Source: Algisphaera agarilytica (lineage in GTDB: Bacteria > Planctomycetota > Phycisphaerae > Phycisphaerales > Phycisphaeraceae). Taken from it: a stretch of DNA of 64,000 nt. This document shows, in pieces, positions 1 through 64,000 of the stretch. Position numbers and translations under genes: made by a program. The DNA is taken from NCBI RefSeq assembly GCF_014207595.1, contig NZ_JACHGY010000001.1, positions 3,752,212-3,816,211 on the forward strand, written 5' to 3'. Numbering within the stretch: position 1 is the first letter of the stretch; each line of letters starts with the position of its first letter. A model generated the notes under the pieces. That model was not told where the DNA came from and did not search any database. It was given only the letters and a program-made list of their open reading frames with translations.

Positions 1-21
1 GGGTTGGGGCCGGTGCGGTGA

Positions 22-162
22 TCAACCGAAGGGGTTGACGCTGCCGGTGACGGCCTGGAGCCGCATCCAGGTGTAGCCCACGCCGATGAGCAGGGCGACA
101 AAGGCGACGAAGGCCAGGACGGTAAAGATGTTGTTTCCGGGGCCGGAGCTGTTGTCTGCCAT
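22..162 (-). CDS. 46-residue single-pass membrane peptide
   Basis: A short frame of 46 codons, ATG to TGA. It encodes a polar N-terminus (MADNSSGPGNN), one hydrophobic helix at about residues 12-30 (FTVLAFVAFVALLIGVGY), and a short tail ending NPFG. It lies 73 bases downstream of the coiled-coil membrane protein on the same strand, so the two may be co-transcribed. I do not recognise a family. The clean membrane segment and the gap it fills make it plausible, but its size limits confidence. Confidence 0.55.
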   Translation of the reverse strand: MADNSSGPGNNIFTVLAFVAFVALLIGVGYTWMRLQAVTGSVNPFG

Positions 163-235
163 AATGCGTTTGCTTTCGAGAGCGGGCCGGGGGCCGGTGT
201 TGTTTGTGGGGGAGGGGGACCGTGGGGCGAACGAA

Positions 236-1075
236 TCAGTAGGTGATGCCGGTCATGGCGTTGTCGCCGACCACGACGTCCAGGGTGGAAGAATCGATCC
301 GGGCCACGCTGACGGTTTCATCCACCGACATCACGGTGGCGGTGCCAACGTACTGGTCGCCGTTGCGGAAGATGACGAACTTGGTGTTGGGGCTGATGGA
401 GTCGTTGGAGCCGACGTTCAGCGAAGCGAAGGTGATTTCGTCGACCTTTTCGAGGCCGGTCACGCTGGCTTGGACTTGCTCTTCGAGGAAGCCGGGGCCG
501 GCAGCCACATCAGAGCTCGATCCGCCACCGGCGAGTTGCTCTTGGAGGTCGACGATCTTCTCGCCCTGCAGACGCACGGTGCGGGTCAGGCCGGTGACCT
601 GAGCGGCGAGGTCGTTGTTGGCCTGCACCAGTTGGGCGGCTTCCTTCTTGAGCTTGACGTTTTCGGATTGGCTGGTGCTGACCAGGGCGTTGCGGTCTTC
701 GAGCAGCTGGGTGAGCTGGTCTTGGGTGGCCGACATCAGCGAGATGGTGTTGACGTGCTTGTCGACCTGGCTGGTGGCTTCCTTGAGCTGGGCTTCGAGG
801 GTGGCCTTCTCTTGGGTCTTTTCGGTGACTTCGGTGCGAAGCGCGATGATCGTGTCGTCTTTGCTGCTGTCGCTCTGAGCCAGCTTGGCCTTGAGGGTTT
901 CGTTCTCACCACCGACGCGGCTGGCGGCGGCGTTGGCGACCTGGACCTGGGTCTTGAGGGACGAGATCTCTTCGTTGAGGTCATCGGTGTTGGCGACGAA
1001 AGGAACAACCAACGCGACCAGAACGATCGAGAGGATAGTCACGAGCAACACGAGGGCTTTGGTCAGTGGGCTCAA
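236..1075 (-). CDS. Membrane-anchored coiled-coil protein, TTG start
   Basis: Predicted 279 residues. I chose the TTG at 1075 because GAGG lies 9 bases upstream and the product then opens with SPLTKAL and a strong transmembrane helix (about residues 5-30). The longer in-frame extension to an ATG at 1192 is Pro-rich and unlike a protein N-terminus. After the helix comes a long heptad-like coiled coil (about residues 35-190) rich in Glu, Lys, Gln and Leu. A compact beta-rich C-terminal domain of about 85 residues follows and contains FASLNVGSNDSISPNTKFVI. The whole looks like a cell-envelope scaffold with a C-terminal sensing or binding domain. The function is unknown; the fold description is inference. 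Confidence 0.75.
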   Translation of the reverse strand: MSPLTKALVLLVTILSIVLVALVVPFVANTDDLNEEISSLKTQVQVANAAASRVGGENETLKAKLAQSDSSKDDTIIALRTEVTEKTQEKATLEAQLKEATSQVDKHVNTISLMSATQDQLTQLLEDRNALVSTSQSENVKLKKEAAQLVQANNDLAAQVTGLTRTVRLQGEKIVDLQEQLAGGGSSSDVAAGPGFLEEQVQASVTGLEKVDEITFASLNVGSNDSISPNTKFVIFRNGDQYVGTATVMSVDETVSVARIDSSTLDVVVGDNAMTGITY

Positions 1076-1320
1076 GGTGGGAGTCCTCAAAAAATAAGTG
1101 GGAGCGGGGGAGGGGGCAGAATACGACACGCCGCCACGCGGAAGCTGTGGGGGAACATAATTACAACCCAACGCCGTAGGCTTGTCAACCAATTCTGAAC
1201 AGTCACCCGAGACCGGGCCGGGCCGATAAGTCGCGGCCCCATCGTTGTTTGGTTCAGAACCGGCCGGTTCCCCGGGGCTCGGGCAGCCCGCGCATCGCCG
1301 AGTGCCCGCGTTTCAGTGCG

Positions 1321-2307
1321 TTAACGGTGCAGGGATTCGAGGATCGCGGCGGCGGCCGAGATGCGGACCCGGTCGTTGGGGTCGTCCATCAGCCCGACGA
1401 GTTGGCCAACCGCCTCGGGGTCCGAATCGGCCTGGGCCAGGGCGAACGCGGCCTGAGAACGCACAGTGGCCACGGGATGCTGGGCCGCCTCGAAGATCAC
1501 CGGCAGCCCCTCCAGCGACCCCATCCGGGCCAGCGACTCGGCTGCGGCCAGCCGCAGCTCGATGGGGTTCTTCGCCAGGAAGCCGATGAGGTTGCCTTCC
1601 ATGCCCCGGTCCAGCGCCTTGCCGAGCATGAGCGTCGCGAGGATCCGCACCTCGTCGTGGCTGGAATAGGCGGCGCCGCGCAGGGCCTTGAGGCTGTCGT
1701 CGTGGCCGAGATTCAACAGCGATTCGGTGATCTGCAGCCGAACCAGTTCGCGTTCGATCGGGCGGGCGCGGTCCATCGGGGCCTCGCTGGCGTCGAGCAG
1801 CACAGGGATGACTTGCGGGTCCTCCATCCAGCCGAACAGCATCGCGGCGTTGGAGCGGGTCCCGATGTTGTCGTCCCAGAGCATGGCGGCCAGCCGACCG
1901 AGATCGACCTCTTCGCCGCAGCGGGCCGCGGCAAAGAGGGCGGCGGCCTTCACGTAGTCGGGCTGGGTGATGTCGCGGGCCATGGTCGCGGCTTGAGGGC
2001 CCAGGGCTTCGAGTTGCAACCGGCCGGCCGTGGCCAACGCGGCGTAACGCACCCCGGGGTTCTCATCGTCCAGAGCCAGTGTGACCATCGGCAGGGCTCG
2101 GTCGGGCATCGCCTTAGCCGCTTCGATGGCGTGGGAACGCAGCAGCGGGTCTTCGGACCGGGCTGAGTCCAACAGAATCTGCACCGCACGGGGCTCGGCG
2201 TCCTCGATAGGGCCGGCCGCCACGGGGAGCGATACCAGCGTGGTCACGCAAACCAGCAGCATGGAGACAAGGAGGCACGGCCTGATCGGAGTGGGAATTG
2301 AATTCAT
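1321..2307 (-). CDS. Exported HEAT-repeat protein
   Basis: 328 residues. An N-terminal signal peptide (about residues 1-31, hydrophobic LLVSMLLVCVTTLVSLP ending VAAG) is followed by helical repeats of about 30 residues. These have the HEAT pattern (for example DPLLRSHAIEAAKAM, ENPGVRYAALATAGRL, HDEVRILATLMLGKAL, VATVRSQAAFALAQAD, NDRVRISAAAAIL). Such proteins act as periplasmic or envelope protein-binding scaffolds; no catalytic motif is visible. It faces the hemolysin III gene across a 129-base divergent gap. The exact partner cannot be read from the sequence. Confidence 0.8.
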   Translation of the reverse strand: MNSIPTPIRPCLLVSMLLVCVTTLVSLPVAAGPIEDAEPRAVQILLDSARSEDPLLRSHAIEAAKAMPDRALPMVTLALDDENPGVRYAALATAGRLQLEALGPQAATMARDITQPDYVKAAALFAAARCGEEVDLGRLAAMLWDDNIGTRSNAAMLFGWMEDPQVIPVLLDASEAPMDRARPIERELVRLQITESLLNLGHDDSLKALRGAAYSSHDEVRILATLMLGKALDRGMEGNLIGFLAKNPIELRLAAAESLARMGSLEGLPVIFEAAQHPVATVRSQAAFALAQADSDPEAVGQLVGLMDDPNDRVRISAAAAILESLHR

Positions 2308-2436
2308 GGTTCAGCAGCGTTTTGGAACGGAGATCGGAGTCATACGCCCCAGCCCCCATGGAGGGTCGCGCGGGGTGGGGCGGGGTGTTCCGGGCTATCA
2401 TACTCTCGTCTCATCAAGTCCCCGATCGATCAGCCC

Positions 2437-3093
2437 ATGCAAAACCCTGCCGTCGAATCCGACCCCACCCGGGGCGAAGAATGGGCCAATGTCGCCACCC
2501 ATGGCTTCGGCCTTGCTGCGGCCCTCACGGCGGCGACGCTGCTGATTGTGTTTGCCGGGCTGGGCGGCGAGCCGTGGCGGATTGTGACGCTCAGCGTCTT
2601 CGGGGCCACGCTCATCGCGGTCTACGGCATCTCGACCCTTTACCACCTCATCCAGCACCCGCCTAGCAAACGGGTCTTGCGCAAGCTCGACCACGCGGCG
2701 ATCTTCCTGCTGATTGCCGGGACGTACACGCCGCTGATGCTGGTCACCCTCGGCGGGGGTTGGGGCTGGAGCCTCTTCGGCGTCGTCTGGGGATTAGCCG
2801 CGGCGGGGCTGACGCTGAAGCTGGTCTGCTTTGATCGCTTCGGCTGGACCCAGCTGGGGCTCAAGCTGACCATGGGCTGGCTGGTGGTGATCGCCATCGG
2901 CCCGGCCATCGCCGCGATGTCCACGCCCGGACTGCTCTGGGTGATCGCGGGCGGGCTGGCCTATTCGGTCGGCGTGGTCTTCTTCCTCTGGGAAGGGCTC
3001 AAGTACAACCACGCGGTCTGGCACCTGTTTGTCCTGGCGGGCAGCACCTGTCACGTCATGGCGATGGTCACCGACGTCCTGCCCCGCGGCTAA
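2437..3093 (+). CDS. trhA: Hemolysin III / PAQR family membrane protein
   Basis: 218 residues with seven hydrophobic segments, the usual length for bacterial hemolysin III (TrhA/YqfA) proteins. The PAQR metal-site motifs are present: THGFG (His22), STLYH (Ser66, His70), and the C-terminal HAVWH (His192, His196). Family members are integral membrane proteins of the PAQR superfamily linked to membrane-energetics or lipid homeostasis; the haemolysin name is historical. A TATCAT box at 2396-2401 is a possible -10 element, giving a leader of about 30 bases. The gene converges on the giant TPR gene with only 15 bases between stop codons. Confidence 0.9.
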   Translation: MQNPAVESDPTRGEEWANVATHGFGLAAALTAATLLIVFAGLGGEPWRIVTLSVFGATLIAVYGISTLYHLIQHPPSKRVLRKLDHAAIFLLIAGTYTPLMLVTLGGGWGWSLFGVVWGLAAAGLTLKLVCFDRFGWTQLGLKLTMGWLVVIAIGPAIAAMSTPGLLWVIAGGLAYSVGVVFFLWEGLKYNHAVWHLFVLAGSTCHVMAMVTDVLPRG

Positions 3094-3108
3094 TCACGGC
3101 GGACCGTC

Positions 3109-6100
3109 TTACTCGACGATCGCCAACTCGTTCAGACGCGTCCGCCACAGCGGGTTGCCGGGGTCGAGCTCGATCGCCCGCTTGATCGCTTCCCGCGCTT
3201 CCTCGACCCGGCCGGCTCGGTGCAGCACGTAGGCCAGCGTGTCGTGGAAGTTCGGTTCGCCGGGCACCTGGTCGACCGCGCGGCGAGCCAGTTCAACGGC
3301 TTCGTTCAGATCGCCGCCGTGGTCGGTGATGAGCATCGCCAGGTTGTTGCTGGCACCGGCCAAGCTCTCATCCAACTCTAGCGCTCGTCGGTAAGCCTGC
3401 TCCGCGGCGGAGTAGTCCTGGTCGAGCTCAGCCGCGCTACCCACGAAGAACCAAAGCTCGCCCGACTCGCCCGGGGTCTTGGTCAACGTTTCGCCCATCG
3501 CACGCCCCTTGTCGCGGAACGGCGTGTAGCTGTCACGCATGCCCAGCGACCACCAGGCCTGAGCCAAGGCGGCTCGCTCGCTCCAGGCGTCGGCAGGAAT
3601 CGCCGACTCCACGGTCTCCAGCCATTGAGAGGCCTCGCGGGTGCTCGATAGTTTCAGCACGGCCGCATCCAGCCAGACCAATCGCCAGGCCGGATCCGAC
3701 TCCAGCAGCGGTTCGAGCAGTTGCCGGGCGTCTTTGCCACGCCCCGTAGCAGCCCAGGCCAGCCCCATTTCCATCGTCAGGTTCGGCCGAGCGGAGGGGT
3801 TGGCCCGCACGGACTCGGCGTAAGGTGCCAAGCCCTGCGCCGCGGCGTCGGGCCGTCCCAGCTCACGGTTGGCCCGGGCGGCCAACACGTCGATTTCCCA
3901 AGTGCTTTGGGGCGACAGCGCAGCCCAGGCCTCGGTGGAGATGAGCGCTTCACGCCACTGAGCGGTGGCGGCGTACGACTCCGCCAAAAGGCGGGCTGAT
4001 TGCGCCGAGTCCGGGAAGCGTTCACGGGCCGCTTCCGCTCGCGGCAGGGCGAATGCGTCTCGCCCCGCTTCAAATTCCAGACTCACCGACAACACCCAAA
4101 GCGATTCAAACTCAGGCGAGGCTTCGGCCAAAGCGACCAAACGATCCGCCAACGCGTCGGGAGAAATCTTGCCCGCGTGCCCCTGATCCAGAGCATCGAG
4201 CGCCTGCACCGCTGCCTCGCGGTGCTCGTCTTCGTTGAGGATCGCCAAGCCCATCGCCATCGCACCCGGGACCTCAGCGATCCGGGTGATGATCGGAGCG
4301 TGTTGGGAGAACGCCGCGAAGCCTTCAGCCTCGGACAGCTCGGACGACGCGGTTTGGGCGGCGTCGATCGCATCGGCGGAACGGCCAACCCGCAGACGGT
4401 GGATAACCAACTGCTCCCAGGCCTCGGCGTCCTTCGGGGAAACTTCGATCAGAGCCAACCAGGCCGCGTCGGCGGTGGCATCGTCACCAAACACCGCGTG
4501 GTGTTCGGCCGCTATACGCAGCTGAGCAGCGGGGGCAAGCCCCAGATCGCTGAGCCGCTCCAACGCGGATTCCGCTTTCGCGAATTGGCCCGATTGAGCG
4601 TATAGGTCGGCCGCCAACGCCACCGAAGCGGGATAGGGCGATTCGACCAAGGTCTCGACCAGTTCCATAGCCTTCGACTGCTGGCGGGTCTGCATGTACA
4701 GCTGAGCCAGCGTGAACACATCGCGGTCCTCGGCTTGATCGGCCTCCAACAAACGAGCCAACACGCCCGCAGCGGAGGCGAAATCGCCTTGGTCGATCAT
4801 GAGTTGAGCGGCACGGCGCTGAGCGTGAGACGAGGAATCGTCGAGCGATGCAGCGAGCCGTGCGGTTTCGAGGGCGATCTCTTCCGAACCGTCGTCACGT
4901 TGGGCCAAAGCCAACTCGGCACGGGCGTCCGCGTTGTCGGGGGACAGGGTGACCGCTTGATTCAGCAGCGAGATCGCCAGGCGGGGGTTGCCCAGCAAAC
5001 GTTGGGCACGGCCACGCAGCGCCAAAGCCTCGGTCGAGTTCGGCTGCAAACGGATCGCAGCGTCGAGCAACGCGTCGGCTTCTTCTGCAACCGCCACCGG
5101 GTCTTCCGAACCCAGCAGCCAGCGGGCTTGCTCAATTCGCCAGAGCGGATCGTTTTCACCGGTCAATGCTTGCAGTCGTTCGATCGCATCCTTGATGGCG
5201 ACCCGATCTTGCCATGCGGCGGCGCTGCCAAGCTGAGCCAGTTGGGCCTGCAGGTTGTCGGCATGTGTTTCGCCCAGCGTCGACCACGCCATCGTCGACT
5301 CGGGGCCGCCGATCTGCTCGAGCAACCGTGCTCGGTTGACGTCCCATTCGACGCCACCGGCCTCGGGTCGCGCCGCATCATACAGCTCGAGAGCGGCGTC
5401 GTATTGGCCCGAGTCGAGCAGGCGTTGGGCCTGGATCAGCGTGATCGCCAGGGTTTGGCCGTAGCGTTTGACGTAGGCGGCTTGGGCTTCGCCTTCCAGG
5501 TCGAGGCCGTACTGCTGAGCCGCGTCGATGAGGATGAGCATCGCCGGGGCACTCAGGGGCGGTTCGACCGCCAACGCTTCGCGCATCGCCTTATGGGCTT
5601 CGGCTTTTTTGCCGGTGCCCGCGAGGACCGCGATTTTCAGAGCCATGGTGCGCGGCTCGCCGGGCTGGGCTTGCTGCACGGTGTCGATTAGGTCAAGCAC
5701 GTCTTGCTGCTGCGCCGCGCTGAGGGCGGCGGGGTTGTAGGCCATGGCCTGGGCGAGCAAGATCCCGCCCTCGGTGGCACGCGGCTGACGCTGCACCGCC
5801 GCCGAGGCGTAGCTCCAGGCTTCCAGGGCATCGCCTTCCTGAAGGTACAGCGAGGCCAGCCCCAGATACGGCTTGGCCCACGAAGGACGCTGGCTCAGGG
5901 CCGACTCGTACCGGCTGATCGCCTGGTCGGTCTGACCTGTCCGCGCAAACGCCTCGGCCACCACGAAGTCCACATACGGGTTGTACAGCCCGGCGTCGTT
6001 CGCCTCACGCGCTGCGGCAAAGACGGCGTCATAGCCCGCCAATTCCACGTTCATGGCCGCGGTCAGCAGGCCCGCCGTGGCCTGATTGACACGCCCGGCC

Positions 6101-7146
6101 GCCGACTCGAAACCGCGGACGACTTCTTCGGCCTCGGCTTGGTGTTGGATGCTATGAAGTAGCAGGGTTTGGAGGATGCGTTGCGCGGGGTTCGGGCTTT
6201 CAAGCGTCTCGATCAGAGCCAACGCTTCATCGCCGTGACCGGCTTCGAAGCGGCGGCGGATCAACTCCTCCGTGGGAAGCGTCGCATCGGATTCAGCGTG
6301 CAACTTTTCAAGATAGGTGAGCACATCTTCAAACATCCCCGCCTTATCCATCAACGCGACTTGTTGCGTCACGAACTCGGCATCCGCGGGAGTCTTCTGA
6401 GCCAGATCGCTCAGGATCGCGGCGGCGGGTTCGGTTTCGTCCGCCAGCAGGTGGGCGTAGGCCTGGACCTGGGCGAATGCTGGGCGATTCGGGTCCGACT
6501 GCATCAGGGCGCGGGCGTAGTCGAGCAGGGCGGTTTCGGGTTGACCCATGCGTTTCATCACATCCAGCGCAGAGCGGTGGACCAGCACGTCATCCGGATG
6601 CGTTTGCACCCACTGACGGGTCGCGGTCAGCGCCTGCTGGTTGCGGCCGATCGAGCTCAGCAAGACCGCACGAGCCCGCAGGGAAATCTCGTGATCCGGA
6701 TCCGAACGCAGCACGCGCTCGGCGATGTCGATGCCTTCCTGCTCGACCCCGCCGGGGAACTCGGTGAACACGGGCAGGAGCATTTCGGCGGCGCCGCGGT
6801 GGTTGGGGTCGTTCGCCAGGACAGCCCGCAAGCCGGTCACGGCGTTGAGCAGCATCGCCGGGTCGCCCTCGGAGAGCTTGAGTTGGGTGCTGGCCAGCGC
6901 GAAGGTCGACTCGGTGTCGGCCAGGCCGTTGGCCACGTAAGGCCCGAGCTCAGCGATGACTTGGGCGTGGTCTCCGGCGGCAAAGGCGGCCAGCCCAGCG
7001 TCGCGGCGCGGATCAGTCGTCGGCTGGCTCGATGCGTCGCTGACCATGGCATAACGCACACCCACACCCGCGACCAGCAGGAACATGACCCCGAAGATCA
7101 GGGTGAGGCGGAAGCGGCGGCGACGACGGCGGGCAGACAGGCTCAT
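3109..7146 (-). CDS. Giant membrane-anchored TPR protein of the exosortase locus
   Basis: 1345 residues. It starts with a basic stretch (six consecutive Arg within residues 6-11) and an uncleaved-looking signal anchor (about residues 13-33). The remainder is dozens of degenerate tetratricopeptide units of 34 residues, from ANDPNHRGAAEMLLP near the N-terminus to the best-conserved TPRs at the end (SAAEQAYRRALELDE, EAREAIKRAIELDPGNP). It is third in a minus-strand run: exosortase, EpsI-like protein, then this gene 61 bases on. Large TPR proteins (PrsT type) are regular partners of exosortase and exopolysaccharide loci, so a role in assembling or exporting surface material is inferred. No enzymatic domain is visible. 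Confidence 0.85.
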   Translation of the reverse strand: MSLSARRRRRRFRLTLIFGVMFLLVAGVGVRYAMVSDASSQPTTDPRRDAGLAAFAAGDHAQVIAELGPYVANGLADTESTFALASTQLKLSEGDPAMLLNAVTGLRAVLANDPNHRGAAEMLLPVFTEFPGGVEQEGIDIAERVLRSDPDHEISLRARAVLLSSIGRNQQALTATRQWVQTHPDDVLVHRSALDVMKRMGQPETALLDYARALMQSDPNRPAFAQVQAYAHLLADETEPAAAILSDLAQKTPADAEFVTQQVALMDKAGMFEDVLTYLEKLHAESDATLPTEELIRRRFEAGHGDEALALIETLESPNPAQRILQTLLLHSIQHQAEAEEVVRGFESAAGRVNQATAGLLTAAMNVELAGYDAVFAAAREANDAGLYNPYVDFVVAEAFARTGQTDQAISRYESALSQRPSWAKPYLGLASLYLQEGDALEAWSYASAAVQRQPRATEGGILLAQAMAYNPAALSAAQQQDVLDLIDTVQQAQPGEPRTMALKIAVLAGTGKKAEAHKAMREALAVEPPLSAPAMLILIDAAQQYGLDLEGEAQAAYVKRYGQTLAITLIQAQRLLDSGQYDAALELYDAARPEAGGVEWDVNRARLLEQIGGPESTMAWSTLGETHADNLQAQLAQLGSAAAWQDRVAIKDAIERLQALTGENDPLWRIEQARWLLGSEDPVAVAEEADALLDAAIRLQPNSTEALALRGRAQRLLGNPRLAISLLNQAVTLSPDNADARAELALAQRDDGSEEIALETARLAASLDDSSSHAQRRAAQLMIDQGDFASAAGVLARLLEADQAEDRDVFTLAQLYMQTRQQSKAMELVETLVESPYPASVALAADLYAQSGQFAKAESALERLSDLGLAPAAQLRIAAEHHAVFGDDATADAAWLALIEVSPKDAEAWEQLVIHRLRVGRSADAIDAAQTASSELSEAEGFAAFSQHAPIITRIAEVPGAMAMGLAILNEDEHREAAVQALDALDQGHAGKISPDALADRLVALAEASPEFESLWVLSVSLEFEAGRDAFALPRAEAARERFPDSAQSARLLAESYAATAQWREALISTEAWAALSPQSTWEIDVLAARANRELGRPDAAAQGLAPYAESVRANPSARPNLTMEMGLAWAATGRGKDARQLLEPLLESDPAWRLVWLDAAVLKLSSTREASQWLETVESAIPADAWSERAALAQAWWSLGMRDSYTPFRDKGRAMGETLTKTPGESGELWFFVGSAAELDQDYSAAEQAYRRALELDESLAGASNNLAMLITDHGGDLNEAVELARRAVDQVPGEPNFHDTLAYVLHRAGRVEEAREAIKRAIELDPGNPLWRTRLNELAIVE

Positions 7147-7207
7147 GCGAGACTCCGGAGTTTCAAGGCAAACAAGTCGTTGGATTCAATCATCAAAAAG
7201 ACCACGC

Positions 7208-7912
7208 TCAGCGGGTCTGGTCGTCCGCGATCGCTTGGATCAGCGGCCAATGCGGGGCGAGCAGTTCGGCGAAGATCGCGTCGCGCTCGGCCTGGGTGTA
7301 CGAACCATCGGTCACCACCTGGACCTGGGCCGCGCCGAGCGAACGACGCTGCGGGTCGGCCCCGGCGTCGCGGACACTGGCCATGTCCGGCACCATCCCG
7401 GCACCCGGAACGATCAGGAAGTTGGCGACAACCATGCGTTGCAGCCCTTCGGTGGTTTCGCGGTCAAAGGTGTATTCGATGCCCCGGATGTCCGAGCCCT
7501 CGGCAGTCAGCGGTGCCCACGTGCGCGGCACGGTTTCGATTTGCGTGTACCCCGCGGCTTTGTAGCAGTTGGGCGGCCAGTGGCCGGACAGGTCGCGGGC
7601 GTCCATACACTGCACCACGAGCACCGAGGCGTAGCGGTTGCCCGCGTGGTCTCCGAACTCACGGCTGAGCATCGCGTTGGGGCGGAGCAGTTGGACCGCG
7701 GCGGCGGGCACGTCGATCGGACGGCTTTCCCAAGGGCCAAACGCGGTCGGCGCGTTCTCGCTCAGGTCCAACACCTTGGCGTGGTACGGCACGGCGTCTG
7801 CGGCGGTGGGGAAGCCCGCGTAAGCGATCCCCATGCCCACCAGCATCGCGCTGGCCAGCGCGGGGGCGAGCAGGCGGATCCATTTGGGTTGGGTGGGGGA
7901 GGGTTTGGTCAT
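7208..7912 (-). CDS. EpsI-like exosortase-associated protein (DUF3485 type)
   Basis: 234 residues. The ATG at 7912 lies 11 bases beyond the exosortase stop; a longer in-frame extension would run through the exosortase C-terminus and is rejected. There is one N-terminal transmembrane helix (about residues 11-33, LLAPALASAMLVGMGIAYAG), then an extracytoplasmic domain. That domain contains GHWPPNCYKAAGYT and LQRMVVANFLIVPGAGMVPDM, matching the Cys-and-aromatic layout of EpsI / DUF3485 proteins. Those are encoded beside, or fused to, exosortases and are thought to assist the sortase or the polysaccharide system. Family assignment is from motif memory, so moderately sure. Confidence 0.75.
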   Translation of the reverse strand: MTKPSPTQPKWIRLLAPALASAMLVGMGIAYAGFPTAADAVPYHAKVLDLSENAPTAFGPWESRPIDVPAAAVQLLRPNAMLSREFGDHAGNRYASVLVVQCMDARDLSGHWPPNCYKAAGYTQIETVPRTWAPLTAEGSDIRGIEYTFDRETTEGLQRMVVANFLIVPGAGMVPDMASVRDAGADPQRRSLGAAQVQVVTDGSYTQAERDAIFAELLAPHWPLIQAIADDQTR

Positions 7913-7923
7913 GAGATAGCAAC

Positions 7924-8850
7924 TCAAACGGCGGGCGGAGCGGACAAATTCTTCGAGGACGGCGCGGCTTGCCGGATCGGCACCTCCGCCCACTGCATCA
8001 GGCGAACAATGCCCATGAGCACAAAGAACATCACCACGAGCATCCCCCAAGCCGCCATGTCATGGAACGTGCCGCCCCATTCGGGGAACTGCCCTTCGAT
8101 AAACACCGTCGGCACAATCCGCAGCACATTGCAAGCCACTGCGATGACGGGGCACAGCACCAAGATGAACACACATACGCTGGGGCGTAGTTTCATGATC
8201 AAGACAAAGGCGTAGGTCACCAAAACCTGCCCAAAGATCATCCGCATCCCGTTGCATGCCTCAGCGACCAGCATGTCCCGGCCGTTGTAGGTCAGCACGC
8301 TGCCGCTGCGTTCGACCGGCATGCCGAGGAGTTGGAAAACAAACTCACTGGCCGTGGCGGTGTAGGTCTGCATCGGGATCGCGATCTGTTGGCGGATCAT
8401 CCCGGGCACGGGGATCAGGAAGACCAGCAACAGCAGCACTGGAAGCATCGCGCGCACGAGCCGGGGCCCCGCCACGGTGGCGAAGGCGCCGACGACAACG
8501 AGCACCGATCCGCCGTGCCACATGGCTTGTTGGAGGTTGAAAAAGCCGTAGAGCGAGATCGCCCAGCCGACGGCGATCAGCGCCGGGCCCAACAGGGAGT
8601 AGGTCGGGGTGATTTTCGAGAGCGCCTTCTTCCGGCCGTGAACCAACCAGGCGAACAAAGGCAGCACCAGCCAGACCTGGCTCGCTTCCTCATCCCGCAG
8701 CGCGATGTACAGGATGTCGTTCCACGCCCGCAGCCCGGCCCACACCGCGATCAGCCCAAGCAGCGCGCCCAACACGATGCGGCGCGTGTCCCAACCTGGG
8801 ACGGCGTGGCTTGCGGCGAGCGGGTTGTTGCCTTGCGGCGCGGAGGCCAT
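7924..8850 (-). CDS. Exosortase (transmembrane cysteine protease/transpeptidase)
   Basis: 308 residues with about eight transmembrane helices. The three exosortase catalytic motifs occur in order: Cys199 in VAEACNGMRM, Arg244 in CNVLRIVPTV, His263 in GGTFHDMAAWG. Exosortases cleave C-terminal sorting tags (PEP-CTERM and relatives) on exported proteins, often beside exopolysaccharide genes. The EpsI-like and TPR genes follow on the same strand, a standard arrangement. AGGGA upstream of the ATG serves as Shine-Dalgarno. No obvious PEP-CTERM substrate is encoded in this window, so substrates must be elsewhere. The subfamily cannot be assigned safely. Confidence 0.9.
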   Translation of the reverse strand: MASAPQGNNPLAASHAVPGWDTRRIVLGALLGLIAVWAGLRAWNDILYIALRDEEASQVWLVLPLFAWLVHGRKKALSKITPTYSLLGPALIAVGWAISLYGFFNLQQAMWHGGSVLVVVGAFATVAGPRLVRAMLPVLLLLVFLIPVPGMIRQQIAIPMQTYTATASEFVFQLLGMPVERSGSVLTYNGRDMLVAEACNGMRMIFGQVLVTYAFVLIMKLRPSVCVFILVLCPVIAVACNVLRIVPTVFIEGQFPEWGGTFHDMAAWGMLVVMFFVLMGIVRLMQWAEVPIRQAAPSSKNLSAPPAV

Positions 8851-9019
8851 GGCGAGATTCCCTGGGTCCGATGACGGGCGTCGGCACGATGCGGATGGCC
8901 CGATAACACGCGGCGGTGGAGCCGGTGCCTATCGATGTATCGGCGGTTTGGGTGGGGCAACTTGGGGCGAATCCGCGGGGATTCCGGCCGGGCCGCACTG
9001 CCGGATCGACACGATGCGG

Positions 9020-9025
9020 TAGGCT
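9020..9025 (+). promoter_or_regulatory. -10-like TAGGCT box before the RluA gene
   Basis: TAGGCT ends exactly 6 bases before the ATG at 9032; no Shine-Dalgarno is visible between them. Confidence 0.45.
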
Positions 9026-9031
9026 GTTTGG

Positions 9032-9964
9032 ATGAGCCAGGACGTCCCACCAGCCGCCTCGGGGGAAGCGTGGCCCCAACGCCTCGATATGGCGGTGGCG
9101 GCTGTCGCGGGCGTCTCGCGGAGGCGGGCCCAGAGGCTGATCGCCGACGGTGTGGTCACGCTCAACGGCAGGGTGGCGAAATCCGGGGACAAAGGGCGCA
9201 TGATTGGCCCGCAGGACCGCGTCTTGGTGACGGCCGAGGTCGGGCGAGTCCTTCCGCAGCCTGAGATGCCGCTGGTGGTTCTGGGTGAAGGCGACGGGTG
9301 GGTGGCGGTCGACAAGCCCGCCGGGGTGCCGGTACATCCGCTGCGGGAAGGAGAGGCCGGAACGCTGCTCAACGCGGTGGCGGGGCGGTACCCCCAAGTG
9401 CAGGGTGTGGGTGCTTCAGGCGATGAAGGTGGCTTGAAGTCGGGCGTCGTGCATCGGCTCGATGTCGAAACGTCGGGCGTACTGCTCTTCGCCCTCGACG
9501 AGGAACGATGGCAGCGTTTCCGCCAGGCTTTTTCCAACCACACCGCCGACAAACGCTACACCGCGATCGTGTCGGGCCACCCGCCGGAGCACGGCGAGGT
9601 GGACCTACGTCTGGCCGTCACCCAACACAAGCCCGCGCGGGTCCAGGCGGTCCCCGATGACCCGTCCCACCCGCACCACAGCGACTCCCGCCGGTGCACG
9701 CTGAGTTGGAACGTTACGCAAAGACTCGCCGCAGCGTCACAGCTCGACATCCAACTCGGCACCGGGTTTCTGCACCAGATCCGTGCGACGTTTGCGCACC
9801 TGGGCCACCCCGTCCTCGGCGACCCGGTTTACGGACCGACATCATCGCCCCACGAAACGAAAGCCTCGCGGATGCTGCTGCATGCAACATCGCTCCGCAT
9901 CGAAGGCATCGAAGTCGAAAGCCCGTTGCCGGAAGCTTTTCTGGATGTTGGGTCGCAGCCGTAG
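9032..9964 (+). CDS. RluA-family rRNA/tRNA pseudouridine synthase
   Basis: 310 residues. An N-terminal S4 RNA-binding segment (about residues 15-70, VSRRRAQRLIADGVVTLNGR) precedes the pseudouridine synthase domain. The catalytic motif is HRLD at residues 141-144 (Asp144 nucleophile), within VVHRLDVETSGVLLFAL. Upstream, VAVDKPAGVPVHP is the usual start of the RluA catalytic fold. It isomerises specific uridines in rRNA or tRNA; RluD-like large-subunit specificity is likely from the S4 domain but unproven. A TAGGCT box 6 bases before the ATG suggests a leaderless message. It converges on the FHA-domain gene. Confidence 0.9.
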   Translation: MSQDVPPAASGEAWPQRLDMAVAAVAGVSRRRAQRLIADGVVTLNGRVAKSGDKGRMIGPQDRVLVTAEVGRVLPQPEMPLVVLGEGDGWVAVDKPAGVPVHPLREGEAGTLLNAVAGRYPQVQGVGASGDEGGLKSGVVHRLDVETSGVLLFALDEERWQRFRQAFSNHTADKRYTAIVSGHPPEHGEVDLRLAVTQHKPARVQAVPDDPSHPHHSDSRRCTLSWNVTQRLAAASQLDIQLGTGFLHQIRATFAHLGHPVLGDPVYGPTSSPHETKASRMLLHATSLRIEGIEVESPLPEAFLDVGSQP

Positions 9965-9990
9965 GCCGGGTATGGCCGAAAGAGGATGCG

Positions 9991-11895
9991 TTATTCGGGG
10001 ATGCGAGACGCGTTGACGTTAACCGAGTTTTCTTCCTCGCCGCCGGGAACACTCAGGACGCGTTCGGCATCGCCTTGGCCGCGGGCGACACGCTGGGCTT
10101 TTTCCTGCATCTGCATGCGGTTGGCCAAGTCGTCCATCAGGTACCAGTCACGCCAAGTCTCGTGGCCCGCAGCGACGGCGTCGGCGGGGTCGAGCGTCCG
10201 GCCCGAGGTGCGTTGGCCGGTGAGCGGGTCGCGGGTGACGCCGATGGCGACGGGCTTGCCGGATTCGAAGGCGAGCTTGTAGGCGGTTTCGGTCTTGGTC
10301 AGGCGGATGTCTTCGCGGGAGCGGTCGATCTTCTCGCCGTTGGCCTTGCCCACGGCGGCGACGACTTCACGCTGAATCATCCGACGCAGTTGGTTGGCGT
10401 CGGTGATCGACTTGCCGCGAAGCTCGGCCATGGTCTGGTCGAGCAGGGCGGCGACGGTTTCTTGCGTCGCGTCGGTGCCTAGCTGAGCCAGGGCTTCGTC
10501 GAACATGGCGCGGTTGTCGTAGGGCTGCTGCTTGAGCGAGGCGAGGATGGCGTCGAGCTTCTTGTCGTTTTCAGACAGGGCTTCGACCTGCACGAGCAGT
10601 TGGCCCAAGAGCGGATCGTTGGCCGCGGCGAGGGCGGCATCGCCCTGTTCCTTCGAGGCCTTGATCAATTGGGCGAGCTGCTCTTGAATCAGCTCCGAGT
10701 CCCGGCGGTCTTCCAGCTGCTCGGCCAGCTCGGCGAGCTGGCTGTTGACCGCGGCGAAGGCTTCGCTGGTATCGGTCGGCATGGCCGACTTCACTTCGGC
10801 AATCGCCGCCAGAACCGTCTGGGTTTCACCCGAGGAATCCAGGGCTTCGATGCGGGCTAGCACATCCTCCAGCATCGACTTGACCTGGGTGGTCCCGGCG
10901 TACTCGGCGGGGCGGGCTTCGATCAGGCGGCGGAGCTCGGCGAGCTCGCCCGCCATGGCGGTGGTGTCGACGGGCGCAGAGGTCGTGGCGTCGAGCCGAG
11001 CCACGATGCTGTTGAGGGCTTTGAGCGTCAGGCTGTCGTTGGTCGAGGCGGCCGCGGCGATCTGTTCGACCGTCGGACGGGCCGCGAACATCTCACGGAA
11101 CTGAGAAGCCAAGGACTCGGCATCTCCGCCACGCTGCTCCAGCATCGCCAGGGCGGCGTCCACCTTCGTATTCAGGGTGTCGTCCGCGCCTTGCTCTTCG
11201 ATGGCTTGGGCCAGGGCGGTCAGCGGTTCGACCATATCGGGCTGAGCGTCGAGGGTGGCGAGTATCGCGTCGAGCTTGGGCATCAGCCGCTCGGTCTGCG
11301 GGCCGAAGGCGTTGATCATGGCTTCGACGTTGCGCTCGTGCTCGGTGCGGGCATCGAGTGCCATGCGGATTTCATTGCGGAGCTGGCGCTGCGTAGGGTT
11401 CTCTTCGCCCAGCGCAACGATCTGCGTTTCGAGCTCGGCGGTTCCGCGGTTGGCGTTGATCAGCGAGACCACATTCAACCCGATCAAAACCGCAGCGGCG
11501 GCGGCGGTCGCAAAGGCCAGATGCTTGGGCTTGATGCGATTGAACACCGAGGCGTTGGCCGCGTTGAGCGGCAGTTGGAGCGAGGCTTGCTCAAGGTGCT
11601 CGGCCGACATACGGGCCAGGACCATGACGGTCCGACCGACCTGGATGTAGTCGCCGTCCTTGAGCGGCTGGACATCGTCGATCTCTTTGTGGTTGCGGTG
11701 GGTGCCGTGCTTGGATTCGAGGTCCTGCAGGTACCAGCGGCCGCCGTCGCACCAGATGCGGGCGTGGCGACGCGAGACTTTGACGTCGTTGAACTGCAGG
11801 TCTGCGCCTTCGCGGCCGAGAACCACATCGCGATCATCAAACAGTTCGTAGATACGGCCCTTGTCCGGTCCGCCAGCGACAATCAGGATCAGCAC
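9991..11895 (-). CDS. FHA-domain, single-pass membrane, coiled-coil protein
   Basis: 634 residues from a GTG at 11895, chosen because TGAGGA ends 7 bases upstream and the FHA fold begins at once. FHA domain at residues 1-95, with the phosphothreonine-binding signatures VLGREG (25-30), SRRHARI (41-47) and SKHGT (61-65). A transmembrane helix covers about 126-147. About 350 residues of Ala/Glu-rich coiled coil follow (EQLEDRRDSELIQEQL, LRRLIEARP), then a C-terminal region with PLTGQRTSGRTLDPADAVAAG. The FHA would sit in the cytoplasm reading a Ser/Thr kinase signal and the coiled coil outside the membrane. No kinase gene is adjacent. Confidence 0.8.
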   Translation of the reverse strand: MLILIVAGGPDKGRIYELFDDRDVVLGREGADLQFNDVKVSRRHARIWCDGGRWYLQDLESKHGTHRNHKEIDDVQPLKDGDYIQVGRTVMVLARMSAEHLEQASLQLPLNAANASVFNRIKPKHLAFATAAAAAVLIGLNVVSLINANRGTAELETQIVALGEENPTQRQLRNEIRMALDARTEHERNVEAMINAFGPQTERLMPKLDAILATLDAQPDMVEPLTALAQAIEEQGADDTLNTKVDAALAMLEQRGGDAESLASQFREMFAARPTVEQIAAAASTNDSLTLKALNSIVARLDATTSAPVDTTAMAGELAELRRLIEARPAEYAGTTQVKSMLEDVLARIEALDSSGETQTVLAAIAEVKSAMPTDTSEAFAAVNSQLAELAEQLEDRRDSELIQEQLAQLIKASKEQGDAALAAANDPLLGQLLVQVEALSENDKKLDAILASLKQQPYDNRAMFDEALAQLGTDATQETVAALLDQTMAELRGKSITDANQLRRMIQREVVAAVGKANGEKIDRSREDIRLTKTETAYKLAFESGKPVAIGVTRDPLTGQRTSGRTLDPADAVAAGHETWRDWYLMDDLANRMQMQEKAQRVARGQGDAERVLSVPGGEEENSVNVNASRIPE

Positions 11896-12022
11896 AATCA
11901 GGTCCTCACAGGGGGCACGAACATCGAGAAACGACACCGCGAACACGGCTCGCCAAGGCCTCATAATGTAAGTCCGCCGATAATTTTACGCAATAGAAGA
12001 GATGCGCCCTACTGACCGAGAT

Positions 12023-12781
12023 TCACCGCTTCGCGACGAGGTAGGCGACCCAGTCTTCGGCCGCCGGAAGACGCTTCGCCGGGCCGATCCGGCCGTTTTT
12101 CGCCTCGGACCACACCTCCACTTGCCCGAACCCTGCTTTGGAGAGCAGACCCCGCAGTTCGGGGAGCGTCCACAGCCGCCAGTCGTAGCGAAAGGCCGAC
12201 CGGATCGTATGGCCGTCGCCCAGCGTGAAGTGGATCCGGCAGTCGATCCGGTGGGTGATCGGATCGAACGCCCGCTGCTCCCACTGGTAGGTGAACCCGT
12301 CGGCCGGGCGGGTCTGGGTTCCCAGCCGCTGAGCCCCCGGGCCGCCGAAGACATCCATGACGAAAACACCGCCGGGGCGGAGGCCCTTGCGGGCGTGGCG
12401 CAGGTAGCCGAGCAGGGCGGATTCGTCGTGGTAGATGAACGTGCTGAAGTTCAGGGCCGCGGTGAGGTCGACTTTGGGAGACGCGATCTGCATCACGTCC
12501 GCCTCGACCAGGTGCAGGTCCTCGATGTGGGCGTGGCGACGCTGGGCCCAGCGGAGGGTCGGGCCGTGGAGCTCAACGGCCATGGCCTGTCGCTCGGGGT
12601 GACTTTCGCACCAGGACGCCGCCACCGAGCACGTCCCCGCAAAGTCTTCGCGCAGGAGCCACGCCGATTCCCCGCCGTTCATCGCTTCGTAAATCCGCCC
12701 TAGCAACGCCGCCTCGGCCCACGGCTGCTGCACCGCGTGCTCGTAAATTTCCAACCGGTGAGGACGTTTTGCCTTGCTCAT
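12023..12781 (-). CDS. Class I SAM-dependent methyltransferase
   Basis: 252 residues. The Rossmann-fold SAM site is visible: motif I LLREDFAGTCSVAASW (about 42-57) and the acidic end of strand 2 in AVELHGPTLRWA. VDLTAALNFSTFIYH occupies the motif IV position, and LRPGGVFVMDVFGG is the post-motif hairpin. A later WEQRAFDPITHRIDCRIHF segment is shared with several uncharacterised small-molecule or protein methyltransferases. The substrate is unknown. TATGTT ends 6 bases before the ATG on the minus strand, so the transcript may be leaderless. It diverges from the ACT-domain gene. Confidence 0.85.
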   Translation of the reverse strand: MSKAKRPHRLEIYEHAVQQPWAEAALLGRIYEAMNGGESAWLLREDFAGTCSVAASWCESHPERQAMAVELHGPTLRWAQRRHAHIEDLHLVEADVMQIASPKVDLTAALNFSTFIYHDESALLGYLRHARKGLRPGGVFVMDVFGGPGAQRLGTQTRPADGFTYQWEQRAFDPITHRIDCRIHFTLGDGHTIRSAFRYDWRLWTLPELRGLLSKAGFGQVEVWSEAKNGRIGPAKRLPAAEDWVAYLVAKR

Positions 12782-12787
12782 ACAGTC

Positions 12788-12793
12788 AACATA
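12788..12793 (-). promoter_or_regulatory. -10-like TATGTT box before the methyltransferase gene
   Basis: On the minus strand TATGTT ends 6 bases before the ATG at 12781 (spacer GACTGT). The same hexamer with the same spacing precedes purN and the Y-family polymerase gene. Confidence 0.55.
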
Positions 12794-12879
12794 TCACCCT
12801 GCCCGATACACTGTGTAATGACTCACAGGTTTCGGTTTCTCTCCTGGCGCCTAGCGCCCAACCCCTAGCGCCAACCCAC

Positions 12880-13419
12880 ATGACCTCTCTCATCCTCACC
12901 GTCGTCGGCCCCGACCGCCCGGGCCTGGTCAAAGCCCTCTCCGATGTGGTCGCTCGCCACGACGCCAATTGGCTCGAGGGCGAGATGGCGCAGCTCGCCG
13001 GGCAATTTGCAGGCATCGTCCACGTCCAGGCGCCTATCGAGTCGGTCGAAGCGCTCAGCGCGGATTTGGACGGACTGAAAGCCCAGAAGCTGTACGTCCA
13101 CGTGACGCATAGCCCCGAGGCCGACTCCGCCGACCTCCGCGGCACCCGCCTGTACGAGCTCGAACTCATCGGGTTGGACCGCCCGGGCATCGTGCGTGAC
13201 CTGGCCAAGGCGTTGGCCACCCGCAGCATCAATGTCGCGAAGCTCAAGACCCTGACCGAAAGCGCCCCGATGTCCGGCGAGCTCATGTTCAAAGCGACCG
13301 CCAGCCTCCACGCCCCCGAGGACACGTCGCACGACGATCTGCACGACGCCCTCGACCAACTCGCCGACGATCTGGACCTGGACCTGTCGCTCAACGTGGC
13401 CACGCCACAAGCGGGCTGA
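12880..13419 (+). CDS. Double ACT-domain protein, GcvR-like regulator
   Basis: 179 residues from the ATG at 12880. The in-frame sequence upstream contains a short duplicated CCTAGCGCC motif (about 12849-12875) and is taken as leader. Two ACT domains are visible, each opening with the amino-acid-binding signature: VVGPDRPGLVKAL (about 8-20) and LIGLDRPGIVRDL. This matches glycine cleavage system transcriptional repressor (GcvR) and related two-ACT proteins that sense amino acids without a DNA-binding domain. A TACACT box at 12807-12812 is a plausible -10. No gcv genes are nearby, so the regulatory target is open. Confidence 0.75.
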   Translation: MTSLILTVVGPDRPGLVKALSDVVARHDANWLEGEMAQLAGQFAGIVHVQAPIESVEALSADLDGLKAQKLYVHVTHSPEADSADLRGTRLYELELIGLDRPGIVRDLAKALATRSINVAKLKTLTESAPMSGELMFKATASLHAPEDTSHDDLHDALDQLADDLDLDLSLNVATPQAG

Positions 13420-13455
13420 AGCCCGGGGCGATCTGCCCTCGATGGTTGCCGCGCG

Positions 13456-13797
13456 TTAGTGCGAAAGTGACGCCGACGCGTCGAGCACCGTGACGTTGTA
13501 GGTCTTGCCGGACTCGGCGAAGTGCTTGGGAAAATCTTCGTCGTCGCCGCGTTCGCGTTTCCAGGTGATGTGGACCAGTTTCAGCGTCCCGCCGGGCGAG
13601 ACGACCGCCAGCGTGCGGCCGTTGTATTTCCAGTCGTCGTCGTCCTCGTCCTCGCTGGAGATTTCTTCGACAACGTAGTTCCCGCCGACTCCGGCCTGGG
13701 CGTAGACGGGCGCGGTTTGACGCACATTGAGCCCCACCACCAAACCCATGGTCATCGTCGCCGCCAACATGAAGAGAACGGATATCCGGTTGTTCAT
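13456..13797 (-). CDS. Small exported protein with acidic stretch
   Basis: 113 residues. I chose the ATG at 13797 because CAGGAGA lies about 7 bases upstream, and the product then begins MNNRISVLFML with a single signal-anchor helix (about 5-25). A short soluble domain of roughly 80 residues follows, with an acidic run (SSEDEDDDDW) and a beta-rich tail (YNGRTLAVVSPGGTLKLVHITW). The family is not recognised. Localisation outside the membrane is inferred from the N-terminus; an alternative start ten codons earlier would weaken the signal. Confidence 0.65.
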   Translation of the reverse strand: MNNRISVLFMLAATMTMGLVVGLNVRQTAPVYAQAGVGGNYVVEEISSEDEDDDDWKYNGRTLAVVSPGGTLKLVHITWKRERGDDEDFPKHFAESGKTYNVTVLDASASLSH

Positions 13798-13863
13798 CGT
13801 GGTCTCCTGAAAGAGGGAAGAATCCAATCACTAGCACGAAAGGCTTGCTCAACCGACAGCGTA

Positions 13864-14144
13864 CTACACCGTCGGCTCCTCTTCGACGGGAACCTCGCTC
13901 GGGGCGTGCTTTTCCAGGCTAAAGGGGAACCGCCGCCCGACGATTCCCCCCGCTATCGCCCCGGCGAACGCGAGCACCAGCCACAGCCACATCGTTAAAC
14001 CAAAACACGCCATGCTCACCCCGAGCGACATGCCGAACAGGGTGCCTAGGAAGATGCCGACGCCGACGCCGATCGAGTGTTCCGCGACGGTAAAGCTCTC
14101 CCCCAGGGCCTTGCGCTCGCTGCGAGTTCGACCCGGCCGCCTGG

Positions 14145-14148
<4 letters not shown>
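13864..14148 (-). CDS. Small Gly-rich two-helix membrane protein, GTG start
   Basis: 94 residues. The GTG at 14148 overlaps the stop of the upstream glucosidase gene (GTGA), which implies translational coupling. There are two closely spaced hydrophobic helices rich in Gly (about residues 27-50 and 53-72, VGVGIFLGTLFGMSLGV and LWLVLAFAGAIAGGIVG) and an acidic C-terminal tail (PSEVPVEEEPTV). The Gly zipper pattern resembles small membrane proteins that oligomerise or pack lipids, but no family is recognised. Being the second cistron after a large glycosidase is the only functional hint. Confidence 0.65.
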
Positions 14149-16841
<2,693 letters not shown>

Positions 16842-16860
16842 CGGACTATTATTGTCACCG
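16842..16860. promoter_or_regulatory. 19-base divergent promoter, glucosidase / ABC exporter
   Basis: An AT-rich core ATTATT lies in a 19-base gap between start codons. On the plus strand TATTAT (16847-16852) ends 8 bases before the exporter ATG; on the minus strand AATAAT (16853-16848) ends 6 bases before the glucosidase ATG. Both messages could be leaderless. Confidence 0.55.
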
Positions 16861-18822
<1,962 letters not shown>

Positions 18823-18961
18823 GCCCACTCTCGATATGCCTCCGGGTTTTTCCTAGGCCACCTCCGGAATAGTTATTTCGGAAGGCTTGTTATGAGAACG
18901 CTGCAAGTCGTTTGCGGCGTTTCTGAATCTCGACTCACCCACGAATCTTGGAGGCTTACCC

Positions 18962-19342
18962 ATGAGCGAATCACTACTCGATAAGACGAAGACCATTCTC
19001 GAACAATTGAAGAACGGACAATTTGTGGAAGGCATGGAAGAGTTTTATGCCGACAACGTGGTCAACGAAGAGCCCACCGGCGCGACGATTGAGGGCAAAG
19101 CCGCGCTCATCGCACACGAACACGAGGTGCTGGCGAACGTCGCGGCCTATCACGGCTGCGAGGTGCGCTCCGTCGGCGTAGGCGAAGACGACGGCCAGGG
19201 TAACGGCGTAACTTTCGCCGAGTACAAGCTGTCGGTCGACATGAAAGACGGCAGCAAGTTCAACCCGGATCAAGTCCAGGTGATCCGCTGGGAGAACGGC
19301 AAAGCGATCCACAACAAGTTCTACTACAACCCGGATTTCTGA
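18962..19342 (+). CDS. SnoaL-like / NTF2-fold small protein
   Basis: 126 residues preceded by a strong Shine-Dalgarno (TTGGAGG, 7-8 bases from the ATG). Length and pattern fit the NTF2-like cone fold: an N-terminal helix (LLDKTKTILEQLKNGQFVEGMEEFYADNVV), EEPTGATIEGKAALIAHEH, and C-terminal strands ending QVIRWENGKAIHNKFYYNPDF. SnoaL-like proteins bind or isomerise small hydrophobic ligands, but many have no known activity. A rho-independent terminator directly follows, so it is probably monocistronic and, with its good ribosome site, well expressed. Confidence 0.8.
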   Translation: MSESLLDKTKTILEQLKNGQFVEGMEEFYADNVVNEEPTGATIEGKAALIAHEHEVLANVAAYHGCEVRSVGVGEDDGQGNGVTFAEYKLSVDMKDGSKFNPDQVQVIRWENGKAIHNKFYYNPDF

Positions 19343-19361
19343 TCGTCGAACGACCGAATCG

Positions 19362-19391
19362 CCGCTGGGCTTAACGGCCCAGCGGTGTTTT
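19362..19391 (+). terminator. Rho-independent terminator after the SnoaL-like gene
   Basis: Perfect 9-bp stem CCGCTGGGC / GCCCAGCGG (19362-19370 with 19377-19385), loop TTAACG, followed by TGTTTT. It ends immediately before the ATG of the DUF2721 gene, so that gene must initiate by readthrough or an overlapping promoter. Confidence 0.85.
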
Positions 19392-19919
19392 ATGGAATCT
19401 CCGATTCAACAACTTCTCCCACCGGTGGTGATCATCTCGGCGTGTGGTCTGCTGTGCATGGCGCAATTCGCGCGCTACACGGCGATCGTCGGTCGGGTTC
19501 GGCAGTTCCACCGCGAGTACCTCAACGCATACGCCAAGCTCCAGCACTGCGCGCCCGACGAACGCCCGCTGCTGCAAGGCATATGCGCGGAGCTCGAGCA
19601 GCAGGCCCACGGCGTGCTCCGCCTCGCCTGCATGATCCGCAGCGCCCTGATGTTTCTCGTCGTCGCGGTCATCTGCATGATTGTCACGTCGCTGCTGATC
19701 GGGCTCGAATTGGTCTGGCCACGCGTCGGCGCGGGCTTGGGATTGGCGGTATTCGTGTCGGGCCTGGTGATGATGCTGGTGGGGATGGGGTATGTCTTCG
19801 CCGAGGTACGGATCAGCCTCCGTCTGGTTCAGCACGAGCACGCCGAGCTTGAACGGCGGGCCGCGGTTGGGGTGTCGTACTCCGGCATGAGCGATTCGAA
19901 CTCCGAGGCGGAGGCGTGA
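19392..19919 (+). CDS. DUF2721-family membrane protein
   Basis: 175 residues with helices at about 8-26, 77-103 and 112-137. The pattern matches DUF2721: an N-terminal helix, then a charged linker ARYTAIVGRVRQFHREYLNAY that contains the conserved R-I-V-x-R-x-R-x-h-h core, then a helical hairpin. Family members are of unknown function and occur in many phyla. The stop overlaps the GTG of the next gene by 4 bases (GTGA), so the two are translationally coupled. It starts directly after a terminator with only weak ribosome-binding sequence. Confidence 0.75.
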   Translation: MESPIQQLLPPVVIISACGLLCMAQFARYTAIVGRVRQFHREYLNAYAKLQHCAPDERPLLQGICAELEQQAHGVLRLACMIRSALMFLVVAVICMIVTSLLIGLELVWPRVGAGLGLAVFVSGLVMMLVGMGYVFAEVRISLRLVQHEHAELERRAAVGVSYSGMSDSNSEAEA

Positions 19920-20328
19920 TCATGAGCTTGATCCTCGCCGCATCTGAAGTTCGTGCATTCGATCTCCGGCACCTCTGCGAAATGTTGGCGGCGGTGATCG
20001 CCTGGATCGGCGTGGCTGTCCTGGTTTACGGCGTGGGGAGAGCGGTCTGGTCTTTCATCCGGATCGAAAGCCACGGCAGCCCGCACGCAATCGGCTCCGC
20101 ATGGACTTGGGGTTTTACCTGCTTCTTTCTTTGGAAATCCTGCTGGCCGCAGACATCATCGAGACCTTAAATGCCCCGGACCTCGAACACATCGTGGTCC
20201 TCGGAGCGATCGTGCTGATCCGGACGGTGATCAGCGTTTCATTGAACTGGGAACTGACCCAGGAGCGTAAGCAGCACACTTCTCCCTCCTCCCCGCCCCT
20301 GGCGGAATCCGTAAGCGAGACACGATGA
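19916..20328 (+). pseudogene. DUF1622-family membrane protein, apparent single-base frameshift
   Basis: The two halves of a DUF1622 protein are in different frames. The N-terminal half begins at GTG 19916 and contains IAWIGVAVLVYGVGRAVWSF. The C-terminal half, from about 20083, contains RNRLRMDLGFYLLLSLEILLAADIIETL and IRTVISVSLNWEL, the family core. The switch falls near 20078-20090. Restoring one C in the CCC run at 20080-20082 joins them as RIESHGSPARNRLRMDLG, so one missing base explains it. The downstream half still ends in an ATGA overlap with the next gene. Conservation on both sides favours a recent mutation or a sequencing error over long decay. Confidence 0.75.
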
Positions 20329-22300
20329 GCCATCCTTCAGAGATCCCGGTTGAACTCACTTGGCACAAAGCCCTCGACCCCGAAGAGCTACCTGAGGGCC
20401 GGGTCAAGACGGTTACCCTCGGCACCAACACGCTCTGCCTCACCCACTACGACGGCAAATACGGTGCGCTCGACAACCGCTGCCCCCACCAAGGCGGTCC
20501 GCTGGGTGAAGGCACGATCGAGAACGGGATGCTCCGTTGCCCGTGGCACGGGTGGGACTACTGCCCGCTGACCGGCACACCCCCGGGAGACTACGACGAC
20601 GGCGTCGAAACCTTCCCTACCGAAACCCGCGAAGATGGGGTCTACGTCGGCCTGCCCCCCGAGCCCGAACACGTCCGCGATGTGTCGGACGTGATGATCG
20701 AGACGATGGTCAACTGGGGCGTGAAGTGGTGCTTCGGCATGGTCGGCCACTCGAACCTGTCCGTCGCCGATGCGCTGCGGCGTCAGGAAGAAGCGGGCAA
20801 CCTGAAATACATCGGCATCCGCCACGAAGGGGCCGCGTCGTTTGCGTGCAGCGCCTACGGCAAACTCACCGGCCGCCCCGCGTCCTGCCTCGCGATCGCC
20901 GGGCCCGGCGCGACCAACCTGCTCACCGGGCTGTGGGACGCCCACGTCGACCGTGCCCCCGTAATCGCGCTCACCGGCCAGGTCGCCTCTCAGGTACTGG
21001 GTCGGCACAACTTTCAGGAGCTCCCGCTCGAAAAGCCTTTGGGGGTGTGGCGAATTACACCCAAACCGTCTTGCCCAACTCGGCCCACGCCGAGTTGATG
21101 AACCTCGCCTGCAAGTCGGCCCTGCTCGATCGGGGCGTGACGCACCTGATCTTCCCCGACGAGGTTGCCGGGCTCGAAGCTGCGGAGAAACCCGTCGGAA
21201 CCCCCGAGGGTCGCATCACCTCCACGAAGATCGCGCCGCCGGAAGATTCGCTCGGCGAAGCGGTCGAGATGCTCAAGACCGCCGAGCGGCCCGTGATCAT
21301 CGTCGGCCACGGCGCACGGTACGACATGCCCGCGATCATCGAACTGGCCGAGTCCTTGAACGCCCCGGTCCTCACCACGTTCAAAGGCAAGGGGCTGATC
21401 CCCGACGACCACCCGCTGGGCTGCGGCGTGCTCGGCCGATCGGGCACGCCCGTGGCGTCGTGGTTCATGAACGAGAGCTCTCACCTGCTGGTGCTCGGCG
21501 CGTCGTTCAGCAACCACACCGGCATCACGCCCAAGAAACCGACGATCCAAGTCGACCTCGACCCGCACGTGCTGGGCAAGTTCCACGCGGTGGACGTGCC
21601 GGTGTGGGGTGAGCTGTCGGTGACGGTGAAGCTGCTGCAAGAACGACTGGCGGGCGTACGCGGCCAAGACGTCACGGGCGAGATCGCCGAGCGTTGGCGG
21701 ATCTGGCGTGACGAGAAAACCAGCCGCCGCAGAGACGATCGCGGGCAGGGCGTCAACAGCGCGTCGATCTTCGAGTCGCTTTGGCAAACGATCCCGGACG
21801 ACGCGATCTTGTCGGTCGACGTCGGCAACAACACCTACAGCTTCGGCCGGTACTTCGAGTGTCGGCGGCACGCGGTGCTCATGTCGGGCTACCTCGGCTC
21901 GATCGGCCACTCGTTCGTTGGCGCACTCGGCGCCTGGGTGGCGACGCAGGAAGACGACGAGCGTTTCCGCGGGCGGAAGGTCGTGAGTGTCTCGGGCGAT
22001 GGCGGCTTCGGTCAGTACATGGGCGACTTCAACACCGCGGTGAAGTACGGCATGGACATCACCCACGTCCTGCTGAACAACACCAACCTCGGCAAGATCA
22101 CCAAGGAGCAGCGGGCGGGCCACTGGCCGGTCTGGCAGACCTCTTTGACCAACCCGAGTTTCGCGGAATACGCCAAGATCTGTGGCGGCTTCGGCATCCA
22201 GGTCACCCAGGCGGATCAACTCGACGAGGCGATCGCCCAGGCCTTGGCCCACCCCGGACCGGCGATTGTTGAGGTGATGGCCGACCAGGAACTGGTTTAA
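20325..22300 (+). pseudogene. Rieske [2Fe-2S] / thiamine-diphosphate enzyme fusion, apparent frameshift
   Basis: An N-terminal Rieske domain (about residues 8-110) has both ligand motifs, CPH (Cys53, His55) and CPWH (Cys72, His75). It is fused to a full acetolactate synthase / pyruvate oxidase-type TPP enzyme. That part has the catalytic Glu in IRHEGAASFACSAYG, a central domain (APPEDSLGEAVEMLKTAERPVIIVGHGA), and the TPP-Mg motif SGDGGFGQYMGDFNTA...LLNNTNLG. The frame breaks near 21031-21045: ELPLEK reads in one frame and FGGVANYTQTVLPN in the next. Adding one base at AAAAG or in the GGGGG run restores about 658 residues. The likely role is non-FAD oxidative decarboxylation of a 2-oxo acid with the cluster as electron acceptor (inference). 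Confidence 0.8.
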
Positions 22301-22308
22301 GCCGCGCG

Positions 22309-23640
22309 TCACATCGCGATGTCTTTCTCGGGGATGCGGCCGAAGGCGATTTTGTCGTCCATTGCGTAGTCGACGACGTGCGTCATCGAGCCCGGGTGCA
22401 GGGCGTGGGCTTTGAACCGGCGGTTCACGCGGTCGATCACCTCGGACAGCTTGTCCTGCTTCTGGGTCTGCGCGAACAGGTGCCCCGGGGTCGAGCCTTC
22501 GGGGGTGAGTCCGCTCAGATCGACCGACACCTTCAGCGGCACGGGCATGGGTTCGGTCGAGCCCGGCAGCGCGTCCATCCCGCCGCGCCACGGCCGACGC
22601 CGCCACAGCCGTTCGTAATGCTCAAGAACAGTCGGCGTGTCGTGCACCGACGGCAGGGCGATCTCCTCGGCCCATGCGCCGCCGCCGACCAGCGACACGT
22701 GGACCCGCAAGCGGTGGGCGAAATACCCGTCGCGGCGGCAGCGCATCACGGCTTTGCACAGCAGGCGGGTCATGATGCCGTGGGCGCCTTCGTCGTTGCG
22801 GTACTGCGGCGGGAGGATGTGGGCGTGGCCCATGCTCGATCGGCGGGTCTTGGGTTCCTCGGCTTCGTGGCCGTGGTAGCCCATCCAGAAATACTCGCCC
22901 TGCACCGAGCCCCAGATGCGTCGGCAGTCGGCCTTGGTCAGCTCCCACAACGCCTCGGGCGTGGTGATGTCGTGCTGTCGGAGACGGGTGTCCATGCCGC
23001 TGCCGATGCCGGGGATGTCGCGCAGCTTCATCGGCGAGAGGATCCCGGGCATGCGGTCCATCGTGAGCACGGTCAGTCCATCGGGCTTCTGCAGTTCACA
23101 AGCGGTCTTGGCCAGCAAGCGCGACGGCGCGATCCCGACCGAGCAGGGCAGCGCATGATTGTGGTCCTCGGCGATCTGCTGCTTGATGCGTTTGGCCAGC
23201 TCCACCGCACGCTCGGGCCGACGCTCTTCGCCCATCAGGCGGATGGCCCATTCGTCGATCGAGTAGGTCTTGGTGGTGGGCAGGTGCTTCTCGATGCTGG
23301 CGTGGATCGAGTGGTGGAGTTCGACGTAGCGGGCGGGGCGGGCCTGCAGCAGCGTGATGTCGGGGCAGAGCTTGCGGGCCTCGGCCCCGCGCACGCCCAT
23401 GCCGACACCGCGGGCCTTGGCCTCGTAGCTCGCTGCGATGACCGCACCGCCCGACGCCAACACCGGGCAGACGCCCACGGGCTTCCCACGCAACTCCGGC
23501 CGATCGTACTGCTCACAGGACGCAAAGAAGCTGTTGAGGTCGAGAAAAAACCACGACACCCGCGCCTCGCTCAGGGCTTGGCTGGAGGCGTGATGGGCCG
23601 GTTCACGAGCCGGGACGGATGGCGAGGGCTTCTGCCACAT
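22309..23640 (-). CDS. Y-family DNA polymerase (DinB/ImuB-like)
   Basis: 443 residues. Palm motifs of Y-family polymerases are intact: FLDLNSFFASCEQ (Asp34) and YSIDEW (Asp129-Glu130), with SVGIAPSRLLAKTACELQKPDG and the helix-hairpin-helix MKLRDIPGIGSGMD. The catalytic acids suggest an active translesion polymerase of the Pol IV type rather than an inactive ImuB. The C-terminal half (about 260-443) is longer and more divergent than E. coli DinB. A TATGTT box 6 bases upstream of the ATG supports this start and a leaderless transcript. No lexA, imuA or dnaE2 gene is adjacent. Confidence 0.88.
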   Translation of the reverse strand: MWQKPSPSVPAREPAHHASSQALSEARVSWFFLDLNSFFASCEQYDRPELRGKPVGVCPVLASGGAVIAASYEAKARGVGMGVRGAEARKLCPDITLLQARPARYVELHHSIHASIEKHLPTTKTYSIDEWAIRLMGEERRPERAVELAKRIKQQIAEDHNHALPCSVGIAPSRLLAKTACELQKPDGLTVLTMDRMPGILSPMKLRDIPGIGSGMDTRLRQHDITTPEALWELTKADCRRIWGSVQGEYFWMGYHGHEAEEPKTRRSSMGHAHILPPQYRNDEGAHGIMTRLLCKAVMRCRRDGYFAHRLRVHVSLVGGGAWAEEIALPSVHDTPTVLEHYERLWRRRPWRGGMDALPGSTEPMPVPLKVSVDLSGLTPEGSTPGHLFAQTQKQDKLSEVIDRVNRRFKAHALHPGSMTHVVDYAMDDKIAFGRIPEKDIAM

Positions 23641-23646
23641 ATACCA

Positions 23647-23652
23647 AACATA
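23647..23652 (-). promoter_or_regulatory. -10-like TATGTT box before the Y-family polymerase gene
   Basis: On the minus strand TATGTT ends 6 bases before the ATG at 23640 (spacer TGGTAT). Confidence 0.55.
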
Positions 23653-23742
23653 ATCCTATCACTTGAATTTGTCCACCGTAAAAACACGCTGGCCACATCG
23701 GGGCAGGGCAAGCGTTGTTTACCGCGATCGGGGTGCGAACGG

Positions 23743-24993
23743 TTAAGACGAAACCGCGTGCGCCGCGGCCGATTCGCAGAGCTGCGCCAACGCGTCACAG
23801 GCGTATTTCACGTCTTGTGCAGTGACGAACGGGCCGAAGGACAGGCGGGTGGTGCCGCCCAGGGCGTGGGTGCCGACGGTCTGGTGGGCAAGCGGGGCAC
23901 AGTGGATGCCCGCGCGGGTGAGGATGCCGTAGTCCTGTTCGAGGGCTTGGGCCAAGGCGTTGGGGTCGGCGAACCGGCCATCTTCGCTGTCGATGCGGAC
24001 CGAGAAGACGCCGCATCGGTACTTGATCCCTTGCGGGCCGACACAGGAGAAGCCGGGCATGCTGGCGGTGTCGTGCAGGCCGTCGATCATGGTCTCGGTG
24101 AGCTTGCGGTCGTGGGCCCAGAGTTTCTCGACGGTCTGGTCGAGGATCCAGCCGAGCGCGGCGTTGAGGCCGACGATGCCCGGGGCGTTGTGGCTGCCGG
24201 GCTCGAAGCGGTCGGGCATGAAGGTGGGCTGGACGTCGAGCTCGGAAACGCTGCCGGTGCCGCCTTCGCGGACGGTGCGCATCATGTTCTCGATGCCGGG
24301 GCGGATGTAGAGGAAGCCGGTGCCCAGCGGCCCGAGCAGCGACTTGTGCCCGGGCGCAGCGAGCAGGTCAATGTTGTCCCGCTGCACATCCAGCGGCACG
24401 TGGCCCGCGGTCTGGGCCGCGTCGACGAGAAACGGCACGGCCGACTCACGGCAGATCTGGCCGATCTCGTAGATGGGTTGCAGCGTGCCGGTGACATTGC
24501 TGCCGTGGACAATGGCGACGAGGCCGGTGTCGGGGCGGATGGCGGCTTTGATGTCGGCCGGATCGACACGGCCGGTCCGCGGATCACACTCAACGCGGGT
24601 CTGCGTCGCCACGCCCTGGCTGACCAGCTCGTTGAACGGGCGGAGCACCGAGTTGTGATCGAGGTGGCAGGTAACGACGTGGCGGCGCTTGGCCTGGGGG
24701 TGTATCAGGCCGTGGATCGCCAGGTTCAGTGCATCGGTGGTATTGAGCGTGAAGACGACGTGGTCGGGCGACTCGCCGTTGAGCAGGGTGTTGATGCGTG
24801 AGCGGCACTCGACGAACAGCGCGGTGGCCTCGCGGGCCTCGGCGTAGGCTCCTCGGCCAGGCGATGCACCGAGCTGAGTGGCGTAGTGGTTCATGGCCTC
24901 GAGGACGCAGGGCGGCTTGGGGAAGCTGGTCGCGGCGTTGTCGAGATAGATACGACGAGGCGGGTTGGAGGCAGCGGAGTTCAGGTCGTTCAC
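23743..24993 (-). CDS. Cysteine desulfurase-like class V aminotransferase
   Basis: 416 residues, GTG start. It begins with the class V signature YLDNAATSFPKP. The PLP-binding lysine is K217 in APGHKSLLGPLGTGFLY, the PLP-contacting Asp/Gln are in LVDAAQTAGH, and the catalytic loop Cys365 lies in TRAGIHCAPLAHQTVGT. The pattern fits the EF2568-like cysteine desulfurase subfamily rather than IscS or SufS. It mobilises sulfur (or selenium) from cysteine as an enzyme-bound persulfide. No isc or suf scaffold genes are adjacent, so the acceptor is unknown. Confidence 0.88.
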   Translation of the reverse strand: MNDLNSAASNPPRRIYLDNAATSFPKPPCVLEAMNHYATQLGASPGRGAYAEAREATALFVECRSRINTLLNGESPDHVVFTLNTTDALNLAIHGLIHPQAKRRHVVTCHLDHNSVLRPFNELVSQGVATQTRVECDPRTGRVDPADIKAAIRPDTGLVAIVHGSNVTGTLQPIYEIGQICRESAVPFLVDAAQTAGHVPLDVQRDNIDLLAAPGHKSLLGPLGTGFLYIRPGIENMMRTVREGGTGSVSELDVQPTFMPDRFEPGSHNAPGIVGLNAALGWILDQTVEKLWAHDRKLTETMIDGLHDTASMPGFSCVGPQGIKYRCGVFSVRIDSEDGRFADPNALAQALEQDYGILTRAGIHCAPLAHQTVGTHALGGTTRLSFGPFVTAQDVKYACDALAQLCESAAAHAVSS

Positions 24994-25125
24994 TAGGGCT
25001 TTCGGGATCGATGGCTAGGCCGGTGGGGCTGTCCAGAGGGACGAAAAGATCGGGGGTGGTACAGCGTCACCCGGCGTGGGCCGAGGTTTCGGGAAGCAGG
25101 CTTGTCGTGAATCGGGAGAGAGAGT

Positions 25126-26178
25126 TTAGCCTTCTCCGCTCCGCGTGGCGACAAAGGCAATCACCGCGGCGGCCACCAGCACGTTCAAGGCCACCAGCAG
25201 GACGACCAGCCAGTTGATCTCCCGGCGGGGCGGCAGGGCGGCGGGATGGGGCTCGTCGGGGGTTGAGGCGGTCAGCGGGGCCGGGGTTTCGGCCCGCTGG
25301 GGCGGGGCGTCGGGCAGGGGAGCCGGGTCGGGCGGCGGGGCGGGAGCCGAGGGCGGCGTCGGCACGGTGTCACCCAGCAAGTCGCTGATGAGGTCACGCT
25401 GCTGGTCGTCGGCGGCGGCGATAGCGGGGGTGCCCGCATCCTGCTCGAAGATCGATTCGGGAGCCTGATCGCCCGCTGCAGCGGCGGCGGCGACGACCTG
25501 ATCCTGGTCCTCGCTCATGGATTCGGCGTCTTCGGCGGTGGTTTCGGGGACCTCGCCGTCGGCCTCGGCGGGGGCGATCCCCAGCAGGCGATTCAGCGAA
25601 CGCTGCGCGGCCTCGGCCGCTCGGCGGTTGGGGAACTGCAAGCCCAGCTCGTTGCGCTGTTTCACGGAACGGAACACCGCGTCGCAGCTCGGGCAATTCT
25701 TCAGGTCCGCATCTTTGTCCACGTGTGCCCCGCAAGCGTGGCAGTAGCCCAGCATGTGAGCGATCCCCGGGACGTTGCGGGCGACCGACCAGAACTGACG
25801 CGTCGTCGGCCCACGCAGTACCGTCATTGGGCCGACGCCACCGGCCTCGATCATCTTGACCAACACCTCGTAGCTACAGCCCGGGCGGAACGGGCTGTTC
25901 TTGTTGCGGATGTACCACGGCCCCATCGCGATCTGCGTCGCCCGACGGCTGAGCGGCTCGAACAACCCGCCGCAGTCCGAACACCGGTCCGATTGCTGCT
26001 GGGCGTGACCGCAATACGGGCAGAGCACGACCTTGGGCTTCTTGGGCTTGGGCTCGTCACCGTTCTTGTTGACCGCCACCGGGGTCTCGACCGGGGCTTG
26101 GCTCGCCGGGGTGGGCTCGGCGGTGTCGGTGGCGGGCGACTCCTCGGGGGAATCGTGATGAGAATCCGAATCGGTCAT
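25126..26178 (-). CDS. Zinc-ribbon, GYF-like, C-terminally membrane-anchored protein
   Basis: 350 residues with a strong Shine-Dalgarno (AGGAGG, 4 bases before the ATG). A low-complexity acidic N-terminus (1-45) precedes a zinc ribbon, CPYCG...CSDCGG. A GYF_2-like segment follows (MGPWYIRNKNSPFRPGCSYEVLVKMI...GPTTRQFWSVARNVPGIAHML), then a second zinc ribbon (CHACG...CPSCD). After that come a Pro/Ala-rich linker and one C-terminal helix (WLVVLLVALNVLVAAAVIAFVA, about 322-343). The tail-anchored topology would place both ribbons in the cytoplasm. I do not recognise a named family. It diverges from the PpiC-like lipoprotein gene. Confidence 0.75.
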   Translation of the reverse strand: MTDSDSHHDSPEESPATDTAEPTPASQAPVETPVAVNKNGDEPKPKKPKVVLCPYCGHAQQQSDRCSDCGGLFEPLSRRATQIAMGPWYIRNKNSPFRPGCSYEVLVKMIEAGGVGPMTVLRGPTTRQFWSVARNVPGIAHMLGYCHACGAHVDKDADLKNCPSCDAVFRSVKQRNELGLQFPNRRAAEAAQRSLNRLLGIAPAEADGEVPETTAEDAESMSEDQDQVVAAAAAAGDQAPESIFEQDAGTPAIAAADDQQRDLISDLLGDTVPTPPSAPAPPPDPAPLPDAPPQRAETPAPLTASTPDEPHPAALPPRREINWLVVLLVALNVLVAAAVIAFVATRSGEG

Positions 26179-26226
26179 GCGGCCTCCTTTGACAGTCTGG
26201 CGAGCCGGCCGTAGCGTGCGGGGACG

Positions 26227-27195
26227 ATGCTGCGTGGTGTATTACTCCTGATGATTGTCGCCTTTATCGGCCCCGGCTGCCAGTCCCCAAACGCGGATTC
26301 CGGATCGGCGTCACCCGCCGTCCCAGCCCGTTCGGGGCAAACGTCTTCGGGCAAGATCATGGCTTACGTTGGCGGTGAACCGCTGCGCAGCGGCGACCTG
26401 CTCCCGCCGATGCTCGAAGCCACCGGCGGCGAAATCCTCAGCGAATTGGTCCTCGACGAAATGCTCCAACGCCGACTGGACACGGCTGGAATCACCCTCA
26501 CCGAGGCAGACCTCGACACCGAGCGCCAAGTCCTGCTGCAAACACTGTCGGACGACGAAGACCAGTCGGTCCGGTTGCTGACGGAAATGCGCCAACGACG
26601 CGGCTGGGGCGAGGTGCGTTTCGCGGGGCTCTTGCGGCGAAACGCGGGGCTTCGGGCGTTGGTGAAGGACCAAGTCACGGTGCCCGACGCGGCGGTCGAG
26701 CAGGCCTACCGCTTGCGTTATGGCCCGTCGTCGCGCGTCCGGCTGATCGTCGCCGGTTCATTGAAGGACGCCCGCGATCTTCGCGACCGCATCACCACCG
26801 GGGGCGAGCCGTTCGGCGAGGTCGCCGCCCTGGAGTCCACCGACGTCAGCAAAGCCCAGGGCGGGCTGCTCTCGCCCATCCGCCCGGAGGACACGTCCTA
26901 CCCGGCGGCGATGCGGCAGGCGATCGAACGATTGGAGGTTGGCCAGGTTAGCCAGCCGATCGCGATCGACGGCGGATTCGCGCTTCTGAAGCTGGAAGAA
27001 AAAATCGCGCCCGCTGAGGTAGAATTCGACGATGTGAGAGAAAGCCTGGAGCAAGCCGTCCGCGGCCGCACCGAGCGGGTGCTGATGCAGCAGCTGGCCC
27101 GGGAGCTCCTGAGCGGTGCCGAGCTGGTGGTGCTTGACCCCACCCTCAAGGCCCTCTGGCAAGCCCAGCGTGAGTCGCTGCTGACCCCCCAATAA
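26227..27195 (+). CDS. PpiC/SurA-like peptidyl-prolyl isomerase lipoprotein
   Basis: 322 residues. Lipoprotein signal peptide with Cys18 after a hydrophobic stretch (MIVAFIGPGC). A helical SurA_N-like chaperone segment (about 50-150) precedes the parvulin domain (about 158-262; RVRLIVAGSLKDARDLRDRI, FGEVAALESTDVSKAQGGLL, VGQVSQPIAIDGGFALLKLEEK). It would catalyse proline isomerisation and hold unfolded envelope proteins. TAGCGT stands 9 bases before the ATG. The next gene on the strand begins 46 bases after its stop. Confidence 0.82.
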   Translation: MLRGVLLLMIVAFIGPGCQSPNADSGSASPAVPARSGQTSSGKIMAYVGGEPLRSGDLLPPMLEATGGEILSELVLDEMLQRRLDTAGITLTEADLDTERQVLLQTLSDDEDQSVRLLTEMRQRRGWGEVRFAGLLRRNAGLRALVKDQVTVPDAAVEQAYRLRYGPSSRVRLIVAGSLKDARDLRDRITTGGEPFGEVAALESTDVSKAQGGLLSPIRPEDTSYPAAMRQAIERLEVGQVSQPIAIDGGFALLKLEEKIAPAEVEFDDVRESLEQAVRGRTERVLMQQLARELLSGAELVVLDPTLKALWQAQRESLLTPQ

Positions 27196-27241
27196 CCCGA
27201 AACCCCAGTCCGTCCCCCGGACACCCACCCAAGAGAACCCC

Positions 27242-28447
27242 GTGGAAATCAATTACTCCAACCGCATCGAACGCCTGCCCCCTTACGTCCTGGGCCGCCT
27301 CAAGCAGATGATCTACGACCGCCGCAAAGCCGGGGCGGACGTGATCGACATGAACATGGGCAACCCGTCGGATGCCCCGCCGGACGCGGTGGTGGAGAAG
27401 ATCCGCGAGGCCGTGCTCGATCCGCGCAACAGCCGCTACTCGGTCAGCAAGGGTGTGTACAACCTGCGCCGCGACATGGCGCTGAAGTACGAGCGTAAGT
27501 GGGGCGTCGAGCTCGACCCCGACAAGGAAGTCATCGCCACCATCGGCAGCAAGGAAGGCTTCAGCCACCTCATGCTGGCCCTGCTGGGCCCGGGCGACAC
27601 CGCCGTCGTCGCCGACCCCGCGTTCCAGATCCACACGACCGCCGTGGTCCTCGCGGGCGCGTCGACGATCAGCGTGCCGCTGGGCAACGACGACTCGTTC
27701 CTCGACTCGATCGACCACGTGCTCGACTCGATGCAGCCCCAGCCCAAGCTGGTCATCCTCTGCTACCCGCACAACCCCACGGCCATGACGGTCGACGACG
27801 ACTTCTTCCCCAAGGTCGTCGAGCTGTGCCGCCGCCACAAGGTGATGGTCATCAACGATTTCGCCTATGGCGAGACCTGCTTCGACGGCTACAAAGCCCC
27901 GTCGCTCCTCCAGGCCGAGGGGGCGAAAGAGTTCGGCGTCGAGTTCACCACGCTCAGCAAGCCCTACAACATGGCGGGCTGGCGCATCGGCTTCTGCTGC
28001 GGCAACTCGAAGATGATCGACGGCCTCGCCACCGTGAAGGGCTACTACGACTACGGCATCTTCCAGGCGGTGCAGATCTCCGCGATCATCGCGATGCGTG
28101 AGGGCGACAAGCACATCGAGCAACAAAACCTCAAGTACGCCGCCCGCCGCGACATCCTCGTGAAAGAGCTCGGCAAGCTCGGTTGGGAAGTCGAATCGCC
28201 CAAGGCCTCGATGTTCCTCTGGGCGAAGGTTAACCCCGACCACCTCGTTCCGTACCAGGGCTCGACCGATGAGTTCTGCGTGTCGATGGTCGAGCAAGCC
28301 GAGGTCGCGATGACGCCTGGTGCCGCTTTCGGCCCCCGCGGCGAAGGCTATGTTCGACTCGCACTGGTCGAGAACGAACAGCGTATCCGCCAGGCCATGC
28401 GCAACCTCAACCGCGTGCTGAACAAGCCCGCGGCCGCGATTGGTTGA
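27242..28447 (+). CDS. alaC: Class I/II aminotransferase, AlaC-like
   Basis: 401 residues with a GTG start preceded by AAGAGAA. Fold-type I PLP motifs: MGNPSDAPP (40-46), the aromatic FQIHTTAVVLAGA, the Asn of CYPHNPTAMT (about 178), Asp206 in INDFAYG, and the Schiff-base Lys240 in TTLSKPYNMAGWRIGF. Best match by motif and length is the AlaC / LL-diaminopimelate-aminotransferase-related group that makes alanine from pyruvate and glutamate. The precise substrate is not settled by motifs alone; an LL-DAP aminotransferase role in lysine and peptidoglycan synthesis is the main alternative. Confidence 0.85.
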   Translation: MEINYSNRIERLPPYVLGRLKQMIYDRRKAGADVIDMNMGNPSDAPPDAVVEKIREAVLDPRNSRYSVSKGVYNLRRDMALKYERKWGVELDPDKEVIATIGSKEGFSHLMLALLGPGDTAVVADPAFQIHTTAVVLAGASTISVPLGNDDSFLDSIDHVLDSMQPQPKLVILCYPHNPTAMTVDDDFFPKVVELCRRHKVMVINDFAYGETCFDGYKAPSLLQAEGAKEFGVEFTTLSKPYNMAGWRIGFCCGNSKMIDGLATVKGYYDYGIFQAVQISAIIAMREGDKHIEQQNLKYAARRDILVKELGKLGWEVESPKASMFLWAKVNPDHLVPYQGSTDEFCVSMVEQAEVAMTPGAAFGPRGEGYVRLALVENEQRIRQAMRNLNRVLNKPAAAIG

Positions 28448-28463
28448 TCTTTCGATATAAGCC

Positions 28464-28531
28464 GTAGGGTGGGCACGGCCCACCGGATCACCTCACGCGC
28501 AACGCAAAACGGTGGGCGATGCCCACCCTAC
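28464..28531. repeat. REP-like imperfect palindrome
   Basis: Arms GTAGGGTGGGCACGGCCCACC (from 28464) and GGTGGGCGATGCCCACCCTAC (to 28531) are inverted copies with few mismatches, spaced by about 27 bases. The GTAGGGTGGGC...GCCCACC theme resembles repeats I have seen in many unrelated bacterial genomes. It sits between a stop and a converging small gene, a typical REP position. Confidence 0.75.
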
Positions 28532-28559
28532 GAAACCGTATCGATTGGATTACTGCTAC

Positions 28560-28748
28560 TCACCCCGCGGCCCGGAGCTGCGACTCGGCCCGCTGGAGGA
28601 ACGGCAGAATCATCTGGCCGGACTCTTCCTGCCGGGCCTCGGCGGCTTTGAGGCTCTGCTTGGCCAGGGCGATGCGTTGCTCGAGGCGGTCGTTTTCCCG
28701 TTCGAGGGCCTTCAGATCAGCGAGGATTTGGTCGGCAGTGCGTGGCAT
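28560..28748 (-). CDS. Small coiled-coil protein (62 residues)
   Basis: A frame of 62 codons encoding a single predicted helix or coiled coil (ADQILADLKALERENDRLEQ and onward, Leu/Glu heptads) that ends QRAESQLRAAG. It fills the space between the REP-like repeat and the Nif3 gene on the opposite strand. No family is recognised. The heptad regularity and codon usage argue for a real protein, but its length and the absence of a clear ribosome site keep this tentative. Confidence 0.5.
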   Translation of the reverse strand: MPRTADQILADLKALERENDRLEQRIALAKQSLKAAEARQEESGQMILPFLQRAESQLRAAG

Positions 28749-28812
28749 ACCATGGTTATCGGCACAGGGGCTTGAGAACTTGAAGGCTCCGGCCCGTCAC
28801 TCGGCGGGGCGT

Positions 28813-28818
28813 TATGCT
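28813..28818 (+). promoter_or_regulatory. -10-like TATGCT box before the Nif3 gene
   Basis: TATGCT ends 7 bases before the ATG at 28826 and overlaps the alternative ATG at 28814, which is why the later start was chosen. Confidence 0.45.
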
Positions 28819-28825
28819 TTGTGGC

Positions 28826-29986
28826 ATGGCGATAAAACTACGCAAAGTGTTAATGGGGTTGAAGCAGATCGCGCCCGAACGGCTGGCGGAGTCCTGGGAC
28901 AAGGTTGGGCTGCACGTCGGCGATCCCGAGCAGAAGGTCTCGCGGGCCCTGCTTTGTATCGATATGACCGAAGCGGTCGTTGCCGAGGCGGTCAAAAAAC
29001 GGTGCCAACTGATCGTGGCATACCACCCGCCGATCTTCGATCCGCTCAAGCGGATGACGGCGGATGGCCCTTGGACCCAGCGGCGAATTTGGCAGGCGAC
29101 AAGGGCGGGGCTCGCGGTCTATTCGCCGCATACGGCGCTCGACGCGGTGCGGGGCGGGACCAACGACTGGCTGTGTGACGGACTCGGCAAGGCGAGCTTC
29201 CGGGGATCTATTGGGAGCGAATTCGAGCGTCGTTACGGCCAGAAGGTTGTGGTTTATGTACCGCGAGACGATGCCGAAAAAGTACGTAGTGCGATGGCCG
29301 AAGCAGGCGCGGGTGGGATCGGAAACTACTCGGACTGTTCGTTTAATGTCGATGGGATCGGCACGTTCTATCCGGAGCTGGGATCTAACCCCACGATTGG
29401 CGAACACCACAAACTGGAACGCGTTGAAGAAACCCGGATCGAGATGATCTGTGACCACGGCGCGGGACTGACCGGCAGAGTACTGCGGGCGATCCGCGAG
29501 GCGCACCCGTATGAAGAGCCCGCCATCGATGTATTCGACCTGGCCGACAATTACCTCGCCGAAGACGAGGAACAGGGCGCGGGTCGCGTTGTCTTTCTCA
29601 AACAGCCGATCACCCCAGCGACGTTAGCCTCACGGGTGAAGAAACGGCTGGGCGTGAAGCATGTCAAACTGGCGGCTGCGGAACCCTTTGTCGGCACCGA
29701 CCCTGACCTCTACCCGGGCAAGCTGTCTTCGGTCGCAGTCTGTGTGGGCTCGGGGGGCAGTCTTTTTGAGAAGTATCCCGGCGCGGACGCTTACGTGACC
29801 GGCGAGATGCAGCACCACCAGGTGCTAGACCTCGTGCAGCAGGGCCGGGTGGTCCTGCTAGCGGGCCACACGAATACCGAACGGCCGTACCTGCCGACCT
29901 ACCGAGAAAGGCTGATAGAGACCATCGAAGGCAAACTCGATTGGGAAGTCAGCGAGGCAGATCGGGTCCCCTGGGTTTGGAAATAG
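28826..29986 (+). CDS. Nif3/YqfO family dinuclear metal-centre protein (DUF34)
   Basis: 386 residues from the ATG at 28826, chosen because TATGCT ends 7 bases upstream; a second in-frame ATG lies four codons earlier. The metal-site motifs are present in order: AYHPPIFDPL (about 70), VYSPHTALDAV and LAGHTNTERPYLP near the C-terminus. Between them is a PII-like insertion (KVVVYVPRDDAEKVRSAMAEAGAGGIGNYSDC in split view), the longer YqfO-type architecture. These hexameric ring proteins bind two metal ions; a GTP cyclohydrolase I-type or metal-handling role has been proposed for relatives. The first motif has AYHPP where many have HHP. Confidence 0.88.
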   Translation: MAIKLRKVLMGLKQIAPERLAESWDKVGLHVGDPEQKVSRALLCIDMTEAVVAEAVKKRCQLIVAYHPPIFDPLKRMTADGPWTQRRIWQATRAGLAVYSPHTALDAVRGGTNDWLCDGLGKASFRGSIGSEFERRYGQKVVVYVPRDDAEKVRSAMAEAGAGGIGNYSDCSFNVDGIGTFYPELGSNPTIGEHHKLERVEETRIEMICDHGAGLTGRVLRAIREAHPYEEPAIDVFDLADNYLAEDEEQGAGRVVFLKQPITPATLASRVKKRLGVKHVKLAAAEPFVGTDPDLYPGKLSSVAVCVGSGGSLFEKYPGADAYVTGEMQHHQVLDLVQQGRVVLLAGHTNTERPYLPTYRERLIETIEGKLDWEVSEADRVPWVWK

Positions 29987-30016
29987 CAGGTCGTCAGGCT
30001 GGCTCAGAGGGCGGTT

Positions 30017-30044
30017 TTGACGCCCGGGCGGGGGTTGATACACT
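30017..30044 (+). promoter_or_regulatory. Promoter for rpsR
   Basis: TTGACG (30017-30022), 16-base spacer, TACACT (30039-30044). The start would be near 30051, leaving a leader of about 90 bases before rpsR. The -10 lies inside the 13-mer GATACACTGTGTA shared with the gap at 12805-12817. Confidence 0.55.
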
Positions 30045-30143
30045 GTGTAGCTCGAAATCGGCTGCGGAATGGTCCGCGTGCCCGATCTTTCCCGTCGGCC
30101 CGTCCCCGAGACCGGCCTACCTCAACCCAAGACGGAGTCTCCC

Positions 30144-30386
30144 ATGAGCCAGTTCCAAGCCTTCGGCACCACCCCGCCCGCCAAAGTCGTCTTCAAGTCC
30201 AGCAACGGCACCACCTTCGTGGACTACAAGAACAGCGAAGACCTGCGTCGCTACATGACCCCCAACGGCAAGATCCAGGGCCGCAAAAAGTCCGGCCTGA
30301 CCGCCCGCGAGCAACGCATCGTCGCCCAAGCGATCAAGCGTGCCCGCTACATGGGCCTGCTGCCGTTCACCTCGGCGACCCTGTAA
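30144..30386 (+). CDS. rpsR: Ribosomal protein bS18
   Basis: 80 residues from the ATG at 30144, after GACGGAG. The bS18 core is clear: DYKNSEDLRRYMTPNGKIQ and the C-terminal GLTAREQRIVAQAIKRARYMGLLPF, which binds 16S rRNA in the platform beside bS6. The usual neighbours rpsF, ssb and rplI are absent here; the gene has its own promoter and terminator. No Cys zinc motif is present, so this is the zinc-free form. Confidence 0.95.
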   Translation: MSQFQAFGTTPPAKVVFKSSNGTTFVDYKNSEDLRRYMTPNGKIQGRKKSGLTAREQRIVAQAIKRARYMGLLPFTSATL

Positions 30387-30413
30387 TCGCAGAAACAACA
30401 CCAAATCCAGAAA

Positions 30414-30442
30414 CGCAGGAAATTCATTTTCCTGCGTTTTTT
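30414..30442 (+). terminator. Rho-independent terminator after rpsR
   Basis: Stem CGCAGGAAA / TTTCCTGCG (30414-30422 with 30428-30436), loop TTCAT, followed directly by six T (30437-30442). It separates rpsR from uvrA. Confidence 0.9.
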
Positions 30443-30471
30443 CTTGTCCTGCTTTTCTGATTTTTCTTACC

Positions 30472-30477
30472 TACAAT
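30472..30477 (+). promoter_or_regulatory. -10-like TACAAT box before uvrA
   Basis: TACAAT ends 8 bases before the uvrA ATG at 30486 and has five of six consensus -10 bases. A transcript from it would have almost no leader. Confidence 0.5.
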
Positions 30478-30485
30478 CGCCGCAC

Positions 30486-33404
<2,919 letters not shown>

Positions 33405-33494
33405 CCGGTTCACGCGTTTGACAGCACACGCCCCGGGTTTAGGATAGCCAGCCCTAACCGACCCTCCCGTTGGATCTTTTCAGGAACCACCCCC

Positions 33495-33767
33495 ATGCCC
33501 GGCACCTTTTCCTGCAGCGTTGTGACCCCCGAACAGGAAGTCTTTGAAGGCGAAGTCTCCTACATCGTCCTCCCCGCGTGGGACGGCGAAATGGGCTTCG
33601 CGGTCAACCGGGCCCCCATCCTTGTGCAGATCGGCGAGGGCTCGCTCCGCCTGACCGGCGAATCGGGCAGCAAGACCACCATGAAGATCGCCGGTGGCTT
33701 CGCCCAGATGAAGGGCAACAAGCTTACGGTCCTGACCGACAAGGCCGAGGCCGCCGACGCCGCCTGA
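33495..33767 (+). CDS. atpC: F1Fo ATP synthase epsilon subunit, beta-sandwich only
   Basis: 90 residues preceded by AGGA. The N-terminal beta-sandwich of epsilon is clear (FSCSVVTPEQEVFEGEVSYIVLPAWDGEMGF, LVQIGEGSLRLTG, FAQMKGNKLTVLTDKAE). The C-terminal helical hairpin that inhibits ATP hydrolysis in 135-residue homologues is missing. Epsilon couples gamma to the c-ring. The rest of the ATP synthase operon is not in this window, so atpC stands alone between uvrA and the mrdA-rodA pair. Confidence 0.9.
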   Translation: MPGTFSCSVVTPEQEVFEGEVSYIVLPAWDGEMGFAVNRAPILVQIGEGSLRLTGESGSKTTMKIAGGFAQMKGNKLTVLTDKAEAADAA

Positions 33768-33797
33768 TCCCCCGGTTCCCTCAAATTTTTACGTAAT

Positions 33798-33873
33798 CCG
33801 AGCCGCGAGCGTCAGCGACCGGCTTATTGCTATGCGCCTGTGCTAACTGCACTCGCTAACGCTTCGTGCTCGG
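33798..33873. repeat. Dispersed inverted repeat between atpC and mrdA
   Basis: CCGAGCCGCGAGCGTCAGCG (from 33798) and, inverted, CGCTAACGCTTCGTGCTCGG (to 33873) match at about two thirds of positions over 23 bases. The GAGCCGCGAGCGT theme resembles repeats I recall as common between planctomycete genes. Confidence 0.6.
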
Positions 33874-33967
33874 TTTGAATCCCAATCGCGTACGGGGGGC
33901 GGTCTGCGGTAGAATGCCACATCGAGACAAGGATGTCGCGTGTGCGGCGGAGCGTCTCGTCTGAGCC

Positions 33968-36490
33968 ATGCGAAGCGTTCTGCGTCAGATCATCCCGAGC
34001 ATGTTCCATCGCCGCCTGCTGCTGCTGGGCGGGGTGTCGATCGTCCTGATGGGCCTGCTGGCGGGACAGACCGCCAAGCTGACCACCGGCGAAGAACACG
34101 ACAAACGCCAGGCCGCGCTCAAGGCCCACCTCGAAAACGCCACCTACACGCCCACGTCCCGCGGAAAGATCTACGACCGCAAGGGCCGCCCGCTCGCCGA
34201 GGACCGGCCCGGGTGGGACGTGCAGGTCAGCTTCGCCCTGCTCAGCGGCAACTGGGCCTACGACCAGGCCGAGATGGCGGCCCGTCGGACGATGTCCCGC
34301 CAGGCCTGGCGGAGCCTCACCCTCGAGCAGCGGGCTGAACAAACCTGGCGGTTCATCGAGCCGTATCTGGTCAAGATCGAAACCCTCAAAGTCACCCTGG
34401 CCGAGCTCGGCGGGGTGCAGATCGAACAGATCGAAGACCGGCAGCGAGAGGTCGTGCGGTGGGTCCAGACCATGGGCGCCAACGCCACCGCCGCCAACCG
34501 CCGCAACAAGTACAAGATCCTCACTGAGGACCAGGCCAAGAACCTGAGCTGGGCCGAGGTCGATGTGCCGGTGCGCGAAGAGTACCAGCCGCACTCGGTG
34601 CTGTACGACGTGACCCCGGAAACCGTCACGTGGATCGAACAGTTCATCGCCAAGGCGAAGCAGGAAGACGAGGCCTTCCAAGCCCAGGTCAAGCAAGCCC
34701 GAGTCAACGGCCAACCCGCTCCCGAAGACACCCGCGAATACGACGTCTGGCTCGAAGTCTCGCCGGTGCGTGTCCGTAAACGGGTGTACTACTGGGAGAG
34801 CCGGACGTTTGAGTTCGACCGCTCGACGCTGCCCACCCCGCTCGCCAAATCCGAGCCGTTGCTCGTCACCGTCGACGGCATCGGTCGGCACATCATCGGC
34901 ACGCTCCGCCCCATCCACAAAGGCGACCCGCATTGGGACCGCTACCCGTTCACCCGAGATGCGGACGACCCCGAAGCGCCCGATGTCGTCGACCTCGCGG
35001 GCTACCGTCCCAACGACCTCATCGGCCGGTTCGGGATCGAACGCTCCATGGAGAGCGTCCTGCGGGGTAGCCGGGGGCAGCGCGTGCTCCACCTCGACAC
35101 GGGTGAAGAAACCATCCAGCGGCCTATCGCGGGGGAGAATGTCCATCTCACGATCGATATCCAACTCCAGATGCGTATCCAGGCGATCATGTCACAGGAC
35201 CCCGCGATCGGGTTGATGCGTTCGCAGCCCTGGCACAAGTCCGGCTACCCCTCGGAAAAGAAGCCGCAAACCCCAAAACCAGGCGATGCGCTCAACGGGG
35301 CGGCGATCGTGTTGGATATCGACAACAGCGAAATCGTCGCCGCCGTGAGTGTGCCGGGCCTATCGATCAACGATTTGGAGAACCGCAGCGTCGAAGTCTT
35401 CGGCGACTTCGAGAACCTGCCCACGATGTTCCGGCCGGTGGGCTACCGCTACGAGCCGGGCTCGACCAACAAGCCGCTGGTGCTGGCCGCGGGCATCACC
35501 GACGGCATCATCGGCCCGGACGAAATAATCGACTGCTCCCAAGGCCACCTCTGGGAAGACAGCCCGACCACCTTCCGCGACTGGATCTTCCGCCCGCCGC
35601 ACTACACCAAGTTCGGCGAGCTCACCGGCGTCGAAGCGATCAAGGTCAGCTCCAACGTCTACTTCGGCCGGGTCGCGCAGAAGTTTGGGCAATCGCTGGG
35701 CTATCAGCGCATGGCCGAGTGGTTCAGCCTGTTCGGCTTCGGTCGGCTTTCGGGTTCGGGGTTAAACGAAGAAGTCCGTGGCGCGTTGCCGCCGGTCGGC
35801 AGCAAGGTCTCCGAACGGCAGGCGGCGTACATGGCGATCGGCGAGGGCGCGATGTCGGCCACGCCGATGCAGGTCGCCAACGCCCACGCCACCCTCGCCC
35901 GCGGCGGGCTCTACATCCCGCCCACCTTCATCCAGGACCGCAGCCGAATCGGCGCGCAACGCCAAACCTCGCAACTCCACCTGTCACCCGCCGCCCGCGA
36001 CCGGGCCTTACGCGGCATGGAAGCCTCGGCCAACACCCGAGGCACCAGCGGCCTGGACCGCGGCACAACGTACTGGATCGGCTTCGAAGACGGCAGCCAC
36101 GACCGGGTGTTTAACGTCGAGGGCGTGAAGGTCATGGCCAAGTCGGGCACCGCCGACGCGCCGCCTTTCCGCAGGGTCTTCGACGGCGGCGAAGAAAAGC
36201 CCGATGGCACCATCGCGAAAGCGGGGGAGTACAACCGCAACGGCGCGATCATCCGCGAGGGCTACCACGGCTGGGTCGTCGCACTCGTCCAGCCCGAAGG
36301 TGAGCCCCGGCCAACCCACGCGATCGCGGTGGTGGTCGAATATGCCGGTTCGGGCGGGCGGGTCGCCGGGCCGATCGTGAACCAGATCATCCGGGCGATG
36401 GCGGTGGAGGGGTACTTGGGTGAGGAGGCGCTCCGTGCGATGTTGCCGCAGACCGATTCCCCCGAGGGCACCGACGGAGCGGCCGGATGA
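33968..36490 (+). CDS. mrdA: Penicillin-binding protein 2, elongation transpeptidase
   Basis: 840 residues. An N-terminal transmembrane anchor (about 14-34) precedes a long non-catalytic region with RGKIYDRKGRPLAEDRPGWDV, the PBP-dimer hallmark. The transpeptidase domain has all three motifs: S499-T-N-K502 in YEPGSTNKP, S561-S-N in KVSSNVYFG, and K725-S-G in MAKSGTADAPP. It is longer than E. coli PBP2 (633) because of insertions around residues 95-330. It cross-links peptidoglycan during side-wall growth with RodA. A TAGAAT box near 33911 may be its -10. The stop overlaps the rodA start (ATGA). Confidence 0.92.
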   Translation: MRSVLRQIIPSMFHRRLLLLGGVSIVLMGLLAGQTAKLTTGEEHDKRQAALKAHLENATYTPTSRGKIYDRKGRPLAEDRPGWDVQVSFALLSGNWAYDQAEMAARRTMSRQAWRSLTLEQRAEQTWRFIEPYLVKIETLKVTLAELGGVQIEQIEDRQREVVRWVQTMGANATAANRRNKYKILTEDQAKNLSWAEVDVPVREEYQPHSVLYDVTPETVTWIEQFIAKAKQEDEAFQAQVKQARVNGQPAPEDTREYDVWLEVSPVRVRKRVYYWESRTFEFDRSTLPTPLAKSEPLLVTVDGIGRHIIGTLRPIHKGDPHWDRYPFTRDADDPEAPDVVDLAGYRPNDLIGRFGIERSMESVLRGSRGQRVLHLDTGEETIQRPIAGENVHLTIDIQLQMRIQAIMSQDPAIGLMRSQPWHKSGYPSEKKPQTPKPGDALNGAAIVLDIDNSEIVAAVSVPGLSINDLENRSVEVFGDFENLPTMFRPVGYRYEPGSTNKPLVLAAGITDGIIGPDEIIDCSQGHLWEDSPTTFRDWIFRPPHYTKFGELTGVEAIKVSSNVYFGRVAQKFGQSLGYQRMAEWFSLFGFGRLSGSGLNEEVRGALPPVGSKVSERQAAYMAIGEGAMSATPMQVANAHATLARGGLYIPPTFIQDRSRIGAQRQTSQLHLSPAARDRALRGMEASANTRGTSGLDRGTTYWIGFEDGSHDRVFNVEGVKVMAKSGTADAPPFRRVFDGGEEKPDGTIAKAGEYNRNGAIIREGYHGWVVALVQPEGEPRPTHAIAVVVEYAGSGGRVAGPIVNQIIRAMAVEGYLGEEALRAMLPQTDSPEGTDGAAG

Positions 36491-37719
36491 TCGAAGCCGC
36501 TGCCGCACGCTTGCGTGACCTGCTCCGGCCGAACTTTGGCTGGATCACCCTTGTGGCGGCGATCGCGTTGGCGGCCATGGGCATCATGGCTCAAGAGACG
36601 GTCGAAACCCTCGAGCCGGGCATCTCCAATTCACAGAAGCGCAATCTCGTGGTCGCCTTGGCGGCGATGGTCGTGATGCTGATCCCCCACCCCCGCGTGA
36701 TCGGCTGGCTCGCCTACCCGATGTTCGGGCTCGCGATTGCACTTTTGATCTTCCTCTTGATTCCGTTTGTTCCCGAGAGCATCGTCCGGCCGCGCAACGG
36801 CACGCGCGGCTGGATCGACCTGAAGGTGATGGACTTCCAGCCGTCGGAGATGGCGAAGGTGACGTTCGTCATCGCGTTGGGCTGGTACCTGCGCTACCGC
36901 GAGAGCCACCGGTCGTTCTGGGGGTTGGTCCCGCCGTTTCTGTTCATGCTGGTTCCGGTGATGCTGATCATTGTGCAGCCGGACCTGGGGCAGTCGCTGG
37001 CGTTTGGCCCGGCGCTCTTGGTGGTGCTCATCGCGGCGGGGGCGAAGCTGCGCCACTTGTTTTCGGTGGTTGGCATGGGTGTGATGGTCATCGCGATCAA
37101 CGTGACGCTGGTGCTGATGACCTCGGGCGTGCCGGGCGAGCCGGACTATGCGCCTTGGCTCAAGTCGTACCAGAAGTCACGGATCACCTCGATGATCAAA
37201 CTGGCGTCGGGCGACTACAGCGAGGTTCAGGACGAGTCGTACCAGCAGCACAAGGCCATGACGCTGGCCGGGGCGGGCGGCACGCAGGGCTACGGCGGCG
37301 AGCGGTCCGAAACCTTCATCGAGTTTTACAAACTCCCCGAGGCACACAACGACATGATCTACGCGGTGGTGGTCAACCGCTGGGGCATGCTCGGCGGCTT
37401 CGCCATGATGGGGCTGTACCTGCTGTTGATCGGCTCGATGCTCGCGGTCGCGGCGGCGACCAAGGAACCGCTGGGGCGGTTGGCGTGCGTCGGCTTCGCG
37501 GGGATCTTCCTCGCCCAGGCCGTGATCAACATCGGCATGACCGTCGGCGTCCTGCCCATCACCGGCATCACCCTCCCGCTGGTCAGCTACGGCGGGTCGT
37601 CGCTGCTGTTCAGCTTCATCATGGTGGGTCTGGTGATGAACTTCGCATCCCGGCGGGCGACGTACATGTCGCGGCCGTCGTTCGAGTTCGACGGCCGCGC
37701 GGGGCGGCGCTCGGGTTGA
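36487..37719 (+). CDS. rodA: SEDS peptidoglycan glycosyltransferase RodA
   Basis: 410 residues with about ten transmembrane helices, starting within the mrdA stop (ATGA). SEDS signatures: NGTRGWIDLKVMDFQPSEMAK (the W-I-x-h-x-x-h-x-h-QPSE core), VQPDLGQSLAFGPALLVVL, KLPEAHNDMIYAVVVNRWG and the C-terminal GITLPLVSYGGSSLLF. The catalytic Asp is expected near VQPDLGQ or PEAHNDM by family analogy. It polymerises lipid II glycan chains and pairs with PBP2. The 4-base overlap supports a stoichiometric pair with mrdA. Confidence 0.93.
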   Translation: MIEAAAARLRDLLRPNFGWITLVAAIALAAMGIMAQETVETLEPGISNSQKRNLVVALAAMVVMLIPHPRVIGWLAYPMFGLAIALLIFLLIPFVPESIVRPRNGTRGWIDLKVMDFQPSEMAKVTFVIALGWYLRYRESHRSFWGLVPPFLFMLVPVMLIIVQPDLGQSLAFGPALLVVLIAAGAKLRHLFSVVGMGVMVIAINVTLVLMTSGVPGEPDYAPWLKSYQKSRITSMIKLASGDYSEVQDESYQQHKAMTLAGAGGTQGYGGERSETFIEFYKLPEAHNDMIYAVVVNRWGMLGGFAMMGLYLLLIGSMLAVAAATKEPLGRLACVGFAGIFLAQAVINIGMTVGVLPITGITLPLVSYGGSSLLFSFIMVGLVMNFASRRATYMSRPSFEFDGRAGRRSG

Positions 37720-37731
37720 GTCAACCCTAAT

Positions 37732-37811
37732 AGGTTTAGCGGACGGCACGAAGTGCCCCGCGCTGCTTACAGATTGCCGACGCGGGACGCTGCGCGTCAC
37801 CCGCTAAACCT
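37732..37811. repeat. Inverted repeat after rodA
   Basis: AGGTTTAGCGG (37732-37742) pairs with CCGCTAAACCT (37801-37811), enclosing a smaller hairpin GGCAC-GAA-GTGCC (37745-37757) and a CGCG-rich centre. It lies in the convergent gap between rodA and the transporter gene, so it may act as a transcript end. There is no T-run. Confidence 0.65.
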
Positions 37812-37831
37812 GAACGCTAAATTCAGACCGA

Positions 37832-39550
37832 TCACTCCGCGGCGTCGGACGACTCGGACTTCTTCCCACGAACCAGCGGACTGGTCAGCAGGGCCGCGAC
37901 CGCAACCGCGGCGATCAGGCCCGGTCCCACCCAGCCGATTTTCGGGCTGATCCCGTCGATCGTCTTGGTCAGCCAATCACCGATCTTGCCGTATGCCGCC
38001 CAGGCCGACAGCAGGGTGTAGACGACCGTGACAAAGATGCCCACGACCAGCATGACCGGGCCGAATTTCGCGTCGCCCAGCTTCTTCTGCTGCCCCAGCA
38101 GCAGGAATCCCCACAAAGCGACCGGAAGCAGCATCAGCCCGATCATGCTGGTCGGGATGACCAAGTATGCGCTGAGCTCGCCCCAGAAGAACGGCCCAAT
38201 GACCGCGACCAGCGGGAGGAGGCTGCCGATCTGCCGCGGGATCCCGAAGCCGACCTCGAGGGCGTAGCCGTTGATGAGCATGTGGACCAGGACGGTGGAG
38301 AGGGCGATGAAGAACACGCCGACCCCGAAGATGAACACCCCGGTCTTCCCGTTGAACAAGGATTCGAGGGTGGCGCCCAGCGCCGCGGTGCCGTGCTTGA
38401 TGGTGGCGGCGGCGATGAGGCGTTCGGACTCGGGGATGGTGTCGAGCAGAACGTTGTCTTGCGCGACCTGTTCGGGCGTCTTGTCTTTGGCTTTTGTTTC
38501 TTTGTCCCAGCCCTCGATGTTGTCCTTGGCAAACGCCACCAGATTGTCGCGATACGGGCCCAGGCCGCTGGGGTTGGCTTCTCCGGGGTCGGAGAACTTC
38601 CACTCGATGAGCGCCTGATTCACGTTGGCCTTTCCGTGCAGGGTCGCGGCGGCGGCGGAGACGACGAACCCGCTCACCAGAATGAACGGGATCAGCAGCC
38701 CGACGAAAAGGTCGGTCCGGGCCAGGCCACGCTGCGACTTGCCCCAGCCCCGGGCGAGCAGCGTATAGGGCATGAGGAAGGTCATGTTGATCCCGACCGC
38801 GGCGCTAATCGCCGCGAGGGCGGTGTTGCGCTGGCTCGTGGTGATGCGATCCGACCAGAACTCCACGTTCACACTCTGGCCAAGCATCTCGGTGTAGCCC
38901 GAGGCGGGCTCAAAGAACAACGAGGGCGAAGGGATAAAGCCCTGCGCAATACTCCCGATCGACAGGCTGCCGGTGGACAGCAGCTTGATCACCACCGCGC
39001 CGAAGCAGATCACGATGCCCGCGACGACCAGCTGAATCAACCGGTCGAAGAGTCGCCCGCCTTTGCCCTTGCGGAGCTGCGTGAGCATGATGCCCACGGC
39101 GCACCCGGCCATGACCGCCGTGGCGATCACCCGGCCCATCGTCCCGCCTTCGCCACCCAGGGCCCCGTCCTTCCCGAGCACGCCCGGCACCACCATCTGC
39201 GTCAGCGCATCCGTGCCGAGGTTGTACTGCGGCAGGCCCCAGACCATGTTGGCCGCGACCGTGGCGATCAGCCAGCCCCAGCCCAGCACCGGGCTCACGT
39301 GCTGATTGATCTGGCCGAACGGGCTCTTCTCGGTGCTCAGTGTGACGTGCGTGATCATCAGGAGCACGCCGACGCCCAACAGCATCGCGAACGGCTGGAT
39401 CCACAGGGCCGACAACCCCGCGAACGACCCGAGGAACAGGCAGGCCCCCAGCGTGCCGCCGCCGATGGTGCAGGCGCTCTGCAGGAAGCCCGGCCCGAGC
39501 TGTTTGAGGGTCTGGATCAAAGACTTGGGGGAGTCGTTGGTTGAAGACAT
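37832..39550 (-). CDS. Nramp-like APC-superfamily transporter, divergent metal site
   Basis: 572 residues with about eleven to twelve hydrophobic helices. It opens QLGPGFLQSACTIGGGTLGA, the place of the Nramp first helix, and has FLMPYTLLARGWGKSQRGLART at the sixth helix. Classical Nramp metal ligands are DPGN (helix 1) and MPH (helix 6); here they read TIGGG and MPY, so Mn/Fe selectivity is doubtful. A soluble insert of about 85 residues (FSDPGEANPSGLGPYRDNLVAFAKDN and on) lies between helices in the C-terminal half. Transport of another ion, possibly magnesium as in Nramp-related Mg transporters, is inference. Confidence 0.72.
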   Translation of the reverse strand: MSSTNDSPKSLIQTLKQLGPGFLQSACTIGGGTLGACLFLGSFAGLSALWIQPFAMLLGVGVLLMITHVTLSTEKSPFGQINQHVSPVLGWGWLIATVAANMVWGLPQYNLGTDALTQMVVPGVLGKDGALGGEGGTMGRVIATAVMAGCAVGIMLTQLRKGKGGRLFDRLIQLVVAGIVICFGAVVIKLLSTGSLSIGSIAQGFIPSPSLFFEPASGYTEMLGQSVNVEFWSDRITTSQRNTALAAISAAVGINMTFLMPYTLLARGWGKSQRGLARTDLFVGLLIPFILVSGFVVSAAAATLHGKANVNQALIEWKFSDPGEANPSGLGPYRDNLVAFAKDNIEGWDKETKAKDKTPEQVAQDNVLLDTIPESERLIAAATIKHGTAALGATLESLFNGKTGVFIFGVGVFFIALSTVLVHMLINGYALEVGFGIPRQIGSLLPLVAVIGPFFWGELSAYLVIPTSMIGLMLLPVALWGFLLLGQQKKLGDAKFGPVMLVVGIFVTVVYTLLSAWAAYGKIGDWLTKTIDGISPKIGWVGPGLIAAVAVAALLTSPLVRGKKSESSDAAE

Positions 39551-39627
39551 CGTGTGGAGATTCCGGAGGGCGAAGAGACGGGGCGTGTGAGCGAAAATGC
39601 AAAAACGATTCGTGCGTATCGTAATGA

Positions 39628-39633
39628 TAAAAT
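39628..39633 (+). promoter_or_regulatory. -10-like TAAAAT box before rsmG
   Basis: TAAAAT, five of six consensus bases, ends exactly 6 bases before the rsmG ATG at 39640. This implies a leaderless transcript. Confidence 0.6.
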
Positions 39634-39639
39634 CCGCAG

Positions 39640-40359
39640 ATGGCTATCCCCGAATTTGTGCATACCGATCTGCAGGCGCTCGGCTTCGAGATGCCCACCG
39701 AAGTCCTCGATAAGCTCGAGGCCTACCTCGACTTGATCCTCAAGGCGAACGAAACCACCAACCTCACCGCGATCCGCCACCGCGAGCAGGCGTGGAGTCG
39801 GTTGATCGTCGACAGCCTCACACCGCTGCCCGGGATCCCCGAAGACGGTGACAACCTCCGCTTGATCGATATCGGCACCGGCGCGGGGCTACCCGGCATC
39901 CCGCTGGCGATCGCCCGGCCCGATGTGCAGGTCACGCTCCTCGAAGCCACCGGGAAGAAGATCGCGTTCCTCCAGTCGGTGATCGATGCGTTGGACCTGA
40001 CCAACACCCAAACCCTGCAGGAGCGGGCCGAGACCGCCGCGCAGGACCCGCGGTACCGAGGCAAGTTTGATGTCGTGACCAACCGGGCGGTGGGCCCGAT
40101 GCCGGTGGTGCTGGAGTACTCGCTGCCGATGCTCAAGGTCGGCGGGCGTCTGCTGGCGATGAAGGGCCCCAAGGCCGAGGCCGAGCTCGACGCCAGCGGC
40201 GACGCCCTGATCAAGCTCGGCGGCGGCGAGGTCGCGGTCGTGGACGCCTACCCCGAGTCGTTCGACAACGAACTGGTCATCGTCTCGGTGATCAAGGAAG
40301 CCCAGACCCCCAAGGATTACCCCCGGCTGCCGGGGCTGCCGAAGAAGCAACCGCTTTGA
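39640..40359 (+). CDS. rsmG: 16S rRNA (guanine-527-N7)-methyltransferase
   Basis: 239 residues. RsmG/GidB motifs: ANETTNLTAIRHREQAWSRLIVDSL (about 31-55), the SAM loop LIDIGTGAGLPGIPLAIARP, VTLLEATGKKIAFLQSVIDAL, and VTNRAVGPMPVVLEYSLPMLKVGGRLLAMKG. It methylates G527 of 16S rRNA. In many bacteria it sits with mnmG or parA near the origin; here it is alone, so no origin inference is made. The TAAAAT box 6 bases upstream fits this start. Confidence 0.93.
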   Translation: MAIPEFVHTDLQALGFEMPTEVLDKLEAYLDLILKANETTNLTAIRHREQAWSRLIVDSLTPLPGIPEDGDNLRLIDIGTGAGLPGIPLAIARPDVQVTLLEATGKKIAFLQSVIDALDLTNTQTLQERAETAAQDPRYRGKFDVVTNRAVGPMPVVLEYSLPMLKVGGRLLAMKGPKAEAELDASGDALIKLGGGEVAVVDAYPESFDNELVIVSVIKEAQTPKDYPRLPGLPKKQPL

Positions 40360-40360
40360 T

Positions 40361-40445
40361 ATTTGGCGATTTAGTGATTGTGCGATCTGGCGATCGAAGA
40401 ACATGAACTGGCTATCTCAATCGCTAAATCACCCAATCGCCAAAT
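40361..40445. repeat. Long imperfect hairpin between rsmG and the VWA gene
   Basis: ATTTGGCGATTTAGTGATT (40361-40379) pairs with 40427-40445 at 17 of 19 positions. The intervening bases repeat the GATTGNGCGAT theme. It is AT-richer than its surroundings and has no T-run, so it looks more like an extragenic repeat than a terminator. Confidence 0.75.
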
Positions 40446-40462
40446 CACGAAATAACCCCGCC

Positions 40463-40468
40463 TACGAT
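40463..40468 (+). promoter_or_regulatory. -10-like TACGAT box before the VWA gene
   Basis: TACGAT ends 5 bases before the ATG at 40474, consistent with the TANNNT leaderless class seen elsewhere in the window. Confidence 0.5.
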
Positions 40469-40473
40469 TCCCC

Positions 40474-41703
40474 ATGAAGTTTTCCTACTCCGAGTTCGAC
40501 GGCCAGGGGTTTCTCAGCCCCGACCAACTCTTCGCGCAGCCGAACGTGATGAACTTCATCCTGCAGTACGGCGAGCAGGCGCTCGACGCGATGCAGCACC
40601 TCGAAGACCCCGACGAGCAGGAATACATCCAGGCGATGATCGACGCGGGGCTGCTCGAAGAGTACGAGGACGAAGACGGCAACACCCGGCTACGCCTCAC
40701 GCCGCGCATGCTCAAGGGGTTCCAGCACCAGTCGCTCATGGAGATTTTCAGCGAGCTCAAGAAGGGGTCGCGTGAAGGTCACCAGACCCGGCACCAGGGC
40801 CGCACCACCGAGCGGGCCGACGGCACGAAGGCCTACGAGTTCGGCGACCCGATCAGCGAACTCGAGCTCGGTCAGACCCTGCGCAACGCCATCGCCCGGC
40901 AGACCGCCGAGCGGGCCAAGGCGGGGCAGTCGTCCGGCGGGGCATCGGTGCCGATCCAGATCAACCACGGCGACTTCGAGCTGCACATGACCGAGGGCTC
41001 GGCCGACTGCGCGACCGTGATGCTGATCGACCTGTCGGGCTCGATGATGCGCTACGGCCGGTTCATCCAGGCCAAGCGCATCGCACTCGGGATGCAGGAA
41101 CTCATCCGCGCCCGCTTCCCGCAGGACACGCTGGAGTACGTCGGGTTTTATTCGCTCGCCGACCGGCTGCAGGAGCGCGACATCCCGCTGGTCATGCCCA
41201 AGCCGGTGTCGATCCGCGATTACGAAGTGCGTATCCGGGTGCCGTTGGATCAGGCCCGGGCGAACACCGAGAAGATCCCGCAGCACTTCACGAACCTGCA
41301 GCTCGGCTTGCGCACCGCCCGCCACATGCTGGCCCGCAGCGGTGCGGCGAACAAGCAGATCTTCGTCATCACCGACGGCCAACCCACGGCCCACGTGGCC
41401 ACCCCCGGGGAGAACAGCCCGGAAGGCGGTGTCGACGGAGAAATGTTGTACCTGCTCTACCCGCCGACCGAGCAGACCAGTAATATCACGCTGCAGGAAG
41501 CGCTCAAGTGCCAGCAGATGGGCATCCGCATCGCCACCTTCGCGCTGATCGAAGACTACTGGGGCATGGACTGGGTTGGCTTCGTCGATCAGCTCACCCG
41601 CCTGACCCGCGGCCTGGCGTATTACTGCACCAGCGAAAACCTCAGCTCGACCGTGATCGAGAGCTACCTCACCGGCAAGAAAACCAAGTCGTTCATCCAT
41701 TGA
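40474..41703 (+). CDS. VWA-domain (MIDAS) protein, CoxE/ChlD-like
   Basis: 409 residues, soluble. An N-terminal helical region (1-150) includes LEDPDEQEYIQAMIDAGLLEEYEDEDG and an ELELGQTLRNAIARQTAERAK helix. The von Willebrand A domain follows with its metal-ion adhesion site D186-L-S-G-S-M, later threonine/aspartate partners in FTNLQLGLRTAR and VITDGQPTAH. Cytoplasmic VWA proteins of this type normally work with a MoxR-type AAA ATPase as a chaperone or metal-insertion pair. No such ATPase is adjacent. Confidence 0.82.
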   Translation: MKFSYSEFDGQGFLSPDQLFAQPNVMNFILQYGEQALDAMQHLEDPDEQEYIQAMIDAGLLEEYEDEDGNTRLRLTPRMLKGFQHQSLMEIFSELKKGSREGHQTRHQGRTTERADGTKAYEFGDPISELELGQTLRNAIARQTAERAKAGQSSGGASVPIQINHGDFELHMTEGSADCATVMLIDLSGSMMRYGRFIQAKRIALGMQELIRARFPQDTLEYVGFYSLADRLQERDIPLVMPKPVSIRDYEVRIRVPLDQARANTEKIPQHFTNLQLGLRTARHMLARSGAANKQIFVITDGQPTAHVATPGENSPEGGVDGEMLYLLYPPTEQTSNITLQEALKCQQMGIRIATFALIEDYWGMDWVGFVDQLTRLTRGLAYYCTSENLSSTVIESYLTGKKTKSFIH

Positions 41704-41719
41704 GCCGTCGGCTTCCCGG

Positions 41720-41725
41720 TAAGAT
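41720..41725 (+). promoter_or_regulatory. -10-like TAAGAT box before the MBL-fold gene
   Basis: TAAGAT ends 6 bases before the ATG at 41732; it lies in the 28-base gap after the VWA stop. Confidence 0.5.
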
Positions 41726-41731
41726 GCTTCG

Positions 41732-42391
41732 ATGCAAGAACCCGGCGCGATCAACATCGAAATCTTCCCCCTCGGCGACTTCCAGACCAACTGCTTTGTC
41801 GTGTCGCGCCCCAGCGGCGTGGCGTGGCTGGTCGATGTCGGGCAACATCCCGCAGAGATGCTCGACCACGTCGAAGAGGCGGGCCTGAAGGTTGAGAAGA
41901 TCATCCTGACCCACGCCCATGCCGACCACATCGCCGGGGTCGCCGAGGCCCTGCAGCGGTTCCCCGACACGCCGTTGCTGATCCACGAGTCCGAGCGCGA
42001 CTTCCCCGGCGACGCGTCGCTGAACCTCTCGCTCTACATCAGCCAACCCGTCGTCGCCCCCGACCCGACGGGCGTGCTCACCCACGGCCAAACCCTCGAA
42101 CTCGACGGCGTCAGTTTCGAAGTCCGCCACACCCCCGGCCACAGCCCCGGCGGCATCACGCTCTACCAACCAGACACCGCCACCGCCATCGTCGGCGACA
42201 CGCTTTTCGCCCAGTCCATCGGCCGGTTCGACTTCCCCACCTCGGATGGCCCGCTGCTGATCAAATCCATTCACGAACAGCTGCTCACCCTACCCGACGA
42301 CACCCGCGTCCTGCCGGGCCACGGCCCCGAAACCACCATCGGACGGGAACGGGCGAGTAACCCGTATCTGCGCGAAACCGATCTGGTCTGA
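41732..42391 (+). CDS. Metallo-beta-lactamase-fold hydrolase, glyoxalase II-like
   Basis: 219 residues. The metal motif T-H61-A-H63-A-D65-H66 (THAHADHIAGV) is complete, with later ligands in RHTPGHSPGGITLY, VGDTLFAQSIGRFDFP and VLPGHGPETTIG. Length and motifs match the small glyoxalase II / YcbL-type thioester hydrolases. It would hydrolyse S-lactoylglutathione-like or other thioesters; the natural substrate is unknown. It ends 8 bases from a converging alpha/beta hydrolase gene. Confidence 0.88.
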   Translation: MQEPGAINIEIFPLGDFQTNCFVVSRPSGVAWLVDVGQHPAEMLDHVEEAGLKVEKIILTHAHADHIAGVAEALQRFPDTPLLIHESERDFPGDASLNLSLYISQPVVAPDPTGVLTHGQTLELDGVSFEVRHTPGHSPGGITLYQPDTATAIVGDTLFAQSIGRFDFPTSDGPLLIKSIHEQLLTLPDDTRVLPGHGPETTIGRERASNPYLRETDLV

Positions 42392-42399
42392 CTCCGGTT

Positions 42400-43506
42400 T
42401 TAACGAGCCTGAGAATCTGCGAGGCCATCCACCCACGCCCGGAGGCGCGGCTCAATGTCCGTAAAATCATCGCGCAAGAACGATGTGTGTCGCCCCTTGG
42501 GATAGACCACCAACTCGACTCGGTCGGGGTTGGCGTCGCGTAGTTTTTCCGCGCCTTCGAGCGGGGTCGCCTCATCTTCCGCGCCTTGCAGGATCAGCAC
42601 GGGTACCTCGACACGGGTGATCTGGTACAGCGCGTTGTTGGTGGCCATGTCGGTGCCGGTGCGTTCTTCGATCTTGGCCTGGGCCTCGTTGATCGCCTGC
42701 TGGTTGACGGCCCAATTGAGATAGAAGAACCAGGAGATCGGCCTGAACTGCCGAGCGAAGGCCCGGACCCCCGGCAGCATGCTGGGCCGGATGTCGGCCA
42801 GCGGGGCGAGACCGACCACGCCCTGGACCCGCGAGTCATGGGCCGCCCACTGGATCGCGACACCGCCGCCGTAGGAGTGCCCGATGACGCCAACGGGAAG
42901 CGGGGACGGTCCGTGCTGAGCTTCGACATGGTCGAGAAGCGCCGAGAGGTCTTCGACTTCCCGGAAGCCGGAGGTGACGTATTCGCCGGTGCTGTCGCCG
43001 TGACCGCGCAGATCGGGCAGGATCACCCGGCAACCCGCATCGGCGAGCGTGGCGCTGAGGTGCCAAAGCGTATCGGTGGTGCGGACCTGACTGGCCCAGC
43101 CGTGCAAGACCACCACGGTTGCGCGGGCCTCAGCGCCCGGAGCAGTGGGTCCGCGTTCGGTGCGGACCAGCCCTTTACCGGGGCGCTCCTTTGAATCGAC
43201 GTAACGCCAGCCCGGAGCAGCGGCGGGGGCGGCTGTTTGCTCGGAGTCACGGATAAAACTGACTTTGGCGGGACCGGGTTCCATCACCCAGTAGGCGAGG
43301 CTGACTTGGGGCGGGCCGGGCACTTCCAACTCATCAGAGCGGTCGTAGATCGCGGCCACCGGGCGTTCCGGGTCTACGGCCTCCCGGCCACCGTTCGGGG
43401 CGTTGGTGAAGGCGATCGCAATGGCATTGGATATACAGCCGCTGGCCCCCACCAGACAAGCCGAAAGGAGTAAACCGCTGAGCACACGCGAAGACAGCAT
43501 CGTCAT
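42400..43506 (-). CDS. Exported alpha/beta hydrolase (probable lipoprotein)
   Basis: 368 residues from the ATG at 43506. A TACGCT box ends 5 bases upstream, and the signal peptide begins close to it (MTMLSSRVLSGLLLSACLV). Cys in GASGCIS may be lipidated, but Ala at -3 is atypical for a lipobox. The alpha/beta hydrolase domain shows the oxyanion region VVLHGWASQ, the nucleophile elbow IGHSYGGGVAIQ, an acidic residue in LQGAEDEATPLEGAE, and the catalytic His in YPKGRHTSFLRDD. The substrate is unknown; esterase or acyl-peptidase types are possible. Confidence 0.83.
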   Translation of the reverse strand: MTMLSSRVLSGLLLSACLVGASGCISNAIAIAFTNAPNGGREAVDPERPVAAIYDRSDELEVPGPPQVSLAYWVMEPGPAKVSFIRDSEQTAAPAAAPGWRYVDSKERPGKGLVRTERGPTAPGAEARATVVVLHGWASQVRTTDTLWHLSATLADAGCRVILPDLRGHGDSTGEYVTSGFREVEDLSALLDHVEAQHGPSPLPVGVIGHSYGGGVAIQWAAHDSRVQGVVGLAPLADIRPSMLPGVRAFARQFRPISWFFYLNWAVNQQAINEAQAKIEERTGTDMATNNALYQITRVEVPVLILQGAEDEATPLEGAEKLRDANPDRVELVVYPKGRHTSFLRDDFTDIEPRLRAWVDGLADSQAR

Positions 43507-43511
43507 GCGTA

Positions 43512-43517
43512 AGCGTA
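43512..43517 (-). promoter_or_regulatory. -10-like TACGCT box before the alpha/beta hydrolase gene
   Basis: On the minus strand TACGCT is followed by five bases and then the ATG at 43506, matching the leaderless class and helping to choose this start over the longer one at 43548. Confidence 0.4.
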
Positions 43518-43575
43518 GGCTTTTGAACTCACCGTTGCCGGTCTGCATGCACAGATAACTGAAGCAACCTGCGTT

Positions 43576-44526
43576 TTAGTCCAGCCGAAACTCGGCCGAG
43601 AGCGGGCGGTGGTCCGAGCCCGAGGTCAACGACTCGGAACGGATCACGGTGGCCGATCCCTTGACGTAACGCTCCGCCATCGCGGGGGTGACCAGGATGT
43701 AGTCGAAGGTCGCCGGGGGGTATCGGCCGCTGCCGGGGATGGTCACGCGTTCTTTGTCGGAGAGGTCGGCGTGGACATCGATCAGCAGCGGATCATCGCC
43801 GGGCTCGGTTGCGAGCAGGTGCTCCATCGCGGGCCAGGGCCGGGGCTGTTCGGGGCGGGTTTCGTAGTTGGAGTTGAAGTCGCCGCCGAGCACCGCGAGG
43901 AAGCCGGGGTCTTTGTCGACCTCTTCCTGAATGATCTTCTTGAGCGCGATGGCCTCGGCGGTGCGGTAGAGGCGAGAGTTGGGGTCGTCCGGGCCGTCGC
44001 GGTTGCTCTTGAGGTGGATCGAGAAGACTTCGATCGGGCGGTCCAGCCCGGCATCGATTGTGACCCGCATGACGTCCCGGGCAAACTTCCACTCCCGGCC
44101 GGGGGCCTTGGGGTTGGTCAGCGTGGTGAAGCGGTAGCTCCGCAGTTCCTTGATGGGGAAGCGGCTGATCACGCCGAGGTTGATCCCACGGCCCGAGTTC
44201 GTGCGCTGCGCCGCGATGTATTCGTATCCCTCGTTGGGCAGGAACTCGTCGACCATCGCCTGCAGCAGATGCTCGTTCTCGAGTTCCTGGAAGACCACCA
44301 CATCGGCGTCGAGCTTCTTGAGCGCCTTGGCCATCGTCGCGATGTCACGCCGCGACTTGACCCGCACGCCCTCGTCGCCGGTGTAGGGGTCATCGAAGAC
44401 ATCGAAGAAGTTTTCGACGTTGTACGCACCGATCGTAATCGTGTCGGCCGAAGCGGACGGAGTCATCCCCCAACCCGCCACGAGAATCATCAACCCCAGA
44501 ACCACGCCATGAAGCGGTCGAAGCAT
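43576..44526 (-). CDS. Exported endonuclease/exonuclease/phosphatase family protein
   Basis: 316 residues from the ATG at 44526, which has GGAAGG upstream and directly begins a signal peptide (MLRPLHGVVLGLMILVAGWG...SASA). The EEP fold motifs follow: IGAYNVENFFDV (Asn of the first strand), VVVFQELENEHLLQ (catalytic Glu), FSIHLKSNRDGP, LGGDFNSN (Asp/Asn) and SGSDHRPLSAEF (catalytic Asp-His). The enzyme acts on phosphodiesters outside the cytoplasm: extracellular DNA/RNA, phospholipid or inositol phosphate. A longer in-frame start at 44685 is rejected for lack of a signal. Confidence 0.87.
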   Translation of the reverse strand: MLRPLHGVVLGLMILVAGWGMTPSASADTITIGAYNVENFFDVFDDPYTGDEGVRVKSRRDIATMAKALKKLDADVVVFQELENEHLLQAMVDEFLPNEGYEYIAAQRTNSGRGINLGVISRFPIKELRSYRFTTLTNPKAPGREWKFARDVMRVTIDAGLDRPIEVFSIHLKSNRDGPDDPNSRLYRTAEAIALKKIIQEEVDKDPGFLAVLGGDFNSNYETRPEQPRPWPAMEHLLATEPGDDPLLIDVHADLSDKERVTIPGSGRYPPATFDYILVTPAMAERYVKGSATVIRSESLTSGSDHRPLSAEFRLD

Positions 44527-44627
44527 CGAAAAAGCCTTCCAAAAAATCAAAACAAATACGTCAATACACCAACGGTTCGGCGGCTCGGGCCGACCCCTTA
44601 GCATAGCAGTGAAATGTGAGTAACGCT

Positions 44628-46583
44628 TTAGTCGATCCCGACGCGGGGCACGGGCGGCGGGGCGGTCTCGAACCAGTCGCACCACAGCGAAAGCTGCAAG
44701 AGGCTGAACAACCGGTGGGTGTGATCGGCCTGGCCGCTGCGGTGCTCTTCAAACATCCGCCGACTCACCGCGGCCTCGACGCCCAGCACATCAAGCTTGC
44801 CGTCAAAAAGATGATCGTGCAGGTCGTCACTCAGACGCTCCCGCAACCAGTCGCCCATGGGCACCGCGAAGCCCCGCTTCGGGCGTCGACAGATCGATTC
44901 GGGCAGATACTTCCCGGCGAGTTGCCGCAGCAGGGCCTTGGGTTTTCCGCCGGGCATCAACACCTTGGTGGGCAGGTGGCCCGCCAGGTCGCAGACCTGC
45001 GTGTCCAGCATCGGGCAGCGCACCTCCAACGCCACCGCCATCGCCGCCCGATCCACTTTCCGCAGCAGCTCAAAGGGCAGGTAGTACTGAAAGTCCCAGC
45101 GCATCGCGGCGTGGGCCAAGTCGTCCCAAGGCTGCCAGTTGGGCAAGTTCGCACCCGCGGAGCTCGGCTCAACCTCCTGGATCAAGCCCGGGACAAGCGA
45201 CTCGATGTCCTGGTCGGTGAACAAGTGGATCATCGACTGATACTGCTCGCTCGGCTGAGACCCGGCACGGGCGGCATCCACCAGGCGCCCCAACCGTGCG
45301 CGCGAGGACTTGGCGTCGCCACCGAGCAGGCCGCGCGGGATCGACTTGATCCAGCCGCGGTGAGTCGCCAGCAGACGCATCGCGCGGTAGCGGTCGTAAC
45401 CGCCGAACAGTTCATCGCCCCCATCACCCGAGAGCGCCGCCTTGCAGTGGGGGCGAGCAGTCTTGCAGAGCCAGTGGGTCGGCAGGAGCGAGCTGTCGGC
45501 GGTGGGTTCACCTGTGACTGCCATGAGGCGCTTGAGGTCCGCCATCGCGTCGCCGATCTCGCACTGCAGCACGGTGTGCTCGGCCCCGATGTGATTGGCC
45601 ACCTCGATGGCGTGAGGCGTCTCGTCGTACTGCACATCGGGCATCGCGACGCTGAATGTCCGCAGCCTGCCCGCTTTGAGTTTGCCCAGACGCCGCTGCC
45701 CAATCGCCGCGATCACCGAGGAATCGATCCCGCCCGAAAGGAAGCAGCCCAGCGGCACATCGGCCTCGAGCCGTTTCTCGACCGCCTCGGTCAAAACCTC
45801 GTCGAGCGCGTCCACCGCGCCTAGGGCCGTGGAGTGTTTGCTGATCGGCGGGGGACGCCAATAACGGCGGATCTGGACTTCGCCATCCGCCTCGATCCGC
45901 ATGAAGTGGGCCGCGGGCAATTCGTTCACCCCATCGACCATGGATTGGCCAAACGTGTAGCCCAGCCGGAGGTAATTCAATAGCGCCTGACGCTTGATCT
46001 GCGCCTTGTCGTCGGCGGGCAGGCCCGCGGTGATGGTGCCCACCAGGCTGGCGAAGACAAGTTCTCGCTGGTCCTGTGAGTAGCGGATGAACAAGGGTTT
46101 TTTGCCCGCACGGTCTCTTGCCATGAAGAGTCGGCGGTCCGCCTCATCCCAGATCGCAAAGGCGAACATGCCGTGGAGGTGCTTGGGCAGGTTCTCTCCC
46201 CACTGGCGGTAGCCGTAGAGGAGCACCTCGGTGTCGGAGTGAGTCGAGGCAAAGACGTGTCCGCGTTTCTCGAGCTTGCGGCGGAGTTCTTTGTGGTTGT
46301 AGATCTCGCCGTTGAACACCAGGTGCAGCGGGCCGGACGAGCCGCGGCGGGGGACAGCGTGGCGGTCGCCGTCCATCGACTCACTCGCCGACAGGTGCAT
46401 GGGCTGTTGGCCCGACAGCAGGTCGATGATCGACAGCCGGGTGTGAACCAGCGCGCATCGCCCGTGCTCGCTGATGCCGTCGCCATCCGGCCCACGGTGC
46501 TTGAGGTGCGCGAGCATCGCCCCGAGCCGATCGGTGTCGATCGGCAGGTCGTCGAAGCGCACAATGCCTGCGATTCCGCACAT
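44628..46583 (-). CDS. asnB: Glutamine-hydrolysing asparagine synthase
   Basis: 651 residues. The class II amidotransferase nucleophile is Cys2 (MCGIAGIVRF), with LKHRGPDGDG, RLSIIDLLSGQQP and FNGEIYNHKELR. The synthetase domain carries the PP-loop LSGGIDSSVIAAI and LSGDGGDELFGGYDRYR. It makes asparagine from aspartate, glutamine and ATP; paralogues of this length also amidate surface-polysaccharide or peptide precursors, so the role is not fully certain. A REP-like element separates it from aspS, which lies upstream on the same strand. Confidence 0.9.
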   Translation of the reverse strand: MCGIAGIVRFDDLPIDTDRLGAMLAHLKHRGPDGDGISEHGRCALVHTRLSIIDLLSGQQPMHLSASESMDGDRHAVPRRGSSGPLHLVFNGEIYNHKELRRKLEKRGHVFASTHSDTEVLLYGYRQWGENLPKHLHGMFAFAIWDEADRRLFMARDRAGKKPLFIRYSQDQRELVFASLVGTITAGLPADDKAQIKRQALLNYLRLGYTFGQSMVDGVNELPAAHFMRIEADGEVQIRRYWRPPPISKHSTALGAVDALDEVLTEAVEKRLEADVPLGCFLSGGIDSSVIAAIGQRRLGKLKAGRLRTFSVAMPDVQYDETPHAIEVANHIGAEHTVLQCEIGDAMADLKRLMAVTGEPTADSSLLPTHWLCKTARPHCKAALSGDGGDELFGGYDRYRAMRLLATHRGWIKSIPRGLLGGDAKSSRARLGRLVDAARAGSQPSEQYQSMIHLFTDQDIESLVPGLIQEVEPSSAGANLPNWQPWDDLAHAAMRWDFQYYLPFELLRKVDRAAMAVALEVRCPMLDTQVCDLAGHLPTKVLMPGGKPKALLRQLAGKYLPESICRRPKRGFAVPMGDWLRERLSDDLHDHLFDGKLDVLGVEAAVSRRMFEEHRSGQADHTHRLFSLLQLSLWCDWFETAPPPVPRVGID

Positions 46584-46596
46584 GAAATGGCCATCC

Positions 46597-46661
46597 GTTA
46601 GCCCCCGGCTTTGCCGGGGGAGGCGGGGTGGAGACGACCCCTGGCACAGCCAGGGGCTAAC
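46597..46661. repeat. Pair of inverted REP-like hairpins
   Basis: Arm one, 46597-46620, is GTTAGC plus a hairpin CCCCCGGC-TTT-GCCGGGGG. Arm two, 46638-46661, is its inverted copy with the hairpin CCCCTGGC-ACA-GCCAGGGG. The arms agree at 21 of 24 positions, and one C-G pair is replaced by T-A on both sides of the stem. Confidence 0.85.
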
Positions 46662-46672
46662 GGGAACGTTGC

Positions 46673-48460
46673 TTACGCCGTGGGGGCTTTGACGGGAAGC
46701 TGGATACGTAGATTCAATTCTTTCAGCTGCTCTTCGTCAACCGGCGAGGGCGCTTCGGTCATCAGGTCGGCACCGTTCTGCGTCTTGGGGAAGGCGATGA
46801 CGTCGCGGATGTTGGACGTGCCGACCAATTGCATGACGGTACGGTCGAGGCCGAAGGCCAGGCCGCCGTGGGGCGGTGCGCCGTAGTTGAGCGCGTCGAG
46901 CAGGAAGCCGAACTTGGCCTTGGCTTCTTCCTCGTCGATGCCCAGGAGCTTGAACACCTTGGACTGGACGTCGGGCCGGTGGATACGGATCGAGCCGCCG
47001 CCCATCTCGCTGCCGTTGAGCACCAGGTCGTAAGCCTTGGACTTGATCGACGCGATGGTGTCGTGGTCGTCCGAGTCGAGCTTGTCGAGGTCTTCGTCGT
47101 TCGGGGCGGTGAAGGGGTGGTGCAGGCTGTCCCAGCGCTTCTTGTCTTCGCTCCATTCGACCATCGGGAAGTCGACGACCCACAGCCACTCGGCCTGCTT
47201 GGGATCAATCATCTCGAGGTCATGCGCCAACTTCACACGCAGTTCGCCGAGGACGCGGTGGACCGTGGCGGGCTTGGGGTCGACGCCGAAGCAGATCAGG
47301 TCGCCGTCCTCAGCACCCATGCGCTCGACCAGCGGCTCGGCGATGGGCATCAGGAACTTGGCGACGCCGGTGGCGATCGTGCCGCCCTCGACCTTGCAGA
47401 TCGGCAGGCCGCCCGCACCGAACTGCTTGACCCACTCAGCCAAGGCGTCGGTTTCCTTGCGGGTCATCTTCGCGCCGCCGGGCACGCGGATGGCTTTGAC
47501 GATGCCGCCTTTTTCGACCGCGCCGCTAAACACCTTGAAGTCGGTCTGCGTCGCGAGGTCCGAGACGTCGATCAGCTTCATGTCGAAGCGGAGGTCCGGC
47601 CGGTCGCTGCCGTAGTCGTTCATCGCGTCGGCGTACGTCATCCGCTTGATCGGGTTGGGGATCTCGATGTCCAGCACGTCCTTCCAGATGCGACGCATCA
47701 GACCCTCGTTGACGCTCATCACGTCTTCCTGCTCGACGAAAGCCATCTCCATGTCCACCTGGGTGAACTCGGCTTGACGGTCAGCGCGGGGGTCTTCGTC
47801 GCGGAAGCAGCGGGCGATCTGGATGTATTTCTCGATGCCGCCGACCATGAGGATCTGCTTGAAGAGCTGCGGGCTCTGCGGCAGGGCGTAGAACTCGCCT
47901 TCTTGCAGGCGCGACGGCACGAGGAAGTCGCGGGCTCCCTCGGGGGTGCTGCGGCAGAGGAAAGGGGTCTCGACTTCGTAGAAGCCCTGCTCGTCGAAGT
48001 AGTCGCGGGTGATCTTGGTCACGCGGTGGCGGGTCTTGAGGATGTGCTGCATCGCCGGGCGGCGCAGGTCGACGTAGCGGTAGCGCAGCCGGGTCTCTTC
48101 GCCGACCTTCTCGGCCTCGTCGGGGATGAAGGGCGGGTTCGCGGCGTCGTTGAGCACGATCGCTTCGGTGGCGTCGACTTCGATCTTGCCGGTGGCGAGC
48201 TTGGGGTTCTCGCCGCCCTCACGGACGATGCACTTGCCGGTGACGGTGATGACGTCCTCACGACGCAGCTTCTGGGCCACGGCGTGGGCGTCGGCGGCCT
48301 CGGGGTGGAAGACGATCTGCGTGATACCCTCGCGGTCGCGGAGGTCGATGAACCGCACGCCGCCGTGGTCACGGTAGTTGTTGACCCAGCCCGAGAGGGT
48401 GACGGTCTGGTCCAGGTGGGTCTCGCGGAGCTCGCCGCAGGTGTGGGTTCGGTAGTTCAT
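46673..48460 (-). CDS. aspS: Aspartyl-tRNA synthetase (bacterial type)
   Basis: 595 residues. An N-terminal OB fold (TLSGWVNNYRDHGGVRFIDLRDREGITQIVF) precedes class II motifs 1 (RVTKITRDYFDEQGFYEVETPFL), 2 (CFRDEDPRADRQAEFTQVDMEM) and 3 (GLAFGLDRTVMQLVGTSNIRDVIAFPK). The bacterial GAD insertion is around residues 290-420 (ICKVEGGTIATGVAKFL). It charges tRNA-Asp and, if the organism lacks AsnRS, might be non-discriminating; that cannot be judged here. It ends near a REP-like element, with asnB downstream on the same strand. Confidence 0.96.
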   Translation of the reverse strand: MNYRTHTCGELRETHLDQTVTLSGWVNNYRDHGGVRFIDLRDREGITQIVFHPEAADAHAVAQKLRREDVITVTGKCIVREGGENPKLATGKIEVDATEAIVLNDAANPPFIPDEAEKVGEETRLRYRYVDLRRPAMQHILKTRHRVTKITRDYFDEQGFYEVETPFLCRSTPEGARDFLVPSRLQEGEFYALPQSPQLFKQILMVGGIEKYIQIARCFRDEDPRADRQAEFTQVDMEMAFVEQEDVMSVNEGLMRRIWKDVLDIEIPNPIKRMTYADAMNDYGSDRPDLRFDMKLIDVSDLATQTDFKVFSGAVEKGGIVKAIRVPGGAKMTRKETDALAEWVKQFGAGGLPICKVEGGTIATGVAKFLMPIAEPLVERMGAEDGDLICFGVDPKPATVHRVLGELRVKLAHDLEMIDPKQAEWLWVVDFPMVEWSEDKKRWDSLHHPFTAPNDEDLDKLDSDDHDTIASIKSKAYDLVLNGSEMGGGSIRIHRPDVQSKVFKLLGIDEEEAKAKFGFLLDALNYGAPPHGGLAFGLDRTVMQLVGTSNIRDVIAFPKTQNGADLMTEAPSPVDEEQLKELNLRIQLPVKAPTA

Positions 48461-48542
48461 GGTGGGTCGATCGGGCCTGGGGGTTCAAAACACACCCGGG
48501 CGATCACGAGGCGTCGCCCGGGCGGGGATCGAGGATGATACC

Positions 48543-48548
48543 TAAACT
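48543..48548 (+). promoter_or_regulatory. -10-like TAAACT box before ribE
   Basis: TAAACT ends 7 bases before the ATG at 48556, supporting that start over an earlier in-frame ATG at 48535. Confidence 0.5.
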
Positions 48549-48555
48549 GTCTTCC

Positions 48556-49227
48556 ATGTTCACCGGCATCGTCCAAACCCAAGGCCTTATCCGTACGCTC
48601 ACCCCCAACGAATTCGGGGCCCGGCTCACCATCGACCGCGGCGGGCTCACCCCCGACACCACCCCCGTGGCCCAGGGCGACTCGATCTGCGTCTCAGGCG
48701 TCTGCCTCACGGCCGTGGATATCACCGACCAGACGCTGGGCTTCGACGTGATCGCCGAGACCCTGGCCAAGACCAAACTCGGCGACCTGGCCGAGGGCGA
48801 CACGGTCAACCTCGAACCCGCCGTCACCCCCAGCCAGCCGCTGGGCGGCCATTTCATGCAGGGCCACGTCGACGGCGTCGGCGAGATCGTCAAGGTGCTC
48901 GACTCCCCCGAAGAATGGCGGACTACCGTTCGGCCGCCCGCCGAGCTGATGCGCTACATCGTGCCCAAAGGCTCGGTCGCAATCGACGGCGTCAGCCTGA
49001 CCATCGCCTCGGTTACCCCAGACACGTTCGATGTGGCACTGATTCCCGAAACGCTCAGCCGTACCACGCTGGGCGTTCAACGCGAAGGCACCCGCGTCAA
49101 CCTCGAGGCCGACATCCTCAGCAAAACCGTGATCCACGCGATGGAACGGATGGGCGCGGCACCGGCCGCCAAGCCCAGCACCGAGGTCACGATGGACACG
49201 CTGCGCGAAGCGGGCTTCGCCAAGTAA
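48556..49227 (+). CDS. ribE: Riboflavin synthase, alpha chain
   Basis: 223 residues starting MFTGIVQ, the invariant N-terminus of the family. Two lumazine-binding repeats are present: the first with GDSICVSGVCLTA and GGHFMQGHVDGVGEI, the second with LMRYIVPKGSVAIDGVSLTIASV and NLEADILSKTVIHAMERM. The trimeric enzyme dismutates two 6,7-dimethyl-8-ribityllumazines to riboflavin. ribD, ribBA and ribH are not nearby, so the pathway is dispersed; ribF lies 13 kb away in the same window. Confidence 0.95.
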   Translation: MFTGIVQTQGLIRTLTPNEFGARLTIDRGGLTPDTTPVAQGDSICVSGVCLTAVDITDQTLGFDVIAETLAKTKLGDLAEGDTVNLEPAVTPSQPLGGHFMQGHVDGVGEIVKVLDSPEEWRTTVRPPAELMRYIVPKGSVAIDGVSLTIASVTPDTFDVALIPETLSRTTLGVQREGTRVNLEADILSKTVIHAMERMGAAPAAKPSTEVTMDTLREAGFAK

Positions 49228-49255
49228 TCAATCTTTCGTATCCACCCCGCAGTGA

Positions 49256-50548
49256 TCAGATCACCTGGGGCAGACGCGGCTTCTTCATCGCGATCAGTTG
49301 ATCGATCGAGAGCCCGTTGCTGTGGTCTTTCGATTGAATCCACTCGTGCATGATCTCCCCAGCCTTGGCGAGGGTCGGTTCACTGAACCGGCAGAACACC
49401 TCGGCCATCTCGGGGTCGAATTGAGTCCCCGCACACTGGCGGATCTCGTCCATCGCCTCTTCGTGCGTTTTGGTTTCGCGGTACGACCGGTCACTGGTCA
49501 TCGCGTCGTAGGAGTCGGCGATCGCTAACACCCGGGAAAGCACGGGAATCTGTTGCCCGGCCAGTTTGTCGGGATAGCCCTGGCCGTCCCATCGCTCGTG
49601 GTGGTGGCGGACGATCTGGTTCGCACGGTCCAGGTGGGGGATGCGCTTGAGGATTTCGTGGCCGACCACGGGGTGGACCTTGATGATGTCGAACTCTTCG
49701 GGGGTGAGCTTCTCGGCCTTGTTCAGGATGTCGTCGGGGATCGCGACCTTGCCGATGTCGTGCAGGAGCCCGCCGAGGCGAACGATCGATTGGTCTTCAT
49801 CGCTCATCCCCAAGGCCTGAGCGAGCGCCACGGCGTAAGCGGTCACACGTTGGACATGGCCGCCGGTGTAGGAATCACGCGATTCGATCGCCAAGGAAAA
49901 ACCGCATACCACTTCAACGATCATCTCGTTGAGCGACTCGATGAAGTGGCGGTTCTCCAGCGAGATCGCCACGTAACGCAGGATCGAATGCAGGAGTCGG
50001 TCGCGCAGCTCATCGCTGATGGGCGAAGCCCCCGAGGTGGTGAAAACCAGGCTGCCGAAGAACCTCTGGTGCATCAGGATCGGCATCGCGGTGGCGGTCT
50101 TGCCGTCGGCCAGCGTCATCCTGAGCCGACTGGGATGGGGCTGCTGATAGAACACGCTCTCACACAATGCCGCGATCTCGAGCGGCAGATCTGACTCGCC
50201 CACCACGACTTCACCCAGCATGTGCACCATGCCCAGCGCACCGGCTTCGGTGGCCTCAACGACCCAGACCTCGGCGCTGCCGGTCATCATCGCAACCTGT
50301 TCCATCGCGTCGGCGAGGAGTTCATCGTTATCGGTATGCACGGCCAAGCCATCGATGACCTGCTCAAGAACCCGCAGCTGCTTGTACTGCTGCAGCGAGG
50401 CCGTCGCCGCGGATTCGCTCTCGCGGTTGATCTGCGCCGCAAGATGCGCGATCTCTTCGATCTGTTGCAATACGGCCTGCGGCTCTCCGGGCGTTCCGGA
50501 TTCCTGTTGCCGCGCGGGCTCACTCGTGTCTGAAATCATGATCCTCAC
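49256..50548 (-). CDS. HD-GYP phosphodiesterase-like protein with GAF-like domain
   Basis: 430 residues. A coiled N-terminus (25-60) and a GAF-like sensory domain (about 60-200) precede the HD-GYP domain. There, SRDSYTGGHVQRVTAYAV and LLHDIGKVAIPDDILNK supply the HD pair (His263-Asp264), and HHHERWDGQGYPDKL and ADSYDAMTSDRSYR give the GYP part. HD-GYP enzymes degrade cyclic-di-GMP. GAGG stands before the start; an ATG three codons in is equally possible. The next gene upstream on the same strand is an RsbU-type phosphatase, so both may serve one signalling pathway. Confidence 0.87.
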   Translation of the reverse strand: MRIMISDTSEPARQQESGTPGEPQAVLQQIEEIAHLAAQINRESESAATASLQQYKQLRVLEQVIDGLAVHTDNDELLADAMEQVAMMTGSAEVWVVEATEAGALGMVHMLGEVVVGESDLPLEIAALCESVFYQQPHPSRLRMTLADGKTATAMPILMHQRFFGSLVFTTSGASPISDELRDRLLHSILRYVAISLENRHFIESLNEMIVEVVCGFSLAIESRDSYTGGHVQRVTAYAVALAQALGMSDEDQSIVRLGGLLHDIGKVAIPDDILNKAEKLTPEEFDIIKVHPVVGHEILKRIPHLDRANQIVRHHHERWDGQGYPDKLAGQQIPVLSRVLAIADSYDAMTSDRSYRETKTHEEAMDEIRQCAGTQFDPEMAEVFCRFSEPTLAKAGEIMHEWIQSKDHSNGLSIDQLIAMKKPRLPQVI

Positions 50549-50703
50549 TCACACAGATCGGCGGCACAAAGAAATGACACTCACGCCGAGGATTAGTCAC
50601 CCCATAGAGGATCGGGCATTTCCCTAATCCAATTAAGTAAAACATCAGGCCCAAATCAGGGATTATGGCCTCCGGAAGCGGTTTTGAATGATTCGAAATG
50701 GGC

Positions 50704-51984
50704 TTACGCCACCGAGCGGGCATCAACCGCATCCATCGCCGCTCGTTGAGCCACGACATCCGCGTTAGCCGTGACGCTGGTGCAGATCACCGTCAGGTCA
50801 TCGCGTTGATTCAATGAGCCGGATTGCAGGTCGAGTCGGCTTTGGAGGAAATCCAACGCCTGTTGGCCGCTCCCCTTGCGGAGGCCCTCAAACTCTTTGG
50901 TGTAGTGCTCGTTGGCCAGCCGTCCCTTTTCGCCGCGGCCCGGGAAGGCGACCTCGAACCCGTCTGAATACAACAGGAACCGATCACCGTCTTCCAGGTC
51001 GATCACAAGCTCCTCGAACACTTCTTCTTCGAAGATCCCCAGCATCGCGCCGTCGGGTTCAAGCCATTGGGTCTGGCCGTCGCCGCGAAGCAGCAGCGGG
51101 GCGGGGTGCCCGGCGCGGGCGATGGTCAGACGTTGGGTCCGCGTGTCAATGACGCCGTAGGCCGCAGTGCCGAGGCTGGCGCTGCCCGCGTCAAGTTCGA
51201 TCATGGCTTTGTTGAGCGTGGAAAGCGCTTCGCCGGGGGGCAAGATGCGGTAACCCGGGCCGATGCCGGGCGTGATCTGACGGGTCTGGATCGACTGCTT
51301 GATAAAGATCGAAACCAGCGCCGCGGGAACGCCGTGCCCGACCGCGTCGGCGATGAATACGCCCACGTGGTGCTCATCCAGACGCTCCACGTCGTAGATA
51401 TCGCCGCTGACGTAAGACGCGGGACGCCACATCACATCGAACCCCACGCCATCGAGGTCCGGGAGCTGCTTGGGGAGGAATTCACGCTGGATCTTCACCG
51501 CCATCCGCAGTTCTTCGTCGATCTTGTCGAACTGCCCAGCCATGCCCTTGCTCTGGGCTTGCAGCATGCGGGATTCGATCGATAGCGCGTGGACGGTCGA
51601 CATCTGGGCGCTCAGGCCGGAGATGACCAGCTTGACCTCTGGCGTAGACGCATCCATGGGACACGCCACCACGCCGTTGTCCAGCGCGGTTCCCAGCGGT
51701 TCGCTCATGCCGGACCGAGAGACCAACACCGGGATGTTCTTCTCTTGAAACTCTGAGCAGAGCGCAAACTCGTGCGAGTCGGCGTCTGCGCTTTCGAGCC
51801 AGACCCACGCCAGCATCCGCCCGGTAAGCTCGAATTCGCCGGAGATCACGGCCAACGCGTTCACGGTCTGAAGGGTCGGCCGTTCGTTTTCGCCCAGCGC
51901 CTCGATCAACGCCTGGGCCGCGGCCAGTCCTCGCACGCCGCCGTCTTCCGTATCCGCCACGACCAGTAAGGTTGATCCGAGCAT
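50704..51984 (-). CDS. PP2C/SpoIIE-type serine phosphatase with receiver-like N-terminus
   Basis: 426 residues. The N-terminal 130 residues alternate strands and helices (STLLVVADTEDGGVRGLAAAQALIEAL; ISGEFELTGRMLAWVWLES; NIPVLVSRSG), like a degenerate receiver domain without a clear phospho-Asp triad. A short coiled linker (QFDKIDEELRMAVKIQREFLP) leads to the RsbU/SpoIIE phosphatase domain: PASYVSGDIYDVERLD, IADAVGHGVPAALVSIF, ARAGHPAPLLLRGDG, LLYSDGFEVAF and QRDDLTVIC. The metal-binding Asps are present. Such enzymes dephosphorylate anti-sigma antagonist proteins (STAS); no STAS gene is adjacent. Confidence 0.87.
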   Translation of the reverse strand: MLGSTLLVVADTEDGGVRGLAAAQALIEALGENERPTLQTVNALAVISGEFELTGRMLAWVWLESADADSHEFALCSEFQEKNIPVLVSRSGMSEPLGTALDNGVVACPMDASTPEVKLVISGLSAQMSTVHALSIESRMLQAQSKGMAGQFDKIDEELRMAVKIQREFLPKQLPDLDGVGFDVMWRPASYVSGDIYDVERLDEHHVGVFIADAVGHGVPAALVSIFIKQSIQTRQITPGIGPGYRILPPGEALSTLNKAMIELDAGSASLGTAAYGVIDTRTQRLTIARAGHPAPLLLRGDGQTQWLEPDGAMLGIFEEEVFEELVIDLEDGDRFLLYSDGFEVAFPGRGEKGRLANEHYTKEFEGLRKGSGQQALDFLQSRLDLQSGSLNQRDDLTVICTSVTANADVVAQRAAMDAVDARSVA

Positions 51985-52034
51985 GCCCAGGCATTTCCTA
52001 GAAAAAGGAAAGAGTCTTCCCGGGAAACATCGAC

Positions 52035-52547
52035 TTACTGAGCCCGGCGCTTAAGCTCCAAGATCGGCAGATCGATCTGATCACCCTTCTTAACCCCCAA
52101 ACGCTCCACCGTTCCGCCCGCCAATTCGATAACCAACGCGGACTTCCCTTCGCTGCGGTAGCCCTTGAGGTCTTGTTCCGGGGTGCCGGGCGGCTCGATC
52201 TGCATCGCGTGAGTGTTCAGCACAACGCCCTTCGGGTCGAGGTACATGATGTCGATCGGCACCAAGCATCGGCGCATCACAAACGTCCGGTCCGCTTCGT
52301 AGGGAAACACAAACAACATCCCGCCGTCGGGGGCGATGAAATCGCGGTCGCTGAGGCCCTGGACTCGGCTGTCCTGATCCATCGCGAGCTCCAGCTTGAA
52401 GACCTCGCCTTTGATCTCGACCCGCTGCACCCCGCCGCTGGCCGTGTCGTTGGCGCAGCCTCCAAGTATCAACGCGAGCAGCACCAGCGCAAGCGCGGCA
52501 GGGGCAAACGCCCATCGGGATGAGTTCAGGTGTTTTGCATCAGCCAT
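52035..52547 (-). CDS. DUF192 lipoprotein
   Basis: 170 residues. Lipoprotein signal peptide with lipobox LGGC (about residues 28-31). The DUF192 domain follows: FKLELAMDQDSRVQGLSDRDFIAPDGGMLFVFPYEADRTFVMRRCLVPIDIMYLD, then the GTPEQDLKGYRSEG and VIELAGGTVERLGVKKGDQI elements. Function in the family is unknown; members are small exported or archaeal proteins. The start overlaps the 3' end of gluQ by 22 bases, so the two minus-strand genes are probably coupled. Confidence 0.87.
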   Translation of the reverse strand: MADAKHLNSSRWAFAPAALALVLLALILGGCANDTASGGVQRVEIKGEVFKLELAMDQDSRVQGLSDRDFIAPDGGMLFVFPYEADRTFVMRRCLVPIDIMYLDPKGVVLNTHAMQIEPPGTPEQDLKGYRSEGKSALVIELAGGTVERLGVKKGDQIDLPILELKRRAQ

Positions 52548-53479
52548 TGGTGGTCATCCGGGGTAAAGATAATGGGGTCGGGAGAGAGTTTGGCCCAGTC
52601 GAACGTGCGGAGGAATTCGTCGGCGGCAAGTTCTTCGCGGGTGTCGGTGAGTCCGCACCACCACGCGAGCAGGCCGACGATCCGCTCGGGGCGGACGCCC
52701 TGTTCGCGGTACATCGCGGTACGGGTGTCGCCGTGTCGTTTGGCCAGGCGGTGCCCGTCTTCGCCGAGCACGAGCGGGACATGGTAGTAGCGGGGGCGGG
52801 GCGACAAGCCCAGTGCGTCCTGGAGAAAGACCTGACGGGCCGTGGAACGCAGCAGGTCGTCGCCGCGGACGATGTCGGTCACGCCTTGGTGGTCGTCGTC
52901 GACCACCACGGCGAGTTGGTAGGACGGCAGGCCCGCTTTGGTCTGGACAATGAAGTCGCCGACCTGTTGCTGAACATCCACAGCCTGAGGGCCGTGCAGC
53001 TCGTCGACAAATGTGATCTCGCCCTCGGGGACGATCACACGTATCGCGGTGTCGGCTTCCTCGGGGATCGGCGGGGCGTCGGCGGGGCGGTTCTCCGGCC
53101 GGTAGAGCCCGGGGTAGCGCTGCTCGTGGTCGTCGACGTGGGGGGCTGAGGCCGCAGCAAGAATCTCGCTGCGCGTCGCGGGACAGCGGTAGGTCAGCCG
53201 CTTACGGCTTAGCGCTCCTAAAGCTTCTTCATAGCGAGACAGGTCGTGGGATTGGAAAATCGCCTCACCGTCCCAATCCATCCCCAACCAGTCGAGGATG
53301 TCGATGGCCTGCTGCGAGGCCTCGGGTTTGACCCGTGGGCCGTCGAGGTCTTCGATGCGCATGACGATGGCCCAGCCGTTCTGCCGGGCGGCGGCCCAGT
53401 TGATCAGGAACGTGCGCATGTTGCCCAGGTGCAGCGCCCCGGTGGGCGAGGGGGCCAGTCGTGTGACGCGGTCAGTCAT
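52526..53479 (-). CDS. gluQ: Glutamyl-Q tRNA(Asp) synthetase
   Basis: 317 residues from the ATG at 53479 (MTDRVTRLAPSPTGALHLGN). This is the short GluRS paralogue lacking the anticodon-binding domain. HIGH-type motif HLGN at 17-20; KMSKS-like loop EDGHRLAKRHGD; IEDLDGPRVKPEA and the YRCPATRSEI zinc-region remnant are visible. It attaches glutamate to queuosine at position 34 of tRNA-Asp. A longer upstream frame is rejected because it overlaps purN. The divergent purN start is 19 bases away across a palindrome. Confidence 0.92.
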   Translation of the reverse strand: MTDRVTRLAPSPTGALHLGNMRTFLINWAAARQNGWAIVMRIEDLDGPRVKPEASQQAIDILDWLGMDWDGEAIFQSHDLSRYEEALGALSRKRLTYRCPATRSEILAAASAPHVDDHEQRYPGLYRPENRPADAPPIPEEADTAIRVIVPEGEITFVDELHGPQAVDVQQQVGDFIVQTKAGLPSYQLAVVVDDDHQGVTDIVRGDDLLRSTARQVFLQDALGLSPRPRYYHVPLVLGEDGHRLAKRHGDTRTAMYREQGVRPERIVGLLAWWCGLTDTREELAADEFLRTFDWAKLSPDPIIFTPDDHQWLMQNT

Positions 53480-53498
53480 CGCGGGGTATGTTACCCCG
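53480..53498. promoter_or_regulatory. 19-base palindromic divergent promoter, gluQ / purN
   Basis: The whole gap between the two start codons contains the perfect inverted repeat CGGGGTA-TGT-TACCCCG (53482-53498). On the plus strand TATGTT ends 6 bases before the purN ATG; on the minus strand TAACAT ends 8 bases before the gluQ ATG. It could be a bidirectional leaderless promoter, an operator, or both. Confidence 0.6.
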
Positions 53499-54143
53499 AT
53501 GGCAAGCGACGACTCATCTCCGAAACCCCTGCCGATCGCGGTCCTGCTCAGCGGCGGCGGCACGACCATGCTCAACCTCGCCAAGCAGATCGAGGCGGGC
53601 ACGCTCAACGCGCAGATCAAACTCGTCGTCGCATCGAACGACACCTCGGCGGCCAAGGGGATAGAGCGAGCCGAGGGGTTGGGCCTGCCGTGCCCGGTGA
53701 TCCGCCGGAAGGGCCACGACGACACCGCGGCGTTTTCACAAGCGATTTTCGACCGGGTGCGTGAAGCGGGGTGTGAACTTGTGTGTCTGGCCGGTTTTCT
53801 GAGTCTGCTTTCGATCCCCGAAGACTTCGAGGGCCGGGTGATGAACATCCACCCGTCGCTGCTGCCCGCGTTCGGCGGCAAGGGCATGCACGGCCGACAC
53901 GTCCACGAAGCCGTGCTCAATGCCGGGGCCAAGGTCTCGGGCTGCACGGTTCATATCGCAGACAACACCTACGACACCGGCCCGATCCTGGTGCAGAAGA
54001 CCTGCCCGGTGCTGCCCGGGGACGACGCGGACGCGCTGGCAGCGCGGGTGTTCGAGCAGGAGTGTTTGGCGTACCCCGAAGCGGTCGCGGCGTTTGCCGA
54101 GGGAAGGGTGAAGTTCCACGACGGGATCGCGGTGGTGGAGTGA
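53499..54143 (+). CDS. purN: Phosphoribosylglycinamide formyltransferase (GART)
   Basis: 214 residues from the ATG at 53499. Folate/GAR transformylase motifs: LLSGGGTTMLNLAKQI (phosphate loop), VASNDTSAAKGIERAEGLGL, LVCLAGFLSLL, the catalytic Asn-His in VMNIHPSLLPAFGGKGMHG, and the catalytic Asp in HIADNTYDTGPILVQ. It uses 10-formyl-tetrahydrofolate to formylate GAR in purine synthesis. Other pur genes are not nearby. The TATGTT box 6 bases upstream fits a leaderless message. Confidence 0.94.
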   Translation: MASDDSSPKPLPIAVLLSGGGTTMLNLAKQIEAGTLNAQIKLVVASNDTSAAKGIERAEGLGLPCPVIRRKGHDDTAAFSQAIFDRVREAGCELVCLAGFLSLLSIPEDFEGRVMNIHPSLLPAFGGKGMHGRHVHEAVLNAGAKVSGCTVHIADNTYDTGPILVQKTCPVLPGDDADALAARVFEQECLAYPEAVAAFAEGRVKFHDGIAVVE

Positions 54144-54151
54144 GAAACCCG

Positions 54152-54274
54152 CTCCCCCCTCGGGGGAGCTGTCGCCGAAGGCGGCTGAGGGGGAATGTGA
54201 GTCCTCTGCCGCAGAGATATGGGCAGAGCCCCCTCCGACCCGCTTCGCGGGCCACCTCCCCCGGCGGGGGAGGG
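54152..54274. repeat. Inverted pair of GC-rich REP-like units
   Basis: Unit one (54152-54194) has CTCCCCCCTCGGGGGAG and a GTCGCCGAAGGCGGC hairpin. Unit two (54228-54274) is an inverted relative with CCCGCTTCGCGGG and CCTCCCCCGGCGGGGGAGG. It fills the convergent gap between purN and the dehydrogenase gene. The CTCCCCC...GCTTCGC...theme resembles repeats I recall in many unrelated bacteria. Confidence 0.75.
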
Positions 54275-54275
54275 G

Positions 54276-55253
54276 TTAGGGCTCGAGTAGGATCTTGATC
54301 GTGTCGGAACGGGTGGCGGCCTTGAGGGCGGCGACGCCATCAGCGAGTTTCATGCGTTTACTGATGAGGCTATCGACGTCGATTGTCTGGGCACTCAGCG
54401 CCTCGAGCGCATCGGGGAACGGGCCGCAGCGCGAGCCGATGAGGTTGATCTCGTGGATCACCAGCGGGCTGAGGTCGATGTGCGGCTCGTCCTGAGCGGG
54501 CGGGGTGGTCGTGGTTTTCATCACGATCGTACCGCGTGGACGCACCATCTGCATGGCCGTCTCGAGGCCGCGGGGCGAACCCGTGCAATCGATCACGATG
54601 TCCTGGTCTTGACGCAATCCGACGTCGCCGAGCAGGCGGTGCTTGATACCCCACTTTTCACAGCGGGCGAGCTTGTCTTCGTGTTTACCCACGACGCGGA
54701 CGGTGGCGTTGAGCTGGTTCACGACCTGGGCGACCAGCAACCCCAGCCGACCGTCACCGAGCACGGTGATGAACGGCCGGCCTTCAACGGTGAGCTGACG
54801 CAGAATCTGGAACGCCGCCGCCAACGGCTCGGTGAACACCGCGTGGTCGTCGCTGACATTGTCCGGCACCTCGTAAAGGTTCTCGACCGGCAACGCGAAC
54901 AAATCAGAAAAACACCCGTCCCGCTCGAAGATGCCCAGCACGCTGCGGTCCCGAGCGTGATCGCGGAGCCCCGCCTTGCAGAGGTCGCAGATCGAACGCA
55001 CGCAGTTGATGTTGCCCACCACCCGCTTGCCGATCCAGTCGGCGTGCTTCTTCTCGGCGACGACTTCGACCACGCCCACAAACTCGTGGCCCAGTACGCC
55101 GGTGAACCCCATGTAGCCGCGGCAGATCTCCAGATCGGTCGAGCAGATGCCCAGCCGAGTTGGGCGGATCAGACACTCGCCCGGCGGCGCAACGGGTTCG
55201 TCGCGGCGGGGTTCGAGAATCGGCTGAGTTCCGTCGAAGACGAGGGCTTGCAT
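54276..55253 (-). CDS. Zinc-dependent MDR-family alcohol/polyol dehydrogenase
   Basis: 325 residues. The catalytic-zinc motifs are visible (RLGICSTDLEI and GHEFVGVVE), with a structural-zinc loop NCVRSICDLCKAGLRDHARDR. In that loop the fourth usual Cys appears as His. The Rossmann motif is VLGDGRLGLLVAQV, with IDCTGSPRGLETAM and GTIVMKTTT. Glucose-dehydrogenase-like members have this structural loop and a similar C-terminus (PFPDALEALSAQTIDVDSLI). The substrate is unknown. It is separated from nadK by a 150-base divergent gap. Confidence 0.85.
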   Translation of the reverse strand: MQALVFDGTQPILEPRRDEPVAPPGECLIRPTRLGICSTDLEICRGYMGFTGVLGHEFVGVVEVVAEKKHADWIGKRVVGNINCVRSICDLCKAGLRDHARDRSVLGIFERDGCFSDLFALPVENLYEVPDNVSDDHAVFTEPLAAAFQILRQLTVEGRPFITVLGDGRLGLLVAQVVNQLNATVRVVGKHEDKLARCEKWGIKHRLLGDVGLRQDQDIVIDCTGSPRGLETAMQMVRPRGTIVMKTTTTPPAQDEPHIDLSPLVIHEINLIGSRCGPFPDALEALSAQTIDVDSLISKRMKLADGVAALKAATRSDTIKILLEP

Positions 55254-55391
55254 GGGAAAAGCAGAAAATCAGGAAAGCAGCGAAACAGAAATCATACGCG
55301 TGATAGGGTCATCGGGTAGTGGGGCGGAGGGCTTTGGTTTTTTCCGATTTTCCACCTTCCTGCTCTCATGTTTTCCTGCTTTTTTATCCCG

Positions 55392-55397
55392 TACACT
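55392..55397 (+). promoter_or_regulatory. -10-like TACACT box before nadK
   Basis: TACACT ends 6 bases before the ATG at 55404; the same hexamer is the -10 candidate before rpsR and fbp. Confidence 0.55.
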
Positions 55398-55403
55398 ACT
55401 GCC

Positions 55404-56300
55404 ATGCCCACGCGTCCCCGCATCTTGATTCTGGCGAACATGAAAAAGGAGCCGGTGCTCCGGGCCATCGAGGAGTTCGGCCCGTGGCTGCGAGAACGCG
55501 CCGAGGTCGTGGCGGTGATGGACACCTGGGAGACTCGAGACGGATTCGACGTCGAGCCCCCCGAGTGCGACCTGACGTTTGTGCTGGGCGGCGACGGTAC
55601 GTTCCTGTCCCAAGCCCGGGTGATGGTCGATCGGGGCGTGCCGCTGCTGGGGGTGAACTTCGGCAAGGTCGGCTTCCTCGCGGATTTCGAGATCGAAGAC
55701 GTCAAGGCCCACTGGGACGCGATCGCTTCGGGCACCTGCGTCCAGACCCAGCGGGTGATGCTCGACGTGGACGTCATGCCCATGGACACGCCCAAGTGGG
55801 ACGGCAAGGATGTCGAGCCGGAGTATTCGTACACGGCGATGAACGACGCGGTGATCACCGCGGGCCCGCCGTTCCGGATGATCGAGATGGACCTGGCGAT
55901 CGAGCCAGACGTCTCGCAGCGCTCGGCGCTGACGTTCGGCGGCGACGGGATCATCGTGGCGACGGCCTCGGGGTCCACGGCGTACAACCTCAGCGTGGGC
56001 GGGCCGATCGTCTCGCCCGGCGTCGACGCGATGGTCGTCTCGGCGATCGCGCCGCAGTCGATCGCGTTCCGCCCGATCGTGTTTGGGGCGGACTGTGATG
56101 TTTGGATCACCATGAACCGGGCGAACGAAGGGACGACGCTGGTGATCGACGGCCAGCAATCGACCAGCATTCAGGAAGGCCAACAGGTCCGAATCCAGCG
56201 GCACCCCAACCGCCTACAGTTGTTCCAGAACCCCAACCGCACCTACTGGAACACGCTGTCGCACAAGATGCACTGGGCGGTCCGCCCCAGCCGAACGTAG
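55404..56300 (+). CDS. nadK: NAD kinase
   Basis: 298 residues from the ATG at 55404, chosen over an in-frame ATG twelve codons earlier because TACACT ends 6 bases upstream. The diagnostic GGDGT is at residues 62-66 (FVLGGDGTFLSQ), followed by GVNFGKVGFLADFEIE, YTAMNDAVITAG and FGGDGIIVATASGSTAYNLS, plus GGPIVSPGVDAMVVSAIAP. It phosphorylates NAD to NADP using ATP or polyphosphate. A HAD phosphatase gene follows 26 bases later on the same strand. Confidence 0.95.
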   Translation: MPTRPRILILANMKKEPVLRAIEEFGPWLRERAEVVAVMDTWETRDGFDVEPPECDLTFVLGGDGTFLSQARVMVDRGVPLLGVNFGKVGFLADFEIEDVKAHWDAIASGTCVQTQRVMLDVDVMPMDTPKWDGKDVEPEYSYTAMNDAVITAGPPFRMIEMDLAIEPDVSQRSALTFGGDGIIVATASGSTAYNLSVGGPIVSPGVDAMVVSAIAPQSIAFRPIVFGADCDVWITMNRANEGTTLVIDGQQSTSIQEGQQVRIQRHPNRLQLFQNPNRTYWNTLSHKMHWAVRPSRT

Positions 56301-56326
56301 CTGAACGACTTCAGGAAAGCCCCGCC

Positions 56327-57034
56327 ATGCCCCGCACCATGCTGTTGTTCGACATCGACGGGACGCTTGTGGACACCGGCGGGTCTGGATTGCGGGTGCT
56401 ACACGACACTGCGGCGGAACTGTTCGACGGCCAACTCTCGTTCGAAGGCATCGACACCGCGGGACGGCTCGACCCCTCGCTTTTCGCCGAGGCGGCACGG
56501 AAGAGCGGATTTGATCCGGGGCCGAGCGATCATGACCGGCTGCGGGACGCGTACATCGAAGCACTCGACAGGGTTCTGGCATCCGTGGATACCCAACTCC
56601 GCTCGCTCCCGGGCACCCTCGACCTGATGGCCGAGCTTGCCCAGCTTGTAGCGGACCGTAACGGCGACGCCCCGGTGCTCGGCTGCCTCACGGGCAACTA
56701 CGGCGGGGCGGCTCGGGTGAAACTCCGGGCGGCCGGGTTCGACCCTGGGTTATTCACGGTTTCGGTCTTTGGCGATGAGGCCCCGACCCGCCCGGGCCTC
56801 ACGGAGATTGCTCTGCAGCGCTACGAGGCAGAACACTGCCACGCGCCCGACCCGGCTCGGGTGGTGGTCATCGGCGATACGCCTCACGATATTGACTGTG
56901 CCCACGCCCACGGCTGCGTCGCGCTCGCGGTGGCGACGGGGCGGTTTGATCGGCAGCAACTCACCGAGGCTGGGGCCGACATCGTGGCCGACGACCTGTC
57001 GGATGCTTCGGTGGTGCTGGACCTGATTCGTTAG
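56327..57034 (+). CDS. HAD-superfamily hydrolase (phosphoglycolate phosphatase-like)
   Basis: 235 residues after AGGA. HAD motif I is LFDIDGTLVDTGGSG (nucleophile Asp and acid/base Asp); motif II lies in LGCLTGNYGGAARVKL; motif III/IV is VVVIGDTPHDIDCAHAHGCVALAVATG. The helical cap (about 25-100) contains FDGQLSFEGIDTAGRLDPSLF, as in Gph/PgmB-type enzymes. It removes phosphate from a small metabolite. It is probably co-transcribed with nadK; the substrate is not evident. Confidence 0.87.
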   Translation: MPRTMLLFDIDGTLVDTGGSGLRVLHDTAAELFDGQLSFEGIDTAGRLDPSLFAEAARKSGFDPGPSDHDRLRDAYIEALDRVLASVDTQLRSLPGTLDLMAELAQLVADRNGDAPVLGCLTGNYGGAARVKLRAAGFDPGLFTVSVFGDEAPTRPGLTEIALQRYEAEHCHAPDPARVVVIGDTPHDIDCAHAHGCVALAVATGRFDRQQLTEAGADIVADDLSDASVVLDLIR

Positions 57035-57045
57035 AGGCTGAACGC

Positions 57046-57342
57046 TCAGCCGCGGAGTTCGGCGACGGCCTGATCCCAGTTGGCCTGTTCCTGGCCGTAG
57101 GGTCGGCCTTTTTCAAGCCAGATCTCGTAGGCCCGCTTCCCGATCTGCTCATCGGTGACGACCGGGGCCTGGGGCTGAACCTCGGCGGGCTCGGCGACCG
57201 CTTGGACCTCGACCACCTTCTTGGGAGCCACCGTTTTCGACTTCGCAGCCTTCTTGGGCTTGGATGCCGAGGCCTTAGCGCGGGGCTTCGTGGCGGTTTT
57301 CTTGGCGGTCGTCTTGCGTGCTGCGGGTTTGGTGGCGCTCAT
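57046..57342 (-). CDS. DUF2934 protein with histone H1-like Lys/Ala-rich N-terminus
   Basis: 98 residues from the ATG at 57342. Residues 1-45 are Lys/Ala/Thr-rich (ATKPAARKTTAKKTATKP) like bacterial histone H1-type tails. After a Pro/Val/Glu linker, residues 65-98 form a DUF2934 domain (DEQIGKRAYEIWLEKGRPYG, then ANWDQAVAEL). DUF2934 is a short motif of unknown function found mostly in Gram-negative genomes. A DNA-binding or chromatin role is suggested by the tail only. An ATG four codons earlier is also possible. Confidence 0.8.
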   Translation of the reverse strand: MSATKPAARKTTAKKTATKPRAKASASKPKKAAKSKTVAPKKVVEVQAVAEPAEVQPQAPVVTDEQIGKRAYEIWLEKGRPYGQEQANWDQAVAELRG

Positions 57343-57509
57343 AATCAGAATCAATCCGGGAATAGGGGTGGGCAGGCTTCAGGGGTTCGATTCAACCGTC
57401 CCATACTCATGTTCTGCGGGAGCCAGGCGGGACCAACACAAGGGTTGGCGTAAAGCGGATCGCAGAATCGGACAACGATTAATTCGTTACGCCCAACATA
57501 TCGATAGCG

Positions 57510-57539
57510 AAAAAATATATCTAGGCCCTAAGGGGCCTA
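57510..57539 (-). terminator. Rho-independent terminator after bcp
   Basis: Perfect stem TAGGCCC / GGGCCTA (57522-57528 with 57533-57539), loop TAAG. On the minus strand it is followed, after ATATA, by TTTTTT (complement of A-run 57510-57515). The surrounding bases are AT-rich. Confidence 0.8.
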
Positions 57540-57585
57540 AATACATATTTATTGCAATTTAACTGTGGACGTTAGGGCAGGATGA

Positions 57586-58062
57586 TTACTTAGTGTGTTC
57601 TTCGAGAGCTTCGAGAACCGCCTCGACGTGGCCGGGCACTTTCACCTTGTCCCAGCGGTGAGCGACTTTGCCTTTGGGGTCGATGAGGTAGGTGGTTCGG
57701 ACCACGCCCATGTACTTCTTGCCGTACATGGATTTTTCCTGCCAGACGCCATATTTGGTACAGATGGCCTGATCGGGATCGGCCAGGAGTGGGAAGTTCA
57801 ATTCCTGCTTGGCGGCGAACTTCGCGTGGGACTTCACATCGTCCGGGCTGACGCCGAATACGACGGCCCCGGCCTTCTGCAAGTCCGCAGCGGCATCTCT
57901 GAACGCACAGGCTTCTTTGGTACAGCCCGGGGTGCTGTCCTTGGGGTAGAAATAGAGAACTACCCATTTTCCCTTAGAGCTCGAAAGCCGGTGGGATTGG
58001 TCATCCTGGTCCTTGAGATTGAATGCCGGGGCGGTCTGCCGGATTTCGATGAGTTCTGACAT
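57586..58062 (-). CDS. bcp: Thioredoxin-dependent peroxiredoxin, BCP/PrxQ
   Basis: 158 residues from the ATG at 58062. PrxQ motifs: APAFNLKDQDDQSHRLS, VVLYFYPKDSTPGCTKEACAFRD with peroxidatic Cys47 and resolving Cys52, then FGVSPDDVKSHAKFAAKQELNFPLLADPD. It reduces hydrogen peroxide and organic peroxides in the cytoplasm using thioredoxin. A longer in-frame start is rejected because it runs through the leader region. It ends in a clear terminator and diverges from gmd across 188 bases. Confidence 0.94.
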   Translation of the reverse strand: MSELIEIRQTAPAFNLKDQDDQSHRLSSSKGKWVVLYFYPKDSTPGCTKEACAFRDAAADLQKAGAVVFGVSPDDVKSHAKFAAKQELNFPLLADPDQAICTKYGVWQEKSMYGKKYMGVVRTTYLIDPKGKVAHRWDKVKVPGHVEAVLEALEEHTK

Positions 58063-58250
58063 ATTTTTTACTCTGAGGGGTGGTATTGCGGCGGTTCTTG
58101 AGTCAGACTGTAGGGTCGGTATCGAACACAATCGAACCGACCGAGATACAATCTCGTCTTGCTTGGAGGAACGAAGGGGGCCTCGCACCGAGCGGTTTGA
58201 CGTAAACTGCCTAAATTATCGCTGCCCTTGCTGCCCGTCGGAGAATTGTT

Positions 58251-59315
58251 TTGGCTAATGAATCTAAATGCGCCCTGATCACCGGGATTACCGGCCAGGA
58301 TGGCTCGTATCTTGCCGAATTTTTGCTCGAAAAGGGCTACGACGTCCACGGCATCATCCGTCGGGCTTCGACGTTCAACACCGACCGGATCGACCACATC
58401 TACACCGACCCGCACGACGACGGGCCCAGCCTGAAGCTGCACTACGCCGACCTCACCGACGCCAACAGCCTGTACAAGGTCCTGCGGGCCGCCAAGCCCA
58501 CCGAGGTGTACAACCTGGGTGCCCAGAGCCACGTCCGCGTGAGCTTCGACCAGCCGATCTACACCGCCGAGGCCACCGGGGCCGGCACGATCAACCTGCT
58601 CGAGGCCGTCCGCCAGTACCAGGACGAATTCGAGACCCAGGTCCGCTACTACCAGGCGTCGACCTCCGAGATGTTCGGCGGCATGCCCGAGACCGCGCCC
58701 CAGTCCGAAGAGACCCCGTTCCACCCGCGTTCGCCCTACGGCGTCGCCAAGCTCTACGGCCACTGGATCACGATCAACTACCGCGAGTCGTACGACATGC
58801 ACGCCTCCTGCGGCATCCTGTTCAACCACGAGTCGCCCCGCCGCGGCGAAACCTTCGTCACCCGAAAGATCACCCGCGCCGTCGGCCGGATCAAGCACGG
58901 CCTGCAAGACAAGCTGTTCATGGGCAACCTCGACGCCAAGCGCGACTGGGGCTTTGCTGGCGACTACGTCGAGCAGATGTGGCTCATGCTGCAGCAGGAC
59001 ACCCCGGATGACTACGTCGTCGCCACCGGCGAAACGCACACCGTCCGCCAGTTCTGCGAGCGTGCGTTCGGACGTGTCGGCCTGGACTACAACGACTACG
59101 TCGAGATCGACCCCCGCTACTACCGGCCCGCCGAGGTCGATCTGCTCTGGGGCGACCCGAGCAAGGCCAAGCGTCAGCTCGGCTGGGAGCCGCGTGTCAC
59201 CTTCGAAGGCCTGGTCGACATGATGGTCGACGCCGACATGGAGCTGGCCGCTCGCGAGAAGACCCTGATCGACGCGGGCCATGAAGTTGCGGGCGTTGAA
59301 GGCGTGAGGCACTAA
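58251..59315 (+). CDS. gmd: GDP-mannose 4,6-dehydratase
   Basis: 354 residues with a TTG start and GGAGA about 9 bases upstream. Extended SDR motifs: [41 protein letters not shown], the catalytic Ser/Thr in [10 protein letters not shown] and Tyr-Lys in [12 protein letters not shown], and [16 protein letters not shown]. It makes GDP-4-keto-6-deoxymannose from GDP-mannose using bound NADP. The next gene, fcl, begins 2 bases after its stop, so the pair forms the GDP-L-fucose pathway for surface polysaccharide. Confidence 0.96.
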
Positions 59316-59317
59316 AA

Positions 59318-60286
59318 ATGATTCAGTTGAAGGACCACCGGATCGTCGTGACCGGCGGGGCGGGCTTCCTCGGACGATTTGTCGTCGAGGCGTTGAAGTC
59401 GCGCGGCGTCACAGATGAGCAGATCTTTATCCCACGCCGCAAGGACTACGATCTAACCCAAGAGGCGGACGTCGTGCGGCTGTACGACGACGCCAACCCC
59501 GACGTTGTGATCCACCTCGCGGCCGAGGTCGGCGGCATCGGTGCGAACCAGATGCACCCCGGGCGGTTCTTCTTTGCCAACGCCGCGATGGGCATGCACC
59601 TGATTGAGCACGGCCGTCGCCGGGGTATCAAGAAGTTCCTGCAGACCGGCACCGTGTGTGCTTACCCCAAGTTCGCCCCGGTCCCGTTCAACGAGCAGGA
59701 CATCTGGAACGGCTTCCCCGAAGAGACCAACGCGCCCTACGGCGTCGCCAAAAAAGCGCTGTTCGTCATGCTCGACGGCTACAAGCGGGAGTACGGCCTG
59801 GACAGCAGCGTCGTCGTCCCGGTCAACCTCTACGGCCCGCACGACAACTTCGACCTCGAAACCAGCCACGTCATCCCCGCGCTGATCCGCAAATGCGTCG
59901 AGGCCCGTGACAACGGCGACGCCAACATCACCTGCTGGGGCACCGGTAGCGCTTCGCGTGAGTTCCTGTTTGCTGAGGACGCGGCCGAGGGCATCGTCGT
60001 GGCGACCGAGTCGATGGACGACCCCACGCCGATCAACCTCGGCACGGGCAACGAGATCAAGATCAAGGACCTCGTTGAGCTCATCGCCCGCCTGAGCAAG
60101 TTCGAAGGCGACATCGTCTGGGACAGCACCAAACCGGATGGCCAACCCCGCCGTTGCCTGGACACCTCCAAGGCCGAGAACCTGATGGGCTGGAAGGCCC
60201 AGGTCGGCTTCGAAGAAGGCCTGGCCCGCACCATCGAGTGGTTCGAGCAGCACCGCCACGAGGTCCGCGAAGTCGTTTACGGCTAA
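59318..60286 (+). CDS. fcl: GDP-L-fucose synthase
   Basis: 322 residues. NAD(P)-binding TGGAGFLGRFVVEAL, HLAAEVGGIGANQMHP, the family signature FLQTGTVCAYPKFAPVPFNEQDIWNG, catalytic Tyr-Lys in APYGVAKKALFVML, and LYGPHDNFDLETSHVIPALI. It epimerises and reduces the Gmd product to GDP-L-fucose. It lies 2 bases downstream of gmd. A glycosyltransferase using the product is not in the window. Confidence 0.95.
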   Translation: MIQLKDHRIVVTGGAGFLGRFVVEALKSRGVTDEQIFIPRRKDYDLTQEADVVRLYDDANPDVVIHLAAEVGGIGANQMHPGRFFFANAAMGMHLIEHGRRRGIKKFLQTGTVCAYPKFAPVPFNEQDIWNGFPEETNAPYGVAKKALFVMLDGYKREYGLDSSVVVPVNLYGPHDNFDLETSHVIPALIRKCVEARDNGDANITCWGTGSASREFLFAEDAAEGIVVATESMDDPTPINLGTGNEIKIKDLVELIARLSKFEGDIVWDSTKPDGQPRRCLDTSKAENLMGWKAQVGFEEGLARTIEWFEQHRHEVREVVYG

Positions 60287-60411
60287 GCACCGCTTAATAA
60301 CTTCACCATCATTTTGTCTGCAACCCGCCACCTCCCGCCCCTGGGAACGGGCTACACTGCGCTGAGACAACCCAAGCAAGGCCCGCTTACCACCCCCTTT
60401 CAGGTTTACGC

Positions 60412-61428
60412 ATGGCAATCAAAAAAGACGGCGACTTCGTCACTTTCACCCAGTTCATCCAGGACGAGCAGAAGAAATACCCCGGCGTGTCCGGGCGGTT
60501 CTCGTGGATGATGTCCGGCGTGGCGCTGGCGACCCGCATGATCGGCAGCTACATCCGCCGGGCGGGCCTGATCGACGTCTGGGGCGAGCACGGCACCACC
60601 AACGTCCAGGGCGAGGTCGTCAAGAAACTCGACATCATGGCCAACGACGCGCTCAAGCGTACCCTGGGCTACCGCGGCAACGTCGGCATCATCGCCTCCG
60701 AAGAAGACAACGAGCCCCGGGTCCTCCAGGAGGTCGACGAAGAAGACAGCTACATCGTCATGTTCGACCCGCTCGACGGCTCGTCCAACATCGACGTCAA
60801 CGTGTCGGTCGGCACGATCTTCACCGTGTTCAAGAACCCGCCCGCCGTGGTCGGGGCCGAGCAATCGGTCCTGCAGCCCGGTGCGAAACAGGTCGCCGCG
60901 GGCTACGTGCTCTACGGCAGCTCGACCGTGCTGGTCTACACCGCGGGCAGCGGCACGCACATGTTCACCCTAGACCCGCAGTTCGGCACGTACCTGCTGA
61001 CCCGCGAAAATATCCAGATGCCCAAGCACGCCCCGCAGTACTCGGTGAACGAGGCCTACAGCCACACGTTCCCCGAGGGCTACCGCCGGTACCTCGACTG
61101 GGTCAAGCTGCAGGATTCGCCGATCTACTCGTCGCGCTACGTCGGCTCGCTCGTCGCGGACTTCCACCGCATCCTGATCAAGGGCGGCGTCTACATGTAC
61201 CCGCCCACGAGCAACGACCCGCAGGGCAAGCTGCGTCTGATGTACGAATGCAACCCCCTGGCGTTCATCGCCGAGCAGGCGGGCGGCCTCGCCACCGCGG
61301 GGGACCAGCGCATCATGGACATCAAGCCCACCGACGTCCACGAACGCGTGCCCTTCATTATCGGCTCGCAGACAAACGTCGAAGAAGTCCTCCGCTACGC
61401 CGCCCCGAAGCAAACCGCGGGGGTTTGA
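60412..61428 (+). CDS. fbp: Fructose-1,6-bisphosphatase class I
   Basis: 338 residues. The metal/phosphate motifs are EEDNEPRVLQEV and MFDPLDGSSNIDVNVSVGTIF; GYVLYGSSTVLVYTAG and the substrate loop RYVGSLVADFHRILIKGGVYMYP are typical, and the C-terminus has AFIAEQAGGLATAGDQRIMDI. It dephosphorylates fructose-1,6-bisphosphate in gluconeogenesis. A TACACT box at 60353-60358 is a possible -10, giving a leader of about 47 bases. Length matches class I enzymes; no allosteric tail is visible. Confidence 0.96.
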   Translation: MAIKKDGDFVTFTQFIQDEQKKYPGVSGRFSWMMSGVALATRMIGSYIRRAGLIDVWGEHGTTNVQGEVVKKLDIMANDALKRTLGYRGNVGIIASEEDNEPRVLQEVDEEDSYIVMFDPLDGSSNIDVNVSVGTIFTVFKNPPAVVGAEQSVLQPGAKQVAAGYVLYGSSTVLVYTAGSGTHMFTLDPQFGTYLLTRENIQMPKHAPQYSVNEAYSHTFPEGYRRYLDWVKLQDSPIYSSRYVGSLVADFHRILIKGGVYMYPPTSNDPQGKLRLMYECNPLAFIAEQAGGLATAGDQRIMDIKPTDVHERVPFIIGSQTNVEEVLRYAAPKQTAGV

Positions 61429-61463
61429 GCTAGCTGGCCCCGGATTCGCCGCAGGATATCACC

Positions 61464-62465
61464 ATGTCCGACCGCACCGTTCTGACCCTCGGCAACTTCG
61501 ACGGCCCGCACGTCGGCCACCTGGCCATCCTGAATAAGGCCCGCAGCCTGGCCGAGCCGCACGGGGCCCGGGTGGTCGCGATCACGTTTGACCCTCCGCC
61601 CATCCAGGTGCTACGCCCCGGGCAGGAGCCGCCGATGCTCGTGCCGATCGATCAACGGATCGCTCGGCTGAAGCGGGGCGGGGCAGACCAGGTGCAGGTG
61701 CTGCGGCCGACCCCCGAGCTGTTGGCGCAGTCCGCCGAGCAGTTCATGACCGGGCTGGTCGAGGAGCATCACCCCGTGGCGATCGTCGAGGGCCCCGACT
61801 TCCGCTTCGGCAAGGGCCGTGAGGGCGACATGCAGAAGCTCGCCGAGCTTGGCAAGCAGCACGACTTCGAGGCGGTCTTGGTCCCCCGCGTGGAAGCCCC
61901 GCTTTCAGACCTGCAGCTCGCGCCCGTGAGCAGTTCGCTAGTGCGATGGTTGGTGGGGCGGGGGCGGGTGGCCGATGCCGCGGCGTGCCTGGGCCAACCC
62001 TTCAGTCTCACGGCGGAGGTGGTCAAGGGCGAGCAGCGTGGCCGACAGCTCGGTATCCCCACCGCGAACCTCGACCCGCAGCAGATCGCTCCGTTCATCG
62101 TGCCCGCCGACGGCGTCTACGCCGGGGTCGCCGAGGTCCCGGGCGTTTCGGACGGTAACGAGATTCAGGCCTATGCCGCGGCGATCTCCATCGGAGTGAA
62201 GCCGACGTTCGGCCGCAAGGAGCTCACGGTCGAGGCCCACCTGCTGGACACGCCCACGCCGCTCGAAGCCTTCGATCTGTATGGGAAAAAGCTGACGCTG
62301 CACGTTGCCCGCTGGGTCCGCGACCAGTACCCTTTCCCGGGAGTGGAGGCGCTGCGTGAGCAGCTACTCCGAGATATCGAGCAGACCCGGCAGTGGCACG
62401 CCGCGGGGACGATGATGCCGATCGCCGCCGAATCTTCTTCGTATCCTTTCAAGGTCAAGGCTTGA
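61464..62465 (+). CDS. ribF: Bifunctional riboflavin kinase / FAD synthetase
   Basis: 333 residues with AGGAT upstream. The adenylyltransferase half has LTLGNFDGPHVGHLAIL and VEGPDFRFGKGREGD, with VSSSLVRWLVGRGRVADAAACLG at its end. The kinase half has the phosphate motif GEQRGRQLGIPTANL, an AISIGVKPTFG segment and LEAFDLYGKKLTLHVARWVR. It makes FMN and FAD from riboflavin. Its stop overlaps the TTG start of nrnA by 4 bases (TTGA). Confidence 0.95.
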   Translation: MSDRTVLTLGNFDGPHVGHLAILNKARSLAEPHGARVVAITFDPPPIQVLRPGQEPPMLVPIDQRIARLKRGGADQVQVLRPTPELLAQSAEQFMTGLVEEHHPVAIVEGPDFRFGKGREGDMQKLAELGKQHDFEAVLVPRVEAPLSDLQLAPVSSSLVRWLVGRGRVADAAACLGQPFSLTAEVVKGEQRGRQLGIPTANLDPQQIAPFIVPADGVYAGVAEVPGVSDGNEIQAYAAAISIGVKPTFGRKELTVEAHLLDTPTPLEAFDLYGKKLTLHVARWVRDQYPFPGVEALREQLLRDIEQTRQWHAAGTMMPIAAESSSYPFKVKA

Positions 62466-63553
62466 ACTTAGCAACGTACACCCAGCCCACGCTCGAACTT
62501 TCCCAGGTCGCCGACCTCTTCCGGCAGACCGAGGGCCCGATCATGGTGCTCACCCACGCCAAGCCCGACGGCGACGCCTTCGGCTCGGTCGTCTCGCTGG
62601 TCGCCACCCTCCAAAAACTGGGCAAGACCGCCCGCGGCGTGTTCGTCCCGCCCGTCCCCGAAGCCCTGGGCAAACTCCACGGGGCCGAACTCGCAGACGT
62701 CTGGGACGAGGGGTATAGCCTGCCATTCGAGCCCGAGCTGTTCGTCGTCGTCGACACCGGCGCCTGGTCCCAGGTCGGCCCGCTCCGCGGATTCGTCGAG
62801 CCGCATCTGGACCGCACCGTCATCCTCGACCACCACCTCTCGGGCGATATCGAGGCCCAGCACCGCCACGTCGTCGGCGACGCCGCGGCGGCCTGCGAGA
62901 TCCTCGCCGAGCTGATCGAGCTGCTGATCCCCGCGTGCGTGCCCCCGCAGGGCGGCCCCGCCACCGGAAGGCGTGACACAGACATCGCGGGCTACACCCC
63001 GCTGCCCCAGACCATCCGCGAGGCGCTGTTTGTCGGCATCGCCTCCGACACCGGCTGGTTCCGCTTCTCCAACGTCCGGCCCCAGACCCACGAGCTCGCC
63101 GCCAAGCTCATCCGCCAGGGTGTCGACCACGCCGACCTCTACTCCCGCCTGGAGCAGGGCGAACGGCCCGAAAAACTGGCCCTGCTCACCCGCGCCCTAC
63201 AGAACATGACCTTCCACGCCCACGGCACCGCGGCGGTCATGGTCCTACGCCAGCAGGACTTCATCGACACCGGTGCCCGGCCCGAAGAGACCGAACGCCT
63301 GATCGACACCCCGCAGATGGTGGGGGCGCTCCAGGTGTTTGTGGTCGTCACCGAGGCCCAGACCGCCGACGGCCAGCCCCAGACCCGGATGAGCTTCCGC
63401 TCGAAGCACACCACCGACGACAGCGCGATCAACGTCGCTGACCTCGCCAGCCGGTTCGGCGGCGGCGGGCACGCCCGTGCCGCCGGGGCCAAGGCCGATC
63501 GCACGGTGGATGAGGTGTTGGCCGAGCTTTCGGGCATCCTTGCCGATCTCTAA
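62462..63553 (+). CDS. nrnA: DHH/DHHA1 phosphoesterase, NrnA-like oligoribonuclease/pAp phosphatase
   Basis: 363 residues from a TTG at 62462 that overlaps the ribF stop. This start is preferred because the longer in-frame version lies within ribF; AAGG is upstream. DHH motifs: THAKPDGDAFGS, VVVDTGAWSQ, the name-giving DHH in VILDHHLSGD, and GIASDTGWFRFSN. The DHHA1 RNA-binding end is RFGGGGHARAAGA. It hydrolyses nanoRNA and pAp. A relatively long insert around residues 145-185 (PACVPPQGGPATGRR) is unusual. In many bacteria this gene also travels with ribF and truB. Confidence 0.9.
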   Translation: MNLATYTQPTLELSQVADLFRQTEGPIMVLTHAKPDGDAFGSVVSLVATLQKLGKTARGVFVPPVPEALGKLHGAELADVWDEGYSLPFEPELFVVVDTGAWSQVGPLRGFVEPHLDRTVILDHHLSGDIEAQHRHVVGDAAAACEILAELIELLIPACVPPQGGPATGRRDTDIAGYTPLPQTIREALFVGIASDTGWFRFSNVRPQTHELAAKLIRQGVDHADLYSRLEQGERPEKLALLTRALQNMTFHAHGTAAVMVLRQQDFIDTGARPEETERLIDTPQMVGALQVFVVVTEAQTADGQPQTRMSFRSKHTTDDSAINVADLASRFGGGGHARAAGAKADRTVDEVLAELSGILADL

Positions 63554-63835
63554 CCCGACTGGGACCCCTCAACCGCGTTTCCGGGCCGTGATTGCACCCC
63601 CACATCTTGGGGTAATCGCACGCTAATCCGCTGCTCATCCGGGCCTCACACCCCACTCATATCGAGCCTTGGCTGTGGAAAACCTGTCCCGTGGTGTCGC
63701 TACCCTGTCATCCCACCCGAAAACGCCTACCATAAACCAAACCACTAGAAAAAAGTGAATCCCGTTAAGCGCTTGAGTTCATGGCGCTTAAGGAAAACGA
63801 CTATAAATAATCACTAGGTTTAGTGAAGAAATCGG
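63554..63835. other. Intergenic region after nrnA, no gene seen
   Basis: No coding frame worth calling. Small inverted repeats occur: CCCC-(CACATCTT)-GGGG near 63600, TTAAGCGC/GCGCTTAA (63765-63772 with 63784-63791), and TCACTA-GGTT-TAGTGA (63811-63826). Base composition shifts to AT-rich from about 63720. None has a clear T-run; the structures may be extragenic repeats or upstream control sites for the RNA that follows. Confidence 0.6.
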
Positions 63836-63864
63836 TTGAGATCGCAAGATATAGTGGTTATGAT
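63836..63864 (+). promoter_or_regulatory. Strong sigma-70-type promoter at the 3' edge
   Basis: TTGAGA (63836-63841), a 17-base spacer, TATGAT (63859-63864); each hexamer has five of six consensus bases and the spacing is optimal. The predicted start, about 63871, coincides with the first hairpin of the structured element. Confidence 0.75.
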
Positions 63865-63870
63865 GGTCGC

Positions 63871-64000
63871 CGCTCAGCCAATCTGCTGAGCTTTGGACGC
63901 TAGGGGCGTCCAACGTAAGGCCATCTCAAGGGACGCCAACATACGCCGTATGGACGGTATTTGGTTGGCGTGAGAAGGCCAATGTTTAGGTGGATTTGCG
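63871..64000 (+). ncRNA. Candidate structured RNA, truncated by the window edge
   Basis: Directly after the promoter come three stems. P1 GCTCAGC/GCTGAGC (63872-63878 with 63885-63891). P2 TTGGACGC/GCGTCCAA (63893-63900 with 63906-63913). P3 is a long stem: GGCC-A-TCTC (63919-63927) with GAGA-A-GGCC (63972-63980), continuing as ACGCCAAC/GTTGGCGT (63933-63940 with 63964-63971) and closed by a CCGT-ATGG-ACGG hairpin. No open frame is seen. It does not show the RNase P, tmRNA, SRP or 6S signatures I know. It could be an independent RNA or a long 5' leader/riboswitch of a gene beyond the window. Confidence 0.6.

Follow-up and report, generated by a model that had tools for sequence, protein, structure and literature searches.

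A predicted NrdR-repressed promoter and its folded 5' leader upstream of dcd and nrdJ in Algisphaera agarilytica

At the right edge of a 64,000-nucleotide stretch of the Algisphaera agarilytica genome (the window), a promoter-like sequence is followed at once by a run of strong stems, raising the question of whether these stems form a new regulatory RNA or belong to the leader of an ordinary mRNA. A preliminary description of the window had named both, a candidate new RNA of unknown class or a leader element, and had proposed extending the sequence past position 64000 and collecting homologues in Phycisphaerae. We consider it highly likely, judging from sequence comparisons, that the region controls dcd and nrdJ and supplies their 5' untranslated leader and that it holds a predicted NrdR-repressed promoter for dNTP supply, because it contains a pair of NrdR boxes spaced by 31 bp, the pair recurs before dcd or nrdJ in relatives, and NrdR is encoded in the genome.

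Genes downstream of the promoter

Extension of the contig past 64000 brought in a fourth stem and the rest of the leader, followed in one orientation by dcd, two short ORFs and nrdJ. The dcd gene, encoding dCTP deaminase (TIGR02274, 151 bits versus a cut-off of 92.8), starts at the equivalent of position 64121 (L002 2333), which puts it about 250 nt into the predicted transcript. Because dcd lies at this distance with no intervening intrinsic terminator (no terminator-like site was found between stem C and dcd), the region reads as the 5' untranslated leader of dcd, and the earlier option of a leader element thus proved correct. The nrdJ gene at L002 4187 encodes a class II, B12-dependent ribonucleotide reductase (RNR) of 1201 aa, and nothing else in the genome matches the NrdJ model. 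The two small ORFs, for which no family match was found, occupy the gap of about 1.3 kb between dcd and nrdJ, and because of this separation nrdJ could have a promoter of its own. Among 83 dcd-bearing loci, several of them from the same genome, 63 had a co-oriented nrdJ following dcd; the others may break off too early for nrdJ to appear. The genome also encodes NrdR (TIGR00244, 180 bits versus a curated cut-off of 124.65), in which D15 and R17, the residues that contact DNA, are present. A long GC-rich inverted repeat (CCCCCGGCTCTGCCGGGGG ... CCGCCCCCGGGCAGAGCCCGGGG, L002 2905-2990) was observed past the window, between dcd and the next ORF.

A predicted NrdR box pair overlapping the promoter

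The near-consensus promoter, TTGAGA and TATGAT separated by 17 nt, is present as first described and is conserved in relatives; promoter-like sites in the region numbered 2 versus 0.1 expected in shuffles. The preliminary description missed two NrdR boxes that overlap this promoter (Table 1). The published NrdR box consensus is acaCwAtATaTwGtg, and the box usually occurs as a pair whose members are separated by a whole number of helical turns (PMC4009431). The Streptomyces coelicolor NrdR-DNA structure has its critical GC pairs at 9/18 and 40/49, 31 bp apart (PMC9110341). We took 31-32 bp as the helical-turn criterion for box pairs, 31 bp being approximately three turns. In A. agarilytica the spacing from box 1 to box 2 is exactly 31 bp, the critical C and G are intact in both predicted boxes, and the score of the pair was matched by only 1 of 5000 shuffles. 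Box 2 sits between the -35 and -10 hexamers, with dcd and nrdJ downstream, and the promoter very probably carries sites for NrdR, a known repressor.

Table 1. Predicted features of the dcd/nrdJ control region and leader (positions in the window unless marked L002)
Feature	Position	Strand	Remarks
GTGGAAAACCTGTC element overlapping DnaA-box-like TGTGGAAAA	63675-63688	+	conserved upstream of the promoter
NrdR box 1, TCACTAGGTTTAGTGA	63811-63826	+	16 bp, palindrome-like; 11/16 to published consensus
-35 hexamer TTGAGA	63836-63841	+	from promoter scan; TTG retained at the same place in most relatives
NrdR box 2, TCGCAAGATATAGTGG	63842-63857	+	16 bp, palindrome-like; fills the promoter spacer; 12/16 to consensus
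-10 hexamer TATGAT	63859-63864	+	17-nt spacer from -35; conserved in relatives
Leader stem A	63872-63891	+	7 bp; begins at or beside the predicted transcript start (~63871)
Leader stem B	63893-63913	+	9 bp
Leader stem C	63919-63980	+	16 bp in blocks of 4+4+8; A-A mismatch, 5-nt AAGGG bulge, inner 5-bp hairpin
Leader stem D	63984-64021 (L002 2233)	+	fourth stem; extends 21 nt beyond the window

Across Phycisphaerae, the box pair is seen again in front of dcd. Tandem boxes at a spacing of 31 with a combined score of at least 22 were found in 27 of 67 dcd upstream regions, compared to 0-1 in shuffled sets, and 31 was the peak among all spacings from 18 to 60 in these regions. In 26 of the 27 best-scoring pairs, both boxes keep the critical C and G. 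Within the relatives' promoters the most conserved block is CMAGATATAG, corresponding to box 2, and the -35 and -10 hexamers around the boxes are conserved as well. A strict box-pair pattern occurred once per genome in 14 of 51 family genomes (reversed control, 0). In 12 of these it lies upstream of dcd; in the other two, G016 and G023, our dcd search found no dcd and the pair directly precedes nrdJ.

Other conserved or palindromic elements lie further upstream. The GTGGAAAACCTGTC element is present in most Phycisphaeraceae dcd promoters, approximately 134-136, 146-149, 158-160 or 169 bp upstream of the NrdR boxes, and its distances from box 2 (about 135, 147, 159 and 169 bp) place it on roughly one helix face. 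The exact motif occurs a single time in the A. agarilytica genome; in other genomes the element also precedes other genes, such as one for a UvrD/PcrA-like helicase. In E. coli, DnaA activates the class Ia RNR (PMC4009431). What may be a third NrdR-like box lies in the CCCCCACATCTTGGGG region (63596-63611), about 250 bp upstream of box 2, and several relatives have similar third boxes about 156 bp upstream. Just upstream of the NrdR boxes, a perfect palindrome, TTAAGCGC-N11-GCGCTTAA (63765-63791), may be a site for an additional regulator.

The leader fold and its possible roles

NrdR control leaves the strong fold of the leader unexplained. The three strong stems first reported are all present, beginning at or beside the predicted transcript start and including a third stem of 16 bp with its A-A mismatch and 5-nt bulge. 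The segment 63866-64000 has a minimum free energy of -61.8 kcal/mol (z -4.9), and a 150-nt segment that includes stem D reaches -69.0 kcal/mol (z -5.9), with 0 of 200 shuffles as stable in either case. When the 64 kb were scanned in 130-nt segments with 25 shuffles each, the leader segment ranked 7th of 984; among the six that folded better, one overlaps the leader segment and some of the rest can be recognized as a terminator or as long inverted repeats. The fold signal is therefore real and uncommon, but not unique within 64 kb. Elsewhere in the window, a strong inverted repeat (GTAGGGTGGGC ... GCCCACCCTAC, 28406-28535, fold z about -6) resembles a mobile or repeat hairpin. The leader fold (z about -5) is stronger than in any relative tested.

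The earlier statement that the region lacks a reading frame is broadly right in that no conserved frame was found, although an ATG frame of 46 codons does run from about 63982 and continues into dcd out of frame. Such a frame of at least 20 codons is present in only 15 of 56 relatives' leaders, and an upstream ORF was accordingly rejected as not conserved.

We searched for RNA homologues by sequence and by structure. Rfam 15 at permissive thresholds returned chance matches only, the best being sR44, whose 16.2 bits fall short of its gathering score of 45; no family exceeded its gathering score. Rfam searches of the extended region gave nothing relevant, cobalamin riboswitches included, and a tRNA/tmRNA search found none. 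In a DNA search of 100 relatives, matches were confined to the promoter region and short chance hits, leaving the stems unmatched. A covariance model built from the single sequence recovered only itself among 50 relatives, two congeners included, and again only itself among 248 genomes sampled across the class (no homologue in the 247 others), so that the proposed collection of homologues in Phycisphaerae came back empty. An unfiltered covariance search of congeneric leaders yielded chance scores only, and RNAalifold on three congeneric leaders gave a poor alignment and no common fold. The leaders of the congeners are unrelated in sequence to this one, and the element is single-copy in the genome. 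A hairpin near the transcript start of orthologous leaders appeared suggestive on a redundant set; on the non-redundant set it was not significant (z -0.96 at the start, paired p=0.14), and a conserved 5'-terminal hairpin was dropped as a candidate. With no structural homologue in the 50 relatives or the 247 class genomes and no terminator before dcd, the candidate new RNA of unknown class is not supported, and the leader stems are better explained as a folded 5'UTR peculiar to the species than as a new RNA class.

The stems could instead lack any role as RNA and be features of the DNA, either palindromes bound by proteins or the decayed remnant of a hairpin-rich insertion. This would concern the stems only and is compatible with the NrdR promoter. 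The antisense strand also folds strongly, with a z of -5.0, and the unrelated leaders of the congeners point the same way; yet the sense strand is more stable (z -5.9), an advantage that comes through G-U pairs and stem D, and the single occurrence of the element in the genome means that it is not a current repeat family. Stronger folding of the sense strand lends mild support to an RNA-level role of the leader, and we regard the DNA-level explanation as unlikely. A cis-regulatory RNA, whether a riboswitch, an attenuator or a protein-binding leader, might sense a nucleotide or cobalamin and control dcd and nrdJ besides NrdR. Known riboswitch classes are widely conserved, whereas the present fold has no structural homologue in either congener, the 50 relatives or the class genomes; it also has no intrinsic terminator and no clearly sequestered ribosome-binding site. 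The very stable multi-stem fold, with its sense-strand bias, and its location in the leader of nucleotide-metabolism genes favor such an element, and cobalamin riboswitches, a known leader element of some RNR operons, have been reported for RNR operons elsewhere (PMC3848588), but here Rfam gave no match to them. On balance we regard a cis-regulatory RNA as very unlikely. We give scant credence to the related idea that the leader is a lineage-restricted regulatory RNA through which ligand or ribosome sensing would act as a second, RNA-level layer on top of NrdR in the control of dcd and nrdJ. A free-standing small RNA, suggested by the compact fold with stems from the predicted transcript start, is exceedingly improbable given that no terminator precedes dcd and that the promoter is conserved as a dcd/nrdJ promoter while the RNA is not.

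Proposed regulation and comparison with known systems

Under the NrdR-repressed promoter that we propose, RNA polymerase would start near the predicted position 63871 and transcribe the leader of about 250 nt and then dcd, with nrdJ probably on the same transcript. When dATP is high, an NrdR tetramer carrying dATP and ATP would bind both boxes and occlude the promoter; when dNTPs fall, NrdR would release and the dNTP-supply genes would be expressed. The stacked 5' stems most likely serve a generic role, for instance shielding the mRNA 5' end from decay, or else may be a neutral, species-specific feature of an otherwise fast-evolving leader; both generic 5'-end protection and neutrality are conjecture. 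Stem-loops of the E. coli ompA type at the 5' end stabilize mRNA. Our leader likewise has a stem-loop at or beside the 5' end of a long leader, with no sequence relation to the ompA type and with a stabilizing role that is conjectural here.

Promoter occlusion by NrdR is the part of this scheme that is well supported by sequence, and occlusion by the NrdR tetramer has been established for other RNR promoters (PMC9110341). Our locus resembles the nrdRJ promoter of S. coelicolor (PMC9110341) in several respects: two palindromic NrdR boxes about 31 bp apart overlap the promoter, each box keeps its C and G, NrdR has D15 and R17, and the target is a class II RNR. The first gene, however, is nrdR in S. 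coelicolor and dcd here, and the centre of our box 1 reads AGGT in place of the AT-rich ATAT. In Propionibacterium acnes, a box pair likewise overlaps one promoter of the class II RNR operon nrdRJ, with transcript starts that were mapped there and are only predicted here (PMC3848588).

We found no paper on NrdR control of dcd in planctomycetes in open-access literature text. The locus also carries a caution, since strong folding next to a convincing promoter, when met at a window edge, can be nothing more than an mRNA leader. The predicted NrdR-type dcd/nrdJ promoter is the more solid finding than the RNA fold. An apparent orphan RNA thereby becomes a specific, testable regulatory prediction for Phycisphaerae, namely that a single conserved promoter would place dCTP deaminase and class II ribonucleotide reductase together under NrdR control.
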